From positions 1 to 56,422 of the forward strand of contig JAAELY010000494.1 in the NCBI GenBank assembly GCA_024226335.1: 56,422 bases of DNA. Direction: 5' to 3'. Below, piece by piece: positions 1 to 56,422 of the stretch (its first letter is position 1; each line of letters starts with the position of its first letter). This stretch comes from a bacterium (GTDB taxonomy: Bacteria > Myxococcota_A > UBA9160 > SZUA-336). The notes beneath the pieces are model-generated. The model did no database searches, was not told the origin of the DNA, and saw only the letters and a program-made list of their open reading frames with translations. Both the position numbers and the translations under genes were made by a program.

Positions 1-140
1 GCTGCGAAGCGCGATGCATCCGCCTGCGCTGCGTCGCGCGACCCTCTGCAGATCTACGGATCTGCGATCGGATCACGCTTCTTGCTCAGGCGGCGACTCC
101 CGCTTCTCGCTCGAATCCTCCCTGTGCAGAGATTCCCTAG
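1..140 (+). mobile_element. MITE-like element, copy A (left part cut by window start)
   Basis: This is the right-hand 140 bp of a small inverted-repeat element present three times in the window. It aligns with 2697-2836 with one difference seen (position 69) and is identical, in inverted orientation, to 56307-56422. It ends in CTAG at 137-140, and that CTA is the stop codon of the FHA gene on the minus strand. No ORF is credible inside it. The centre can form a hairpin with stem GCAGATC/GATCTGC and loop TACG. Its left terminal repeat lies outside the window. Confidence 0.85.
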
Positions 141-454
141 CGGAAGATCATCAGGATCCGGGTCTGGCCGATCTCGATCTCGTCGCCGTGATGCAACTCG
201 GCCGAACGCGTGCGCTTGCCGTTTACGCGGATTCCGTTGGTGCTCTGCAGGTCTTCGACCGTGAAGACGCCTTCCTCCCAGAGGATGACGGCGTGCTCTC
301 TGCTGACGGCCTCGTCGGCCACCTGCAGGTCACTGCGCGGAGTTCGCCCGATCAGGGTTTCGGCGTCGCGAATGTCGAAAGATTGATCCGGGAGTCCATC
401 CCGTCGCACGATGAGCGAGGCTTCGCGCAAATCATTGCTCCCATCTAGAGGCAC
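137..454 (-). CDS. Small FHA-domain protein
   Basis: This 105-residue protein is essentially one forkhead-associated domain, a phosphothreonine-peptide binding module. The hallmarks are visible: GR at residues 36-37, S-R-E-H at 51-54, and N-G at 73-74 within the STNG turn. I chose the GTG start at 454 because a GGAG lies about 11 nt upstream; a longer frame would run into the 3' end of the nitrilase gene. No kinase or other effector domain is attached, so it would act as an adaptor for a phosphorylated partner not identified here. It follows the nitrilase gene by 88 bp on the same strand. Its stop codon lies within the CTAG end of repeat copy A, so the insertion left the frame intact. Confidence 0.8.
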   Translation of the reverse strand: MPLDGSNDLREASLIVRRDGLPDQSFDIRDAETLIGRTPRSDLQVADEAVSREHAVILWEEGVFTVEDLQSTNGIRVNGKRTRSAELHHGDEIEIGQTRILMIFR

Positions 455-542
455 ACTTCGGAGTCTCCAAAATCGGCGGACGGTACGGGGGGCTTTAGCG
501 CCCGCGAGCAACTCCGTGAAATACTGGGCCGGTGGGCCGGGA

Positions 543-1349
543 TCAGAGTCGGCGATGAGCCAGCGCTGGGAGTCGGCGACGCACCTCGGCCTGGGCCTCG
601 AAATCGAGTCTGGCGGTTGCGAAGCCCTCGCCATCGGGAACGGTCGCCAGCACGACGCCCCAGGGATCGATGATCATCGAGCGGCCGTACGAACGGCGCG
701 TCGAGTTGTGTTCACCGTACTGGCCCGCAGCGAGCACGAAGCACTGGTTCTCAATAGCTCGGGCTCGCAGCAAGATCTCCCAATGATCCCGTCCCGTGGG
801 TACGGTGAACGCCGAAGGCACCAGTAGTATCTGTGCTCCGCGTGCGACCAGTTCTCGATAGAGTTCGGGAAAACGCAGGTCGTAGCAGACCGTCAGCCCG
901 ATCGCGGCCCGCACGGTGTGTGCGACGACCGCCTCGGTGCCCGCGGCGGCCCCACGCGACTCACGCAACACGGCGCCGGGCACATCCACGTCGAACAGGT
1001 GGATCTTGCGATAACTCGCGCACAACTCGCCATCCGGAGCGTGCAACACGGCGGTGTTGTAAACGCGATCCGGGTCTTCGGGTACGCGCTCGGGCAGCGT
1101 GCCGCCGGCGAGCCAGACTCCGTGTGTCCTGGCCTGTTCCGAAAGGAAGCGGACGACCGGGCCGTCCTTCATGTCCTGCGCAAACGGGTGGGGTGCGGAA
1201 TCGTTTTCCTCGCGCAGGATCGGCATATTCTCGGGTAGCGAGATCAGTTCGGCCCCGGCCTGCGCTGCACGGGCAATCCAGTGCGCTGCGCGTTCCAGGT
1301 TGTGGGTCAGATCCACACCGGATGTCATCTGAACGACGGCCGCTATCAT
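543..1349 (-). CDS. Carbon-nitrogen hydrolase (Nit-type omega-amidase family)
   Basis: This 268-residue protein belongs to the nitrilase superfamily. The Glu-Lys-Cys catalytic triad is visible: E40 in LPEN, K115 in YRKIHLFD and C155 in CYDLRFPELYR. The LFDVDVPG segment after the lysine and the length match the Nit1/Nit2 branch, whose members hydrolyse amides of small 2-oxo acids or deaminated glutathione (metabolite repair). The exact substrate cannot be read from sequence. It is divergent from pgi with only 26 bp between start codons, so the two promoters must be compact or overlap the coding regions. The FHA gene follows on the same strand and may be cotranscribed. Confidence 0.9.
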   Translation of the reverse strand: MIAAVVQMTSGVDLTHNLERAAHWIARAAQAGAELISLPENMPILREENDSAPHPFAQDMKDGPVVRFLSEQARTHGVWLAGGTLPERVPEDPDRVYNTAVLHAPDGELCASYRKIHLFDVDVPGAVLRESRGAAAGTEAVVAHTVRAAIGLTVCYDLRFPELYRELVARGAQILLVPSAFTVPTGRDHWEILLRARAIENQCFVLAAGQYGEHNSTRRSYGRSMIIDPWGVVLATVPDGEGFATARLDFEAQAEVRRRLPALAHRRL

Positions 1350-1375
1350 CGCGCAATAGAATACCAGGGAGATCG

Positions 1376-2671
1376 ATGGCGCGGTTGGAAGTCCGGCTCG
1401 AAAACGCGGGAGTCACCGAGGCGGAATTGGCGCGGTATCGGGCGCGCCTCGGCGCGGCACTGGCCAAACTCGACGCCGGCGCGGATGGCGAGTTTCTGAG
1501 GGTGATCGAGGACGTGGGCGTCCTGCGAGAAATCCGCTCCTGTATCCGCTCAAAGCCGGCCGGAATCCGCGACGTCGTGCAACTGGGCATCGGGGGCAGT
1601 TCGCTCGGAGGTCAGTCGCTTTGTGCAGCGCTGCTACCCGCGCTGCACAACGAGCGCCTCCAGAGCCGACGTTCCCTGACCCGGGGCTCCAAGAGGCCGA
1701 GTTCGACCCGAACCGGTTTGCGTTTCCACTATCCGGACAACGTGGATCCCGAGAGTTTTGCCGCACTGCTCGAGACACTCGACCCGAGGCACACACTCGT
1801 CCACGTGGTCAGCAAATCGGGTGGCACGCTCGAGACGCTCGTACAACTCCACGCGCTGCTCGAAGCCTGGAAGCCGAGTCCGGCACAGATCCGGAAGAAC
1901 TTCGTGGTCACGACAGGAGAATCCGGGACCCTGCGCGAGTTCGCCGATCGCTATCAGACGCGCGTCCTGCGCGCGCCCGCGGACGTGTCCGGGCGCTTCT
2001 CGGTATTCACCTCCAGCGGCCTGCTCGTGCCGGCGCTCTGCGGTGTACCGGTTCAACGGGTGCTCGCCGGAGCTCGCAGCGCGCTCCAGGAAGCCCGAGA
2101 CGATGCCTTGCTCGGTCCCGCAGGGCGCCTCGCTGCGCTGCACCATCTACAGCAGGCGAAAGGACGGCCGATCCACGTCGAGATGATCTACTCCGATGCA
2201 CTGGTCCCGCTCGGGCATTGGTTCGCCCAGATATGGGCCGAAAGTCTGGGCAAGGGAGGGAACGGTCCGACGCCGGTGGTCGCGCGCGGAACGACAGATC
2301 AGCACTCGCAGATTCAGCTCTATGTCGACGGCCCCGACGACAAGCTCTACACCGTGGTGCGTGTGAGAAAGCTGCGCAGGAACCTGAAAATCTCGCGAGG
2401 TGCGGAGCCCGCCGTCATCGCCGGTGCGAAGATGTCAGAAGTATTCGATGCCGAAGCTCAAGGTACGGTCCAGGCCCTGTGCGATGCGCAGCGCCCGCTG
2501 GTCGAGATGTTCCTGGAGCGCATCAACCCCGAAGCCGTCGGAGCGCTGTTGATGACCCAGCAGTTGCAGACAGCGCTGGCCGGATCTCTATACGGGGTGA
2601 ATCCCTTCGATCAACCGGGCGTGGAAGCTGGCAAACAGGCGGCTCTCCGCATCCTCGAGAAAGCGGACTAG
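1376..2671 (+). CDS. pgi: Glucose-6-phosphate isomerase
   Basis: This enzyme interconverts glucose-6-phosphate and fructose-6-phosphate in cytosolic glycolysis and gluconeogenesis. The 431-residue product carries GIGGSSLGG (71-79), SKSGGTLET (146-154), GRFSV (206-210), the PLGHWFAQIWAES block with catalytic E289, the GTTDQHSQ block (305-312), and the C-terminal signature ending in GVEAGK with K420. The length is near the shorter Bacillus type (about 450) rather than E. coli (549). The ATG at 1376 has an AGGGAG four bases upstream; an open frame extends to 833 but only overlaps the antisense nitrilase gene. The TAG stop lies inside the CTAG that begins repeat copy B, so the element sits exactly at the gene's end. 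Confidence 0.95.
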   Translation: MARLEVRLENAGVTEAELARYRARLGAALAKLDAGADGEFLRVIEDVGVLREIRSCIRSKPAGIRDVVQLGIGGSSLGGQSLCAALLPALHNERLQSRRSLTRGSKRPSSTRTGLRFHYPDNVDPESFAALLETLDPRHTLVHVVSKSGGTLETLVQLHALLEAWKPSPAQIRKNFVVTTGESGTLREFADRYQTRVLRAPADVSGRFSVFTSSGLLVPALCGVPVQRVLAGARSALQEARDDALLGPAGRLAALHHLQQAKGRPIHVEMIYSDALVPLGHWFAQIWAESLGKGGNGPTPVVARGTTDQHSQIQLYVDGPDDKLYTVVRVRKLRRNLKISRGAEPAVIAGAKMSEVFDAEAQGTVQALCDAQRPLVEMFLERINPEAVGALLMTQQLQTALAGSLYGVNPFDQPGVEAGKQAALRILEKAD

Positions 2672-2836
2672 GGAAGCTCTGCACAGGGAGGCTGCGGCTG
2701 CGAAGCGCGATGCATCCGCCTGCGCTGCGTCGCGCGACCCTCTGCAGATCTACGGATCTGCGATTGGATCACGCTTCTTGCTCAGGCGGCGACTCCCGCT
2801 TCTCGCTCGAATCCTCCCTGTGCAGAGATTCCCTAG
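2668..2836 (+). mobile_element. MITE-like element, copy B (complete)
   Basis: This is the only complete copy, 169 bp. The two ends are inverted repeats of 23 bp (2668-2690 and 2814-2836) differing at one position, and both outer tetranucleotides are CTAG. The interior is partly self-complementary: a central stem GCAGATC/GATCTGC around 2740-2757, and blocks such as CGCTTC and CAGGCGG that recur inverted on the two arms. There is no coding potential. The structure is that of a non-autonomous inverted-repeat element; CTAG could be a 4-bp target duplication, as made by some IS5-like transposases (family assignment is inference). Confidence 0.85.
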
Positions 2837-2892
2837 CGGCCGTCGTCGAACCAGAGCTTCTGGCGCAGAGCCCGAATCTCGTCGCTGCCCAG

Positions 2893-3297
2893 TTAGGGGA
2901 GTCCGTCGCGGATTTCCCACCACGGCGCCTTGGGACCGAACAACAGGTGGTGGGCCGGGCGGAGTCCGGGATCTTCCTCGAGCAGCCCCGCCGGGACTTC
3001 AATCATGTGGAAGTCGGGATCCGGATTCGGCACCGGGGAGCCACAGGTGCCACAGAAGTGCCTGCGATAGGGGGGCGGAGCCTTCAGGATTGGCGCCGCA
3101 TAACTCTTGATCAGTTCGCGTCCTCTGAGCCAGCGCAGGTTCTCGCTCTTCAGCCAGATACCCGCCACGAAGGCCGCACCCGAGCCGCGTCGACAACGGC
3201 TGCAGTGACACAGTTCCAGGGGGCCCTCCAGATCGCTCACCTCGAACTGGATTCCTTCGCACAGGCAGTGCCCGCGAATACTGCGCTCGCTCGTCAT
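2893..3297 (-). CDS. GFA-family zinc protein (CENP-V/GFA fold)
   Basis: This 134-residue protein has the cysteine pattern of the glutathione-dependent formaldehyde-activating enzyme family: GHCLCEG near residue 10, CHCSRC near residue 30 and CGTCGSP near residue 85, which bind zinc. The family includes S-(hydroxymethyl)glutathione synthases but most members have no proven activity, so no reaction is assigned. It ends at WEIRDGLP followed by TAA, where relatives usually run a few residues further; the difference is small. It is the first of three GFA proteins in the window (others at 34984 and 47298). Repeat copy B lies just downstream of its 3' end. Confidence 0.85.
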   Translation of the reverse strand: MTSERSIRGHCLCEGIQFEVSDLEGPLELCHCSRCRRGSGAAFVAGIWLKSENLRWLRGRELIKSYAAPILKAPPPYRRHFCGTCGSPVPNPDPDFHMIEVPAGLLEEDPGLRPAHHLLFGPKAPWWEIRDGLP

Positions 3298-3392
3298 GTA
3301 GATTCTCCGCCTTCACAGGTTTTCTCGGAAAAGGACGGCTCGACGCAACGGGTTGTTCAGAGAAGAATCTTCAAAAACGATCCCTGAATGCG

Positions 3393-3436
3393 AAGCGGCC
3401 TGCAATGACCGACGAATCGGCGACTGCAGGCCGCTT
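3393..3436. terminator. Hairpin, probable terminator
   Basis: A perfect 12-bp stem, AAGCGGCCTGCA at 3393-3404 pairing with 3425-3436, encloses a 20-nt loop that itself contains CCGA-CGAA-TCGG. It lies downstream of the minus-strand AAA+ regulator gene. A long T-run is lacking on either strand, so it may be an imperfect intrinsic terminator or a processing structure. Confidence 0.5.
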
Positions 3437-3504
3437 TGATGATTCGAACCCAGTGGCTGCCCGGCGTCTTTGGGGGAGCGGGCCGCCCTGGATCCTGGAT
3501 TGAT

Positions 3505-4548
3505 CTAGAGCCGGAACTCTTGCGGGTTGATCGAGTTGCGTCGCATCACATCGTAGAAGTCCTTGCGGTCCTTCTTGGCGATGCGCGCTGCGCGGCTGAT
3601 GTTGCCCTTGCAGAGTCGCAGCACGCGCGTGACGTATTCCCGCTCGAATGCCCGCTTGGCGTCGCGGAACGAGGGGATCTCTTCGGTCGACTCGAGTCCG
3701 AGCAGAAGATCCTCGGGTCCGAGTTCTTCCCCGCGAACCAACCGCATTGCCGCCTGGATCTGCTCGCGCAGTTCGCGTTCGTTGCCCGGCCAGTTGTGCT
3801 CGCGCAGTCGCTCGAGAGCTTCGCGGGCGAAACCGCGAACCTGTGACGGACGCCCCAGTTCCCGTTCGCTTTCCTCCCTCGCGCTGCTCAGTACCTGAGC
3901 GGCCATCGGCAGGATGTCCTCTTTGCGCTCGCGCAGCGGCGGAATGCTGATCTCGAGCAGGCGCAGACGCTCGGAAAGTTCCGGCAGCAGGCGACCGCTG
4001 GCGGTAAGGGCTTCGAGCGATTCTGTGCTCGAAGCAATCAAGCGACATTCCAGCGGATGCAGTTCCGAGCCTCCAATGCGTCGGAAGCGTCCCTCCTCGA
4101 GTGCGAATGCAAGCGCTTGCTGCAGTTCCTTGGGAACCGAAGCAATATGGTCCAACAGGACCGTGCCCCCAGCCACGCGACGCAATGCTCCGTCGAATGC
4201 GGCCGGTAGCGAGGCGATCGCGCCTTCTTCGCAACCGAGCAACTCCCGCCCCAGGAGCGTCTCGGGCACCAGCGAGGCGTCGAGGGCGAAGAACTCGCCC
4301 GTGGCCCACTCGCTGGCTTGATGGATCAATTTCGCGACCAGCTCTTTCTCGACGCCTTCCTCGCCGCTGACAAATACGGCGAAACGCCCTCGGCCAGCGA
4401 CGGCGATTTGCTCCAGTGCGCGTTTCACCGCGCGGCTGGTTCCTACGAGCTGATCCCCACGATTGCGGCTAGTCTGAGTGGTTCCGTTGCTGGACCTCTC
4501 CGACGAGCCACGGCCTTCAACCTGGTCAAATGATGACGAGCCTGACAT
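3505..4548 (-). CDS. Degenerate NtrC-like AAA+ regulator with Fis-type HTH
   Basis: This 347-residue protein has the layout of a sigma-54 enhancer-binding protein without receiver domain: AAA+ domain about 33-265 and a Fis-type helix-turn-helix at about 300-345 (GNISRAARIAKKDRKDFYD). Key AAA+ motifs are eroded. The Walker A position reads GEEGVEKE instead of GExGTGKE, the GAFTGA loop is replaced by GAIASL (109-114), and Walker B reads LLDHI, with His at 134 where the catalytic Glu belongs. IPPLRERKEDI is retained. GAFTGA contacts sigma-54, so this protein is unlikely to activate sigma-54 promoters and may be a DNA-binding repressor or a partner subunit (inference). The ATG at 4548 is preceded by a GGGGGG run. 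It is divergent from mutL. Confidence 0.85.
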   Translation of the reverse strand: MSGSSSFDQVEGRGSSERSSNGTTQTSRNRGDQLVGTSRAVKRALEQIAVAGRGRFAVFVSGEEGVEKELVAKLIHQASEWATGEFFALDASLVPETLLGRELLGCEEGAIASLPAAFDGALRRVAGGTVLLDHIASVPKELQQALAFALEEGRFRRIGGSELHPLECRLIASSTESLEALTASGRLLPELSERLRLLEISIPPLRERKEDILPMAAQVLSSAREESERELGRPSQVRGFAREALERLREHNWPGNERELREQIQAAMRLVRGEELGPEDLLLGLESTEEIPSFRDAKRAFEREYVTRVLRLCKGNISRAARIAKKDRKDFYDVMRRNSINPQEFRL

Positions 4549-4695
4549 ACGATACCCCCCCTTGGCACGCAAGATGGTGACCCAGGGTCCCTACCTGTCA
4601 AGGGAATTTAACCGCATGTTGAGAAACGGGCGGGTGCACAGCTGCACCAACAGACGTTGCTTCACCCGATGCGGGATTACCGCACAGAGGGAAAA

Positions 4696-6531
4696 ATGCC
4701 CCATATTCAAATACTTCCCGACGAGTTGATAAATCAGATCGCGGCGGGTGAAGTCGTGGAGCGTCCGGCCTCCGTGGTCAAGGAGCTGGTCGAAAATGCC
4801 CTCGATGCAGAAGCAACACGAATCGATGTTTCGATCTCAGAAGGGGGAATTCGCCGACTCTCAGTGAGCGATGACGGCGTGGGTATGTCGCGCGCTGATG
4901 CGGAGTTGGCCTTTCACCGACACGCGACCAGCAAACTGCGCACCGCCGACGATCTGGCCGCCGTCGGCACGCTGGGTTTTCGGGGCGAGGCGTTGCCGAG
5001 CATCGCTTCAGTCGCGCGAGTGCGCGTAAGAACCCGCAGAGCATCGGATCCCATCGGCGTAGAACTCGAAGGCGAGGGCGCGGGCATCTCGCGCGTCGCC
5101 GAAGTCGCGTGCCCACCAGGCACGACGGTCGAGGTTGCGGAACTCTTTGGCCTGGTACCCGCGCGACGCAAGTTCCTGAAAAGCGCCGTTACCGAGTCCA
5201 CGCAGATCGTGCGCCTGATCGAGCGCATCGCCATGGTGCGCACTGACGTGAGATTCGAACTGGAGCGCGACGGGAAGATACTGCTGCAACTGCCCCCCAC
5301 GGCCGATCCGCGTGAACGCCTCAAGGCGGTGCTGCCGGCCAAAGCCGCGCAGCAATTGCTGACCGTCGATGGTGAACTGCCGACGATGCGAGTGACCGGT
5401 TATTGCAGCCCGACTGATGTGATGCGCGGCACGACGGCCGATATCCACGTGTACGTCAACGCGCGTCCCGTGCGCGATCGTCTGCTCCTGCACGCGGTGC
5501 GCGAAGCCTATCGCGATGCCTTGCCCCCCGGACGTCATCCGGTCGTCGTGCTCTTTTTGAACATCGATCCCGGTGAAGTCGACGTGAACGTGCACCCTGC
5601 AAAACAGGAGGTGCGTTTCCGCGATCCGCAAAACGTACGCCGCCTGCTCAAGAGCAGTCTGCGCCAGGCGCTGGACGTGCGCCGCACACTGGATCTGGGA
5701 CCGGGCGCTGACGGAAGGCCGGGGGTTGCGGGCGCGACCCAGATGCAGGGAAGCGGCGCTTCGAAGTTTCGGCCGATCAGCGACGCTCGCCGCGAGCCGC
5801 TCCTGCAGCAGCGCGAATTCGGGTTGGCGCGAACGGTTTTCGGCACCGCCGACGGGGACGCCGAACGGGTCTCGGGCTTCGACTCCCCCTCAGCGGGCGA
5901 GGGCGCTGCGCCGTTCTCGTTCCGTGAACTGCGTTACGTGGGCCAGGCGATGAGCACCTACCTTTTGTTCGAACGCCAGGGACAGCTCGTGGCACTCGAC
6001 CAGCACGCTGCCCACGAACGCGTGCTTTTCGAGCGCCTGCGAGTGTCGTTGTTCGAAAAGAAGCTGGAGCGACAGAACCTCCTCGTGCCCATCCGCGTCG
6101 AACTCTCGCACAGTGCGGCCAGTGCGCTGGCCGAAGCCGAACAGGGACTCGCAAATGCCGGTTTCGAGATCGACTTCGGTGAGACCACGCTCACCGGCGC
6201 GGCGCGTGTCACCCTCCGCGCGCTGCCCGCTGTCCTCGCGGCTCGCACCGGGGTCGACTATTCCGAGCTTCTGGAAGAAACTGCCGCGATGCTGCGAGAC
6301 CCATCCGAAGACGCCTCACGCACCGGGCTGGAACAGGCACTACACGGCATCCTGGCCACTGCGGCGTGTCACTCTGCGACGCGCAAGGGCGATCGTCTGG
6401 AGCCCGAAGAGGTCCAGGCGCTGCTTCGGGGGCTGGACGAGACGATCTGGTTCCCGAACTGCCCGCACGGCAGACCGTTCGTGAGTATTCTGGATGAAGC
6501 CGACCTGGAACGGCGTTTCCTGAGGCGCTGA
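4696..6531 (+). CDS. mutL: DNA mismatch repair protein MutL (endonuclease type)
   Basis: MutL couples mismatch recognition by MutS to strand incision. The 611-residue protein has the GHKL ATPase motifs NALDA (34-38), DDGVGM (59-64) and GFRGEAL (94-100). The C-terminal dimerisation domain contains DQHAxxExxxxE starting at D435 (E441, E446), plus ACHSATRKGD and CPHGRP near the end. These are the metal-binding nuclease motifs of MutL proteins from organisms without MutH, so this one should nick DNA itself. The start at 4696 gives the family's normal N-terminus (MPHIQILPDELINQIAAGEV) and has AGGG just upstream. miaA follows after one base, a common mutL-miaA arrangement. Confidence 0.97.
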   Translation: MPHIQILPDELINQIAAGEVVERPASVVKELVENALDAEATRIDVSISEGGIRRLSVSDDGVGMSRADAELAFHRHATSKLRTADDLAAVGTLGFRGEALPSIASVARVRVRTRRASDPIGVELEGEGAGISRVAEVACPPGTTVEVAELFGLVPARRKFLKSAVTESTQIVRLIERIAMVRTDVRFELERDGKILLQLPPTADPRERLKAVLPAKAAQQLLTVDGELPTMRVTGYCSPTDVMRGTTADIHVYVNARPVRDRLLLHAVREAYRDALPPGRHPVVVLFLNIDPGEVDVNVHPAKQEVRFRDPQNVRRLLKSSLRQALDVRRTLDLGPGADGRPGVAGATQMQGSGASKFRPISDARREPLLQQREFGLARTVFGTADGDAERVSGFDSPSAGEGAAPFSFRELRYVGQAMSTYLLFERQGQLVALDQHAAHERVLFERLRVSLFEKKLERQNLLVPIRVELSHSAASALAEAEQGLANAGFEIDFGETTLTGAARVTLRALPAVLAARTGVDYSELLEETAAMLRDPSEDASRTGLEQALHGILATAACHSATRKGDRLEPEEVQALLRGLDETIWFPNCPHGRPFVSILDEADLERRFLRR

Positions 6532-6532
6532 T

Positions 6533-7447
6533 TTGGAACTGCGTCCCCGCGTTCTGGCCCTGGTCGGCCCCACGGGTTCGGGCAAGACCGAACTGGCCTG
6601 CGAACTGGCGGGCCGTTGCGACGCCGAAGTGATCAGCGCCGACTCGATGCAAGTGTACCGGGGTATGGATATCGGCACCGCGAAGCCCTCTGTCGAGCAA
6701 CGCGCACGAGTTCCGCACCACGCGATTGATGTCGTCGATCCCGATGATCCGATGTCGGCCGGTCGTTACGCGGCGATTGCGCGTGCTGCGGCACAAGACG
6801 TCCTGGCGCGCGGCAAGCGCGCCATCCTGTGTGGCGGCAGCGGCTTGTACGCACGCGCGTTCGTCGGAGGGCTGATCGACGGGCCGGAAGCCGACCCGAG
6901 ACTTCGCTCTGAACTCGAGGCGCTGGCGAGCGAAGAACTGTACGCCAAGCTCGAAGCCGCCGATCCCGAGGCCGCGAGCGGGATCCACCCCAACGATCGA
7001 ATCCGTGCGGTGCGAGCCCTGGAAGTCCTGGAACTGAAGCGTTCTCCCATTTCGAGTGCCCACGCCGAGCACGGTTTTGCGGACCAGCCGTTCCAGGTCC
7101 TGTGGCTCGCCGTCGAAATCGACCGCGAGCCTCTACGGGCGCGCCTGGCGCGCCGGGTGGACGAGATGTTCGAAGCGGGACTGGTGGAGGAAGTGGAGTG
7201 CCTCCAGTCGGCCGGTTATGAGCGAGAACTCAAGTCGATGCAATCGATCGGCTATCGCGAAATCGGCCAGTTGCTCGCGGGAGAAATCGACCGACCGCAA
7301 GCACGCGAAGCCATCACGACGGCCACTCGGCGCTATGCCAAGCGCCAGCGCACCTGGTTTCGCGCGGAACCAGGTCTGGTCTGGCTGGCCCCGGACGCGC
7401 TACTGGAGCGCGCGCTCGAATTCCTCGACGGGGCTAGTTCTCGTTGA
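6533..7447 (+). CDS. miaA: tRNA dimethylallyltransferase
   Basis: MiaA transfers a dimethylallyl group from DMAPP to N6 of A37 in tRNAs reading codons that begin with U. The 304-residue protein shows the P-loop GPTGSGKT (12-19), the ISADSMQVYRGMDIGTAKP block (33-51) that contacts the target base and prenyl donor, and the SIGYREIGQLL and RRYAKRQRTWFR motifs near the C-terminus. The start is TTG, one base after the mutL stop, so translation is probably coupled. The last 14 bp overlap the convergent gene at 7434. Confidence 0.95.
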   Translation: MELRPRVLALVGPTGSGKTELACELAGRCDAEVISADSMQVYRGMDIGTAKPSVEQRARVPHHAIDVVDPDDPMSAGRYAAIARAAAQDVLARGKRAILCGGSGLYARAFVGGLIDGPEADPRLRSELEALASEELYAKLEAADPEAASGIHPNDRIRAVRALEVLELKRSPISSAHAEHGFADQPFQVLWLAVEIDREPLRARLARRVDEMFEAGLVEEVECLQSAGYERELKSMQSIGYREIGQLLAGEIDRPQAREAITTATRRYAKRQRTWFRAEPGLVWLAPDALLERALEFLDGASSR

Positions 7448-7883
7448 TCGTCTGGTACGAGGATCCGATGCGAACCGGACAGGGCCCGAAGTCATTCCTG
7501 TAGAGCGCCCATGTCTCGTCCTGGTTGCGGAACAACGCGGGCTGAGAACCCTCCTGGAAAAACGTGACCAGTCCAGGCAGGAACTCGAATACGCCGCCGA
7601 TCAGGCGAAAGGCCGTACCGCCCACCTGTAGACCCAGGAGCCAGACATAGCCGGGAGCCCAGGTGAGGGCCTTCATGGCGAGCCCGTCGTCCATTTCGGT
7701 CAGGCCGTAGTACTCGTCATGGGCTGCGATCCAGGGAGCGAAGACCAGGTCGGTCGGCGCGAGCAGGATGCTGGAGAACGAGCGGCATAGCTGCGAGGGA
7801 TCCGCGGAGGCGGTCCTGGGGGTCGCCCCGAGAAGAAGCCCGAAGGCGACCAGAAGCAAAATCATTCGTAGCGGGACGCGCAT
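7434..7883 (-). CDS. Small exported protein, resembles TIGR04073 (exosortase-associated) family
   Basis: This 149-residue protein has a clear N-terminal signal peptide (hydrophobic stretch about 7-20, then ATPRTASAD) followed by a conserved-looking block with hydrophobic segments (DLVFAPWIAAHDEYYGL and GLQVGGTAFRLIGGVFEFLPG). The overall pattern resembles small proteins annotated as exosortase-system-associated TIGR04073, but I rank this as a family resemblance only, and no exosortase is present here. The ATG at 7883 has AGGAGG nine bases upstream, better than the longer frame. Its 3' end overlaps miaA by 14 bp in convergent orientation, so transcripts of the two genes are complementary there. 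Confidence 0.65.
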   Translation of the reverse strand: MRVPLRMILLLVAFGLLLGATPRTASADPSQLCRSFSSILLAPTDLVFAPWIAAHDEYYGLTEMDDGLAMKALTWAPGYVWLLGLQVGGTAFRLIGGVFEFLPGLVTFFQEGSQPALFRNQDETWALYRNDFGPCPVRIGSSYQTINEN

Positions 7884-7968
7884 CGTGGAAACCCTCCTGA
7901 GGCGAAGCGAACAAGCCGAGCGTCGCTGAAATGGCAACAAGTGTCAAACCCGTTAGTGTGAGGGCCCT

Positions 7969-9351
7969 ATGCGGGAGACGGGTACTCAAGAGCTTCAAGT
8001 CGTCGCTCTCATCGGGCGCGCAAACGTCGGGAAAAGCACGCTTTTCAACCGATTGCTGAGAACCCGTCGGGCGCTGGTCGAAGATCGTCCGGGGATCACT
8101 CGTGACCGGATCGCCGCGGCCGCCAGGATCGAGGGGCGAGATGTACTGCTCGTCGATACGGGCGGCCTGGACCCGGAAGCCGAACAGGGAATCCCCGCAG
8201 CGGTGCGGGCACAGGTCGAACAGGTGCTCGAAGACGCCGCTGTGATCCTCTTCGTGGTCGACGTGCGCGATGGACTGCTGCCGCTGGACAGGGAGATCGC
8301 CGATCTACTGCGTCGGGCCGGACGGCAGGTGATCGTGGTGGCGAACAAGTCCGAAAGTCCCAAGCAAGACGACGAGGCCTCGGAGTTTCACGCGCTCGGT
8401 TTCGATGCGGTGATTCCGACCTCCGCCGAACACAGGCGCGGCATGGTCGACCTGGAGATCACCATTGCGGAGCGCCTTCCCGAGCGCGAGGAACCGGTCG
8501 AGCGCGACCTCGGGGTTCCCCGATTCGCGATCATCGGACGGCCGAACGTCGGCAAATCCTCGCTGCTGAACCGACTGCTGGGCGAGGAGCGCAACATCGT
8601 CGCCGACGAGCCGGGTACGACGCGCGACTCGACGGACCAGGAAATCCAGGTCGGCGATCGCCGGCTCATCCTGATTGACACGGCTGGAATCCGCAGGCAG
8701 GCAAAGCGGTCCCGCAGCGTGGAGCGCGGCAGTGCGCTCATGTCGGTGCGCTCGCTCGAGCGCGGCGATCTCGCGCTACTCGTGATCGATGCCGGGGAGG
8801 GCATCACCGATCAGGATCTGAAGCTGGCTCGACTCTGCCTGGACCGAGGACGCCCGGTGGTGTTGCTCTTGAACAAATGGGATCGGGTCGCCGAGACCCG
8901 GCGCGCCCGGGAGATCGAGCGTCAGATCGACCGGCGCCTCGGCTTCGTGCCCGATCCGGTGATCCTGAGGGTGAGCGCCAAGACCGGTTCGGGTGTTTCG
9001 AAGATCCTGCCGCAGGCACTCGACTTGATGACAGAGCTCGAGATCACGGTGCCGACAGCGGAATTGAACAAGGCCCTGGAAGAGGCGGTGGACAGTTACG
9101 CGCCGCCCATGCGCGGTCGGCGTCGCCCCCACTTCTTCTACGCCACACAGACCTCGAGCCACCCCATGACGATTCTGGTCTTCATGAACGATCCGCAGCT
9201 TCTGGCTGACAACTACCGGAAGTACCTCGCATCGTTTTTCAGACGGAAATTCGGCGTCAGGAGTGCCCCCCTACGCCTGCGCCTGCGAGCCCGAGCCCGG
9301 CGCGGTGAAGAATCGGGCTCAGCCCCCGAAAGCCGTCGACCGAAGCGCTAA
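7969..9351 (+). CDS. der: Ribosome assembly GTPase Der (EngA)
   Basis: Der is the double-GTPase needed for late maturation of the 50S ribosomal subunit. The 460-residue product has two tandem G domains: G1 GRANVGKS at 16-23 with DTGG and NKSE, then GRPNVGKS at 190-197 with DTAG and NKWD. A KH-like C-terminal domain follows (RRRPHFFYATQTSSHP onwards). A basic tail of about 25 residues (RLRLRARARRGEESG) is typical of Der. The next gene codes for a YfgM-like protein; in E. coli der also lies in a cluster with yfgM and bamB, but bamB is absent here. Confidence 0.96.
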   Translation: MRETGTQELQVVALIGRANVGKSTLFNRLLRTRRALVEDRPGITRDRIAAAARIEGRDVLLVDTGGLDPEAEQGIPAAVRAQVEQVLEDAAVILFVVDVRDGLLPLDREIADLLRRAGRQVIVVANKSESPKQDDEASEFHALGFDAVIPTSAEHRRGMVDLEITIAERLPEREEPVERDLGVPRFAIIGRPNVGKSSLLNRLLGEERNIVADEPGTTRDSTDQEIQVGDRRLILIDTAGIRRQAKRSRSVERGSALMSVRSLERGDLALLVIDAGEGITDQDLKLARLCLDRGRPVVLLLNKWDRVAETRRAREIERQIDRRLGFVPDPVILRVSAKTGSGVSKILPQALDLMTELEITVPTAELNKALEEAVDSYAPPMRGRRRPHFFYATQTSSHPMTILVFMNDPQLLADNYRKYLASFFRRKFGVRSAPLRLRLRARARRGEESGSAPESRRPKR

Positions 9352-9433
9352 GATTCCAGATCCAATTCACACCCTCCCGGGTCGGGGCCGCGCCCTGGAC
9401 CGCGTTGCGAATCCCGACAGAGGAGACTTTCAG

Positions 9434-10228
9434 ATGACTGCGCCCCACCAACAGCACGGCGACACCGAAGCCCGACTCACCGGCCTCGACGCCACGATGG
9501 CCGACCTGTTTGGCTGGATCCAGGACAACGCCCAGATGATCGGAATGTTTGGCGGCGGTCTGCTGGTGATCGCATTGATCGCCGTTGGCATCTACGAGAG
9601 TCAGAAGAGCGCAGCTGAAGAAGCGCATACCGCTTTGATGCAGGTGGAACTCGATTTCGCGCGCTCGATGGGCGTGACGCCTTCACAGTCGAACATCCCC
9701 GAGCCGGCCAATCCGGAAGTCGCCCAACGCGCCCGCGAAGCATCGATCGGCCAGCTCGACGCGCTGATCGAAGAGCGCTCCGGTAGTGAAGCCGCAATCG
9801 CGGCAACCATTCGCGCGGCGGAACACGAGGTCGACCTGGGTCGCTTCGAATCTGCTGATTCGCGCTTGACCGGGCTCGCCAAAGAACTCGACAAGAACGA
9901 TCCGCGTCGCGGCATCGCCCTGCGACTGCGCGCATTCACTCTCGAGGAGCGAGGCAAGTACGTAGAGGCCGGGGAAGCCTACCAGTACGCGTCCGAGGTC
10001 CAGGCCTATCCCGCGCGCGCGCTCCTATTCCTGAATGCCGCCCAGAACTTCGAACGCGCGGGTGCGGACGAGCGCGCAATCACCGCCTACGAGCAGGTCC
10101 TTTCGGTTTCACCCGAAGTGGCCGAGCAGGTGGGCGTGCTCACGCGCATGCGCGTGCTCGAACAGCGTACGAGCAAGAGTTCCGCTGCACCGGCCGCGCC
10201 ACCCGCAGCGGCCTCCGAAGCCGACTGA
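9434..10228 (+). CDS. YfgM-like membrane-anchored TPR protein
   Basis: This 264-residue protein has a short cytosolic N-terminus, one transmembrane segment at about 34-54 (MIGMFGGGLLVIALIAVGIY), and a periplasmic alpha-helical region with TPR-like repeats (for example GRFESADSRLTGLAKELDKNDPR and GADERAITAYEQVL). This topology and its position after der match YfgM, an ancillary subunit of the SecYEG translocon that works with the chaperone PpiD. The tail is Ala/Pro-rich. AGGAG lies eight bases before the ATG at 9434. Residue-level identity to YfgM is low, so the functional call rests on architecture and context. Confidence 0.7.
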   Translation: MTAPHQQHGDTEARLTGLDATMADLFGWIQDNAQMIGMFGGGLLVIALIAVGIYESQKSAAEEAHTALMQVELDFARSMGVTPSQSNIPEPANPEVAQRAREASIGQLDALIEERSGSEAAIAATIRAAEHEVDLGRFESADSRLTGLAKELDKNDPRRGIALRLRAFTLEERGKYVEAGEAYQYASEVQAYPARALLFLNAAQNFERAGADERAITAYEQVLSVSPEVAEQVGVLTRMRVLEQRTSKSSAAPAAPPAAASEAD

Positions 10229-10281
10229 AGCAAGCGCCTCAGTCCCTCTTCATTGCCCGGGATCTGCTTTCCGTGCATAGA

Positions 10282-10299
10282 TTGGCCTAGCAGCCTGCT
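10282..10299 (-). repeat. Short repeat AGCAGSCTGCTAGGCCRA, copy 1
   Basis: Read on the minus strand this 18-bp site matches 18283-18300 at 16 positions; a diverged relative is at 26081-26101. It contains the near-palindrome AGCAG-N-CTGCT followed by CTAG. Here it lies between the YfgM-like and methyltransferase genes. Confidence 0.45.
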
Positions 10300-10337
10300 A
10301 ATGTTGTGCTTCCTGATTCCCTGAGGAGAATCGAAGC

Positions 10338-11030
10338 ATGGCAGAGGTCCCCAGCATCGACACCGGTCCGGTCCGCGACACTCTGGATCGACTGCACACC
10401 GCGGCGAAGCGCGACATTACGCAGTTCATCAAACTGGCACCGAAGTTTCTTTCCGGTTTCGCGCAAGGCAAGGGCCTCTGGGAGGTCCTGACCCCGGAAG
10501 CGATGAAGGACGCGTACCTGCCGATCAGTCCGGAGCAGGGCAGGTTCCTCTACCTCACCGCGCGCGCGCTCGATGCGCGAACCGTTGTCGAGTACGGGAC
10601 TTCGTTTGGGATCTCGACGATCTATCTCGCGGCCGCGGTTCGCGATAACGGCGGTGGTCTCGTGATCGGTACCGAGATCGAACCGGCGAAGCACACGACG
10701 GCTCAGGCCAATCTGGCCGAAGCCGGCCTCGGCGATCTCGTGGACGTCCGCCTCGGCGACGCCCAGGAAACACTCCAGCAGACACCAGATCCGCTCGATC
10801 TCGTGCTGATGGATGGGTGGAAGGAACTCTACTTGCCGCTCGTGAAACTCCTGACCCCACGCCTCCGCACGCGGGCGGTCGTTCTCGGCGACAATATCTT
10901 CACCTTCCGCAAATCCCTGCGCCCGTACGTGGATCATATGCAGGATCCGCAAAACGGCTTTGCATCGACCACGCTGAAGCTCGCGGACGGGTTCGAGTAC
11001 TCCGTCTATCTGGGAAAAGCGAGTTCTTAG
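10338..11030 (+). CDS. Class I SAM-dependent O-methyltransferase
   Basis: This 230-residue protein has a Rossmann methyltransferase core. The SAM-binding motif I reads VVEYGTSFGIST (about 84-95), motif II is GTEIEP, and the motif IV region reads LDLVLMDGWKELYLPL, followed by the VVLGDNIF strand. This pattern matches the O-methyltransferase family 3 (catechol/caffeoyl-CoA type), in which a metal often bridges the substrate; the substrate here is unknown. GAGGAG lies upstream of the ATG. It stands alone, followed by an MDR oxidoreductase on the same strand after 88 bp. Confidence 0.8.
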   Translation: MAEVPSIDTGPVRDTLDRLHTAAKRDITQFIKLAPKFLSGFAQGKGLWEVLTPEAMKDAYLPISPEQGRFLYLTARALDARTVVEYGTSFGISTIYLAAAVRDNGGGLVIGTEIEPAKHTTAQANLAEAGLGDLVDVRLGDAQETLQQTPDPLDLVLMDGWKELYLPLVKLLTPRLRTRAVVLGDNIFTFRKSLRPYVDHMQDPQNGFASTTLKLADGFEYSVYLGKASS

Positions 11031-11118
11031 CCAGATCCACGGATCGGAGCCGTTGGGATAGAATGTCGAGAAAGAACGACGGGGCGCGATCGAAGTATTG
11101 CGCAAGGAGAACGGTTTC

Positions 11119-12150
11119 ATGACGGCGCGAGTGAATCGACATTGGGTCATGGCGAAGCGACCGGTTGGTGAACCGACGCAAGACTGCTTCGAATTGTGCG
11201 AAAGTCCCGTCCCTGAACTCGCAGCGGGCGAGGTGCTCGTCGAGGTTCACTATCTCTCGCTCGACCCCTATATGCGGGGCCGCATGCGCGACACCAAGTC
11301 GTACGCCGAACCGCTGAAGATCGGCGAGGTGATCACGGGTGAAAGTGCCGGAGTGATCGTCGAATCCAGGAGTGATCGCTGGTCGGTCGGTGATACCGTG
11401 ACGGTTCACCAGGGCTGGCAGAGTCATATCGTGGTGGACGGAGACTCCTCCACACTTCTGCCCGCCGATACAAGTCTCGTACCGCTATCGGCCTGGCTCG
11501 GTGTCGTCGGAATGCCCGGGCGCACGGCGTACTTCGGGCTGCAACGCGTTGGCAAGCCGTCGCCAGGAGAGACTCTTGTCGTATCTGCCGCTTCGGGTGC
11601 GGTCGGTTCCGTCGTCGGACAGGTCGGCAAACTGCTCGGTCTGCGGGTCGTCGGCGTGGCCGGTGGACCCGAGAAATGTGCCTACTGCGTCGAGGAACTC
11701 GGATTCGACGCCTGTATCGATTACAAGGCCGAAGCCATGGACGAGGCCCTCACGGCCGCTTGTCCCGATGGCATCGACATCTACTTCGAGAACGTGGGCG
11801 GTGCGGTCACCCGTGCGGTCGCAAAGCTATTGAATGATGGCTCTCGTGTGCCGATCTGCGGCTTCGTCTCGCTCTACAACAGCGAAGAGGATCTCACCGC
11901 CGTCGAAACTCCGTTTAGCCTGTTTGCGACGATGGAGAAGCCTCCCGAGCACCGCTTCTTCCTGGTCGGGGAGTGGCACAAGGAATGGCTCGAGGGCAGT
12001 CGAGAACTGGCGGGCTGGATTCAGAAGGACCAACTGAAATACCGCGAGAGCATCGCCGAGGGCATCGAAAGTGCTCCGGCCGCTTTCCGTGGACTGCTCG
12101 CGGGAAAGAACTTCGGCAAGCAACTGGTCCGCGTCGCAAAATCGCAGTGA
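11119..12150 (+). CDS. NADP-dependent MDR oxidoreductase (2-alkenal/15-oxoprostaglandin reductase type)
   Basis: This 343-residue zinc-independent medium-chain dehydrogenase/reductase carries LDPYMRGRM (about 51-59), a signature of the leukotriene B4 dehydrogenase/alkenal double-bond reductase branch, and the cofactor motif VSAASGAVGSVVGQ (AxxGxxG). Relatives reduce the C=C bond of alpha,beta-unsaturated ketones or aldehydes with NADPH. The ATG at 11119 has AAGGAG ten bases upstream; an in-frame ATG at 11098 lacks one. A thiolase gene follows, which would fit lipid or carbonyl metabolism, but no pathway can be fixed. Confidence 0.88.
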   Translation: MTARVNRHWVMAKRPVGEPTQDCFELCESPVPELAAGEVLVEVHYLSLDPYMRGRMRDTKSYAEPLKIGEVITGESAGVIVESRSDRWSVGDTVTVHQGWQSHIVVDGDSSTLLPADTSLVPLSAWLGVVGMPGRTAYFGLQRVGKPSPGETLVVSAASGAVGSVVGQVGKLLGLRVVGVAGGPEKCAYCVEELGFDACIDYKAEAMDEALTAACPDGIDIYFENVGGAVTRAVAKLLNDGSRVPICGFVSLYNSEEDLTAVETPFSLFATMEKPPEHRFFLVGEWHKEWLEGSRELAGWIQKDQLKYRESIAEGIESAPAAFRGLLAGKNFGKQLVRVAKSQ

Positions 12151-12254
12151 ATGCTATGGGCCTTTGGTCCGCGATCAACGAATTGCCGACCCGATCGGGT
12201 CGGATCCAAACTCTGACGGACGACTGTCCGCAGCCATTTTAGGAGGAACAGATC

Positions 12255-13436
12255 ATGCGCGAAGCTGTCATCGTCTCGACCGCGCGGACCGGACTCGCAA
12301 AGTCCCATCGAGGTGGATTCAACAACACGGGTGGCGCCGCCATGGCGGGCCACGCGATCAAGCACTCGATTGAACGCGCCGGCATCGATCCGGCCGAGGT
12401 GGAAGAGGTCGTTCTGGGTTGCGGCACTCCGCAAGGCACGACCGGCAATAACATTGGTCGTCTCGCAGCGATGAAGGCCGGCTGCCCGGTAACGACCACC
12501 GGGGTTACGGTCAGTCGTCACTGCTCCTCGGGCCTTAACGCCATCGCAACCGCGGCCGGCCGCATCATCGTCGATGGCTCACCGATCGTCGTGGGGGCCG
12601 GCGTTGAATCCATCAGCCACAGCATGACCGGCAAGGGCTTCACTCTCCAGGTCGACAAACCGCTGATGGAGCAGTATCCGGGCCTCTGGATGCCCATGAT
12701 CGAAACCGCGGATATCGTCGCCGACCGCTACAAAGTCAGCCGCGAATACCAGGACGAGTACTCACTCGAGAGTCAGAAGCGCACCGCCGCCGCACAAGAC
12801 GGTGGCATCTTCGACAACGAGATCGTTCCGATGGACACCCGGATGATCGTCACGAACAAGGAAACCGGCGAGACCTCGGAGGTCGACTACACCGTCACCA
12901 AGGACGAGTGCAACCGCCCGAACACCACCATCGAAGGCCTCGCGAAGCTCAAGCCGGTGCGCGGCGAAGAACACTACATTACCGCGGGCAATGCCTCGCA
13001 GCTTTCCGACGGCGCCGCATCGGTCGTGATGATGGAGGCCGGCGAGGCAAAGAAGCGCGGCATCGAGCCGCTCGGCGCGTTTCGCGGATTTGCCGTCGCG
13101 GGTTGTGAGCCGGATGAAATGGGTATTGGGCCGATCTACGCCGTGCCCCGTCTGCTCGATCGCGCGGGCCTGAAGGTCGACGACATCGACCTCTGGGAAC
13201 TCAACGAAGCGTTCGCCAGCCAGTGCCTCTACTGCCGCGACACACTCGGCATCGATCCCGCGAAGTACAACGTGAATGGCGGTTCGATCTCGGTGGGCCA
13301 TCCCTTCGGCATGACCGGAGCCCGTTGCACCGGCCACCTGCTGCTCGAGGGGCAGCGCCGCAAGGCGAAATGGGGCGTGGTCACGATGTGCATCGGTGGC
13401 GGGCAGGGCGCCGCTGGCCTGTTCGAGATTTTCTAG
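12255..13436 (+). CDS. Thiolase (acetyl-CoA C-acyltransferase)
   Basis: This 393-residue thiolase condenses or cleaves acyl-CoA and acetyl-CoA units. The nucleophile is C90 in SRHCSSGLNAI, with H349 in VGHPFGMTGAR and the second catalytic cysteine C379 in CIGGGQGAAGLFE, so all residues needed for a degradative or biosynthetic thiolase are present. The length is typical. A strong AGGAGG lies nine bases before the ATG. It is flanked by an MDR reductase and an extended SDR on the same strand, an arrangement that suggests acyl-CoA or steroid-like substrate metabolism; chain-length specificity cannot be inferred. Confidence 0.93.
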   Translation: MREAVIVSTARTGLAKSHRGGFNNTGGAAMAGHAIKHSIERAGIDPAEVEEVVLGCGTPQGTTGNNIGRLAAMKAGCPVTTTGVTVSRHCSSGLNAIATAAGRIIVDGSPIVVGAGVESISHSMTGKGFTLQVDKPLMEQYPGLWMPMIETADIVADRYKVSREYQDEYSLESQKRTAAAQDGGIFDNEIVPMDTRMIVTNKETGETSEVDYTVTKDECNRPNTTIEGLAKLKPVRGEEHYITAGNASQLSDGAASVVMMEAGEAKKRGIEPLGAFRGFAVAGCEPDEMGIGPIYAVPRLLDRAGLKVDDIDLWELNEAFASQCLYCRDTLGIDPAKYNVNGGSISVGHPFGMTGARCTGHLLLEGQRRKAKWGVVTMCIGGGQGAAGLFEIF

Positions 13437-13460
13437 CAACGGCTGATTGGAGACGGGCTA

Positions 13461-14447
13461 TTGGATATTGCCGGACCAGTTCTGGTTACGGGAGGAACGG
13501 GTTTCATCGGGCGTCGCCTGATCGATCGCTTGCTCGAGTTGGACAGGGAAGTGGTCAGCTTCGCTCTGCCGGATGAACCCATCTCTGAGCATTGGGCCGA
13601 CAAGGTCAGAGTCCTGCGAGGCGACATCACGAAGGCGGAAGACGTCAGAGCCGCCATGTCGGGTATTCGCACAGTGTTCCATCTTGCGGCCGTGGTCGGG
13701 ATGGGTGCCTACGACGTGCATTGGAACGTCACGGTCGAAGGGAGTCGCAACGTCTTCGACGCGGCGGTCGCCAATGGCACGAAGGTGGTCCTGGCTTCCT
13801 CCATCGTCGTATACGGGCATCAGATTCAGACCCTCAACTGCCATGAAGGACTCGAACACGGCAAGTACCAGGGTGCCTACAGTCGCGCCAAGATGGCGCA
13901 GGAGAAGTTGGCGCTGGAGTACCAGTCGGATCGCGGCATGACTCTGACGGTCGTGCGACCCGCGAATGTCTACGGCGTCGGCAGCGGACCGTGGGTCGAT
14001 GGTCTGCTGGGTCTCTTCCGATTGGACATGCTTCCAATCGTAGGAGATGGCTCCGGCAACGCCGGGCTCGTGCATGTGACGAATCTCGTGGAAGCATTTT
14101 TGCTGGCTGCGGCCGAACCCAAGGCGGTCGGGCAGGTGTACACCGCTTGCGACGGGTTGGACGTGACCTGGGCGCGGTATTTCAACGATCTGGCGGCCCT
14201 GGTCGGAAAATCACCCCTGCCACAAGCGCCGCTCGAACCGTTGATCGACGCGGCCCGAGAACACGAGGATCCGGAGAACCTCAAAGCCATGGAGGGAATG
14301 CCCAGCATCCCCTTCGAGTTCCTCAATCTGATCGGCTACAGCAATCGCTTCGAAACGCGCAAGCTGCGCGAGGAACTGGGCTGGCGACCGAAGGTGAGCT
14401 ACGAAGAGGCCATGGGAGAGATCGAGGCCAGTCTGGGTTCGGATTGA
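13461..14447 (+). CDS. NAD-dependent epimerase/dehydratase (extended SDR)
   Basis: This 328-residue extended short-chain dehydrogenase/reductase has the N-terminal nucleotide motif GGTGFIG (11-17), a LASSIVVYG strand around 115 carrying the catalytic serines, and the YSRAK active-site pair Y140/K144. The domain pattern is that of the 3-beta-hydroxysteroid dehydrogenase/NAD(P)H sterol dehydrogenase-like and sugar epimerase group; the substrate is not determinable. The start is TTG at 13461, 24 bp after the thiolase stop, with GGAG upstream, so it is probably in one operon with it. Confidence 0.85.
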   Translation: MDIAGPVLVTGGTGFIGRRLIDRLLELDREVVSFALPDEPISEHWADKVRVLRGDITKAEDVRAAMSGIRTVFHLAAVVGMGAYDVHWNVTVEGSRNVFDAAVANGTKVVLASSIVVYGHQIQTLNCHEGLEHGKYQGAYSRAKMAQEKLALEYQSDRGMTLTVVRPANVYGVGSGPWVDGLLGLFRLDMLPIVGDGSGNAGLVHVTNLVEAFLLAAAEPKAVGQVYTACDGLDVTWARYFNDLAALVGKSPLPQAPLEPLIDAAREHEDPENLKAMEGMPSIPFEFLNLIGYSNRFETRKLREELGWRPKVSYEEAMGEIEASLGSD

Positions 14448-14523
14448 GTTTACAGCTGACAAATCTACAGATCACACACGCGTAAAATCCATCCCGCGGT
14501 TTGGCGCATGTCGCTTTTGCGGG

Positions 14524-14544
14524 TTTGATATTATGCATGTCAAA
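14524..14544. promoter_or_regulatory. Candidate palindromic operator TTTGA-N11-TCAAA
   Basis: This lies in an A/T-rich patch between the SDR and the broken amidohydrolase and has two 5-bp inverted half-sites. The AT-rich surroundings look promoter-like. No regulator can be assigned and the match may be chance. Confidence 0.25.
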
Positions 14545-14603
14545 TTCAAAATCCGCCCGCTGCTTCGAGAAACGCGGATCTGCCCTACACAGCCGGGCAA
14601 ATC

Positions 14604-14964
14604 ATGAAAAATAGGGCTGCAGGGCCGGGCTTCGCGGATCTTCCTGTCACGGACTGCCATGTGCATTTTGCCCATATGGACCTGGGAACCGAACTCGTTC
14701 AGGTCATCGACGAACTCGGCATTTCGCGCTTCAACGTGGTTTGCACCCCAGATCGCCAGAGGCTCAGCCTGGTACCGGATGCTCTACACCTGAAAGCCCG
14801 CTTTCCCGAGCGCGTCTACGTCTTCGGTGGGCTCGACGTATCTGCTCTACTGATCGCACCCGACGACGCCGGTGCCCACTTCGCCCGCTATGTCGACACC
14901 CTGCTGGAGATGGGCTGCGACGGCCTCAAGATGATCGAGGGAAACCGGAGATGCGGAAGGTCGC
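14604..14964 (+). pseudogene. Amidohydrolase-2 family gene remnant (N-terminal third, frameshifted)
   Basis: The first 113 codons encode a recognisable start of a metal-dependent amidohydrolase: DCHVHF, the first metal-binding strand of the TIM barrel, and CDGLKMIEG. At about 14942 the frame breaks. The continuation KPEMRK expected in this family is present in the frame reached by adding one base in the GGAAACC run, and family similarity then stops near 14964. The remaining two thirds of the barrel, including the other metal ligands and catalytic Asp, are missing, and the minus-strand STAND gene begins 80 bp later. This is a truncated, inactive gene unless both defects are assembly errors. 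Confidence 0.75.
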
Positions 14965-15046
14965 TGGGAGAAGACCGAGGACTGAGTGTCCGGGGGAGCT
15001 TCGACCGCGCGCCGCCCAGTGCGGTGCCGGGGCTCACCGGAGCCAC

Positions 15047-17836
15047 TCAGTCGTCGCCGCCCGGTTGCTGGAGGTGCTCCGCGATCGGCGCCAACACTTC
15101 GTACTCGGGTTCAATGCCTGCCTGCTCGGCTGCTCGCAGATGGTCCCTCGCGAGTGCAGCGATCAGCGAAATAAAGGCAGCCGGCTGAGCCAGGAAGTGA
15201 GGGGTCAAGCAACGGACTCCTTCGGCGAAAGCGGCAGCGGCATCGCTCGATTGATCCGCAGCTGTGAGCACGGTGCCCATCGCGCCAAGGGACATTGCCA
15301 GGTCCGGCAGGTAGGCCTTGCGGTTTCGATCCACCAGTTCGCGACGGATTTCGACGGCCTCGCGCGCGGCTTCGAGGGCCTCGTCGCGGCTTCCGACAGC
15401 GCTCAGCCTGGTGCCGTAGTTGTTGAGCGAGCTGGCCAGGGTCGCGCGGGACTCCTCTGCCTCTGTTACCTCAGACACAGGGTGATGACGCCTTGCCCGC
15501 TCCACCAAGAGTCTTGCCACATCGACGGCCGGCGAGGCGAGAGACAGGCTGAACTCCGGCATCGCAGCGGCGAGAGCGTCGAGGACTTCGTCGGCACCGT
15601 CAATTGCCGCATCCAGTAGGACAGCCATCCAGCGTCCCAGAGTTTCTTTGTCGCGTGTGGGCTCAACGGAGTCGAAGTTCTGAATCGCATGGCACACTCG
15701 GCGACAGACGAGCCCGGGGTCCAGCTCCGCGGCACGACGCAGAGCCGCTTCCGCACCCGCACGATCTCCACCACACAGGTGGTCGAGTGTGAACGCCTCG
15801 GCCACGATGTCGGGCTGTATAGGTGGAATCATTCCGGCCTCGGAAACCTGCATCGCCAGCCGCAGCACATCCCGAAGCGCCCCGGTCCCGCCGGACCACT
15901 CTCTCCTCACTGCCTCGAGTTCACCCTGGACTGCCTCGAGCTGTTCGTCCTGCAACAGGCCCCCGCGCATGGTGGCAACCGCCGCGAGGTGGCACAGCAG
16001 CTTCCCCTTGTCATCTCCCGGCGCAGACTGCACGAACGAGGAGATTCGCCGTGCCTCCCGCCTCGCGACCTCGTGGGCGAGATCCGTCCGACCCAGCCCG
16101 AGCGCTCGCCCGAACCCGCTGCCGTCCGATGCAACGAGAGCCGCCATCATCAGGTAGAGCGGATCTTCCCAACGCTCCGCCACGAGGTTGGCTTCGATCG
16201 CATCCCGCTCCTCCTGTGACAGGGGCGCGAGCGGCTTGCGGCGCAGCCGCGCCAGGGCATTCATCGTGTCCCGAAACATCTCGAGCCGGACTTCGGTCGT
16301 ATCGAGCTCGGTGACGGGCACGGGCACGGGTGGATCGAAGCAAGCCGACACCGGGCCACCAGCAATCGCCGAGTAGTCATTCAGGAGATCGCTGAACCAG
16401 CCAGAATGTTCGCTTGCGTACCGGTCGAGCAGGAGCAGGCGGAGCTTCGGCCGAGAGGGATTCTCGGGGTCGACTTCTGCGAGCCGCCTGAGCAGACCGC
16501 ACAGCGATGTCGAAAGCGGTTGAGCGTAATCGATCACCAGGAGCGACGGTTTCTCCCAGCTCCAGTCAGCCCATGCGTGGTTCCGTTCGTACGCCAACAG
16601 GTCCGTCCGTTCGACTACGCCCGCCGTACACTCGCTCCCGTAGGTGGCGGCGATGCGCCAGATCAGCTCGAACGCGAGCCGCGTCTTCCCAGCCCCCGCT
16701 CGGCCGATCAGCAAACGGGCCGAGACCGGGGCATCGCTCTCGAACCATTGCCACAAATCCGCCAAGTCACGGTCACGACCGCGCAGAGGGATCGAGCGCT
16801 GCTTGGCGTGCAGGAGCACGAGGTCATTCGCCTCTGGGCCCGGCGAGGGAAGTGCTGGGACCACCGGTCGACGGACCGGGATGTGATGCAGCGTATCCAC
16901 GGCGGCACGGAACGCACTCTCATAACTGCGCAGCGCGTCCAGGAGATCCGCTTGAAGGCTCGTCGCGTTCTCATCGAGCGCCGTGGACGCGATGGCCGCA
17001 CGCGCTTCGATTCGACCCGCCAGCAGCCGCTCGATCGCCGCATTGGATTCGCCCAGTGCTAACGTCACCTCGTCCAGTCGCCCTGCAAGAGCCCCGAACT
17101 CGCGACGGAAGAGGTCCCTGACCCGTTCCGGAAGGGACTTCACATCCTTCGCGACATCTGCGAGGTAGTCGATCGTCAGGATCCGAAACACCTCGGGTCG
17201 TTGCTTCAGTTGCTCGCGGAAGAAGAGAGCGTACGCCTGCATGAGAGTGAGGCGCTTGCCCGCGCCAACGGGCCAGCCATCCCGGACGAACCGCTCGAGA
17301 CTTGCGGGCTCCGATCCACCGGACTGTTCTCCGGCGCGCTTTATCCACCCAAGGATTGCATCGTGCGCACTCTCCCCAAAAAGGGTTGCGAGTCCCTCCT
17401 TCTCGAAGCAGGCCCGGACCCGGTCCTCGCCAAGGTCGAGGTCACGTAGGTGCAGGTCGCGGAAGGTCACCTTCGGCAATTCGCGGATGACCACTGCCAG
17501 CCACCGTCCGCACGGATCCTCGCCATACTCGACAAACGGCGTGCGCCCCAGCTGGCCGGAGCGTACGAGGTCGATTAGGCGGGGGATCCAGGGCTTCTGC
17601 TGGACCAGCTCGAGTTCGAGCTGCAAAAGAAGGAGGCGTATCGCCTCACGTAGAGCGTCCTCGCTGGCTGCGAACACGTCGTGGTTCCGCGGTAGACCGT
17701 TGTCGTCCAGCGACTCGTCGGCGAATCGGTCCAGAGCGTGCCGGAACAGACTGTGGGCTTCGTTGCCCGCCACGCCGCTGGCGAGCGCACCGGCAGCGCT
17801 ACCGAGAAGGACGACGAGTGAGACGGGCTCTGCCAC
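15047..17836 (-). CDS. Large STAND-like P-loop NTPase with C-terminal TPR region
   Basis: This 929-residue protein matches no family I can name with certainty. The N-terminus has a hydrophobic stretch (about 5-23) and a helical region to about 340. A P-loop follows: Walker A GRAGAGKT at 378-385, preceded by a GRDRDLADLW block as in STAND proteins, and Walker B SLLVIDY at 431-437. A long helical linker follows, then TPR-like repeats at about 790-880 (SLNNYGTRLSAVGSRDEALEAAREAVEIR). This layout is shared by signalling and anti-phage STAND ATPases, in which the TPRs sense a ligand and release an N-terminal effector; no known effector domain is recognisable. It is a single gene without operon partners, beside a gene ruin and an inverted repeat. 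Confidence 0.75.
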   Translation of the reverse strand: MAEPVSLVVLLGSAAGALASGVAGNEAHSLFRHALDRFADESLDDNGLPRNHDVFAASEDALREAIRLLLLQLELELVQQKPWIPRLIDLVRSGQLGRTPFVEYGEDPCGRWLAVVIRELPKVTFRDLHLRDLDLGEDRVRACFEKEGLATLFGESAHDAILGWIKRAGEQSGGSEPASLERFVRDGWPVGAGKRLTLMQAYALFFREQLKQRPEVFRILTIDYLADVAKDVKSLPERVRDLFRREFGALAGRLDEVTLALGESNAAIERLLAGRIEARAAIASTALDENATSLQADLLDALRSYESAFRAAVDTLHHIPVRRPVVPALPSPGPEANDLVLLHAKQRSIPLRGRDRDLADLWQWFESDAPVSARLLIGRAGAGKTRLAFELIWRIAATYGSECTAGVVERTDLLAYERNHAWADWSWEKPSLLVIDYAQPLSTSLCGLLRRLAEVDPENPSRPKLRLLLLDRYASEHSGWFSDLLNDYSAIAGGPVSACFDPPVPVPVTELDTTEVRLEMFRDTMNALARLRRKPLAPLSQEERDAIEANLVAERWEDPLYLMMAALVASDGSGFGRALGLGRTDLAHEVARREARRISSFVQSAPGDDKGKLLCHLAAVATMRGGLLQDEQLEAVQGELEAVRREWSGGTGALRDVLRLAMQVSEAGMIPPIQPDIVAEAFTLDHLCGGDRAGAEAALRRAAELDPGLVCRRVCHAIQNFDSVEPTRDKETLGRWMAVLLDAAIDGADEVLDALAAAMPEFSLSLASPAVDVARLLVERARRHHPVSEVTEAEESRATLASSLNNYGTRLSAVGSRDEALEAAREAVEIRRELVDRNRKAYLPDLAMSLGAMGTVLTAADQSSDAAAAFAEGVRCLTPHFLAQPAAFISLIAALARDHLRAAEQAGIEPEYEVLAPIAEHLQQPGGDD

Positions 17837-18291
17837 GATGCACGGCTCCCTGGGGCCAGGCGGTCTGGAGTGTTCGGTCCTTCACTGGATTCACGGGCCG
17901 ATCGATGGATTCCTCTCGCCCCGAACCTTGGGACACTCTACTTGAGACGGAAGCTGAATCCAGAAACCCGAAATCCCGGGGACTGGCTCAATTGAGTCAC
18001 CCGGCCCGACGCTGCGAATAGGAAGTATAGCACCCCTGTCTCCCTGATAGAACCAATCCACTATCGTGTTCACTGCGGCCGTGTACAACCTGGTCCGTCT
18101 GAGGAATCTGGAGATGGCCCGATGACGGGTCGGAGCGCGACGGTGAGGTCGGAAGCAACCCCCGCCGGGCGTTTCGGAGCCACCAAAGAGCGCTGCGGCG
18201 TTCGGCGGAACCGCGCGGAGCACGTCTGGCGGGGGTTGCTTCCGACCGACTCGATTGCCTCGCCCCTCGAACACGCTTTTTCAGCAGCCTG
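17837..18291. other. 455-bp intergenic region
   Basis: This is the only stretch above 300 bp without a credible gene. It separates the 5' end of the STAND gene from the 3' end of mscS. It holds the 101-bp inverted-repeat element (18147-18247) and the short repeat at 18280-18300. ORFs here are arginine- and proline-rich and have no recognisable homology. The promoter of the STAND gene should lie in the part next to 17837. Confidence 0.6.
18147..18247. repeat. 20-bp perfect inverted repeats around 61 bp
   Basis: GGTCGGAAGCAACCCCCGCC at 18147-18166 is the exact reverse complement of 18228-18247. The 61-bp interior has no ORF. It may be a small mobile inverted-repeat element or a strong RNA hairpin in the intergenic region. 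Only one copy exists in the window. Confidence 0.75.
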
Positions 18292-18300
18292 CTAGGCCGA
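18280..18300 (+). repeat. Short repeat AGCAGSCTGCTAGGCCRA, copy 2, over the mscS stop
   Basis: The core at 18283-18300 matches the minus strand of 10282-10299 at 16 of 18 positions. The TAG stop of the MscS-type channel gene lies inside its CTAG. It is preceded by a T-run (CTTTTTCAGCAG), which from memory resembles termini of some insertion sequences. Confidence 0.45.
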
Positions 18301-19140
18301 TTTTTCGGGAAACTCGAGTACGTGCACGTCTCTCTGCGGGAAGGGGATGTTGCAGCCACCGGCCTCGAGTTTTTCCTTGAGCGCGCGTGTGAGATCCCAG
18401 CGCAGTCCCCAGTAGTCCTCCTTGGTGCACCAGGGTCGCACGACCAGATTGACCGAGGAATCGGCCAGTTCGGAAACTGCGACCGTCGGCGCGGGATCGC
18501 GGAGCGTTCGGGAATCGGAAGTGATCACGCGCTCGATGATCTCGATTGCGCGGCCGATGTCGTCGCCGTAACCGATTCCCATTACGAGGTCGATGCGCCG
18601 GGTGTCGTTGAAGGAGTAGTTCTTGATCGTGTCGCCGTAGATCTGGGCGTTCGGGATCGTGATGCGAATATTGTCTCCGGTATTGAGCAGCGTGTTGAAG
18701 ATCGAAATCTCCGCAACACTACCCGCCTGTCCAGCGACCTCGACAAAATCCCCGACGCGGATCGGGCGGAAGATGAGCAGCATCACCCCCGCCGCGAAAT
18801 TCGAAAGCGTTCCCTGTAAGGCCAGGCCAATCGCCAGGCCTGCGGCTCCCAGGACGGCGATCAGCGAGGTGGTCTCGATCCCGAAGAGGTTCAATACCGC
18901 AATGAGTACGACGGCGAGCGCGACGTAGTAGGCCATGCTCGCGAAGAACGGGATCAGCGATGCGTCGGTATTCGCCTTCGTCAGGACTCGGGTGACGCTC
19001 TTGCGAACCCAGTTCGCCACGATTCGCCCAATGATGAAAAGCGCGATTGCGCCGATCACACTGATGCCCCAAGTCGACATCAATTCGATGACGAGGTCGA
19101 CGACGACCTGACTGTTCTCTCCGAACTGATCGGTATTCAT
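18292..19140 (-). CDS. MscS-type mechanosensitive channel
   Basis: This small-conductance mechanosensitive channel of 282 residues would open under membrane tension to release solutes during osmotic downshock. Three transmembrane helices lie at about 18-40, 62-84 and 88-112; the third contains the small-residue pore motif (AVLGAAGLAIGLALQGTLSNFAAG) with alternating Gly and Ala. The MscS beta domain follows (RPIRVGDFVEV, ISIFNTLLNTGDNIRITIPN), then the alpha/beta C-terminal domain. The length matches E. coli MscS (286). The ATG at 19140 has AAAGGA upstream. It is separate from its neighbours. Confidence 0.93.
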   Translation of the reverse strand: MNTDQFGENSQVVVDLVIELMSTWGISVIGAIALFIIGRIVANWVRKSVTRVLTKANTDASLIPFFASMAYYVALAVVLIAVLNLFGIETTSLIAVLGAAGLAIGLALQGTLSNFAAGVMLLIFRPIRVGDFVEVAGQAGSVAEISIFNTLLNTGDNIRITIPNAQIYGDTIKNYSFNDTRRIDLVMGIGYGDDIGRAIEIIERVITSDSRTLRDPAPTVAVSELADSSVNLVVRPWCTKEDYWGLRWDLTRALKEKLEAGGCNIPFPQRDVHVLEFPEKSA

Positions 19141-19229
19141 GCTTGTCCTTTCGGGCCAATTCGATCGATTGTCAATTCGAATCTGTGACTGCTCCGAAAC
19201 TATTCATGCGCCTAGAAGCTCATACGGTT

Positions 19230-20078
19230 TCAACCGGTCCGTTCAGCTTCCAGGCCCCACTCGATTCCGTTGCGAAGTAAGCGTTCGAAGGCCTCTGTCT
19301 CCCAGGGACCCCGGAAATGCAGAGGCGTTTTACCCGCGGCATCGATACTCTTGTCGACGAAGGGCTGGGTATTGGTTTGGGGCGTGTGGCAGTGCCCCGA
19401 AGCGAAATAGGCGACGGCCCCCGCGCCGTGCTTCCGAACATAGCCGAGCACGCGAGTCCGGCCGTCGGTTCCCACGGATGTGTCCTCGCCATAGGTAAAA
19501 CCAAATTCCCGCGGCGCCGGGTTCTGAGCATCGAGATCCGATGTCGACAGCAACACGCGCGTTTCTGCCGGTGCGGTGAGTTCGATCAGATAGAGTTCAT
19601 CGGCGATTTCGAAGGAGGCGGGCAGGCCGCGGGTCAGCGGATGATCGCGATCGCAGACGTCGACACGGAACTTGCGAACGGGTGGATGGTTGAGAAAGAA
19701 GGCTCCCAGGACCTGATGATGCTGGGCTCTCGACATCGTTCGCCCGGGACTTCCGTCTGGGATGGGTATTGCCCGGCCGCCACTCGTGCCGTGCAACGCC
19801 AGCCAGCGTCCGCCCGCATCGAGCCATTCCGCAAGCATTTTGGCCTGTTGATCGTCGGGGTAGGGGCCCGCGACATAGGTCACGAGCAGGCTGCTCTTCG
19901 CCAGCCAACTGTCGATTTCTGAAAAGTCACTGGAAACACTGGCGTTCACCCGCTCGTTCTCTTGCAGGATCTGCAGGATTCTCAAACGGGCGTAGTCGAT
20001 GTCGTGACCTGCCCAGGAACCGCGGGGAAAACCCCCGGCGACGACGTGTACGCGAATGGCTGGTGAGGGATGAGGCAT
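19230..20078 (-). CDS. ThuA-like domain protein
   Basis: This 282-residue protein has a class-I-glutamine-amidotransferase-like fold of the ThuA type. Seen features are an N-terminal VHVVAGGFPRGSWAGHD segment, the LLVTYVAGPYP and WLALHGTSGG blocks, and the C-terminal GAGAVAYFASGHCHTP segment. ThuA domains occur in carbohydrate utilisation and in secreted glycoside-degrading proteins; no enzymatic reaction is established. No signal peptide is seen. The start lacks a strong Shine-Dalgarno. The upstream 140-bp gap to the divergent lipoprotein gene holds a palindrome at 20159. Confidence 0.75.
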   Translation of the reverse strand: MPHPSPAIRVHVVAGGFPRGSWAGHDIDYARLRILQILQENERVNASVSSDFSEIDSWLAKSSLLVTYVAGPYPDDQQAKMLAEWLDAGGRWLALHGTSGGRAIPIPDGSPGRTMSRAQHHQVLGAFFLNHPPVRKFRVDVCDRDHPLTRGLPASFEIADELYLIELTAPAETRVLLSTSDLDAQNPAPREFGFTYGEDTSVGTDGRTRVLGYVRKHGAGAVAYFASGHCHTPQTNTQPFVDKSIDAAGKTPLHFRGPWETEAFERLLRNGIEWGLEAERTG

Positions 20079-20158
20079 GGACGGCCAAGCCTACGACCCG
20101 TGCGTTCGGAGTTCAACTGTTCTTTCTGGCGGGGAGCTTTCTTCAAAAAGATTCCTTG

Positions 20159-20174
20159 GAATGTAATTGCATTC
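20159..20174. promoter_or_regulatory. Candidate operator palindrome, GAATGTAATTGCATTC
   Basis: A 16-bp near-perfect palindrome (14 of 16 positions) lies in the A/T-rich gap between the divergent ThuA-like and lipoprotein genes; another GAATG half-site occurs 20 bp further at 20179. The MarR gene two cistrons downstream is a plausible binder, since MarR proteins usually regulate adjacent genes (inference). Confidence 0.4.
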
Positions 20175-20218
20175 ACGGGAATGTGATAGATTTTTCGAGA
20201 AATGAACCGGAGGCATGG

Positions 20219-20677
20219 ATGAAGAACGCGACTTTGGGCGGAATTCTCGTACTGCTGCTCCTGGGGTGCGGGCCAATCGGGCCGATTGCGGGCGGTCGGC
20301 TCTCCGGAGATGTTCACACGAGTCCGGCCGCGAACTGGTCGGAGGTCGGAGCGATCGAAACAATCCAGCTGGAGACGAATCCCGCGGATCCGTACTCGAT
20401 CAATGCCTGGTGCGGGGTGTATGCCGGTGCGCTCTACATTCCGACTTCTTTGATTCTTGGAGCCGACGAGCCCACCGAACGCGAGTGGGTTCAGAACGTG
20501 CTCACCGATTCGCGCGTGCGTCTGCGCGCCGACGGAAACGTCTACGAGTTGAAAGCGGTGCGCGTCGAGGATCCGAAGGAACTCGAGGCCGCCAGGGCTG
20601 CGTTGCTCGCGAAGTACGAGATCGAAGTCGACGATCACGTCAAGGCTTCCTGGCTGTTCCGCCTCGAGGCCCGCTGA
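20219..20677 (+). CDS. Lipoprotein, possibly split-barrel (PNPOx-like)
   Basis: This 152-residue protein has a lipoprotein signal: hydrophobic residues 8-15 and the lipobox LLGC with C17 as lipidation site. The mature part (ALYIPTSLILGADEPTEREWVQNVLTDSRVRLR, then VYELKAVRVEDPKEL) resembles the FMN/F420-binding split-barrel proteins, in which strands alternate with a 'xNPRVRLR' turn, but I see no decisive cofactor motif. GGAG lies seven bases upstream of the ATG at 20219. The MarR gene starts 6 bp after its stop, so both are likely in one transcript. A lipid-anchored split barrel would be unusual. Confidence 0.6.
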   Translation: MKNATLGGILVLLLLGCGPIGPIAGGRLSGDVHTSPAANWSEVGAIETIQLETNPADPYSINAWCGVYAGALYIPTSLILGADEPTEREWVQNVLTDSRVRLRADGNVYELKAVRVEDPKELEAARAALLAKYEIEVDDHVKASWLFRLEAR

Positions 20678-20683
20678 GACGGC

Positions 20684-21166
20684 ATGCGGCGGCGTCGCTC
20701 GAAGAGGGAGCAGATCCTGGTCTGGTCGGGTGTCGTGGCGCAGCTCGTGCGGACCCGGGCCAACCGCATCCTGAAAGACGCTGGCCTGCCTTATCCGCAA
20801 TTCGTCCTCTTGCGCCACTTCTGTCACGACCCGGAGCGCGAGTGGACGGTGACGCAGCTGGCCGCTGCATTCGAAACCCGACAACCGGGAATCACCAAGA
20901 ACACGAAGCGCTTGCTGGATCTCGGATTGCTCACAGCGAGGATTGATCCCGATGACTCGCGAAGGCGCTGGCTACGCGTCACGAAGAAGGGTTTGCGGCG
21001 ACGCGATGCGCTCATCAAGATGCTCGAGCCGGATCAAGATCAGTTTTTCAGAGGCTGGAAGGCGAATGAGATCGACGAACTACACGGCGGGCTGGAACGA
21101 TTGAAGACCTACCTCGACGAGAACCGCGACGCGATCGTCTTCCCGGGGTCGTCGCCGACTCGCTGA
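20684..21166 (+). CDS. MarR-family transcriptional regulator
   Basis: This 160-residue winged-helix regulator has the MarR layout: an N-terminal dimerisation helix, LLRHFCHDPEREWTVTQLAAAFETRQPGITKNTKRLLDLGLLTARIDPDDSRRRWLRVTKKG spanning HTH and wing (about 42-105), and a C-terminal helix. The DSRRRWLRVTKKG wing is characteristic. It follows the lipoprotein gene by 6 bp and is probably the autoregulator of that pair; the palindrome at 20159 is a candidate site. Its ligand is unknown. Confidence 0.9.
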   Translation: MRRRRSKREQILVWSGVVAQLVRTRANRILKDAGLPYPQFVLLRHFCHDPEREWTVTQLAAAFETRQPGITKNTKRLLDLGLLTARIDPDDSRRRWLRVTKKGLRRRDALIKMLEPDQDQFFRGWKANEIDELHGGLERLKTYLDENRDAIVFPGSSPTR

Positions 21167-21200
21167 GTTCCGGCGCTGCGAAGGCTCCGGCTTGAGCCCT

Positions 21201-22580
21201 CTATCCGTCCTCTCGCCAATTCGGGGGATGGCTGCCGAGGGGCACCGAGGTCTGCTCCCAGCGGGCGGGTGTCTTCGACAGACGCACGATCGGTCCGAGA
21301 TGTCGCAGACGACCCTGGGGAGTGTCCCGCTCGACGAACTCCGCAGCCAGAGAGTCTGGGTCGAGACCCGACGCGCCCGACGGATCGACACGCGGTCCGG
21401 ACTGGAGCCAGCGGCCGGTCTGACACAGAGACGCGCGCACCGCCCAGCTACCGCCTTCTTCGGCGCGGCGGGCGAGAGCGATCAGGGTGCCGAACGCGGC
21501 CAGATAGCCGGTCGTATAGTCAGTGGCCGCTGCGGGTAGCAGTGCGGGGCATTCCGCCGATCCTTGCTCCACCGCGATACCGCTTGCGGTCTGCGCTAGT
21601 TGCTCCCATCCGGGTCGCGTCTGCCAGGGACCCCCATTGCCGTAACAGTTGATCGAAACGGCCACGATTCCCGGACGCAGTCGTGCGAGATCCGACTCTC
21701 CAAAACCGCGCCGCTCGATCGAACCCGCTCGGAATCCCTGGGAGAACACGTCGGCGCCCGCGACGAGCGCAGCGAGTCCTTCACGACCACGCACATCGTT
21801 CAGGTCGAGATGTGCAGAGCGCTTGCCGTGGCCCGTATCGAGCACGAACGGTGCAACGAACGGCAGGTCGGGGCCGCTGATCTTGAGGACCTCGGCACCG
21901 TGCGCGGCCAGGGTTCGCGCGCAAGTCGGGCCCGCGAGAACCCGGGTCAGATCGAGCACGCGCAATCCGGCGAGCGGCCGCGAACCGAGCGGCGGTCGTT
22001 CAGGGGGTGCGTCAGCGATGCGAAGAACCTCGACTACGGGCCGAGAAGCCAGCCACTGGCCCTGGGGATGCGCAGACCATTCGTCGGCAGTGCGCGCCAC
22101 GGCACCGCACAGTCCGGCGTCTGCGAGTGCATCTTCGAGAGCGAGCGCATCCCAACTCGCGACTGCACGGCCGATCGCTTCCGCGTCGTCTGCACAGCCG
22201 AGCAATTTCAGCGCGCCTTCTCGCAATCTCGGAAAGCCGCCGTGCAAGTGAATCCAGCGCCCGTCGCGCGTGGGGTACTGGGCGACGGTGGCGAAACTTC
22301 CCGCGGGTCGTGGTGTAGGAGCCCCGGCGACGCTCTGGAGGGCAAAGCTCAACAACGAAGCCGCGGCGCCTCGCACATCGACTCGGACGGACTGGCGCTC
22401 GCCGCCGCGCAGTGCGTGAAACTCGGCGGCGGCCGCGCCTACAGCTCCAAGAGCAGCCGCTGCGGCTTCGCCGATATCGAAAGCCGTCGGCAGGGTCGGA
22501 TCACGGCCCTCGATGCGTACATCGAGCGCGTCGGCATCCAGGCGGCCGAGTTCGAACAGTTCTGCGAGTCGAGGGGTCAC
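21201..22580 (-). CDS. CaiB/BaiF-type (family III) CoA transferase
   Basis: This 459-residue protein has the family III CoA-transferase core: PLAGLRVLDLTRVLAGPTCARTLAAHGAEVLKI (about 203-235), the KRSAHLDLND segment, the FRAGSIERRGFGESDL block and INCYGNGGPW. Family III enzymes move CoA between carboxylates by a ping-pong mechanism using an Asp residue. An additional N-terminal region of about 200 residues (DIGEAAAAALGAVGAAAAEFHALRG) resembles a partial second copy, as in two-domain members. Substrates are unknown. It is convergent with the MarR gene (34-bp gap) and 248 bp from prs. Confidence 0.85.
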   Translation of the reverse strand: MTPRLAELFELGRLDADALDVRIEGRDPTLPTAFDIGEAAAAALGAVGAAAAEFHALRGGERQSVRVDVRGAAASLLSFALQSVAGAPTPRPAGSFATVAQYPTRDGRWIHLHGGFPRLREGALKLLGCADDAEAIGRAVASWDALALEDALADAGLCGAVARTADEWSAHPQGQWLASRPVVEVLRIADAPPERPPLGSRPLAGLRVLDLTRVLAGPTCARTLAAHGAEVLKISGPDLPFVAPFVLDTGHGKRSAHLDLNDVRGREGLAALVAGADVFSQGFRAGSIERRGFGESDLARLRPGIVAVSINCYGNGGPWQTRPGWEQLAQTASGIAVEQGSAECPALLPAAATDYTTGYLAAFGTLIALARRAEEGGSWAVRASLCQTGRWLQSGPRVDPSGASGLDPDSLAAEFVERDTPQGRLRHLGPIVRLSKTPARWEQTSVPLGSHPPNWREDG

Positions 22581-22828
22581 GCAGCGATTCTAGCTCGTCG
22601 CCGAGGCTTGTCGCCGAGAGTCATCGTCTAGAAAGAACGCAGAAACGCCCGGAAACGGCTGCGGAGGATGGCTTCAGAGCCACGTTCTCAGCCCGAACGG
22701 ATTCCCAGCCCACCCGGCGCCCATCGCTTTAACTTCCGATAAGGAGCATTCTGTTAAATAGGAAACTCAGCGGAGCCGGGGCGCCCAGTCTCCGCGAGTT
22801 CCCCCGCGCCGTCCAATTCCGGGCTAGG

Positions 22829-23785
22829 ATGGTCCGCGTGAACGCAGACGAAATCCGCATCTTTGGGGGGTCCGGAAGCCCGCGCCTGACGGCCGCGATC
22901 TGCGAGAAGCTCGGCCTCGAACCCGCCCGGGGCGAAGTCATCCACTTCTCCGAGGGCAATCTCTTCGTGCGCGTCAACGAGAACGTGCGTGGGCGCCGGG
23001 TCTACGTGGTCCAGTCCACGGTCTTTCCCGCCAATGACCTGTTCATGGAGCTCCTGTTCTGGATCGATGCGCTCAAGCGCGCGAGCGCCGAGTCTGTGAC
23101 GGTTCTGATGCCCTATTTCAGCTATGCCAAGGGCGACAAGAAAGACGAGCCCCGGGTGTCGATTCGTGCGCGAGTCTGCGCCGATGCGATTGAAGCAGCG
23201 GGTGCCGACCGCGTCGTCACGCTCGATCTGCACGCGGGACAGCTCCAGGGCTTCTTCCGCATTCCGGTCGATGATCTGTACGCACAGAACGTATTATGCG
23301 ATGCGATTCGGGCCGAGACTTCGGGCGATCTCGTAGTCGTATCTCCCGATGCCGGCTTCGCCAAGAAGGCGCGGCGCTTCGCTTCAGAACTCGGCGCGCC
23401 ACTGGCCATCGCCGATAAAGAGCGAAAGGCGCACGACGAACGGGCGGAGGTGCTGGGCATCATCGGCGAAGTCGCCGATCGCACGGCCGTGATCGTGGAT
23501 GATTTCACGATCTCGGCGGGCACGTTGATCGAGGCCGCGGAGATGTTGATGGCCAAGGGCGCGCGGCGTGTGGTGGCGGCAGTCTCCCACGGAGTGTTTG
23601 CCAAGGGTTCGATGGAGCGGCTCGAGCAGAGCCCCATCGAGCGACTGATCACGACCGACTCCGTCGAGACCCAACCGGTCAAGCTCTCCCCTCGCGTCAA
23701 GCTGGTTTCGGTCGCCCCGCTGTTTGCAGAAGCCATTCGTCGCATTCACAATCGCGAAAGTATCAGCGTCCTGTTTCCCGATTGA
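22829..23785 (+). CDS. prs: Ribose-phosphate pyrophosphokinase (variant motifs)
   Basis: This 318-residue protein would make PRPP from ribose-5-phosphate and ATP, feeding nucleotide, His and Trp synthesis. It has FGGSGSPRLTAAIC at the N-terminus, the flexible-loop region YFSYAKGDKKDEPRVSIRAR, TLDLHAGQLQGFF and the PRPP loop VDDFTISAGTL. The usual loop motif YARQDRK reads YAKGDKK, and the PRPP loop has FTIS where DMIDTAGT is canonical, so this is a divergent paralogue-like form; whether it is the main enzyme cannot be judged from one window. An alternative GTG start lies 12 bases downstream of the ATG. The monooxygenase gene follows after 20 bp. Confidence 0.85.
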   Translation: MVRVNADEIRIFGGSGSPRLTAAICEKLGLEPARGEVIHFSEGNLFVRVNENVRGRRVYVVQSTVFPANDLFMELLFWIDALKRASAESVTVLMPYFSYAKGDKKDEPRVSIRARVCADAIEAAGADRVVTLDLHAGQLQGFFRIPVDDLYAQNVLCDAIRAETSGDLVVVSPDAGFAKKARRFASELGAPLAIADKERKAHDERAEVLGIIGEVADRTAVIVDDFTISAGTLIEAAEMLMAKGARRVVAAVSHGVFAKGSMERLEQSPIERLITTDSVETQPVKLSPRVKLVSVAPLFAEAIRRIHNRESISVLFPD

Positions 23786-23805
23786 CGCCAAGGGAGCCCC
23801 GAACC

Positions 23806-25308
23806 ATGACGAGCGCGGAAACCCAAGCGAAAGCTGCGGCGCAGAGTGCCGAACACTTCGATGTCCTGATCGTCGGTGCCGGAATCTCCGGAGTCGGCGC
23901 GGCCTATCATCTGACCCAGCAATGCCCGGGAAAGAAGTTCGTTGTCCTCGAAGGCCTGGAGAGTTTCGGCGGCACGTGGCTCATGCACCGCTATCCGGGC
24001 ATCCGCTCCGATAGCGATCTCTACACCTTCGGCTATCGCTTCAAGCCGTGGACCGGACCGCCGATCGCAACGGCGGAAGAAATCCTCAGCTATATGGGCG
24101 AGGTCATCGAGGAAAACGATCTCGCCCAGCACATCCGCTATCAGCACAGGATCGACACGGCGAACTGGTCGAGCGAGGAGAATCTCTGGACGATCGAAGG
24201 CCATCACGCGGAGAGTGGCGAACCGGTTCGCTTCAGGGCGAACTTCCTCTGGATGTGCCAGGGCTACTACCGGCACTCCGAAGGCTACACGCCCGAGTGG
24301 GAGGGAATGGAGGAGTTTCACGGCTCCATCGTTCACCCACAGACCTGGCCCGAGGACCTCGACTACAAGGGCAAGAACGTCGTCGTGATCGGATCGGGAG
24401 CGACCGCGGCGACCGTCGTTCCGGCAATCGCGGGCGATTGCTCTCACGTCACCGTACTCCAGCGTTCACCTACCTACTTCATTCCGGGCCGCAATGAGAA
24501 TGAACTCGCGGACCAGTTGCGCGAACTCGATGTCGACGAGGACTGGATTCACGAGATTACGCGCCGGAAGATCCTCTACGATCAGGCCGACTTCACGCGT
24601 CGGGCGGTCGAAGAACCGGAGCAAGTGAAACAGGAGTTGATCGAAGGCGTTCGCGCCCTTCTGAAACCGGATTACGACATCGAGAAGCACTTCACGCCCA
24701 CCTATCGACCGTGGAGGCAACGCATCGCCTTCGTGCCCGATGGCGATATCTTCGCGGGAATTACATCGGGCAAAGCTTCTATGGTCACTGATGAGATCGA
24801 GCGTTTCAGCGAAAAGGGAATCCTGCTGAAGTCGGGCGAGCTGCTCGAAGCCGATGTCATCATCACTGCGACCGGTTTCAATCTCAACGTGCTGGGCGAC
24901 ATTGATTTCAGCATCGACGACAAGTCACTCGAATTCTCCGACACCGTCACGTACCGCGGCATGATGTTCACCGGTGTGCCCAATATGCTCTGGATCTTTG
25001 GCTATTTCCGGGCGAGCTGGACGCTACGGGTCGACCTGCTCGCGGACTTCGTGTGTCGACTTCTCAATCACATGGATGCGGTAGGCGCAAAACGGGTGAC
25101 GCCGAAGCTCCGGACGGAAGACGAGAGCATGCCACTGCTGCCCTGGCTGGACCCGGAGAATTTCAATCCGGGTTACATGATGCGCAAGATGCACTTGCTG
25201 CCGAAGCGAGGCGACACGCGCGAGTGGCAGCACACTCAGGACTACTGGGCGGAAAGGGTCGAGATTCCCGCAATCGATCTCGACGACAGCGTGTTCGACT
25301 ACGAGTGA
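23806..25308 (+). CDS. Flavin monooxygenase, Baeyer-Villiger type
   Basis: This 500-residue FAD/NADPH monooxygenase has two Rossmann dinucleotide motifs, GAGISG (24-29) for FAD and GSGATA (196-201) for NADPH. Between them lies the Baeyer-Villiger fingerprint FxGxxxHxxxWP, read as F171-H-G-S-I-V-H-P-Q-T-W181-P. Such enzymes insert oxygen next to a carbonyl to make esters or lactones; the group also includes N/S-oxygenating relatives. The start at 23806 gives a normal N-terminus. It lies 20 bp after prs and 1 bp before the GNAT gene, so the three may be cotranscribed. Confidence 0.9.
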   Translation: MTSAETQAKAAAQSAEHFDVLIVGAGISGVGAAYHLTQQCPGKKFVVLEGLESFGGTWLMHRYPGIRSDSDLYTFGYRFKPWTGPPIATAEEILSYMGEVIEENDLAQHIRYQHRIDTANWSSEENLWTIEGHHAESGEPVRFRANFLWMCQGYYRHSEGYTPEWEGMEEFHGSIVHPQTWPEDLDYKGKNVVVIGSGATAATVVPAIAGDCSHVTVLQRSPTYFIPGRNENELADQLRELDVDEDWIHEITRRKILYDQADFTRRAVEEPEQVKQELIEGVRALLKPDYDIEKHFTPTYRPWRQRIAFVPDGDIFAGITSGKASMVTDEIERFSEKGILLKSGELLEADVIITATGFNLNVLGDIDFSIDDKSLEFSDTVTYRGMMFTGVPNMLWIFGYFRASWTLRVDLLADFVCRLLNHMDAVGAKRVTPKLRTEDESMPLLPWLDPENFNPGYMMRKMHLLPKRGDTREWQHTQDYWAERVEIPAIDLDDSVFDYE

Positions 25309-25309
25309 A

Positions 25310-26017
25310 ATGGCCCAACTGATCGCCCTTCAATTCGATACCTTGCTAGTCTGCAACTCTCGCGGTCGGCTCACGAATACGAGAGCCATCGACGCCCGTC
25401 CGGTGCCGCGCCTCTTTCTGGGTCGCTCTATTGAAACCGACTCTCCCGGAACCCATATCTGGGCAGTTCGCGAAGACGTCGATTCGACCCTCTATGATCG
25501 CTTGAAGGATCTGTGCGAAGCTGAGCCTCGAGCAGCCGAACTCGACCCGGCGCTTCCGCCGACCTGCCGCGAGCACGCCTGGGAACTTCTTTCACCCATC
25601 ACCTTCGAGCACCGCGGTCCAGCCTACGCACTGCCGGACGCCCTCCCCGAGTTCCCACGCGCACGCGAAGCCCCGCCCGAACGGATACGCGAGTACCTGG
25701 CGGCGTTCCCGACATGGAAACCCGATGACGAAATCGATCCGCAAGAACCCATGGCCTTTGCCTTTGTGGGAGGAGAACCTGCGGCCTTGTGTCACTCCGC
25801 GCGCGCAGCAACCCGTGCCGCGGAAGCCGGCGTGGAAACTCGTCCGGAATACCGGGGTCGTGGACTCGCCGTCGAAGTCACTGCGTGCTGGGCGCGAGCC
25901 ATTCAGAACACTGGGCGCACGGCTTTGTACAGCACGTCATGGGACAATCGAGCATCGCAAGCGGTGGCACGCAGACTGGGAGCGCGGCTCTACGGAGAAG
26001 ACTGGTATCTGACCTGA
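25310..26017 (+). CDS. GNAT-family acetyltransferase
   Basis: This 235-residue protein has a C-terminal GNAT domain. VETRPEYRGRGLAVEVTACWARAI around 174-197 contains the RGRGLA acetyl-CoA pyrophosphate-binding motif, followed by the YSTSWDNRASQAVARRLGARLYGEDW helix-strand typical of the fold's end. The N-terminal half (about 1-110) is family-specific and gives no clue to the substrate. It starts one base after the monooxygenase stop (TGA-A-ATG), indicating translational coupling. GC content and codon use look like its neighbours. Confidence 0.8.
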   Translation: MAQLIALQFDTLLVCNSRGRLTNTRAIDARPVPRLFLGRSIETDSPGTHIWAVREDVDSTLYDRLKDLCEAEPRAAELDPALPPTCREHAWELLSPITFEHRGPAYALPDALPEFPRAREAPPERIREYLAAFPTWKPDDEIDPQEPMAFAFVGGEPAALCHSARAATRAAEAGVETRPEYRGRGLAVEVTACWARAIQNTGRTALYSTSWDNRASQAVARRLGARLYGEDWYLT

Positions 26018-26091
26018 GAGGGCCTTCTGGCGCGAAGCTCAGAGATCGAATCTTGAGCCGATGCCCGCGATCGCGACCTGTTCAGCACCCG

Positions 26092-26376
26092 CTAAGGCCG
26101 AACCCGTCCGAAGCGCGAGAAGACCTCCATCAATTCGTCGAGTTTCTGTTTTCTCTCGCGCGGTTTTCCGCTTTCGAGGGCTCCAGCGACGCAGGTCTCG
26201 ACGTGGGCCGACAGGACCAGATGTCCCACGCGATCGAGTGCGCCTTCCACGGCGGCCACCTGATGCAATACGTCGACACAGTAGCGATCCTCCGCCAGCA
26301 TGCGTTGGATCCCCTCCACCTGCCCGGCGATTTTCCTGAGGCGATTCAAGGCTTTGTTTCGAGTTTCTTCCTTCAT
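26092..26376 (-). CDS. csoR: CsoR-type Cu(I)-sensing repressor
   Basis: This 94-residue all-helical repressor of the CsoR/RcnR/FrmR family has metal ligands C33 (RYCVDVL), H58 and C62 (SAHVETC). The spacing (25 then 4) equals that of known Cu(I) sensors. The family's conserved RLRKIAGQVEGIQRML helix is present. Cu(I) binding would release DNA. The ATG at 26376 has AGGAGG eight bases upstream. It is divergent from the small Cys-rich gene and the cusCBA-like operon, with a palindromic operator between (26426-26453). Its stop lies inside a diverged copy of the AGCAGSCTGCTAGG motif. Confidence 0.93.
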   Translation of the reverse strand: MKEETRNKALNRLRKIAGQVEGIQRMLAEDRYCVDVLHQVAAVEGALDRVGHLVLSAHVETCVAGALESGKPRERKQKLDELMEVFSRFGRVRP

Positions 26377-26425
26377 GTTCGAGCCTCCTCGCCTATATTC
26401 TCTTGCCAGGCCGTCGCCTCCAGGA

Positions 26426-26453
26426 GTATCCTGGGATACCCCCATAGGGTATC
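26426..26453. promoter_or_regulatory. CsoR operator (two overlapping palindromes)
   Basis: GATACCC-CCATA-GGGTATC (26435-26453) is a perfect inverted repeat with a 5-bp spacer, and GTATCC-TG-GGATAC (26426-26439) overlaps it. The ATACCCC/GGGGTAT style is that of CsoR sites. It lies 50 bp upstream of the csoR start and about 120 bp upstream of the start chosen for the small exported-protein gene, placed to control both directions. Confidence 0.8.
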
Positions 26454-26571
26454 AACTCATCGGCGAAAATGACCGACGAGTGAGTTGAAAGACGATGACC
26501 TTCCGAATGCGTTCTGAATGCGCACGGGAAGGCCAACGGAAAGACCGGCAGAAGTGAACCGACGAGCGCGA

Positions 26572-26955
26572 ATGCGATTCATGATCTCCCTGATTGCCCT
26601 GATCGGGCTACAGGGATCGGTCTGCGCTTCTGCATGTCTGGCGATCACGAGTTCCATCTCTGCAACGTTTGTCGCCCAGGATCTCGCTTCAACTGAACCG
26701 GCTTGCCACGATTCCGGCGAGCCGGCGCAAGACCCGTCGGATTCGGACGCCGAGTGCACCTGTTGCACCACACTCGATGCGGTACCTGGCAAGACGGTTT
26801 CGACCGCTCGCAGCAATGACTCCACGCCCGCGATCGCGAGCACGGTCGTGTTCCGCCCTCTTCCGCCACCCGCCCATCGCGAGTTCGTCAGGCTCGACGT
26901 CGCGCGAATACCACCGCCCGACATCCTTCTTCTCAAGTCGATTCTCATCATCTGA
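26572..26955 (+). CDS. Small Cys-rich exported protein of the copper locus
   Basis: This protein of about 127 residues has an N-terminal signal peptide (MRFMISLIALIGLQGSVCA), then a short region with Cys-His (CHDSG) and a Cys cluster ECTCC, and a Pro-rich tail ending in LLLKSILII. No family is recognised; small exported proteins of this kind often precede cusCBA/czcCBA genes, and the Cys cluster suggests periplasmic Cu binding (inference). The start is uncertain: ATG at 26572 gives a good signal sequence, a GTG at 26554 would add six residues including two Arg, and the frame is open to an ATG at 26518. It lies between the CsoR operator and the efflux genes and is likely co-regulated. Confidence 0.6.
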   Translation: MRFMISLIALIGLQGSVCASACLAITSSISATFVAQDLASTEPACHDSGEPAQDPSDSDAECTCCTTLDAVPGKTVSTARSNDSTPAIASTVVFRPLPPPAHREFVRLDVARIPPPDILLLKSILII

Positions 26956-27110
26956 TTTCCCGAAGTCCCCACGCGGCTCTGCGCGTTTCGAGGACACCGC
27001 TGCGCTCTGAACGGATCAGCCGTCGGCGCAGCGCGATCTCGTGACACGACGGAACCCTGGTGCTGTGTCGAAACTTCGCGCAGCGGAATCGAGACTTCGG
27101 GAGATCGGCA

Positions 27111-28448
27111 ATGAAGAACAGAACCACTGTGGGAGCAGGCGTGATCATCGCCCTGCTTCCGCTGCTAGCGTTTTCAGCCTGGGCTCAGGCCAGTGAAGGC
27201 GGCGAGAAACCCACATCGTTTGATTCGGAAGCAACCCGTGCGGCGATTCCGAAACCGCTGACACTTTCCTGGTGTCTCGAGCGAGCGCGCGAAGCGAATC
27301 CCACACTCCAGCGAGTCGCCGCGCAAGCCTCTGCTGCGAGGCATCGCATCGTACCGGCCGGATCGCTGGAAGATCCCCGACTCGCGTACGAGGCCAGCAA
27401 TATTCCGACGGGAGACCTCGACTTTCACTCGACGCCCCTATCGGGCCACCAGTTCAGGTTGCGCCAGAAGCTCCCCGTTCCCGGACTTTTGTCGCGGCGC
27501 GAAGAAGCGGCGAGGCGCGCCGCGCAGGCCTCTGCACTGCTCGTCGAGGATCAGGGATTCCTGACCGATAGTGCGGTGGAAGTGGCGTGGGCTGAACTCG
27601 GTTTTGCCCAACAAGCGCTCGACATCACGAGTCGAAACATCGGCCTGCTTCGGCAGCTTTCAGAGACTGCAGAATCCAGGTATCGCGTCGGAAGCGGTCT
27701 CCAACAGGACGTGCTGCGCGCACAGGTCGAACTGACTGCATTGCTTCGCGAACGTCTGCGTCGTGTGGAAGCGATCGAGCGAGCCGAGTCCCGGCTGGTC
27801 GAACTCCTCGACTTGCCCGCAACTACACGGCTCTCGCGGACCTCCGAACTCAGGATGACGACCGAAGAACCTCTGCTCCGGCCACTTCTCGGCGCGCTCG
27901 AAGAACGAAGCACCCGGCTTCGCGCTGCGGGCCGCAGCGTAGAAGCGGCCCGTGCGCGGGTGCGCGCGGTCGAACTCGAAGGGCTTCCCGACGTCGATCT
28001 GGGCATTGGCTACCGAGTGCGTTCGAACGTCACCGGAGACAGGGTAGACGGTGACGACTTTCTTTCCGCCGGAGTCGTTCTTCGCATTCCCGTCAATCGT
28101 TCGAAGTGGCGCGCCCGGGTAGCCGAACAGAAAGCGCTTCTGCGCCGTGCCGAAGCCGACTATCGGGCTACCCGCGCTGCGCTCGCATCCCAGACCCGCC
28201 GCGCTCATGCGGAACTGATCCGCGCTGCATCCGAAGAAGCTCTTCTCGTGACAGGACTCGTTCCACAGGCACAGCAATCCCTCGAATCGAGTCGCTCGGG
28301 ATACAAAGTCGGGCGAATCGGGTTCCTGAGTCTGCTCGATAGTCAGGTCAGGCTTCTGGGTGCAGAACTTCGCCTGGCTCGCACGCGAGCCGACAAACGC
28401 CTGGCCTTCGCAGCGCTCGAGTCTGCGGCCGGGGAGAAACTGCGATGA
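27111..28448 (+). CDS. TolC-family outer-membrane channel (CusC/CzcC-like)
   Basis: This 445-residue protein has a signal peptide (about 1-27) and the two-repeat helical structure of outer-membrane efflux proteins: LSWCLERAREANPTLQRVAAQ at the start of the tunnel helices, the GSGLQQDVLRAQVEL repeat about 195, and the equivalent KVGRIGFLSLLDSQVRLLGAELRL repeat near 415. It would form the outer-membrane exit duct for the copper/silver pump. The ATG at 27111 has GGGAG about 8 nt upstream. Its stop overlaps the cusB start by 4 bp (ATGA), so the pump genes are coupled. Confidence 0.88.
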   Translation: MKNRTTVGAGVIIALLPLLAFSAWAQASEGGEKPTSFDSEATRAAIPKPLTLSWCLERAREANPTLQRVAAQASAARHRIVPAGSLEDPRLAYEASNIPTGDLDFHSTPLSGHQFRLRQKLPVPGLLSRREEAARRAAQASALLVEDQGFLTDSAVEVAWAELGFAQQALDITSRNIGLLRQLSETAESRYRVGSGLQQDVLRAQVELTALLRERLRRVEAIERAESRLVELLDLPATTRLSRTSELRMTTEEPLLRPLLGALEERSTRLRAAGRSVEAARARVRAVELEGLPDVDLGIGYRVRSNVTGDRVDGDDFLSAGVVLRIPVNRSKWRARVAEQKALLRRAEADYRATRAALASQTRRAHAELIRAASEEALLVTGLVPQAQQSLESSRSGYKVGRIGFLSLLDSQVRLLGAELRLARTRADKRLAFAALESAAGEKLR

Positions 28449-29797
28449 ACGCGAGACAACTCCTTCTCCTGCTCGTCTTGCTTCCCCTGGCCCTGGCCGC
28501 TGGCTGGTGGGGGCGCGGTTTGTTCCCGAAGGAATCCCCGATCGATCAGAGTGCCATCGGTGCGACCTCACAAGGCCCGTGTCCCGGAGGCGCATCGCCG
28601 CTCTACTGGGTGGCTCCCATGGACCCAACTTTCATTCGGGAGGAACCCGGGCAGTCGCCCATGGGAATGGACCTCGTTCCGAAGTGTCCCGACAGAAGCG
28701 GCGAGACGCCCGGACGCAGTGTCGTCATCGATTCCGCTACCGTGCAGAACATCGGCGTGAAGACCCTCACAATCGAACGGAGGGACCTCGCGCGCTCGGT
28801 GCGTGCCGTGGGCCGCATCGCGTATGACGAGCGTCGCGTCGCCCACGTGCACACGAAGGTGCAGGGCTGGGTCGAAAAGCTGTTCATCGATTTCATCGGG
28901 CAGACGGTGAAGCGTGGAGAGCCGCTTCTGGAGATCTACTCACCCGAACTCGTCGCAACACAGGAAGAGCTTCTGCTCGCCGCGCGCTATCGGGACGCGA
29001 CGGAAGGCAGTCCCTTCGACGATGTTCGAGGCGGAGGTGAATCGCTTTTCGCGGCGACGAAACGACGCCTTGCGCTCTGGGATGTTCCCGAACGCGACAT
29101 CCAACGCCTTCTCGAGACGGGCGAGGTAAAACGGACCCTCACCCTCTACGCGCCGGCTTCGGGCGTCGTGACTCAACTCGGTGTGCGCTCGGGAATGGAG
29201 GTCAGGCCAAACCTGAACCTCTATACGATTGCCGATCTGTCTCGTGTCTGGGTGCTTGCGGACATCTACGAGTACGAACTTCCGTGGCTTGCGCTCGGCC
29301 AGCAAGCGGCGATCGAACTGCGTTCATTGCCCGGAGAGTGGATGCGCGGCGAACTCAGCTACATCGCTCCATTTCTCGATGCGAAGACTCGCACGGCGGA
29401 AGTGCGCTTCGAACTCGATAACAAGGACGGCAAACTCAAACCGGAAATGTTCGGCAATACGGTGATCACGGGTGCACCTCATTCGGATGTGATCGCTGTC
29501 CCGACCGATGCCATCATCCGTTCGGGAACCCGGGCGATCGCCGTCGTTTCGCTGGGCGAGGGACGTTTCGAACCGCGAGACATCCAACTCGGACTCGACA
29601 CGGGAGATGGCTGGTTCGAAGTTCGTTCCGGTCTACGATCGGGCGAAGACATCGTCATCTCCAGTCAGTTCCTCATCGATAGCGAGAGCAAACTCCGAGA
29701 AGCGGTCCGGAAACTCCGGGCCGCCGGAGCCGGCGAGAACGCAGACTCAGCACTGGACTCGGATGGTCGGGATTCCGGCAGCCGAGACATGGAGTAG
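28445..29797 (+). CDS. cusB: CusB-type RND periplasmic adaptor
   Basis: This 450-residue membrane-fusion protein has an N-terminal hydrophobic anchor (about 5-20) and an early heavy-metal binding segment, YWVAPMDPTFIREEPGQSPMGMDLVPKC, whose Met residues match the CusB/CusF-like copper site. The hairpin/lipoyl region follows (GWVEKLFIDFIGQTVKRGEPLLEIYSPEL, LTLYAPASGVVTQLGVRSGM), then a beta-barrel domain. It would link CusA to the outer-membrane channel and hand over Cu(I)/Ag(I). It overlaps the upstream channel gene by 4 bp, and cusA follows after 5 bp. Confidence 0.92.
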   Translation: MNARQLLLLLVLLPLALAAGWWGRGLFPKESPIDQSAIGATSQGPCPGGASPLYWVAPMDPTFIREEPGQSPMGMDLVPKCPDRSGETPGRSVVIDSATVQNIGVKTLTIERRDLARSVRAVGRIAYDERRVAHVHTKVQGWVEKLFIDFIGQTVKRGEPLLEIYSPELVATQEELLLAARYRDATEGSPFDDVRGGGESLFAATKRRLALWDVPERDIQRLLETGEVKRTLTLYAPASGVVTQLGVRSGMEVRPNLNLYTIADLSRVWVLADIYEYELPWLALGQQAAIELRSLPGEWMRGELSYIAPFLDAKTRTAEVRFELDNKDGKLKPEMFGNTVITGAPHSDVIAVPTDAIIRSGTRAIAVVSLGEGRFEPRDIQLGLDTGDGWFEVRSGLRSGEDIVISSQFLIDSESKLREAVRKLRAAGAGENADSALDSDGRDSGSRDME

Positions 29798-29802
29798 ACG
29801 TC

Positions 29803-32800
29803 GTGCTCCGCCGCATCGTCGAGGCCTCCGCCAACAACCCCGTCATGGTTGCGCTCGGCGTGGCTGCACTGCTGGCCTGGGGTGCCTATGCAGTCTTCCA
29901 CACTCCGCTCGATGCGATTCCCGACCTCTCGGACGTCCAGGTCATCGTACTCACGGAATATCCAGGCCAGGCGCCACGCGTCGTCGAGGACCAGATCAGC
30001 TATCCGCTCTCGACGGCGTTGCTTGCCGTTCCCGGAGCCAAGACCGTTCGCGGCTACTCGTTCTTCGGCACATCTTTCGTCTACGTCATCTTCGAGGATG
30101 GTACGGATCTCTACTGGGCGAGAAGCCGTGTGCTCGAATTGCTGAATACCGTCTCCGGGCGCTTGCCCGCCGGGGTCACGCCGACACTGGGCCCGGATGC
30201 CACGGGTGTCGGCTGGATCTATGAATACGCTCTGGTCGACCGTACCGGCAGACACGATCTGGCCGAGCTTCGCTCCATCCAGGACTGGCACCTCCGTTAC
30301 GCCCTTCAGACCGTTCCCGGTGTCGCAGAAGTGGCAAGCGTCGGCGGTCATGTGCGCCAGTACCAGGTCGAAGTAGACCCGAACCCGCTCGCGGCCTACG
30401 GGCTTTCGCTCAGCCACGTTCGCCGCGCGATTGAGCGCAGCAATAGCGAAGTGGGCGGACGGCTTTTCGAACAGGCGGAGACGGAGTTCATGGTGCGCAG
30501 CCAGGGTTTCGTCCGATCGACCCGCGACCTGGAACAGATCGCCGTAGGTGCCGATGAGTCCGGAACGCCGATCTTGCTGCGGAACATCGCGACGGTGTCG
30601 ATCGGCCCGGAGATGCGCCGCGGCCTCACTGATCTGGACGGTGAAGGAGAGGTCGCCGCGGGAGTGGTCATCATGCGTTACGGAGAGAACGCACTCGAGA
30701 CCATCCGAAAGGTCAAAGAGAAACTCGCCGAGGTCGAGACGAGTCTCCCGCCCGGTGTGGAAATCGTTCCGGTCTACGATCGCGGGCCGCTCATCGAACG
30801 CGCGGTGGAGAATCTCGGCGAGAAACTGTTGGAGCAGGCCCTCATCGTCGCCCTGATCTGCGCGGTCTTTCTCATGCACATGCGAAGTGCGCTTGTGGCG
30901 ATCCTGATTCTGCCCCTCGGCATTCTCTTCTCCTTCATCGTGATGTTCCACCAGGGCATCAACGCCAACATCATGTCGCTCGGCGGCATCGCGATTGCCA
31001 TCGGCACGATGATCGATGCGGGAATCGTCATGGTCGAGAACGCTCATAAGCACCTCGAACGCGACAGCGGTCAAAAGCCACGGCGCGAGATCCTGATCGA
31101 CGCAGCCGTGGAAGTCGGCCCCTCATTGTTCGCTTCCCTGTTGATCGTCTCGATTTCATTCCTGCCGATCTTTGCCCTCGAAGCCCAGGAAGGGCGTTTG
31201 TTCAAACCACTGGCGTTCACGAAGACCTATGCGATGCTCGGCGCCGCGCTTCTTTCCATCACGGTCGTTCCCGCATTGATGATGTGGTTGGTTCGAGGCA
31301 CGATCCTGCCAGAGCGGCGCAACCCGTTGAACCGTTTGATCCTGTGGATCTATCGACCTGCCCTCAGCGCGGCCCTTCGACATCGTTTCACCGTGGTGAC
31401 GATCGCCGGTTTCGCGCTTCTCGCGAGCGTCTATCCACTCGAGCACATCGGTTCTGAGTTCATGCCCCCATTGGATGAAGGCGATCTGCTCTACATGCCG
31501 ACCACGCTCCCTGGAATCTCCATCGCAAAAGCCCGAGAACTGCTTCAACAGACGGACCGGATCATCGCCTCGGTACCCGAGGTCGAGCGCGTGTTTGGCA
31601 AGGTCGGAAGGGCTGAAACCGCGACGGATCCGGCGCCGCTGAGCATGATCGAAACGACCATCACATTGAAACCTCGAAGCGCCTGGCGGCCCGGCATGAC
31701 GCCAGAAAAGCTGGTCGCGGAACTCGACGGAATGATCCGATTCCCGGGGCTGAGCAATGCCTGGACGATGCCGATCAAGACACGCATCGACATGCTTTCG
31801 ACCGGAATCAAGACCGCCCTCGGCATCAAGATTTCCGGCCCCGATCTCTCGGTTCTCGAAGAACTCGGAGAACACGTCGAGGCGATCCTGCGCGAGGTTC
31901 CCGGTACACAGAGCGTCTACGCGGAGCGGGTTTTCGCTGGAAACTATCTGGATATCGACATCGATCGTGAACAGATCGCCCGCTACGGAATTACCGTACG
32001 TGACGTCCAGGACGTCATCCAGACGGCGGTCGGCGGCCTGAACATCACGCAGACGGTCGAAGGCCTGGAACGCTACCCCGTCAATCTGCGCTACAGCCGA
32101 GAGCTTCGGGACGACCTCGCATCCCTGCGGCGCGTCCTCGTCTCGACTCCGGGTCGCGCACAGGTGCCCCTTGAACAGCTCGCTTCGCTCAGCTTCGTGA
32201 AAGGTCCTCCGGCGATCAAGACCGAGAACGCGCGACCCAGTGCCTGGGTTTTCATCAGTCTGGATGGAATCGACATCGGCACCTATGTGCGAGACTCGCG
32301 CGAGGTGCTTCGAGACCGTCTCGATCTGCCGTCCGGCTATACCCTGGAGTGGAGCGGTCAATACGAGTATCTGGAACGCGCCCGGAATCGCCTTGCCCTG
32401 ATCGTCCCCGCAACTCTAGGAGTGATCTTCTTCCTGCTCTATGTGGTCTTCAGGAACACTCGCGATGCGCTGCTCGTAATGTCCTGCCTGCCGTTTGCGC
32501 TCGTGGGGGGAGTCTTGCTGCTCTGGGTGCTCGACTACGACTTCAGTGTTGCCGTCGGCGCGGGATTCCTGGCACTGGCCGGGCTCACAGCCGAGACGGG
32601 CGTGATCATGCTGCTCTTCTTGAACCAGGCCCGCGATCGCGCTCTGGATTCGGGCGCTCTTCGAACAGTGCAGGACCTGTGGCGTGCCACGATCGAGGGT
32701 GCGACCTACCGAGCCCGGCCCTTGTTGATGACGGTGGCCTCCGACGCAATCGGCTTGCTTCCGATCATGTGGGGAGCAGGAACGGGTTCAGAGACCATGC

Positions 32801-32928
32801 GCCGTATTGCCACTCCAATGGTAGGCGGCGTCGTGACGATCTCACTGGTCACACTCATCCTCATGCCCGTTTTCTTCGTCCTTGTGCACGCTCGAAATCT
32901 TCCCACGGGACCGGTCGAGGACGACTGA
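29803..32928 (+). CDS. cusA: CusA-type heavy-metal RND transporter
   Basis: This 1041-residue proton-driven inner-membrane exporter has twelve expected TM segments and two large periplasmic loops. AIGTMIDAGIVMVENAHKH matches the HME4 (monovalent Cu/Ag) branch rather than CzcA. EFMPPLDEGDLLYMPTTLPG and WTMPIKTRIDMLSTGIK carry methionines in the positions of the CusA metal relay. The start is GTG, 5 bp after cusB. Together with CsoR upstream this makes a complete CusCBA tripartite efflux locus; no cusF or copper ATPase gene is present in the window. Confidence 0.95.
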   Translation: MLRRIVEASANNPVMVALGVAALLAWGAYAVFHTPLDAIPDLSDVQVIVLTEYPGQAPRVVEDQISYPLSTALLAVPGAKTVRGYSFFGTSFVYVIFEDGTDLYWARSRVLELLNTVSGRLPAGVTPTLGPDATGVGWIYEYALVDRTGRHDLAELRSIQDWHLRYALQTVPGVAEVASVGGHVRQYQVEVDPNPLAAYGLSLSHVRRAIERSNSEVGGRLFEQAETEFMVRSQGFVRSTRDLEQIAVGADESGTPILLRNIATVSIGPEMRRGLTDLDGEGEVAAGVVIMRYGENALETIRKVKEKLAEVETSLPPGVEIVPVYDRGPLIERAVENLGEKLLEQALIVALICAVFLMHMRSALVAILILPLGILFSFIVMFHQGINANIMSLGGIAIAIGTMIDAGIVMVENAHKHLERDSGQKPRREILIDAAVEVGPSLFASLLIVSISFLPIFALEAQEGRLFKPLAFTKTYAMLGAALLSITVVPALMMWLVRGTILPERRNPLNRLILWIYRPALSAALRHRFTVVTIAGFALLASVYPLEHIGSEFMPPLDEGDLLYMPTTLPGISIAKARELLQQTDRIIASVPEVERVFGKVGRAETATDPAPLSMIETTITLKPRSAWRPGMTPEKLVAELDGMIRFPGLSNAWTMPIKTRIDMLSTGIKTALGIKISGPDLSVLEELGEHVEAILREVPGTQSVYAERVFAGNYLDIDIDREQIARYGITVRDVQDVIQTAVGGLNITQTVEGLERYPVNLRYSRELRDDLASLRRVLVSTPGRAQVPLEQLASLSFVKGPPAIKTENARPSAWVFISLDGIDIGTYVRDSREVLRDRLDLPSGYTLEWSGQYEYLERARNRLALIVPATLGVIFFLLYVVFRNTRDALLVMSCLPFALVGGVLLLWVLDYDFSVAVGAGFLALAGLTAETGVIMLLFLNQARDRALDSGALRTVQDLWRATIEGATYRARPLLMTVASDAIGLLPIMWGAGTGSETMRRIATPMVGGVVTISLVTLILMPVFFVLVHARNLPTGPVEDD

Positions 32929-33050
32929 ATTCCCGGTATTGGGTCGACAACGGAAGCCGTGCGAGGCAATCGATGCCGAGTTCAAGAACGGAGTACTGAC
33001 GCCTCGAGTCCATTCGTGCGATGCTCGACGCGAACAGAAGGAGGAAAATG

Positions 33051-34184
33051 ATGTCGCCCAGTTCGCTCCAGCTCCGCTCCCAGATCCGCAGCAATGGCCA
33101 GCTCGAACTCTCGTTGGCCGAGGGTACCGCCCCAGAGCCAGGCGAGAACGATGTGCTCGTGCGCATCGAAGCCGCGCCGATCAATCCGTCCGATCTCGGC
33201 CTGCTTTTCGGCACCGCAGACATGACGACTGCCCAGTTTGGCGGAAGTGCCGAGCGGCCCGTCGTGACAGCGGATGTTCCGGAAAAGCTGATGAAGGCGA
33301 TGGCGGGGCGGGTCGATCAGTCCCTGCCGGTCGGAAACGAAGGCGCTGGAGTCGTCGTCGAGACGGGAAGCTCTGCTGCCGCGAAGGCGTTGCTCGGGAA
33401 GACCGTCGCAATCCTGGGCGGTGCAACCTACTCCCAGTTTCGCTGCGTACCCGTATTCATGTGCCTGGCCCTGCCAGACGGGACGACACCGGCTGAAGGC
33501 GCATCGTGCTTCGTGAACCCGCTGACCGCGTTGGGCATGGTCGAAACCATGAAACTCGAAGGGCACAAAGCCCTGGTGCACACGGCGGCGGCATCGAACC
33601 TCGGCCAGATGCTGAACAAGATCTGCATCGCGGACGGCGTTGAACTGGTCAATATCGTGCGCAAGCAGGAACAGGTCGACCTGTTGCGAGATCTGGGAGC
33701 AAAATACGTCTGCAACTCGAGCGATCCGAAGTTCTCAGAAGAGCTGACCGAAGCGCTCGCTGCGACGGGAGCCACGATCGCCTTCGACGCGACGGGGGGC
33801 GGGAGACTCACGAGCCGGATTCTCACCTGCATGGAAGCCGCCGCGAGCATGGGTGCCGAGGAGTACAGCCGCTACGGATCGACGACACACAAGCAGGTCT
33901 ATATCTACGGAGGTCTCGATCGCACGCCGACCCAACTCGACCGGAGCTTTGGCATGGCCTGGGGCATTGGTGGCTGGTTGCTACCGCCCTTCCTGCAGCG
34001 CATCGGGCAAGAGCGCGCTCAGCAACTCAGAGAACGCGTAGCCGCCGAGATCAAGACCACTTTTGCCAGTCACTACACGCGCGAGGTCTCGCTGGCCGAA
34101 GTGCTTCAGCGGGACTCGATGGAGACCTACGGTCGTCAGGCGACCGGAGAGAAGTACCTGATCAACCCGAACAAGGGGCTCTGA
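33051..34184 (+). CDS. MDR-family oxidoreductase
   Basis: This 377-residue zinc-independent MDR protein has an N-terminal GroES-like part (ENDVLVRIEAAPINPSDLGLLFG, PVGNEGAGVVVETG) and a nucleotide-binding part (ALVHTAAASNLGQMLNKIC) in which the usual GxGxxG is replaced by AAASNLGQ, as in the enoyl-reductase (Etr1/MECR-like) and quinone oxidoreductase branch. The substrate is unknown. AAGGAGG lies upstream of two adjacent ATGs (33048 and 33051); the second has better spacing. A strong hairpin follows the stop. The 122-bp gap after cusA suggests a separate transcription unit. Confidence 0.85.
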   Translation: MSPSSLQLRSQIRSNGQLELSLAEGTAPEPGENDVLVRIEAAPINPSDLGLLFGTADMTTAQFGGSAERPVVTADVPEKLMKAMAGRVDQSLPVGNEGAGVVVETGSSAAAKALLGKTVAILGGATYSQFRCVPVFMCLALPDGTTPAEGASCFVNPLTALGMVETMKLEGHKALVHTAAASNLGQMLNKICIADGVELVNIVRKQEQVDLLRDLGAKYVCNSSDPKFSEELTEALAATGATIAFDATGGGRLTSRILTCMEAAASMGAEEYSRYGSTTHKQVYIYGGLDRTPTQLDRSFGMAWGIGGWLLPPFLQRIGQERAQQLRERVAAEIKTTFASHYTREVSLAEVLQRDSMETYGRQATGEKYLINPNKGL

Positions 34185-34211
34185 TCGCGGACAAGGAACT
34201 CTGAACGATGA

Positions 34212-34244
34212 CTCTGGCTCACCCGGATTCCGGGTGAGCCAGAG
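34212..34244. terminator. Bidirectional terminator hairpin
   Basis: A perfect 15-bp stem (CTCTGGCTCACCCGG at 34212-34226 with 34230-34244) closes a 3-nt loop, placed between the convergent MDR and GST genes. There is no long T-run, so it may rely on its GC-rich stem. Confidence 0.7.
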
Positions 34245-34264
34245 CGTCGAATCAAACCCGGATG

Positions 34265-34879
34265 CTATCCCGCCGACACTCCAGGTCGTGCGGCCACTCG
34301 CTCGTACCAGGCTTTGATCCAGCCCAGGTTCCCGTCGAGGGGTTGTCCGACGGATGCGCCGAATTCCAGGAATCCGAACAACAGGATGTCGGCCAGTGTG
34401 AAGTTCTTGCCTGTGATGAAGGCGTTGTCGCCCATCAAGTCATCGAGCCAGGCGAGCTTCTCCTGCGCGATGGCCTTCAGGTCATCCGCGGCCTGCGGGA
34501 TCGTGTGGATGCGGTCCTTGAACAGGCCCATGCCCTCCGAAAACCGGAAGCCGTTGGCCAGGTTCTCGACGATGTTCAGATCGAGGCGCCTCACCCACAT
34601 ACGCGTTGTGGCTCGCTCCTCGGCACTGGTGCCGATCAAGCTCGGCTCCGGCTGGAGTTCTTCCAGGTACTCGCAGATCGGGATGATCTCGGAAATGAAG
34701 CGCCCGTCGTCCAGTTCAAGACTGGGTAGCTGACCCGCGGGATTTCGCTTCAGATGGGCTTCCTGGCGATTCTGGCCGGCCATCAGGTCGACGGTCTCGG
34801 AGGGAATCTCGAGACCCTTTTCCTTGGCAAAGATATTGACGACGCGGGGGTTGGGGCCCATCCCGGTGTAGAGTTTCAT
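34265..34879 (-). CDS. Glutathione S-transferase
   Basis: This 204-residue GST has an N-terminal thioredoxin-like domain (MKLYTGMGPNPRVVNIFAKEKG, then the cis-Pro segment NPAGQLPSLELDDGRFISEI with the glutathione-contacting ESxxI-like SEIIPICEYL) and a helical C-terminal domain (NFTLADILLFGFLEFG). The catalytic residue is not obvious; GPNPR replaces the usual Ser/Cys context, so activity may be glutathione-lyase/isomerase-like or lost. GGAGG precedes the ATG at 34879 by 4 nt. It is convergent with the MDR gene. Confidence 0.85.
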   Translation of the reverse strand: MKLYTGMGPNPRVVNIFAKEKGLEIPSETVDLMAGQNRQEAHLKRNPAGQLPSLELDDGRFISEIIPICEYLEELQPEPSLIGTSAEERATTRMWVRRLDLNIVENLANGFRFSEGMGLFKDRIHTIPQAADDLKAIAQEKLAWLDDLMGDNAFITGKNFTLADILLFGFLEFGASVGQPLDGNLGWIKAWYERVAARPGVSAG

Positions 34880-34983
34880 GGATCCTCCTGGGGTCGGTTT
34901 CAATCGCAATCCTATCAGGTCTCCGCGAGGTCCATCAGCGTCGCCAGAATGCCTCTTCGAAGACATCGTGTATGCTCGCACCC

Positions 34984-35388
34984 ATGTTTACGGGCCGCTG
35001 TTTGTGCGGAGCCATCCGCTACGAGATCGACGCTGAACTCGGGCCCTTCGCGTACTGCCACTGCACGTCGTGCCGGAGGGCGAGCGGGACAGCATTCACA
35101 GCGAACACACCCGTTCGCGCGCAGAACCTCCACTTGCGGTCCGAGCGGAACTCGCTTGGCGAATACGAGTCTTCAGCAGGAAAATTCCGCGCCTTCTGTC
35201 GCGTCTGCGGTTCTCCGATCTACGCCCGACACACTTCCCTACCAGACTGGCTGAGCATGCGACTCGGGTTGATCGACCAGGACCCCGTGCATCGCTCTTC
35301 GGCTCACTTCAACGTGGCGGAAAAGGCGAAGTGGTTCGAGGTGAGCGACGGGCTTCCGCAATACGACGGAGATGAAGTCCCGGACTGA
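34984..35388 (+). CDS. GFA-family zinc protein (second of three)
   Basis: This 134-residue protein has the GFA cysteine pattern: GRCLCG near residue 5, CHCTSC near 25, and CRVCGSP near 75, binding zinc. Its C-terminus WFEVSDGLPQY is the typical family ending, which the copy at 2893 lacks in part. Function is not established; relatives include glutathione-formaldehyde adduct-forming enzymes. I chose ATG 34984 because MFTGRCLCG is the usual start; an in-frame ATG at 34972 would add four residues. Neither has a clear Shine-Dalgarno. Confidence 0.85.
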   Translation: MFTGRCLCGAIRYEIDAELGPFAYCHCTSCRRASGTAFTANTPVRAQNLHLRSERNSLGEYESSAGKFRAFCRVCGSPIYARHTSLPDWLSMRLGLIDQDPVHRSSAHFNVAEKAKWFEVSDGLPQYDGDEVPD

Positions 35389-35489
35389 TTTTCGAGCCGT
35401 GGATGAGCGGGAACTCGCGAAGCGAACTTCTGTATGATCCACCCGCAGAGCCTGCACGGCTGAGAAGCGGCGGGTAATGAGGGGTGGAA

Positions 35490-36857
35490 ATGCGGGGCGG
35501 CTGGAGTTGGATCTGCGCGGTCGCGTGCGCGTTGGCCGCGCTGATTCCGTGCTCGAGCTTCGCGGACGAACCGTGGCGCCTCGGCGAAGTGCTCTCGGGT
35601 CTGGAACTCTCGGGCGAGCACCGCACCCGCATCGAAACGCTCAGCGACCGCTTTCGCATCGGCCGGCGCGGAGATGACCAGATCCTGGTCGCGCGCACGA
35701 TTCTCAAGGCTCGACTGCAACTCGCCGAGCCACTTCAACTGGTGGTCGAGTTCATGGACTCGCGCGCCGGGCAAGACGATGCCAGTACTCCTGTCACCTC
35801 CGGAATCGTCAATACCACCGATTGGTTGCAGATCAATCTGGAACTGAACCTCAAGGGTCCGTTCAAGGGCCACACGAGCGCCCGACTCGGGCGTATGACG
35901 ATGGATGTCGGGGATCGACGACTCGTTGCCCGCAACCGTTTCCGCAATACGATCAACGCGTTCACCGGTCTCGACCTTGTGTGGAGGCGCGGCCCGCACA
36001 CCTTGCGCGGCTTCTACACCCTGCCCGTGCAGAGGCGTCCCGGTTCGAGCGCAGAACTTCGCGCGAACGATGCCCGAGCAGATCGCGAGAATCTCGACGT
36101 GATCTTCTGGGGCGCATACGCGCGTACGGAACTGACGTGGAAGGATCGCGCCGAGTTCTTCGTCTTCGGTCTGCACGAACAGGACGACAGCGATCGTTCG
36201 ACTCGAAATCGCGAGTTGTACACACCTGGATTCCGCATCTGGCGCCCCGCCGAGAGCGCGGCCTGGGATTATCAGTTTGAGTCGGTCTTCCAGTTCGGCC
36301 ATTCGCGGTCTTCGACTCTCAGCGCGATCGAACTCGAGCACAAAGCGCACTTCCATCACGCCGAAATCGGTTACAGCTTCGACTCGCCGGGGTCTCCTCG
36401 CCTGGTCGCTCAGTACGACTACGCCAGCGGTGACGCGTCACCCGGCGACACGGACAACGAGCGCTTCGACACGCTCTTCGGCGCCCGACGCTTCGACTTC
36501 GGTCCGACCGGCATCTACGGGCCGTTTGCGCGTGCCAATCTCAGCACGCCGGGGTTGCGCCTGAGCGCAAAGCCGTGCGCCGATCTCGCCGGCATGGTCA
36601 GCATTCGCGGTTTCTGGCTGGCTTCCGACAACGATGCCTGGGTCGCGAGCGGCGTTGTCGATCCGGCCGGGGACTCGGGAGACTTCATCGCATCCCAGAT
36701 CGAGCTGCGGGTGCGATGGGACGCATTACCCGGAAATCTGCGCATCGAAGCCGGGGCCGCCTGGCTTTTCGCCGGTGAGTTCATGGATGATGCGCCCAAT
36801 TCCAATGGGGTGGATCGTTCCACCTTTGCCTATTTACAAGCCGCGCTGCACTTCTGA
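35490..36857 (+). CDS. Porin-like outer-membrane protein (alginate-export family)
   Basis: This 455-residue protein has a cleavable signal peptide (about 1-25, ending SSFADEP) followed by an 'alginate_exp'-type beta-barrel: LSGEHRTRIETLSDRFRIG, an ARTILKARLQL strand, ARLGRMTMDVGDRRLVARNRFRNTINAFTGLDL, and alternating amphipathic strands to the C-terminal ALHF. Family members transport or bind polysaccharides, but many are generic substrate channels, so the cargo is unknown. There is a GTG at 35484 and an ATG at 35490; GAGGGG lies just upstream and I give the ATG. Confidence 0.85.
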   Translation: MRGGWSWICAVACALAALIPCSSFADEPWRLGEVLSGLELSGEHRTRIETLSDRFRIGRRGDDQILVARTILKARLQLAEPLQLVVEFMDSRAGQDDASTPVTSGIVNTTDWLQINLELNLKGPFKGHTSARLGRMTMDVGDRRLVARNRFRNTINAFTGLDLVWRRGPHTLRGFYTLPVQRRPGSSAELRANDARADRENLDVIFWGAYARTELTWKDRAEFFVFGLHEQDDSDRSTRNRELYTPGFRIWRPAESAAWDYQFESVFQFGHSRSSTLSAIELEHKAHFHHAEIGYSFDSPGSPRLVAQYDYASGDASPGDTDNERFDTLFGARRFDFGPTGIYGPFARANLSTPGLRLSAKPCADLAGMVSIRGFWLASDNDAWVASGVVDPAGDSGDFIASQIELRVRWDALPGNLRIEAGAAWLFAGEFMDDAPNSNGVDRSTFAYLQAALHF

Positions 36858-36935
36858 AGCGAAAAACTCCTGATTGAACCGCTCGGATATGCGAAAATGG
36901 AGTTGGTCCAAATTCACTGGGAGGAAGTGGTCTCC

Positions 36936-37418
36936 ATGGGAACTGAAGCGGATCTAGACGGCAATACTGAACTCACGGCGGCGGCCAAGACCGGCGATCT
37001 CGCTACCGTCCAGCGCCTGGTCGAGGACGGATGCGATCTCGAACAGCAGAGCGCATCCGACTACACCGCGCTCGGTATCGCCGCGCGGCATGGCAGAGTC
37101 GACGTCGTGCGCTACGTGACCGGGCACGGCGCCAATGTGAATGCGACTCGCTCCAACGGTCACACCTGTGTGATGGACGCCGCCCGCGCCGGCCAACTCG
37201 AAGCGATCGAGGTATTGGTCGGAGCCGGTGCGGATCTGAGCCCGGTGACCCGGACCGGCGAAACGGCGCTGACCTGCGCGGTGCAGAACAAGCACGCGAA
37301 GACTGCGCTGTATCTGCTGGATCACGGCGCACCGCTGGGCTCGTGGCAAGAGACCCGGGAAAGTGCCCGCGAGTGGCTCGAGCACGACCTCAGATCGGGC
37401 AGGGCTCACGACGACTGA
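36936..37418 (+). CDS. Ankyrin-repeat protein
   Basis: This 160-residue protein is made of about four ankyrin repeats: ELTAAAKTGDLATVQRLVEDGCDLEQ, TALGIAARHGRVDVVRYVTGHGANVNA, CVMDAARAGQLEAIEVLVGAGADLSP and TALTCAVQNKHAKTALYLLDHGAPL. No signal peptide or enzymatic domain is present, so it should act as a cytosolic protein-protein interaction module for an unknown partner. The ATG at 36936 has GGGAGG 11 nt upstream; a longer frame starts at 36897. The MBL-fold gene follows 47 bp later on the same strand. Confidence 0.85.
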   Translation: MGTEADLDGNTELTAAAKTGDLATVQRLVEDGCDLEQQSASDYTALGIAARHGRVDVVRYVTGHGANVNATRSNGHTCVMDAARAGQLEAIEVLVGAGADLSPVTRTGETALTCAVQNKHAKTALYLLDHGAPLGSWQETRESAREWLEHDLRSGRAHDD

Positions 37419-37465
37419 GTCCGACCGGACCCTGAGGAGCACCCGGAACCCGTATACTGATCGTC

Positions 37466-38722
37466 ATGGCAGACGATCAAAATATCCTCGTTGGTGCCCT
37501 GGCGGGGAAGGAACTGGGTTCCGGGCTCTTCGTACTCCCGGGTCAAGGAAATTCACTCGCGATCGAGAGCGATGCGGGAGTCATCGTGATCGACGTCAGC
37601 GGTCCCCTGCACGTCAGAGGCATGCTCACGGCCCTGCGCGAACACACCGAGCAGCCGGTTCACGCGATCGTCTATTCCCACGGGCACAACGGCTACAACT
37701 CGACAGTCGATATCTGGCAGAAGCACAACGCCGAACGCGGCGACCCGCCCCTGCGACTGGTCGCACACGAGAACCTGCCCAAGCGCTACGCCCGCTATCG
37801 CGAAACCGAGGAGTTGCAACGGCGCATGGCCGCGGTCCAGTTTCCCGGGCGCAAGGGTCTTTCCATCGAGCTGTTCGCACCGGGCTTCAAACTCTTCGAT
37901 CCCACCGAGACCTTTGCCGACACGATGACGCTAGTGGGAGGCCGTCGACGCGTGGAGTTGATCTGGGCACCGTCGGAAGTCGACGACGCATTGGCGCTCT
38001 GGCTCCCCGACGATGGCCTGTTGTGCGGTGGTGCGGCGACGCCGGGACTCTCGATTCCCAACATCGGCACGCCGCTGCGAACCCAGCGCTTCACGATTCG
38101 CTGGGCCGATTCGCTCGATCGACTGGCCGCCCTGGGCGCCGAACGCCTGATGACCGAATTCGGCCCAATGGTCGAAGGAGCGCGAGCCGTCCGCGAACAG
38201 CTCGAGGCGATGTCGGCCGCGCTGCACTGGCTGCGCGACGAGGTTGTGGGACGCATGAACCGGGGCATGGACGAGAGCGAGATCCTGGCAGACATGAACT
38301 TTCCGGCTGAACACTTCGATCACCCCTGGATGATGCCAATCTACGGCGCTCCGGAGTACATCGTTCGCGATCTGTATCGCGAAGAGAACGGCTGGTGGGA
38401 TCGAAATCCGACGCATCTGCACCCGGCGCCCCGACCGGAGGCCGCCAGCGCGGTCCTTTCGGCGATTGTCGATCGCGAGGCCGTGCTAGTCCGAGCCCGC
38501 TCTCTGGCGGATTCCGGTGAAACGCAACTGGCGCTGCACGTCATCGACCTGATCGCGCTCGCACCGGGGGACGATCCGGAAGTCGTGGCCGCGCGCGAAC
38601 TGAAAGCCGATCTGTGTCGCACCCGCGCCAAAGAGGTGAAGCCCTTCGTTTCCAAGTCGTGCTATGCCTCGAGCGCGCGCCTGCTGAAGCGAGGCCACAC
38701 GAGCTGGACTCACCTGGAATAG
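37466..38722 (+). CDS. MBL-fold protein of the alkylsulfatase group, degenerate metal motif
   Basis: This 418-residue protein has the metallo-beta-lactamase fold start (GNSLAIESDAGVIVIDVSGPLHVRGML) and the dimerisation region typical of Sds-type alkylsulfatases (HFDHPWMMPIYGAPEYIVRDLYREENGWWDRNPTHLHP around 275-310). The metal motif reads SHGHNGYN at 71-78: H72 and H74 are present, but the Asp and following His of HxHxDH are replaced by Gly and Tyr. A full dinuclear zinc site therefore cannot form as usual, and the protein may use one metal, another substrate or be non-catalytic. C-terminal helices include TPR-like regions. It is possibly in a unit with the ankyrin gene. Confidence 0.75.
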   Translation: MADDQNILVGALAGKELGSGLFVLPGQGNSLAIESDAGVIVIDVSGPLHVRGMLTALREHTEQPVHAIVYSHGHNGYNSTVDIWQKHNAERGDPPLRLVAHENLPKRYARYRETEELQRRMAAVQFPGRKGLSIELFAPGFKLFDPTETFADTMTLVGGRRRVELIWAPSEVDDALALWLPDDGLLCGGAATPGLSIPNIGTPLRTQRFTIRWADSLDRLAALGAERLMTEFGPMVEGARAVREQLEAMSAALHWLRDEVVGRMNRGMDESEILADMNFPAEHFDHPWMMPIYGAPEYIVRDLYREENGWWDRNPTHLHPAPRPEAASAVLSAIVDREAVLVRARSLADSGETQLALHVIDLIALAPGDDPEVVAARELKADLCRTRAKEVKPFVSKSCYASSARLLKRGHTSWTHLE

Positions 38723-38786
38723 GGCGACTCTGCATGCCGCTGGCCAGGTCGCGCATTCACGAGCGACCCCCGAGGAATCCCGAGCG

Positions 38787-39245
38787 ATGACGAGCAACGC
38801 TGCACAGTCAAGCGATCGCGACCCGCCCCCGTTTGGCTTCGCCTATGCGGCGTTCGGGTTTGCCCTGGTTGCGATGCTGGGCAGCTTGTTCTTCGGCGAG
38901 ATCATGAAGCTGCCGCCCTGCACGCTGTGTTGGTACCAGCGCATCTGCCTGTTTCCGCTGACCGCTGTGCTCGCGGTCGGCATCGCTTTGCGCGACCAGA
39001 GGATCAGCGCCTACGCCCTGCCCCTGGTGATCGCCGGTCTGGTGATCTCGACCTACCACAATCTTCTCCAACTCGGTTTGATCGACGAGGCGCTCAGCCC
39101 ATGCACCGGCGGCGTCTCGTGTTCTGAGCAACAGATCGAATTTCTGGGTTTCGCGAGCATCCCCATGATGTCTCTGGTCGCATTCTTGGCGATCCTGGGT
39201 AGTCTTGTCGCCCACCAGCGAACGCAGCCGAAAGCGAGTCAATGA
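38787..39245 (+). CDS. dsbB: Disulfide bond formation protein B (DsbB/BdbC type)
   Basis: This 152-residue inner-membrane protein has four TM helices and both redox cysteine pairs: C45-T-L-C48 in the first periplasmic loop (PPCTLCWYQRICLFPL) and C106/C112 (SPCTGGVSC) in the second. It reoxidises the DsbA-like partner, passing electrons to quinone. The short form is the BdbC type, which usually pairs with a membrane-anchored BdbD. Its stop overlaps the start of that partner gene by 4 bp (ATGA), so the pair is translationally coupled. Confidence 0.93.
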   Translation: MTSNAAQSSDRDPPPFGFAYAAFGFALVAMLGSLFFGEIMKLPPCTLCWYQRICLFPLTAVLAVGIALRDQRISAYALPLVIAGLVISTYHNLLQLGLIDEALSPCTGGVSCSEQQIEFLGFASIPMMSLVAFLAILGSLVAHQRTQPKASQ

Positions 39246-39901
39246 AAGACGTCTACAGACTGGGAGCGATCGCCATTGCACTTCTCGCGGCCTTTGGAAT
39301 CGCCGCCGCGATCTACTCTCGAAGCCAAGATCAGGAGCGATCCGAGCAGGTACGGAAACAGGCGACGAGCGATCCTGCGGTTTTCGTCCGGCCCCATAGC
39401 CGCTTCATCGGGCCCGCAGATGCGGAGGTCACGGTCGTCGAGTTCTTCGATCCGGAGTGCGAGGCGTGTCGGAAGGCTCACGCACCGGTCAAGCAGTTGA
39501 TCTCAGGCTACTCCGGCCGAGTGAGGCTCGTGATGCGTTACATGCCGTACCATCCGAACTCCGTCTACGCAGCCGGTGCACTGGAAGCTGCGGGGGCGCA
39601 AGACCGCTACTGGGAAATGCTCGACACCTTGTTCGAACATCAACCGGCCTGGGGCGACCATCACGCGCCCAAGCCCGAACTGATTCCCGGCTACGCCCGT
39701 GAAATCGGCCTGGACATGAACGCGTTCGTGCAATCGATCGAAAGCGGCACCCACAAGCGACTGGTCGCGACCGACCGAATCGACGGCGAAAGGCTCGGGG
39801 TCTCCGGTACTCCATCTTTCTTCGTCAACCAGAAGCCACTCGTTCGACTCAGCCTCGTGGACCTCAAGAAGATGATCGATTCGGAACTCGCCGCGAATTA
39901 G
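39242..39901 (+). CDS. Membrane-anchored DsbA-like thiol:disulfide oxidoreductase (BdbD type)
   Basis: This 219-residue thioredoxin-fold protein has an N-terminal membrane anchor (about 7-25) and a periplasmic catalytic domain. The active site is C73-E-A-C76 in FFDPECEACRKAH, and cis-Pro P191 lies in GTPSFFVN. The Glu-Ala pair between the cysteines differs from E. coli DsbA (PH). It is coupled to dsbB upstream. Its 3' end faces the AhpD-like selenoprotein gene with a 42-bp gap, giving a three-gene thiol-redox patch. Confidence 0.9.
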   Translation: MKDVYRLGAIAIALLAAFGIAAAIYSRSQDQERSEQVRKQATSDPAVFVRPHSRFIGPADAEVTVVEFFDPECEACRKAHAPVKQLISGYSGRVRLVMRYMPYHPNSVYAAGALEAAGAQDRYWEMLDTLFEHQPAWGDHHAPKPELIPGYAREIGLDMNAFVQSIESGTHKRLVATDRIDGERLGVSGTPSFFVNQKPLVRLSLVDLKKMIDSELAAN

Positions 39902-39943
39902 GCGTCAACTCCGAAAGACGATTGCGAGGTTCGCGGCGGTCCG

Positions 39944-41044
39944 TCAGGAGGTTTCGATTGCGCCCAGCAGGTGGCCGCGCTCAGCCGTCGGGTCAGCCCT
40001 TTCCAGATCGGTATTGGCCGCACCGGCGAAATCGTCGAGTCCCAGATCCTGAACGAAGCTCGCCGAGCCGTGCAGGGTGCCTTCGTCAATGGGGATGCCG
40101 CTCAGGTCTGCGGTACGCACGAGACCGTTGAAGATGCCCACGATACCCGCAGCTTCCAAGAAGCCGTGTTCACCGAGGACCGCACGCAGAGCGCTTCGCG
40201 CTTCATCTGCATCTTCATTTCCGCGCGTGATCGCCTCACCAAAGCGCACCAGTTGCTCGCCGTGCTCGAGGCCGCCACCGCCGGCCTGTCCCACGGTGGC
40301 CTCGAGGGCGACGCTCTGCTCGATCTTCGCGCTGCTCTCACGGAGCAGCAGTACGTGCGAGGTGGTTCAGTAGAAACACTCGTTCACGGCCGCTACGCGC
40401 GACGCGAGTAGTTCCGCCTGGGGGCGTGATAGCGGGCCGTCCCAGACCAGATCGAAGAAGGTTCCGCCGGTGCTGCTGTACATCGCCATGACATTGGCCA
40501 TGAAAAGACTATTGGCTTCCGGAACCAGGCTCAGTGCGCGCCCGACGTTGGGACCCGTCCACGGATCCATCATGTGAACATAGGCGCCCGCATCCACAGC
40601 CGTGTCCAGGACTGCACCGTCTGGATCTCCCGCAACCGGTTCGGGAAGGGCTTCGTGCGCGATACCCAGTGCTTCGGCGAACGCATCGATTGCACTCACG
40701 GTGGCGACGATCGCACCGAGTTCGACATAGGCGGCCTCGCCCAGTGCGGCGATCTTTGCAGCCGCCCAGTCGCGATCGATCTTGCGAGCATCGGCGGCAA
40801 TCGTGCGGGCGGCGTCCACGGCTTCGTCGCTAAGGCACTCCTCGGCCTCGGGGAGTCCCTTGCGCAGCCAGGGTGGTTCGTTTCGCGCAGCACGCGTGGC
40901 GCGAGCCTGGCGCGCAATTTCGACGCGCTGGAAGCCGGTCCACTGGGAACCGGCGCGCGCAATGCTGCTCCAACTCGTCCGGTGAATCTGCGCGATCTCG
41001 GCGCGCACATCGAAGCCTCGAGAGGTGTAGTCGAAAATGGCCAT
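39944..41044 (-). CDS. AhpD-like (carboxymuconolactone decarboxylase family) selenoprotein, Sec at residue 226 (UGA 40367-40369)
   Basis: One frame of 367 codons runs through a single in-frame TGA at 40367-40369. Residues 221-230 read N-E-C-F-Y-U-T-T-S-H, which matches the AhpD active site E-x-C-x2-C-x3-H with Sec in place of the second Cys (C223, U226, H230). Homology continues after the UGA for 140 residues (AGIVGIFNGLVRTADLSGIPID). A hairpin with a GU-containing loop follows (40331-40349). AhpD-family proteins use the CxxC pair to reduce peroxides or to act as redox relays; CxxU forms are known from marine metagenomes. The N-terminal half (about 60-120) looks like a second AhpD-type domain without the pair. 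Start ATG 41044 has AGGA upstream. The alternative is a nonsense mutation. Confidence 0.85.
40331..40349 (-). promoter_or_regulatory. SECIS-like hairpin for Sec insertion
   Basis: In the mRNA a 7-bp stem GCUGCUC-CGUGA-GAGCAGC begins 17 nt after the UGA, so the loop G is at +26, within the 16-37 nt distance known for bacterial SECIS elements. The loop contains GU, as in E. coli fdhF. A lower stem UCGC/GCGA (+7-10 with +37-40) can form across an asymmetric internal loop. It lies inside the coding sequence, as expected in bacteria. Confidence 0.75.
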
Positions 41045-41179
41045 CCGCCCATCCTATTCGGAGTCTTCCCCTGTGTAAACAGAGCTTGTCCCGGACGGCC
41101 CGTGCTAGGGTTGGAATTGCGTCGGACAGGAACGCCCGAGGAGTATCCCGGGCCGGGAATTCGTACAGGGAGATGAGAG

Positions 41180-42616
41180 ATGCAGGACGAGTGGGCGAAG
41201 GTCGATGCCACGGGACAAGCCGAAGCCGTGGCTTCAGGACAGGTCAAGCCAGTGGAACTGGTCGAAGCGGCGATCGCGCGGATCGAACGACTGAATCCAC
41301 AGCTCAATGCCGTGATCCACAGACATTTTGATCGCGCGATCGAGCAATCGCGCGGCGAACTTCCCGACGGTCCGTTTCGCGGTGTGCCGTTTCTCTTGAA
41401 GGACCTCGGCTCTGGCGCTCGAGCCGGAGACCCGATCCATTGGGGCACGCGCTTCCTCAAGGACGCCGGATTCTGTGCTGCAAACACTTCCTACCTGGTC
41501 GAGAAGTTCGATGCGGCAGGACTGGTCACGGTGGGACGAACCAATGTCCCCGAACTGGGAGCCTGGTCGATCACCGAACCCGACGCCTATGGGGCCACGC
41601 GCAATCCGTGGAATGCGGACCACGCCTCCGGTGGTTCGAGCGGTGGCGCGGCCTCCGCCACGGCTGCGGGAATCGTTCCGTTCGCACATGCGAGCGACGG
41701 CGGTGGTTCGATTCGAAATCCCGCGAGCCAGTGCGGACTCGTGGGGCTGAAGCCCTCGCGCGGTCGGGTCTCGCTCGGACCGGATGGGGCCGAGGGCTGG
41801 GCCGGAATGGTCTACGAATTCGCGGTCACGCGCAGTGTGCGCGACTGCGCCGCGTTGCTCGACGCGGTTCAGGGAGGAATGCCCGGAGATCCCTATGCGG
41901 TGGCGTCACCTGCCACACCTTACAAGAGCGAAGTCGGTGCGGATCCGGGCAAACTGCGCATCGGCATCGTCGATCGCCAGACGGACGGCCCACTGCATCC
42001 GGACTGTGACGCGGCGATGAAGGACACGGGGCGCCGACTCGAAGCTCTCGGGCACAAGGTCGAGATTGCCTACCCGGAAAACCTATTCACGGACGCGCTG
42101 CTTCCACACGTCTTGAATGTGATCAGCTCCAGCCAGGCGCGCGATATGGAAAACATGGGCCAGGCAATCGGCCGCACACTCGATCAAGGAGATGTCGACT
42201 CTGACAACTGGCTGGTCAGTGAAATGGGCAAGACGATTTCGGCGACTCAGTATCTCGCTGCCATCGAGGCGTACAATCTGTTCCGGCGCGAGATGCTGGC
42301 CTGGTGGTCGAGCTTCGATGTACTGGTCACGCCGACGATCACGGCGCCCTCCCCGCTCGTTGGGGAAATCTTGCCCGATCCCGCCAAACCACTCGATGCG
42401 TTCATGCGCAGTGGTGCACTTCTCGGTTTCTGCGTTCCGTTCAACATCACAGGGCAACCCGCGATGTCCCTTCCGCTATTCCAGAACGCCAAAGGCCTGC
42501 CGATTGGCGTGCAGTTGATCGGAGGAACCGAGCGCGAAGACCTGCTGATTCGTCTGGCTGCCCAACTGGAGGACGATGTGCGCTGGAGCCAGAGGGTGCC
42601 CGCTATCCACGCCTGA
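41180..42616 (+). CDS. Amidase (AS family)
   Basis: This 478-residue amidase-signature enzyme has the Ser-cisSer-Lys triad visible: K74 in FLLKDLG, the cis serine S153 in SGGSSGGAASA, and the nucleophile S177 in DGGGSIRNPAS. The length matches non-GatA amidases, and no GatB/GatC partners are nearby, so it is a hydrolase of carboxamides rather than a tRNA-transamidating subunit. Substrate unknown. ATG at 41180, downstream of a purine-rich GGGAGATGAGAG. The selenoprotein gene is divergent from it (135 bp between starts). Confidence 0.9.
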   Translation: MQDEWAKVDATGQAEAVASGQVKPVELVEAAIARIERLNPQLNAVIHRHFDRAIEQSRGELPDGPFRGVPFLLKDLGSGARAGDPIHWGTRFLKDAGFCAANTSYLVEKFDAAGLVTVGRTNVPELGAWSITEPDAYGATRNPWNADHASGGSSGGAASATAAGIVPFAHASDGGGSIRNPASQCGLVGLKPSRGRVSLGPDGAEGWAGMVYEFAVTRSVRDCAALLDAVQGGMPGDPYAVASPATPYKSEVGADPGKLRIGIVDRQTDGPLHPDCDAAMKDTGRRLEALGHKVEIAYPENLFTDALLPHVLNVISSSQARDMENMGQAIGRTLDQGDVDSDNWLVSEMGKTISATQYLAAIEAYNLFRREMLAWWSSFDVLVTPTITAPSPLVGEILPDPAKPLDAFMRSGALLGFCVPFNITGQPAMSLPLFQNAKGLPIGVQLIGGTEREDLLIRLAAQLEDDVRWSQRVPAIHA

Positions 42617-42681
42617 ATCGCCACGATAGGCCGACTCGCTGCCGGACTTCAGGCGCGCCCCGGGTGTCCGAAAGGATCCCG

Positions 42682-44556
42682 TCAGCGCGTCGGTTGGTAC
42701 CAGATGGCAGACGTGATGGCCCGTTCTTGCAGGGTCGCCGGTTCGGGCGGCTCGATACCGAGTAACACGGCGTCATAGGTCGACCATCGCGGTGTCGGAA
42801 TCTCGATCACGCGCACGTAGTAGAACGCTTCGGCCGAGGCATCGAAATCCGGATCGCTCCAGACGGCTTCGAGTTGTGCGGCACCGATCTCATTGCTGTA
42901 CGTGGCGTCTTCGAGCTTCACGGTATTGCCCACGGGGGAAACGCGCCGGGTTTTCGGATCGGGCAGGCGCCCGTCCGATGCGGCGATGTCGAAGATGCGC
43001 TCGCGGGCCGTTCCGTCGGAGTCGAGCCAGCCCTTGACGATCTGGATGCGATCGAGATTCGCGCCCGTCGGATCCTTGAGGGCGACGACCGCAAACCGGG
43101 GAGCGGCCTCTCCGATGCGGGGCGGCAGTATGCCACCCATCGGAACCCCCCGGGCATAACCCTGGGCCACGAATCCCGGATCGCGCAACAGGGCCGGTTC
43201 GAACTGCCAGCCGCCGAAGAGTCGCACGACGATTCGCGGTCCGGAGATGGCGTAGGTTTCCTTGCGACGCATGGCGTCGAATAGCGACTCCCGCGTATTC
43301 TGTTCGGCCCAGACCGCCGCCAGGCCCATCGCACTCCAGCGTGCCCCTCGGTTCTGACGATCGGGTAGCCAGAGCGTCTGTCCGAGTCGCAATCCCGCCG
43401 TGCCGTCTTGAAGTGGAAGCTTGCCGTGATAGCGCCCCTCCTCGACGGGAGAAGAGGCATTGTGGCTATCGCTACTGCCGATCACACCGAAGCGATAGGG
43501 ATTGAAGGCGTAGAGGGCCGAGAGTTCGAGGCCGGTCTTCAGGGCATCGCGTGAATAGCTGCCGCGAGGCTGCGAGAACGTACCTTCGGCCGAAAGGATC
43601 TGGTCGTAGATCTCGAAGTCCGCGAACTCGTCGTCGCTCGCGAGGAGCGGGTGGACCTCGGATTGACCCTTTACTTGAAGGATCTCGCTGATGGGTTCGT
43701 TCTTCATGCGAGTCTCGGCATAGGCTGCCGTCATGGGAGAGCCGTCAAAGCGGACCCGCGAATACATCCGGCCATTGCTCACATTTGCGTTGTGTGGAAT
43801 CGAGAGCGTCTCCATGCCTTTGCGGCGTTGATTCTCCAGCGCCGCCCAGAGATCTTCGGGGTCTTCGGAATCGAGCGAACTGAACGGGAACTTCGGCGCG
43901 GCACTCGAGCGATAGATCACGTTGCGGTGCAGGTTTTCGGCCCTCGGCATCGAGGTCCACTCGTAGGCGATGAAAGTCGTGAAGCGACCGGGTTCGTTGT
44001 GCCGTTCCGCGGTGGTCACGATGTCCTGCCAGGCGTTCAGCGAAACCTCGCCGACCGGTTCTCCGCCAAAGGAAGCTTCGCGCGCCTCGACGCTCGCCAG
44101 ACGTCCCAGGACGATGCGAAGATAGTTCAGCGTGATGCGCCAGGGTTGGCCGGTCGCCAGGATCTCGTGCAGGGGTCGGTCGCCGCGATCCCCCTTCTGC
44201 CTGGCTACGCCGAGATACACGGCGTGATCGGTCACCGCCGCAAAGTCGAGGGGTTGCGACAATTGCACCGGGTAGCCGGCCCCGTGTTCGATGCGAGCTC
44301 CCTTGGCGAAACGGTATGCGTCATCGGGCATCGCGCGCACGCCAAAGGTGTACGCGTCGTAGGAATAGCTGGAGTGGATGTGCAAGTCTCCCCAGAAGAC
44401 GTTGCGCAACTCGGAATGAGGAAGTGGCTCGGGCGGTTCGAAGGCATCCGTCGACGGATTGACTCCGAGCAGCGACGGATCATCGACCCGGGTGCACACA
44501 TCGGCCACCAGAAGTGCAAAGCCAAAGAGCGCAAGACCGAGGATCAGCCGTCTCAT
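42682..44556 (-). CDS. DUF3604 family exported protein (PHP-like)
   Basis: This 624-residue protein has an N-terminal signal peptide (about 1-20), then the DUF3604 signature: NVFWGDLHIHSSYSYDA (HxH metal-binding start), AAVTDHAVYLG, GVIGSSDSHNA and a C-terminal YSNPIW-like ending (AITSAIWYQPTR). The fold is related to PHP metallo-phosphoesterases; several His/Asp motifs suggest a metal-dependent hydrolase, probably exported, but no substrate is known. I placed the start at 44556 because it gives the signal peptide; the longer open frame to 44706 would overlap the start of the divergent hydrolase gene. Confidence 0.85.
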   Translation of the reverse strand: MRRLILGLALFGFALLVADVCTRVDDPSLLGVNPSTDAFEPPEPLPHSELRNVFWGDLHIHSSYSYDAYTFGVRAMPDDAYRFAKGARIEHGAGYPVQLSQPLDFAAVTDHAVYLGVARQKGDRGDRPLHEILATGQPWRITLNYLRIVLGRLASVEAREASFGGEPVGEVSLNAWQDIVTTAERHNEPGRFTTFIAYEWTSMPRAENLHRNVIYRSSAAPKFPFSSLDSEDPEDLWAALENQRRKGMETLSIPHNANVSNGRMYSRVRFDGSPMTAAYAETRMKNEPISEILQVKGQSEVHPLLASDDEFADFEIYDQILSAEGTFSQPRGSYSRDALKTGLELSALYAFNPYRFGVIGSSDSHNASSPVEEGRYHGKLPLQDGTAGLRLGQTLWLPDRQNRGARWSAMGLAAVWAEQNTRESLFDAMRRKETYAISGPRIVVRLFGGWQFEPALLRDPGFVAQGYARGVPMGGILPPRIGEAAPRFAVVALKDPTGANLDRIQIVKGWLDSDGTARERIFDIAASDGRLPDPKTRRVSPVGNTVKLEDATYSNEIGAAQLEAVWSDPDFDASAEAFYYVRVIEIPTPRWSTYDAVLLGIEPPEPATLQERAITSAIWYQPTR

Positions 44557-44704
44557 ACCCACTGCGACTCGAAAACCAGGTTCAAGGCACCTTCCTTCTC
44601 TCGGTGACACGCATTGTGGCTCAGATGGGAATTTCCAGCCAAGTGCTCCCGGCTGGTACACTGTCGTCCATCGAGCGATCGGCGCTATCGGCGAGGAGAC
44701 ACCC

Positions 44705-45793
44705 ATGTGGATCGGATTGATCGTGCTACTGCTGTGTGCGGGCGTCGTCGCGCTCGTCCTGGTTCTGCTGGACTCCTCAGATCACAGCCAGCACGACCGG
44801 CCTCGACACGAACTGATCAAACCGGCGCATGCGATCAGTCCCCAGCATCAAGATGTCGTGAAGACTCTCGGCGTTTTCCACGAGACGGCGCCGAGTCCTC
44901 GCGACGTCGCGGCCCAGCGACTGCACACGGAGGAACTCTTCGGGCGCGAGGTCGAGTCGCAGGTGACTCCGGTCGATGTCGATGGCGTTGCCGCTGAATG
45001 GGTGCAAGCCGAAGGCTCACGTTCGGAACAGCGCTTGCTCTACCTGCACGGTGGAGCTTTTCGCGTCGGCAGTCCGAAGAGTCACAGAGGCATGACCGAC
45101 AGTCTGTCGCGCCTCACGGGGGCGTCGGTGCTCGCAATCGACTATCGGATGCTGCCCGAACATCCCCTGATGGCGTGCCACGAAGACGCCCGCAAGGCGT
45201 ACCGTTGGATACTCGAGAACGGACCCGAGGGCCGCTCGGAAGCGCGGGGCTTGTATGTGGCCGGTGACTCCGCGGGAGGCAATCTGACACTCGCGCTCAA
45301 CGCCTGGATCCGGGATCGAGGGTTGCGCGCGCCAAACGCCACGGTCGCGATGGCCCCGACGACAGATGGCACCATGCGCAGCCCCAGTTGGCGCAGCAAT
45401 CGCGCGAGCGATCCATTTCTGGGCCCCATGATCGGCCCGCTGATGCGCATTCCGCGACCGTTGCTGCTGGTTGGCATGGCGGCGTCCAATCGCTGTCGTC
45501 CGAACAATCCGGAAGTCTCGCCCCTGCTCGGCGAATTGTCCGGATTGCCTCCTACGTTGATCCAGGTGAGCGAGCAGGAGTTGCTCTTCGACGATGCGCG
45601 CCGCTACGCAAACAAGGCGAGCGCCGCGGGCTCGCCGGTGAGGCTCGAAGTCTGGCCCACACTGGTACACGTTTTCCAGGTCTTTTCACCGGACCTTCCC
45701 GAGGCCGATGAAGCCCTGAATTCAATCGCGAGCTTCGTACGAGAACGCATGCCCTTGGACGATTCAATCGCGATCGTGCGCGAGGTCAGCTAG
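44705..45793 (+). CDS. Alpha/beta hydrolase of the HSL/steryl-acetylhydrolase type with N-terminal TM
   Basis: This 362-residue serine hydrolase has HGGAF (115-119) for the oxyanion hole and GDSAGG (187-192) with S189 as nucleophile, marking the hormone-sensitive lipase family. The Asp lies in LLFDDAR and the His in LVHVFQ near the C-terminus. An N-terminal TM segment (about 3-22) anchors it in the membrane. Family enzymes hydrolyse short-chain esters. Start at 44705, with GGAG about 6 nt upstream. It is divergent from DUF3604 and upstream of the Cys/His-repeat gene. Confidence 0.88.
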   Translation: MWIGLIVLLLCAGVVALVLVLLDSSDHSQHDRPRHELIKPAHAISPQHQDVVKTLGVFHETAPSPRDVAAQRLHTEELFGREVESQVTPVDVDGVAAEWVQAEGSRSEQRLLYLHGGAFRVGSPKSHRGMTDSLSRLTGASVLAIDYRMLPEHPLMACHEDARKAYRWILENGPEGRSEARGLYVAGDSAGGNLTLALNAWIRDRGLRAPNATVAMAPTTDGTMRSPSWRSNRASDPFLGPMIGPLMRIPRPLLLVGMAASNRCRPNNPEVSPLLGELSGLPPTLIQVSEQELLFDDARRYANKASAAGSPVRLEVWPTLVHVFQVFSPDLPEADEALNSIASFVRERMPLDDSIAIVREVS

Positions 45794-45924
45794 GCTCGGC
45801 AGTCCCCGGCATTCACTTGTCGGCATTTCACTGCACTCGAATCGGGGGCGAGGCGGCGTTCGGACATTTCGAATCGGCACGCAGTTTGCTCGGTCGAACT
45901 CTCGGAACCATGAAGGAGATTCGC

Positions 45925-46539
45925 ATGCGCTTGGCACTACTCATCGGCCTCATCGGGCTCCTGTCCGGCCTGCCCTCAGCAGTACTTGCAGAAGTGGATT
46001 GCGAGAAAGAAGCTCAAGAACCGCGCTGCGAGCGCTGCAAGCAGAACGGGGATCACGAACGCTGTAAGCTTCACGGGGATCACGAACGCTGTAAGCGCTG
46101 CAAGCAGACCGGGGATCACGAACGCTGCAAGCTCCACGATCGTCACAAGGGGCACGATTGCGATCACCGCCACCGATTCGACCTGGCTCTTTTCGACTGG
46201 GAATCCAACCCCGATGAGCGGCGCATCCAGGTCCTGGATCTCTTCCTGGTTTCGCTCCTGGACGCGCGCCGACACGGAACCGACAATTCGCACATCGAAG
46301 TGCTGACCGTCCCCTTCATCAAAGGCTTCGAGAGCCGGCGTTCCGCGGATCGTCGCGAATTACGCGTCCTGGATCTGCCGCTCGCCAGTCTTTTCGAGAT
46401 GGAAAGAGACGGAGACGATTCGCACCTGGGAGTCCTGAATCTCCCGCTGATTGGCTCGCTCTTCAGTCAAAGAATCGAGGACGGTCACCGTCACACGAAC
46501 GTGTTGTTCCTGATGCACTTCAAACGCCCCTCCCCCTGA
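45925..46539 (+). CDS. Exported Cys/His-repeat protein with C-terminal beta-like repeats
   Basis: This 204-residue protein belongs to no family I recognise. After a signal peptide (about 1-22) it has a Cys/His-rich segment (26-82) in which GDHERCK occurs three times with CxxC spacers (CERCKQN, CKRCKQT). A second region (about 94-200) repeats a 22-residue unit four to five times with the core VLxLPLxxLF (QVLDLFLVSLL, EVLTVPFIKGF, RVLDLPLASLF, GVLNLPLIGSL), which suggests a repeated beta structure or solenoid. Metal binding by the first part is plausible. ATG at 45925 has GGAG six bases upstream; an earlier ATG at 45910 is possible. Underlying DNA repeats at 46048-46132. Confidence 0.7.
   Translation: MRLALLIGLIGLLSGLPSAVLAEVDCEKEAQEPRCERCKQNGDHERCKLHGDHERCKRCKQTGDHERCKLHDRHKGHDCDHRHRFDLALFDWESNPDERRIQVLDLFLVSLLDARRHGTDNSHIEVLTVPFIKGFESRRSADRRELRVLDLPLASLFEMERDGDDSHLGVLNLPLIGSLFSQRIEDGHRHTNVLFLMHFKRPSP
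46048..46132 (+). repeat. Internal 22-bp coding repeats (three copies)
   Basis: Near-identical 22-bp units begin at 46048, 46075 and 46111, spaced 27 and 36 bp (9 and 12 codons), and encode GDHERCK. High DNA identity with codon-multiple spacing indicates a recent in-frame expansion. Confidence 0.85.
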
Positions 46540-46558
46540 TTCGCGATGCGAATCGCGC

Positions 46559-47215
46559 TCAGACTTTGGAACGATCCCCCACCGGGCCGTGTACGCGTGC
46601 CGGTGTACCGAATGCGAGCGAGTGGTCGGGAATTGATCGGTTGACCAGCGAGCGAGCTCCGATCACGCAGTGGCTTCCGATCTCGACACCTTTCATTACA
46701 AAGACATCCGAGCTGATCCAGGTGTGAGCTCCGATGCGGATGGCGGCCGTCTGCTCCGGGTTCGCATCGTCGAGCGCGTGTTGATCTGAATCGAGCACCC
46801 GACTCCCGGGGCCGATCCAGGCGTTCTCGCCGATTTCCATGCGCTTCTTGGCGCTCAGATGGCACGCGTGCAACCAGCCGCGCGGAGCGATCAAGAGTTG
46901 AGCATTGTCGAAGGCGCGCAGATGCATGGTTCCCAGATCCGTGTAGAGCCAGGTGTCTTCACCGATATCGATCTCTCCGCCTTCTCCGATCCTGAAGCGA
47001 ACTGCGTGGCGGCGGCGCTCGGTAACGACACCCTTGCCGATGCGCAGCCGGGCGCCGGGCGCGAGTTCGAACTCGGCCTGCACCAGATTGGTGCTCGCCT
47101 CGGGATGGATTTCGAGACCTGGATGCAGCTGCATCAATCGCCGCAGGCGAAAGCGATCCCACGCTTGAAGCAGCGGCCAGTAGATCCGGAACCAGAGACG
47201 TCGCATACCTTTCAT
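46559..47215 (-). CDS. Hexapeptide-repeat (LbetaH) acyltransferase
   Basis: This 218-residue protein has a short basic N-terminus and a left-handed beta-helix built of hexapeptide repeats: GARLRIGKGVV, GGEIDIGEDTWLYTD, KRMEIGENAWIGPGSRVLDSDQH, AIRIGAHTWISSDVFVMKGVEIGSHCVIGARSLVNRSI and the ending FGTPARVHG. The H in DSDQHAL is the usual catalytic His context in O-acetyltransferases of the NodL/LacA/CysE type. It probably acetylates a sugar or another cell-surface precursor. ATG at 47215; the longer frame upstream lacks homology. Confidence 0.82.
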   Translation of the reverse strand: MKGMRRLWFRIYWPLLQAWDRFRLRRLMQLHPGLEIHPEASTNLVQAEFELAPGARLRIGKGVVTERRRHAVRFRIGEGGEIDIGEDTWLYTDLGTMHLRAFDNAQLLIAPRGWLHACHLSAKKRMEIGENAWIGPGSRVLDSDQHALDDANPEQTAAIRIGAHTWISSDVFVMKGVEIGSHCVIGARSLVNRSIPDHSLAFGTPARVHGPVGDRSKV

Positions 47216-47297
47216 GATACGCCCCCACGCCGTTCGTGCCGATCTGGCGGAGTACGACGGACGGCGAAAAGACCTGCAATGAGGCTGAGACGAAGGC

Positions 47298-47705
47298 TCA
47301 GCCGGGAGTGCGCTCAAACGCGGCGAGTCCGTCCGGTACGTGGTGAAAACTCTGCTTGTCGCACGTATAGATCGCCATCTGCGGCGCACCAAAGACGCCT
47401 GGATCGTCCAGCGTCCCGACCTTGATGAGCACGGCTCCCGGTACGGTCGGCGCCTTGCTCAGAAGATGAGTGCCGCATTCCGCGCAGAACTGACGAGTGA
47501 CGGGATTGTCCAGATCCCCGCGCTGGAAGTCCTTGGGACTTCCCTTGGTGAACTCGAACTCGCTCTCGGGTAGGGCCATGAAGAAGTTCGGGCCCCCGCC
47601 TGAGACGTACTGGCATTCGCGACAGTGGCACTGCCCCTGGAAAAGCGCGTCGCCTCCCGCCTGGAAACGCACGGCCCCGCAATAGCATCCGCCTTCATTC
47701 GCCAT
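47298..47705 (-). CDS. GFA-family zinc protein (third of three)
   Basis: This 135-residue protein has GGCYCGAVRF near residue 5, CHCRECQ near 27, and CAECGTHL near 75, the zinc-binding cysteines of the GFA family. The DGLAAFER C-terminus matches the family ending. No reaction is assigned. ATG at 47705 has AAGGAG seven bases upstream. With the copies at 2893 and 34984 it makes three divergent paralogues within 45 kb. It precedes the acyltransferase gene on the same strand (82 bp). Confidence 0.88.
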   Translation of the reverse strand: MANEGGCYCGAVRFQAGGDALFQGQCHCRECQYVSGGGPNFFMALPESEFEFTKGSPKDFQRGDLDNPVTRQFCAECGTHLLSKAPTVPGAVLIKVGTLDDPGVFGAPQMAIYTCDKQSFHHVPDGLAAFERTPG

Positions 47706-47948
47706 CTCATCTCTCCTTCTCACGTTCGGATCCCGCTCCGTCCAGATCGCATTGTGCACCAGAATGGCGATCAGAAGAAAGTGGAGGCAGGCGGCTTCCG
47801 GGAGCTCATCCGGGCTCCGGTCATGGAGTACTCATTCAGGAAATTCATCCTGGGAGCCCGATTCGGTCCCTGCGGCTTCGGATTCAGACCGATGGCTCAG
47901 GCAGAATCGAGGTAGAATGGAGCCGTCAACTGAGAGAGCGGAGCGCAG

Positions 47949-49355
47949 ATGGCCCTGGTATTCGAAGACTGGATGAGCGACAGCGATGCCGTGATGTGGC
48001 AGATCGAACGGGATCCGGTCCTGCGCTCCACGATCACGAGTGTGTGGATCCTGGACCAGTCTCCGGATTTCAAGCGCTTCGACGCGACCTTTTCCCGCGC
48101 GCTCGAGAAAATCCCGCGTTTGAGACAGCGCGTGGTTGCCGATCCGTTCGGCGTCTCGCCGCCGCGCTGGGAGGACGACCCGCTTTTCGATCGCGATTTT
48201 CACGTGCGCCGCGTTCGCGCCGCGGGAAACGGCACCATCCGCGATCTGCTCGATTACGCGAGACCTCTCGCGGGCCAGGCCTTCGACAAGGATCGCCCCC
48301 TCTGGGAATTCCACGTGGTGGAGGGACTCGAAGGCGGCAAGGCCGGTGTCGTTATGCGCTTACACCACGCGATTTCCGATGGCGTGGGCATGGTTCGCAT
48401 GACCACATCACTGATCGAACGCACGCGAGAGCCGCGCCCCGGGCGAACACGCGCCGTGACGCTCGCCGAGGAACCCGGACCGCAGAACCGCACCGGTGAC
48501 ATGGAACACTTCGCCTCGGCGATTCAGCACCGGGTGCGCACGACTGCCGAGCGCGGTCTGCGAGTCGGCGATGCCCTGCGCCGCGGCCTGATCGAACTGG
48601 CGAAGCACCCCCTGGACGGTGCGCGCTCTCTGGCCGAAACCGCGGGTTCAGTCGGGAGGCTGGTCAAACCGGCGAGCGCGCCGCTATCGCCGATCTGGAC
48701 GGACCGCTCGATCTCGGTGAACCTCGACGTCCTGCTGGTGGCCTTCGCCGATCTTCGAGCCGCTGCAAAGACCGTGGACGGGACTCTGAACGACGCTTTC
48801 GTGGCCGCGATTGCGGGCGGACTCCATCGCTACCATCGCAGTTTCGGTGAGGCGACCCCGGAATTGCGCATGAGCATGCCGATCGATGTGCGTACGGGCG
48901 AGAAGGGGGACCAGGCGGGTAATCAGTTCGTACCCGCACGTATCATCATTCCCGTGGCTCTGGAAGATCCGAGCGAACGAATGCGAGCCGTCCAGCGCCT
49001 GGTGCGCGAGCAACGTGAAGAACCGGGTCTACCCTTCATCGACGAGGTGTCCGGTGCCATCAATCGCCTCGGCGCTCTCGGGGCCACCGCTTTTGTCGGC
49101 GGAATGATGAAAGCGGTCGACTTCGTGACCAGCAACGTACCCGGTCCGCCCTTCCCCGTGTACATGGGCGGTGCGCTGATCGAACAGATGTTCCCCTTCG
49201 GACCGCTGGCCGGAGCCGCAGTCAACGTCACATTGTTCAGCTACGACGGCGTGCTGCAGGTAGGCATCAACTCCGATCGACTGGCTGTCAAGGAACCAGA
49301 GCGCCTGCACGCATGCCTGCAGGAATCGTTTGACGAGATCATCGCTCTGGCTTGA
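47949..49355 (+). CDS. Wax ester synthase/diacylglycerol acyltransferase (WS/DGAT family)
   Basis: This 468-residue condensation-type acyltransferase carries the catalytic HHxxxDG motif at 139-145 (HHAISDG), the N-terminal FLxxE-like start (MSDSDAVMWQIERDP), and the later NDAFVAAIAGGLHRYH and SNVPGP motifs. Family members join acyl-CoA to fatty alcohols or diacylglycerols to build storage wax esters or triacylglycerols; activities vary, and some are acyl transferases of other acceptors. GAGCGGAG precedes the ATG. Confidence 0.92.
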   Translation: MALVFEDWMSDSDAVMWQIERDPVLRSTITSVWILDQSPDFKRFDATFSRALEKIPRLRQRVVADPFGVSPPRWEDDPLFDRDFHVRRVRAAGNGTIRDLLDYARPLAGQAFDKDRPLWEFHVVEGLEGGKAGVVMRLHHAISDGVGMVRMTTSLIERTREPRPGRTRAVTLAEEPGPQNRTGDMEHFASAIQHRVRTTAERGLRVGDALRRGLIELAKHPLDGARSLAETAGSVGRLVKPASAPLSPIWTDRSISVNLDVLLVAFADLRAAAKTVDGTLNDAFVAAIAGGLHRYHRSFGEATPELRMSMPIDVRTGEKGDQAGNQFVPARIIIPVALEDPSERMRAVQRLVREQREEPGLPFIDEVSGAINRLGALGATAFVGGMMKAVDFVTSNVPGPPFPVYMGGALIEQMFPFGPLAGAAVNVTLFSYDGVLQVGINSDRLAVKEPERLHACLQESFDEIIALA

Positions 49356-49410
49356 AGCACGGCGTTCCGAGCGCCTCATGGGCTCTCGAACTTCTCGCTT
49401 GATGCGCGTA

Positions 49411-51165
49411 TCAGGGGCCGGGACACACGAAGCGAACCTCGCCCGATTCGGGTGAGGGAGCGGAGAACAGACAGTCTTCGGCCCGATGCACGACCTCACC
49501 CTGGAACAGGGTCAGAACCACCTGGGTGCCATCGAGATCCTGTGTCGTGAAAAGATCTCGGTCCAGGATCGCGAGGTCCGCCCACTTTCCCACTTCGATC
49601 GATCCGGTCTGCTGCTCTTGGTGCAGGACATAGGCCGAGTCGAGTGTGAGCATGCGCAGACTCCGTGCGATGCCCTGCTCGCGCGTTTCGAAGAACGGCA
49701 GTGCGCGCTCGATCGTGCCGAAAGGGGAAAGCGGACCCGCGTCCCAGTCGCTACTCAATACGGTGTGGACTCCGGCATCCAGAGCGGCTCCAAGTGGCAG
49801 GAGTTGCGCTGCGCGGCGCCGGCCGAGGATACGGCTCAGCTGGGCGCGGTATTCCGGATCAAAAGAACCGGGCGAGAGCTGGAAGTCGGCGATGACTTCG
49901 AGTTCGACAAAACGCTTCCAGTCCGCGGGATCGACCAGGTAGAGGTGGGAGATGCGATGTCGCGAACCTGCTTTTCCCGCGGCCTCGAGTGCATCCAGAG
50001 CCAGCGCGACTCCCCGGTCTCCGGTCGCGTGAAAGTGGAGCTGAAAACCGGCTTTGCTGAGTTCTCGCGCGTAGGTCTTCAGAGCATCGGGCTCGAAGTA
50101 CAGGAAACCCCGCGGGGAAACCGACGCGGGCCCGATCCTGCGCCGATAGCGCGAGTTCAGCGCAGAGGTTCCCTGCGAGAGGATGCCGTCGACATAGATC
50201 TTCACCTGGTCGAAGCGCAACTGTCCGCCCGCGGGGTTCGAGTTCAACACCTGACTCTCCGCGATTTCCCGTAGTTCTGCGACCTGCGCATCGAGCGGGC
50301 GATCGGGGTAGAGGTACAGGGAATTGCTGGCGCGCACGGTCAGCCTGCCCTCCAACGCTGCGCGCCTCCAGGCTTCGTGATAGCCGCGAGTCCAGAATCC
50401 TCCAGCGTCGCTCACCGAAGTGATGCCGTTTGCGTTCAGTTCGCGCAGGCTGCCAAGCAATCCCCGATAACTGGCCGCGCGATTCTCGGTGTTGGGCTTC
50501 CGGGCGGCGTCGCGGGCGGCTTGCTGGGCGTTCTCGAACACCACTCCCGTCAGTGCACCGGTTCGCGGATCGCGATCCAGGATGCCACCGGGAGGATCAG
50601 TGAAATTCGCACGAAAGCCCGCGAGTTCGAGTCCTTGCGAGTTCATCCACGCGCCGTGGCCGAGGTCGTCGAGGACCAGCATGGGGCGATACCGGACGGC
50701 CCGCTCGAGCGGGTTCCAACCCGGTTTGAGTTTTTCCCGCAGAGCCGTCAGATGAACGCCCGAACCGATCACCCAGGTCTGACCCGCCTGCTCGTTCGCG
50801 CATTCTCTGGCGATACCCTCCAGGTCCTGCAGTTCGGCTACGGGAGGGAACTCACAGGTCGCGCGGTTCAAACCCGCCTCGAGTGCGTGAACATGGACGT
50901 CGTGAAGTCCGGGAATCACCATTCGCTGATCGAGGTCGATCACCTCGGCCCGCTCACTGATGACGGCCCGTACCTGCGCCTCGGAGCCAACGGCGAAGAT
51001 CGTGCCATCCCTCACCGCGAGCGCTTCTGCCCAAGGTCGTTCGGCATCGAGTGTGTACACGCGCGCATTCACATAGGCGATCTCTTCCCGTCCGCGTTCG
51101 CTCTCGAGCGAACACGCGACTAGCAGGAAGGGCAACCCGATCAGAAATCGTCGAAATCCATTCAC
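49411..51165 (-). CDS. Lipoprotein amidohydrolase, YtcJ-like
   Basis: This 584-residue amidohydrolase of the YtcJ/exoenzyme branch has a lipoprotein signal (LLVAC, C18). The TIM-barrel metal-binding start HDVHVHALE (about 88-96) and the SDWDAGPLSPFGT strand near 480 are seen, with a C-terminal beta part (KWADLAILDRDLF). Such enzymes hydrolyse small amides or lactams; a lipid-anchored form would act at the periplasmic side. It follows the TPR membrane gene by 6 bp on the same strand. Confidence 0.88.
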   Translation of the reverse strand: MNGFRRFLIGLPFLLVACSLESERGREEIAYVNARVYTLDAERPWAEALAVRDGTIFAVGSEAQVRAVISERAEVIDLDQRMVIPGLHDVHVHALEAGLNRATCEFPPVAELQDLEGIARECANEQAGQTWVIGSGVHLTALREKLKPGWNPLERAVRYRPMLVLDDLGHGAWMNSQGLELAGFRANFTDPPGGILDRDPRTGALTGVVFENAQQAARDAARKPNTENRAASYRGLLGSLRELNANGITSVSDAGGFWTRGYHEAWRRAALEGRLTVRASNSLYLYPDRPLDAQVAELREIAESQVLNSNPAGGQLRFDQVKIYVDGILSQGTSALNSRYRRRIGPASVSPRGFLYFEPDALKTYARELSKAGFQLHFHATGDRGVALALDALEAAGKAGSRHRISHLYLVDPADWKRFVELEVIADFQLSPGSFDPEYRAQLSRILGRRRAAQLLPLGAALDAGVHTVLSSDWDAGPLSPFGTIERALPFFETREQGIARSLRMLTLDSAYVLHQEQQTGSIEVGKWADLAILDRDLFTTQDLDGTQVVLTLFQGEVVHRAEDCLFSAPSPESGEVRFVCPGP

Positions 51166-51171
51166 TCGAAA

Positions 51172-52962
51172 TCAGTCCTCGGCCTTTGGTCGGGATACAC
51201 GTTCAGTTTGAACCGATCCGATCTCCCGAAGGGCTTCGCGGTACAGCGCAAGCCGAGTTTCGGCTTCGGTCTTCAAATCGTCGAGTGCGGGATTGCCAGA
51301 CGCTCCCGCCGCCCGCTCCGCGAGTGAAACGGCGGCTTCAAACTCTCCTCTTCTGGCGCTGGCCTCTGCAAGCCTCAGCAAAATGAGCACGAACTGCTCG
51401 CGCGCACCGAGTTCATCGGGTTTTCGCAGGAGTCCGGCTTCGTAGTGGCGAACCGCATCGGGGTCGCGACCTTCGCGCACCGATGCGAGTGCCAGATAGA
51501 AATGTGTCTCGGCTCGGTCTGGGTCCAGATCGCTGGCGCGCTCGAGATGCGGAATGGCTCTCCCTGTCTTGCCCCGGTCCATCAGGAATCGACCGAGGTT
51601 GTACTCGCCATCCGCATAGGGAGCACCGCGGGTCGCGAGTTGGTAGTGCCCCAGCGCGTCATCTCCGGCCCCGATCCGTTCCAGCGCAAGACCGAGACCA
51701 TTGTGCCCGATTGAATTTCCCGGATCGATCTCGACCATTCGCGAAAACAGGGCTTTGCTGTCGCGCCAGTGGCGCGCCTGCTCGAAACTCGCGCCGCTGC
51801 AGGCTGCCAGAACGAGTGCGGCCAGAACGATTGCCCAGGTCTTCGGCCATGCGCGTTGCTTCCAGAACTCCGCGGCACCCCAAGATACGCAGATGAAGAT
51901 ACCCGTCAGTGGAACATAACTGTAGCGATCGGCGATCCATTGCTCTCCCACCTGAACGATGCCAATCACCGGTACGAGTGTCCCGAGAAACCAGAGCCAT
52001 CCGATGATCAGGAACGGGTAGCGCCGAGCACTGGCGACGGCCAGAAGGGAGATCGCCGCAAGAACCGAGGCACTGATTGCGATCGTTTGAGCCGGCCAGT
52101 GGCTGGGATGCAGGTTGAGCGCGCTGAGATCGTGAGGCCAGATCGTGAGCAGGAGATAACGCGGATAGGCCACGATCGAATTGGCGATGCGCTGGGCGAC
52201 CGGAAGCGCTTCCGTCGTCGCGATCGAGAGTTCCTGGGCTTTCAGAGTGATCAGGATCGAGGCGATCGTGAGCAGAAGGAAAGGAATCTTCTCCGCTACG
52301 AGCCACATCAGCGTTTGCTTTTCGATTGGATGATCGTTGCGCGCGGGTCCACACAGTCCGCTCCTTCCCAGCGGCCACACGTCCAGCAGGATCAGCGCGA
52401 AGGGTGCGGTGACGAGCATCGGCTTTGAAGCCAGACCCAGAGTGAAGAAACCCAGTGCGGCGATGTAGGCGGCACTGGAACGCATCCGAGCAAAGCGAAA
52501 CCAGGCCAGGATCGAGAGAAACCAGAACAGTGTACTGAGCACGTCCTTGCGCTCTGCAATCCAGGCCACTGACTCGACGTGCAGGGGATGCAATGCGAAG
52601 AGCCCCGCCACAAATGCACTGCGCGCGGTAGCGCCGGTGCCCGCAATCAGCAACACAAACAACAAGCCAGTATTCGCCAGATGCAGGGCCAGGCTGGTTG
52701 CGTGATGCCCCGAAGCCCGGAGCCCAAAGAGCGAGACATCCAGCATATGGGAAACCCAGGTGAGTGGATGCCAGTTACTGGCGGCCGTCGACGTCAGAGC
52801 CCAACGCACTCCTTCCGGCGTCATTCCTGCGAGAACGCGCGCATTCCCCGTGACGTACGTATCATCGTCGTAGCTGACGAAATCGTGACTCAGGATGCGT
52901 CCGTGCGCCAGGAAGGCCACCAGCATCAAAGCGATTGCGATCCAGTGCGGTCGGAGCATCAT
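51172..52962 (-). CDS. Polytopic membrane protein with C-terminal TPRs (TMTC-like)
   Basis: This 596-residue protein has about ten TM helices in residues 8-400 and TPR repeats at about 410-560 (SIGHNGLGLALERIGAGDDALGHYQLA, ADGEYNLGRFLMDRGKTGRAIPHLERA, AETHFYLALASVREGRDPDAVRHYEAG). The N-terminus has the DFVSYDDDTYV segment near 27, resembling the Asp-rich first loop of GT-C glycosyltransferases, and SNWHPLTWVSHMLD and LHPLHVESVAWIAERKDVLS, which match the TMTC/DUF1736-type family. It probably glycosylates proteins from a lipid-linked sugar (inference). The next gene downstream, 6 bp away, is the YtcJ-like lipoprotein; hspQ is upstream. Confidence 0.82.
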   Translation of the reverse strand: MMLRPHWIAIALMLVAFLAHGRILSHDFVSYDDDTYVTGNARVLAGMTPEGVRWALTSTAASNWHPLTWVSHMLDVSLFGLRASGHHATSLALHLANTGLLFVLLIAGTGATARSAFVAGLFALHPLHVESVAWIAERKDVLSTLFWFLSILAWFRFARMRSSAAYIAALGFFTLGLASKPMLVTAPFALILLDVWPLGRSGLCGPARNDHPIEKQTLMWLVAEKIPFLLLTIASILITLKAQELSIATTEALPVAQRIANSIVAYPRYLLLTIWPHDLSALNLHPSHWPAQTIAISASVLAAISLLAVASARRYPFLIIGWLWFLGTLVPVIGIVQVGEQWIADRYSYVPLTGIFICVSWGAAEFWKQRAWPKTWAIVLAALVLAACSGASFEQARHWRDSKALFSRMVEIDPGNSIGHNGLGLALERIGAGDDALGHYQLATRGAPYADGEYNLGRFLMDRGKTGRAIPHLERASDLDPDRAETHFYLALASVREGRDPDAVRHYEAGLLRKPDELGAREQFVLILLRLAEASARRGEFEAAVSLAERAAGASGNPALDDLKTEAETRLALYREALREIGSVQTERVSRPKAED

Positions 52963-52995
52963 TCTTGTCTCGGACGCGCCGGATTCCGAGTCCGC

Positions 52996-53325
52996 TCAGT
53001 TTGCTCGATGTCGAAGCAATTGATACGAGCCGTCGCGAAGCTCACCGAAGATCTCGTCCACCTGCGGATGTGCCACAGGGCCTCCCTCCGGGTCCGATAC
53101 CAGGTTCTGCTCCGAAACATAAGCGACATAGGATCCGCGCTCGCCGACCGCAAGCAGGTGATAGTAGGGCTGCTCTTTGTGCGGTCGAACTTCTTCGGGA
53201 ATCGATTGCCACCATTCTTCCGTGTTGGCGAATTCCGGATCCACGTCGAAAATCACGCCGCGAAACGGGTACACGCGGTGCCGCACCACCTGGCCGATTC
53301 CGAACTTCCCTTCTCGCTCGATCAT
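52996..53325 (-). CDS. hspQ: Heat shock protein HspQ/YccV-like
   Basis: This 109-residue protein has the HspQ (hemimethylated-DNA-binding YccV) fold: FGIGQVVRHRVYPFRGVIFDVDPEF, EEVRPHKEQPYYHLLA, YVAYVSEQNLVSDPEGGPVAHPQVDEIFGEL. In E. coli HspQ is a heat-induced specificity factor of Lon protease. Its UGA stop happens to be in frame with the downstream TPR gene start, 33 nt later, with no cysteine context; it is an ordinary stop. Divergent from the badH-like gene (120 bp between starts). Confidence 0.92.
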   Translation of the reverse strand: MIEREGKFGIGQVVRHRVYPFRGVIFDVDPEFANTEEWWQSIPEEVRPHKEQPYYHLLAVGERGSYVAYVSEQNLVSDPEGGPVAHPQVDEIFGELRDGSYQLLRHRAN

Positions 53326-53445
53326 GAGAGGATACTAGCGGGTTTCGATCACCTCGCCGGTCCGATCACGCCGCTGAAGTGCGATGTCGTTCGTTCTGCC
53401 CCTGGCGCGTATAGTGAGAACGTCAATAGGGTAGACGGGGAAGGC

Positions 53446-54210
53446 ATGCCGGGATTTCGGGGGTTGACGGGCAGACGCGTCTTGATCACCGGTGCCGCGA
53501 GCGGCATCGGTCGCGCAACCGCGCAACGACTGGCCGAAGAGGGCGCCGTGGTCGGAATCCTCGACCTGGATGGAGAAGGTGCCGAGGCTACCGCCGAAAC
53601 CCTGCGCTCGAGTGGTTCGAGTGCTCGGGCTTTCGAGGTCGACATCGTCGATCGGAAGGCGGTCGAAGTCGCGCTCGAAGCATTTCAAAGCGAGTTCGGG
53701 CCCGTCGATGCGCTGATCAACAATGCGGGTTGGGACCTCGCCTGTGATTTCGTCGACAGCGAACCCGACTTCTGGCGCAAAGTGATCGACATCAATCTCT
53801 ACGGTCCACTGAATCTGACAAAGGCCGTTCTGCCCGGAATGATCGAACGCGGCGCCGGACGCATCGTCAGTCTGGCCTCCGATGCCGGCCGGGTGGGATC
53901 CTCGGGCGAGTCGGTATACGCGGCCTGCAAAGGCGGCATCATCGCTTTTTCGAAGTCGGTCGCGCGTGAAGTCGCCCGCCACGGAATCTGCTTGAATATC
54001 GTGTCTCCCGGACCCAGTGACACTCCGCTGTTCGCGCGTTTTGACGAGACGGGACGACTGGCAAGTGCATTGGAACGCGCGATCCCGATGCGCCGCCTCG
54101 GGCGACCCGACGACTATCCCGGCATCATCGCGTTTCTGATCAGCGATGACGCCGGCTTCATCACCGGCCAGACGATCAGCGTCTCGGGCGGTCTTACCAT
54201 GCACGGATGA
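53446..54210 (+). CDS. badH: 2-hydroxycyclohexanecarboxyl-CoA dehydrogenase-like SDR (BadH type)
   Basis: This 254-residue classical SDR has TGAASGIGRA (15-24), NNAG (about 88-91), and the catalytic SLASDAGRVGSSGESVYAACKGG block with Ser, Y and K. The VSPGPSDTPLF and QTISVSGGLTMHG ending match BadH, which oxidises 2-hydroxycyclohexane-1-carboxyl-CoA to the 2-keto form. The badI-type gene follows after 11 bp, as in cyclohexanecarboxylate degradation clusters. ATG at 53446 preceded by GGGGAAGG. Other SDR substrates remain possible. Confidence 0.8.
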   Translation: MPGFRGLTGRRVLITGAASGIGRATAQRLAEEGAVVGILDLDGEGAEATAETLRSSGSSARAFEVDIVDRKAVEVALEAFQSEFGPVDALINNAGWDLACDFVDSEPDFWRKVIDINLYGPLNLTKAVLPGMIERGAGRIVSLASDAGRVGSSGESVYAACKGGIIAFSKSVAREVARHGICLNIVSPGPSDTPLFARFDETGRLASALERAIPMRRLGRPDDYPGIIAFLISDDAGFITGQTISVSGGLTMHG

Positions 54211-54221
54211 GGAGCCTCTCC

Positions 54222-55004
54222 ATGGATTTCGAAGATCTTCTGTATGAGAAACGCGATCACGTCGCGACGATCACAATCAATCGCCCCAAGGTCTACAACG
54301 CTTTCCGAGGCACGACTTGTGCGGAACTGGTCCGCGCGCTGGCTGACGCCGGTTACGACAAGGACATAGGGGCGATCGTTCTTACGGGCGCGGGTGATCG
54401 GGCGTTCTGCACCGGCGGAGATCAGTCCGAACACGACGGCCAGTACGAGGGGGATCGCGGTATCCTCGGTATGCCGATCGACGAGGTTCACTCGGTCATC
54501 CGCGATGTCCCGAAGCCCGTTCTCGCCAAGGTGCGCGGTTATGCGATTGGCGGCGGTAACGTCCTGGCAACGCTATGCGATCTGACCCTGGCCGCCGACA
54601 ATGCGATCTTCGGTCAAGTCGGACCGAAAATGGGCTCGGTCGATCCGGGTTTTGGCACGGCCTATCTATCCCGCGTGATCGGAGAAAAGAAGGCGCGCGA
54701 GATGTGGTATCTGTGCGAACGCTACAGTGCCGCAGAAGCTCTCGAGATGGGCCTGGTGAACAAGGTGGTTCCCGAAGCCGAACTCGACGCGGAAGCCGCG
54801 GCCTGGTGCGCGAAACTGGTCCAACGCAGCCCGACGGCCATTGCACTGGCCAAACGTTCTTTCAACGCGGATTCGGAGAGCATTCGCGGGATCGGAGGCA
54901 TGGGTTTCGTCGGTCTCTCCCTGTACTACGGCACGAAGGAATCCGAAGAAGGAGGCGCCGCTCTGAACGAGAAGCGCGATCCGGATTTTCGGCGTTTCGT
55001 CTGA
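54222..55004 (+). CDS. badI: 2-ketocyclohexanecarboxyl-CoA hydrolase-like crotonase (BadI type)
   Basis: This 260-residue crotonase-fold enzyme resembles BadI along its whole length from memory: DFEDLLYEKRDHVATITINRP, AFRGTTCAEL, AFCTGGDQSEHDG, GYAIGGGNVLATLCDL, GQVGPKMGSVDPGFGTAYL, and SLYYGTKESEEG near the end. BadI opens the ring of 2-ketocyclohexanecarboxyl-CoA to pimelyl-CoA. It is also close to MenB, whose GGDQ and GPKMGSVDPG motifs it shares, but the badH-type neighbour favours BadI. Start 54222 has GGAG upstream; an ATG at 54207 overlaps the badH stop. Confidence 0.82.
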   Translation: MDFEDLLYEKRDHVATITINRPKVYNAFRGTTCAELVRALADAGYDKDIGAIVLTGAGDRAFCTGGDQSEHDGQYEGDRGILGMPIDEVHSVIRDVPKPVLAKVRGYAIGGGNVLATLCDLTLAADNAIFGQVGPKMGSVDPGFGTAYLSRVIGEKKAREMWYLCERYSAAEALEMGLVNKVVPEAELDAEAAAWCAKLVQRSPTAIALAKRSFNADSESIRGIGGMGFVGLSLYYGTKESEEGGAALNEKRDPDFRRFV

Positions 55005-55034
55005 GCGCTCGTACCGCGAGCTATTGGAACGAAG

Positions 55035-56294
55035 ATGAGCCGCAGACCCGACATCCGCATCACGGACCTCGCGGAACCCGTACTCGACGAGGCACAGAAG
55101 CAGGTACTCGCGGCAGTGAGTGGCTTGCAGGTCGAGTTTGACGAAGAGTCGATCCTCGGCGAAGCGATGCAGCGCACGGGTCTGTCGAACTTCGGCCCGG
55201 ATGATTTTCGCGAGCGTCTGCGAATCTGGTGCCAGAGTCTCGAGGAAGATGAGAATCTCAGCGTGGTGGGACAACTCGGCGCGCGCTCGGACACGGTGCG
55301 CTACGCGCTCAATCGTCTGCGCGTCGAGGACTTGATCGCGCGACATCCGGAGATCCTCGACGTCGAAATCCGTCGCCCGATCATCATCATCGGTCTGCCC
55401 CGTTCGGGTACGACCCACCTCTTGAACCTGATCTCGGCCGATACTCGCCTGCGTTCACTGCCTTACTGGGAGAGCGTCGAACCGATCCAGATCCAGGGAG
55501 AGGAGCCCGGGCCCGATGGACGCGATCCCCGGCACGTCCGCAACCGGGCGCGCTTCGAACGAACCGACGGCCTGCTTCCGCACGTGCGCGCCATGCACTA
55601 CATGACTCCCGAGCACATCCACGAGGAGATCGAGTTGCAGGCGATCGATTTCTCCTCCTATGTGCTGGAGTGGATTGCGCACGTTCCCCGTCTGAGGGAC
55701 GCCTACCTGGCGAGCGATCAGACGGCTTCTTACGGCTATATGAAGAAGGTACTCCAGGCCATCCAGTGGCAGCGCGGGCCGGATCGCTGGGTTCTGAAGT
55801 CCCCGCAGCATCTGGAACAGCTGGTACCGCTATACAAGACGTTTCCCGATGCCACCTTCGCGATCACCGCAAGGGATCCGGTGTCGGTGATCGCCTCCAC
55901 GATCACCATGGAGGCCTACTCCGCACGCCTGCTGCGCAAACGCGTCGACCTCGACGCGATTTCGACGTACTGGTGCAATCGCATCGAAACACTCCTGAGC
56001 CGTTGTGTGCGCGATCGTCACGTGCTTCCGCCCGAGCAAAGCATCGACGTGCCTTTCAAGGAGTTCATGGCCGATGACATCGGCATGGTCGAACGCATCT
56101 ACGAGTTGGCCGGACACCCGATGACGAACGCGGCCCGCGAGATGCTCGCTCGATACATGGCCGAGAACCCGCGCGGCAAGTACGGGCGAGTCCGCTACGA
56201 CCTGCGCGGTGATTTCGGCATCGATCCCGATGAGTTGCGCAAGCGCTTTGGCTTCTACTTCGAACGTTTTCCCGTCGAAGCCGAGATGCACTGA
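55035..56294 (+). CDS. PAPS-dependent sulfotransferase
   Basis: This 419-residue protein carries the 5'-PAPS loop IIIGLPRSGTTHLLNL (about 118-133) and the 3'-phosphate binding RDPVSVIAS near 276 of sulfotransferases. W-S-like substrate residues are spread through a helical N-terminal part of about 110 residues, which is family-specific to bacterial 'sulfotransferase family' proteins. It would transfer sulfate from PAPS to a hydroxyl of a small molecule or lipid; acceptor unknown. It follows badI by 30 bp. Repeat copy C begins 12 bp after its TGA. Confidence 0.88.
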   Translation: MSRRPDIRITDLAEPVLDEAQKQVLAAVSGLQVEFDEESILGEAMQRTGLSNFGPDDFRERLRIWCQSLEEDENLSVVGQLGARSDTVRYALNRLRVEDLIARHPEILDVEIRRPIIIIGLPRSGTTHLLNLISADTRLRSLPYWESVEPIQIQGEEPGPDGRDPRHVRNRARFERTDGLLPHVRAMHYMTPEHIHEEIELQAIDFSSYVLEWIAHVPRLRDAYLASDQTASYGYMKKVLQAIQWQRGPDRWVLKSPQHLEQLVPLYKTFPDATFAITARDPVSVIASTITMEAYSARLLRKRVDLDAISTYWCNRIETLLSRCVRDRHVLPPEQSIDVPFKEFMADDIGMVERIYELAGHPMTNAAREMLARYMAENPRGKYGRVRYDLRGDFGIDPDELRKRFGFYFERFPVEAEMH

Positions 56295-56306
56295 AGCTCT
56301 GGCCCT

Positions 56307-56422
56307 CTAGGGAATCTCTGCACAGGGAGGATTCGAGCGAGAAGCGGGAGTCGCCGCCTGAGCAAGAAGCGTGATCCGATCGCAGATCCGTAGATCTGCA
56401 GAGGGTCGCGCGACGCAGCGCA
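56307..56422 (-). mobile_element. MITE-like element, copy C (right part cut by window end)
   Basis: This is the inverted orientation of the element. The 116 bp are identical to positions 25-140 of copy A. The outer CTAG is at 56307-56310, 12 bp after the stop of the sulfotransferase gene. The element's far end lies beyond the window. Confidence 0.85.

Follow-up and report, generated by a model that had tools for sequence, protein, structure and literature searches.

The question raised by this locus is whether a TGA triplet that breaks an otherwise open frame on the minus strand of a myxococcotal contig is a stop codon or is read as selenocysteine (Sec). The window, that is, the whole stretch of DNA that was analysed, comprises the 56,422 nucleotides of contig JAAELY010000494.1 (assembly GCA_024226335.1). 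Translation of 39944-41044 (-) with TGA as U gave 366 residues, of which U226 was the sole internal stop. Residues 221-230 read NECFYUTTSH, with CFYUT at positions 223-227 and the U corresponding to TGA 40367-40369; both the frame and the motif agree with a preliminary description of this DNA. The ATG at 41044 is a sensible start, as it is preceded at a distance of four codons by an in-frame TAG. Upstream of the gene, the sole sigma-70-like promoter match is a single weak consensus match at 41051-41079 (-); it ends 7 bases before the ATG and would give an almost leaderless mRNA. As had been foreseen for standard gene callers, an ORF listing without read-through returned a truncated ORF of 225 aa (40367-41044) and a separate ORF of 116 aa (39944-40294), the latter starting 24 codons past UGA 226. 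The open frame alone is weak evidence, because in this G+C-rich window 190 TGAs are preceded by 60 or more open codons and followed by 40 or more; since such frames are common by chance, the case for a selenoprotein is carried by homology, selection and RNA structure.

Profile searches revealed that the read-through protein scores 278.5 bits with the NCBIfam model NF041238 (AhpD_rel_CFYUT, alkylhydroperoxidase-related (seleno)protein), whose curated cut-off is 175 bits, and that the match extends over residues 13-340 and profile positions 1-356 of 357. All 24 aligned members matched the same model. The homology to this selenoprotein model therefore crosses the UGA, as the preliminary description had held, and the same is true of the coding constraint: in the five closest relatives pN/pS was 0.30-0.37 before the UGA and 0.37-0.42 after it, showing that purifying selection is similar on both sides. 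NF041238 is the 'hypothetical protein 1' of the Sargasso Sea selenoproteome, a family first predicted computationally in 2005 (PMC1088965) and included in Table 1 of a 2026 review (PMC13188914), where the functions of most such selenoprotein families are left unassigned; no report of enzymatic activity of any NF041238 member was found in the literature. By these computed matches, the window gene is a well-supported divergent member of a family that has already been modelled and published. The earlier view of it as a CxxU AhpD-like protein of a kind known from marine metagenomes was correct, but the novelty implied by the label 'unannotated' needs tempering, given the NF041238 annotation model and the 2005 publication. 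Taken as a whole, the locus is very probably explained as an NF041238 member in which UGA 226 is decoded as Sec and the C-terminal half holds an AhpD-type centre.

Table 1. Features of the selenoprotein locus and its surroundings; positions are those of the window.
Feature	Position	Strand	Basis or remark
Heavy-metal-type RND efflux set	27060-32928	+	Outer membrane factor, CusB/HlyD-like adaptor with heavy-metal-binding domain, AcrB/CusA-like pump
DsbB	38787-39245	+	Convergent with selenoprotein gene
DsbA	39242-39901	+	Convergent with selenoprotein gene
CDS, AhpD-related selenoprotein	39944..41044	-	366 codons + TGA stop; NF041238 278.5 bits, translation
True stop codon, likewise TGA	39944..39946	-	Translation
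C-terminal AhpD-like catalytic half, residues 171-340	40025..40534	-	Pfam CMD, 6k40, 2pfx, 2oyo; Foldseek 2prr, 6k40
SECIS hairpin	40330..40350	-	8-bp stem (7 bp conserved, +18..24 with +30..36), loop CGUGA +25..29; fold, covariation, model constraints
His230 codon, matches AhpD His137, 7 after first Cys	40355..40357	-	Invariant; PMC3141380
UGA codon for Sec226, second position of CxxU	40367..40369	-	TGA in 94/94 (phylum) and 82/82 (wider collection) typed relatives, overlapping sets
Cys223 codon, presumed resolving cysteine of CxxU	40376..40378	-	Invariant in 24-member alignment
Glu211 codon, matches AhpD Glu118 of proton relay, 12 before first Cys	40412..40414	-	Invariant; spacing as PMC3141380
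N-terminal helical half, residues 1-170, without CxLC-ER	40535..41044	-	Alignment, tree, weak profile and fold matches
Amidase	41180-42616	+	Divergent from selenoprotein gene
DUF3604 protein	42682-44706	-	Strong match, 720 bits

Comparison with relatives showed that the TGA is shared by all typed members of the family. The Sec column held TGA in every typed relative of the phylum (94/94) and in every typed locus (82/82) of a wider collection of Myxococcota, Gamma- and Alphaproteobacteria, Acidimicrobiia, a Dehalococcoidia, a Binatia and others, in which one locus was untyped by motif. The two sets overlap, and 145 distinct downstream sequences were obtained in all. When 379 genomes of the phylum were searched for the family, each of the matches listed at E 1e-40 or better had one internal TGA. 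An alignment-based search of genome contigs yielded 217 loci, 80 of which were kept; a single-sequence search of genome contigs gave no match, nor did a tblastn search of plasmid sequences for the selenoprotein. When 369 genomes from the class of one gammaproteobacterial match were searched, the family was present in that genome only. No full-length Cys form of NF041238 occurred among the typed members (Myxococcota, Gamma- and Alphaproteobacteria, Acidimicrobiia and others), whereas a few Cys homologues of 'hypothetical protein 1' were counted in the 2005 paper (PMC1088965). The preliminary description had proposed checking whether homologues have Cys at position 226, and solved AhpD-family proteins do have it at the aligned position, in CVYC (6k40), CFYC (2pfx), CLYC (2oyo) and CYYC (3c1l). 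If the absence of full-length Cys forms holds, NF041238 would be a good family in which to ask what keeps some proteins from ever going back from Sec to Cys.

Just after the UGA, a hairpin with the stem GCUGCUC/GAGCAGC and the loop CGUGA had been proposed as a bacterial SECIS element with a GU-containing apical loop, and both the structure and its reading were borne out. The 7-bp stem starts at +18 after the UGA and has 8 bp in the fold, the distance from UGA to loop is 24 nt, and G occupies loop position 2, followed by U. The published bSECIS model (PMC13188914) specifies a loop of 3-9 nt with G in its first two positions, an upper stem of 4-16 bp, a UGA-to-loop distance of 16-37 nt and an energy of -7.5 kcal/mol or lower, and the window hairpin lies within all of these ranges (CGUGA, 5 nt; stem of 8 bp; spacing of 24 nt; -11.7 kcal/mol). 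Of 1400 TGA triplets in the window, 7% come with a helix of -7.5 kcal/mol or lower that complies with the SECIS model, and only 0.9% reach the -11.7 kcal/mol of the selenoprotein hairpin. In 36 diverse members the cells of the 7-bp helix were paired in 90.9% of cases, compared to 27-50% when the helix was slid, and compensatory-change cells numbered 14, compared to 3.3 +/- 1.5 in shuffled data (0/500). Across members the pair +19/+35 is C-G, A-U, U-A or G-C, the pair +24/+30 is C-G or U-A, and unguided RNAalifold recovered the same 5-bp core. The Leu codon of the stem was CTC in 93/93 phylum members, compared to 42% CTC for Leu elsewhere in the same genes. Some stem changes alter amino acids and yet preserve pairing (CTG...AGC or GGC versus ATG...ATC), as would be expected if the RNA is under selection. 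When 42 nt were folded blindly, the apical stem appeared in the minimum-energy folds of only 54/91 members, so that the argument for a SECIS element is based on covariation and codon constraint and not on energy alone. An Rfam scan of the window gave no match.

The assembly (5.75 Mb in 556 contigs, 97% complete, 3.7% contamination) was found to hold the complete Sec pathway, for which a search of the genome had been recommended. The tRNA-Sec (72.7 bits; anticodon TCA by ARAGORN), SelA (514 bits), SelB (301 bits, both segments) and SelD (336 bits) each scored above the curated cut-off; their genes lie on other contigs than the window, the assembly being fragmented. SelD itself has an in-frame TGA (LVPAGG-U-ARKLG; locus L023, G000:C545:82897-83823), so that the product of the Sec pathway is needed for the pathway itself. 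Among 98 relatives, SelA was present in 56/57 genomes with the family and in 31/41 without it (Fisher p = 0.0006), an association that is supportive only, because the test ignores phylogeny. In the cell, the hairpin would recruit SelB with Sec-tRNA(Sec), which would decode UGA 226 as Sec, and translation would continue to the TGA at 39944.

Three other readings of the triplet were weighed against Sec decoding. Were UGA 226 a true stop, the product would be a 225-residue protein and the downstream frame a remnant or a separate gene, much as ORF calling divides the region into a 225-aa ORF and a 116-aa ORF that starts 24 codons past the UGA. This is highly improbable, since the homology of the relatives crosses the UGA, purifying selection after it is about as strong as before it, the hairpin covaries, and truncation would leave only the first active-site Cys and cut the catalytic helix pair; a real stop or a pseudogene at this position is not tenable given homology, selection and TGA conservation. 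That the TGA stands for a TGC or TGT (Cys) changed by a sequencing error or a nonsense mutation would agree with the Cys at the aligned position in distant single-domain AhpD relatives, but it is barely credible in view of the TGA in all typed members from many genomes (94/94 and 82/82) and the conserved hairpin after it. These comparative data refute both versions; in particular, a sequencing error, which the preliminary description had named as a possible objection, is excluded because every typed family member has TGA. Decoding as another residue, either Trp by a variant code or a residue inserted by near-cognate read-through, would leave the frame open, as would any code in which TGA is sense. 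However, TGA terminates the same gene, the genome has a complete Sec pathway, the solved AhpD-family homologues have Cys at this position and the hairpin fits the bacterial SECIS model, which together leave this reading with next to no probability; a variant genetic code was rejected on the gene's own TGA terminator and the complete Sec pathway.

With Sec decoding as the preferred reading, the active site and fold were considered. All 24 aligned members share E211, C223, U226 and H230, which stand at AhpD spacing. In AhpD the proton-relay residues are Glu118, Cys130, Cys133 and His137 (PMC3141380), and in PA0269 a Tyr precedes the second Cys (PMC3141380), for which Tyr225 is the counterpart here. 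The preliminary description had placed Sec at the second Cys of an E-x-C-x2-C-x3-H pattern; the CxxU and H230 agree with this, but the Glu of that pattern, E222, directly precedes C223, and the match to the catalytic Glu is E211. Pfam CMD (PF02627) matched residues 195-252, and the AhpD models scored below their own cut-offs (TIGR00777, 15.3 of 191.95 bits; TIGR01926, 30.9 of 81.8 bits). AlphaFold2 with the family alignment predicted an all-helical structure (pLDDT 93.3, pTM 0.93), whose best PDB matches by Foldseek were two AhpD-family proteins, 2prr and 6k40, covering about 165 residues, with a modest best E of 3.9e-3; these matches agree with those obtained by sequence for the C-terminal half, and in this model the C-terminal half is an AhpD-like fold. 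A search of a viral fold library gave no meaningful match.

By analogy with AhpD, Sec226, which stands where CxxC has its second Cys, would be the presumed attacking group, and Glu211, Tyr225 and His230 would form a proton relay. Attack on the substrate would convert Sec226 to a selenenic acid, which Cys223 would then resolve by forming a selenylsulfide with the oxidised selenium. A cytosolic peroxidase or thiol-redox step, such as organic hydroperoxide reduction, is the most likely role of the window protein, whose peroxidase chemistry, substrate and reductant are inferred.

A possible but doubtful alternative is that the protein is a Sec redox protein and no peroxidase, being instead an enzyme akin to reductive dehalogenases, such as Bmp8, a disulfide exchange partner of DsbA/DsbB, or a Sestrin-like protein with a partner-binding N-lobe. 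Bmp8, which has the same fold, and Sestrin2 are both among the fold matches, but neither match is significant (E 0.27 and 0.59, respectively). The N-terminal half without a redox pair would suit such a role, as would the DsbB and DsbA genes that lie convergent next door; the Dsb pair, however, is not recurrent in the subfamily loci and was set aside as a functional partner, and DsbA has an N-terminal hydrophobic segment like that of an exported protein, whereas the selenoprotein has no evident signal sequence. Apart from close relatives, no recurrent gene family was found in the neighbourhood of the subfamily loci, and thus the context does not name a substrate for the peroxidase or thiol-redox step preferred here. 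The neighbouring DsbA, whose active site reads CEAC, is distantly related to the thioredoxin-like (seleno)lipoproteins of NF041057 and scores under the cut-off of that model. A composition scan of the window for other TGA-interrupted genes flagged four candidates; family scans of two of them (20675 and 3844) gave none over cut-off.

The N-terminal half sets the window protein apart within its family. Most NF041238 members have a CxLC-ER motif there, which is absent from the window clade, a group of 26 rows from Myxococcota, K189A-type gammaproteobacteria and Acidimicrobiia (support 99; FastTree, unrooted). The preliminary description had considered an AhpD-like N-terminal half without CxxC unusual; the pair is indeed absent, but this is a trait of the whole subclade, and the AhpD-likeness is weakly supported. 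When profiles of the two halves were compared, CxLC fell in register with CFYU (E 4e-4, but a probability of 34%), and the best PDB matches of the N-half model were of the AhpD family at a non-significant E of about 0.9. Judged from these comparisons, an ancient duplication of the halves is likely. On the unrooted tree, the dithiol may have been either lost or gained. NF041238 might tentatively be viewed as a two-lobed AhpD family with a probable internal duplication and a Sec-only C-lobe, in whose main branch CxLC would act as if it were a built-in electron donor and in which the window subclade would need another reductant, though the few Cys homologues counted in 2005 (PMC1088965) are evidence against a Sec-only lobe and the whole scheme is rather unlikely. 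As the family has one branch with the N-terminal dithiol and another that lacks it, the question of the electron donor is directly testable. The same genome holds two further full-length canonical NF041238 copies and one partial ECFCU copy resembling a fragment (L041 G000:C101, L068 G000:C201, L069 G000:C34:30767-31108), and in two related genomes canonical and window-type copies are convergent, tail to tail, about 1 kb apart (L059 G023:C80, L065 G069:C267).

The locus is a clean example of a selenoprotein split in two by naive gene calling, and it adds a divergent subclade to NF041238 while leaving the catalogue of selenoprotein families unchanged. Compared with known systems, the protein resembles Sestrin2 in a putative arrangement of two AhpD-related helical lobes, only one of which has a redox centre; in Sestrin2, however, the N-terminal lobe is the active one and Sec is lacking, whereas here it is the C-terminal lobe, and the structural match is low (TM 0.41, E 0.59). 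The CxxU form of TIGR01926, NF041047 and the GOS AhpD-like 1 and 2 proteins (PMC2398784) share CxxU at the AhpD active site, but they are separate families in the review table (PMC13188914), and the window protein, at 31 of 82 bits, does not reach the TIGR01926 cut-off and carries an additional N-terminal half. With AhpD of Mycobacterium tuberculosis and PA0269 of Pseudomonas aeruginosa it has in common the pattern Glu-x11-Cys-x-x-Cys/Sec-x3-His and the helix-turn-helix core, while differing in having Sec for the second Cys, in being about twice as long and in scoring under all AhpD cut-offs. Relative to the main branch of NF041238, the window subclade scored 270-308 bits versus about 450-490 in the genome search, and the window protein is without the N-terminal CxLC-ER and has a shorter C-terminus. 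The closest likeness is nevertheless to that family, 'hypothetical protein 1', with which it shares a full-length match, the CFYUT motif, a UGA in the same place and a SECIS-like hairpin downstream.

Follow-up and report, generated by a model that had tools for sequence, protein, structure and literature searches.

The CCHC zinc knuckle follows the pattern CX2CX4HX4C. The protein described here resembles it in a short C-x2-C ... H ... C order, found in two cores, but the spacing is x5/x2 instead of x4/x4, the zinc knuckle pattern itself is absent, and the protein is probably exported. A second likeness is to Cys/His-rich metal-binding proteins of bacteria, for example the His-rich nickel proteins of Helicobacter (PMC4671568, PMC3856676): these too are small bacterial proteins with clustered potential metal ligands. 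In the present protein the cluster is a duplicated array on a domain whose relatives are free of the array.

The gene lies on the forward strand of a 56,422-nucleotide contig from an uncultured bacterium related to the myxobacteria, henceforth referred to as the window. Translation of the window gives an open reading frame (45925-46539) of 204 amino acids with no internal stop. The sequence-only reading had proposed an exported protein of two parts, and both proposals were borne out: the signal-like start recognized by eye at residues 1-22 makes export probable, most likely to the periplasm, and a Cys/His stretch is followed by a C-terminal 22-residue repeat. Feature coordinates are collected in Table 1. 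A promoter and terminator scan of positions 45600-46800 returned nothing exceeding chance, and the second match to the protein in its own genome was weak (C295, E 0.23).

Table 1 Coordinates of features in the window and at related loci (window positions unless a locus is named).
Feature	Position	Strand	Basis
Gene, 204 codons plus stop	45925..46539	+	Translation; C-terminal homologues in six other genomes
Probable ribosome-binding site AAGGAG, 6 bases 5' of ATG 45925	45913..45918	+	Position observed; role inferred
Signal-peptide-like segment, residues 1-22, end VLA/E	45925..45990	+	Read by eye
Cys/His stretch, residues 26-83, 8 Cys and 9 His	46000..46173	+	Absent from 7 homologues and 88 other class genomes
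First 16-residue core, CERCKQNGDHERCKLH	46027..46074	+	Pattern and repeat analysis
Middle GDHERCK unit; second core starts at its last Cys codon	46075..46095	+	
Second 16-residue core, CKRCKQTGDHERCKLH, 43/48 bases as in first core	46090..46137	+	
Conserved C-terminal repeat domain, without Cys	46177..46533	+	Profile match; periodicity
Penicillin-binding transpeptidase plus TonB C-terminal domain (PF00905 + PF03544)	L016:8464-10050	+	Pfam
Penicillin-binding transpeptidase plus TonB C-terminal domain (PF00905 + PF03544)	L017:5636-7297	+	Pfam
Penicillin-binding transpeptidase plus TonB C-terminal domain (PF00905 + PF03544)	L022:7048-8424	-	Pfam
Exported protein, ~300 aa	L016:11193-12125	+	Near domain gene or fusion gene
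Exported protein, ~300 aa	L017:3700-4635	-	Near domain gene or fusion gene
Exported protein, ~300 aa	L018:8543-9436	+	Near domain gene or fusion gene
Exported protein, ~300 aa	L067:3191-4156	-	Near domain gene or fusion gene

The DNA sequence GGGGATCACGAACGCTG[T/C]AAG was found at exactly 46048, 46075 and 46111, the three nearly identical GDHERCK repeats that had been noticed beforehand. The units at 46048 and 46075 fall within one 24-base identity, and the unit at 46111 differs by a single T/C. An exact direct-repeat search of the whole 56-kb window (seed 15, copies within 100 bases) placed all 12 of the longest repeats listed, several of them nested, in the Cys/His array. The array also has the highest score (101) of the 24 tandem-repeat rows for the window. 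With codon frequencies taken from 15 genes of the window, P is ~0.006 that two GDHERCK copies of separate origin agree in every one of their seven codons; because codon choice alone gives so low a value, DNA duplication is the better account of the copies. The Cys/His array arose by recent in-frame duplication, observed in one genome; the relatives searched are of other genera, and of the ongoing expansion first proposed it is the recent duplication that is shown.

At the protein level, residues 26-79 contain all eight Cys, and residues 44-83 nine of the 15 His. CxxC occurs exactly twice, with its first Cys at C35 and at C56, in keeping with the CxxC pairs noted at the first inspection. The core pattern C-x2-C-x5-H-x2-C-x2-H spans 16 residues and is present in two copies spaced 21 residues apart, with a third GDHERCK sitting between them. 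The two cores are identical at 43 of 48 bases and all five potential ligands are kept in both; five differing bases do not suffice for a selection test. Residues 74-83, outside the repeats, contribute four more His and one Cys.

Homology was confined to the C-terminal part. A protein query of 59 genomes (own and relatives) gave matches in four, own included, and every foreign match was limited to residues 79-202; the independent homology test was that of the window protein against L003 (E 5.7e-22). A profile of the domain, which is ~119 residues long, matched eight places in seven of 90 class genomes, own included. A draw of 377 genomes from the phylum, at least 287 of them outside the window's class as judged from the class size of 90, returned the same seven carriers and no further genome. 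The window, itself a row of the profile, matched positions 1-120 of 121 with E 2.9e-49. The other members are L003, L004 (=L019), L005, L006 (=L016), L010 (=L018), L011 (=L017) and L012 (in L022), with domains 19-39% identical to that of the window. In the homologues read, as in the window, the domain is C-terminal and follows an N-terminus that looks signal-like by eye. A single-protein query of the named genome collection found no relative, while the four-row alignment A5 found four loci there (three labeled Myxococcota bacterium and one Myxococcaceae bacterium), judged to be the same places as L006, L011, L010 and L004. No match to the protein was obtained by tblastn in plasmids and phages. 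In the tree, the window groups with L003, whose organism belongs to the same family (support 100/98). L006, L010, L011 and L012 form a separate branch (99/98); the longest terminal branch is that of the window.

The claim that no known family has this combination of parts stood up to database searches. Pfam and NCBIfam searches of the whole protein and of each half, the latter being the profile check suggested at the outset, gave only inconsistent matches under curated cut-offs and no characterised family, and none of the eight domain members matched either database at E 1. The PDB sequence search gave no match for the protein or for profile A2, and a best E of 0.89 for profile A4. None of the paper titles found describes the protein, which does not prove its absence from print. 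The C-terminal half represents an undescribed, probably exported domain family carried by a minority of genomes in one Myxococcota class.

The C-terminal part of the window's protein has a 22-residue period (z 5.7), and its maximum over lags was matched by none of 5000 shuffles. By eye there are four units of 22-23 residues, starting VLDLF, VLTVP, VLDLP and VLNLP and flanked on both sides by a partial unit, which agrees with the four to five copies counted earlier. When the eight domains were analysed separately with 1000 shuffles each, a sharp period was seen in the window (22) and L003 (23), unlike the other six members, whose best lags ranged from 20 to 25 (P 0.035 to 0.35). The sharp repeat marks the window's branch more than the whole domain family. 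AlphaFold models, covering five of the eight members (all but L003, L005 and L012), were of low confidence (mean pLDDT 44 and 41). Strands appeared solely in the C-terminal module, and one homologue's domain had a hairpin at each end; the module may thus have beta structure, while the fold of the domain is not to be read from these models because their mean pLDDT is 44 or less.

The Cys/His array has a different distribution. It was present in none of the seven homologues read and, of 89 class genomes searched, was confined to the window's own genome, one Cys-free match aside. That match, in G080 (E 0.0028), was rejected as chance, there being no Cys in the 41 matched residues. None of the eight domains contains Cys, and L003 and L005 have none over the frames taken. 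L004 has one Cys and L006 two, within the signal-like segment, which by eye could be a lipoprotein-type start. The counts for L010, L011 and L012 are four, five and four, respectively, in frames taken from stop to stop, so that some of these Cys precede the likely start. A short way past the signal peptide, EAQEP is common to the window and L003; beyond it the two differ, with a short linker in L003 at the position of the array; linkers of the homologues vary in length and sequence. As a side observation, a gene for a DUF4920 protein with CQKKGCW (L023:1390-1911, +) adjoins L003, the closest homologue, on the opposite strand. The simplest account would be gain of the array in the window's lineage, loss in L003 and the others appearing less likely. 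Since the domain is common to relatives that all lack the array, the two parts need separate explanations, and they very probably are modules of separate history.

The genes around the window's gene encode a DUF3604 protein, an alpha/beta hydrolase, a hexapeptide transferase and a GFA-type enzyme, and no metal operon was found among these neighbours. The upstream hydrolase has its nearest relative (66% identical) in G006, where the 7.5 kb taken around that gene gave no domain match. Elsewhere in the window, ~13 kb away and not adjacent, is a CusB/CusA-type heavy-metal efflux pair (28445-32925; HlyD_D23 plus heavy-metal-binding domain, and ACR_tran). Also not adjacent, a DsbB-like gene is directly followed by a DsbA/thioredoxin-like gene (38787-39898).

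The reading we favor, tentatively when taken as a whole, is that of an exported two-module envelope protein with a Cys/His module that most likely binds metal. The N-terminal module would have grown in this lineage by in-frame DNA duplication in the linker that joins the signal peptide to the domain. The metal bound, outside the cytoplasm, would most likely be a soft or borderline one (zinc or copper, for example), and the array would be a small tail holding metal on an envelope protein. The C-terminal module would be a repeat domain that is probably rich in beta structure and belongs to an undescribed family of the cell envelope. It is the spacing of the Cys and His residues that suggests metal binding, and this spacing is compatible with the metal sequestration first proposed. 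Counting against a metal role, the protein matched no metal-binding family in Pfam or NCBIfam, and no metal gene lies next to its own. The c-type cytochrome haem motif CxxCH is absent from it, as is MxCxxC, the motif of HMA-type metal-binding domains, to which there was no Pfam match either. A narrower version, in which the 21-residue-period module, recently duplicated in the linker, is a new extracytoplasmic metal buffer with its capacity set by copy number, seems improbable.

The strongest competing explanation holds that slippage lengthened a disordered spacer, that the Cys form disulfides and that the domain alone is functional. It is possible, though we would not expect it to be correct; metal binding is only slightly more likely than a disulfide-linked spacer. 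It would account for the array being limited to one of the 89 class genomes searched and for linkers that differ among homologues; the units are spaced in multiples of 9 bases and CGCTG[C/T]AAG recurs in them, both as expected from slippage, and the DsbB- and DsbA-like genes in the window fit a periplasm where Cys may pair. Random slippage, however, does not predict that five Cys/His positions stay intact in both cores, nor that the non-repeat residues 74-83 add four His and one Cys.

Favoring a place in peptidoglycan or TonB-type envelope machinery, with the array incidental, a same-strand gene in which a penicillin-binding transpeptidase is fused to a TonB C-terminal domain comes after the domain gene at three of the four loci of one branch (L016, L017 and L022; L018 is the exception). 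Genes for ExbD and TonB are close by in L022 (Pfam), and ExbB/ExbD/TonB-like genes, named by eye, occur in L017 and L018 too. The fusion is an unusual architecture; literature titles contained no description of it, which does not prove its absence from print. As a query it matched, at least partly, in 74 of the 89 class genomes. Matches that extend to the TonB end, as one piece or as two adjoining pieces, were found in G047, G063, G043, G010, G057, G035 and G037, and G058 gave one partial match. However, four of these seven TonB-end genomes (G063, G010, G037 and G035) have no known domain gene, and the flanks taken around their fusion-like genes gave no domain match. The window's own genome had no fusion match at E 1e-20, and the window's gene, L003, L004 and L005 have no such neighbours, the contigs of L003 and L005 being shorter than 4 kb. 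The link between domain gene and fusion is real for three loci yet says little on the window's protein, and it is unlikely that this protein is a partner of such machinery with an incidental array. A ~300-aa exported protein with an N-terminal LRP-x-G-D-x-Y-x-L-x-L-like sequence was also observed in four genomes (L016, L017, L018 and L067); its gene adjoins or is near the domain gene in the first three, and no Pfam match was obtained for the three proteins tested.

Overall, the locus combines an unnamed domain family with a private, recently duplicated ligand-like array, and the evidence is good for two modules of separate history, of middling strength for an exported envelope protein and no more than suggestive for metal binding. 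The C-terminal domain family has no Pfam or NCBIfam model. In three relatives, the link of the domain gene to the fusion offers a starting point for studying the envelope of a class that is represented here by genome assemblies alone. If metal binding is true, the window's protein would be a clear-cut example of ligand-array growth by DNA duplication within an existing protein, and its array-free relatives would serve as natural controls.
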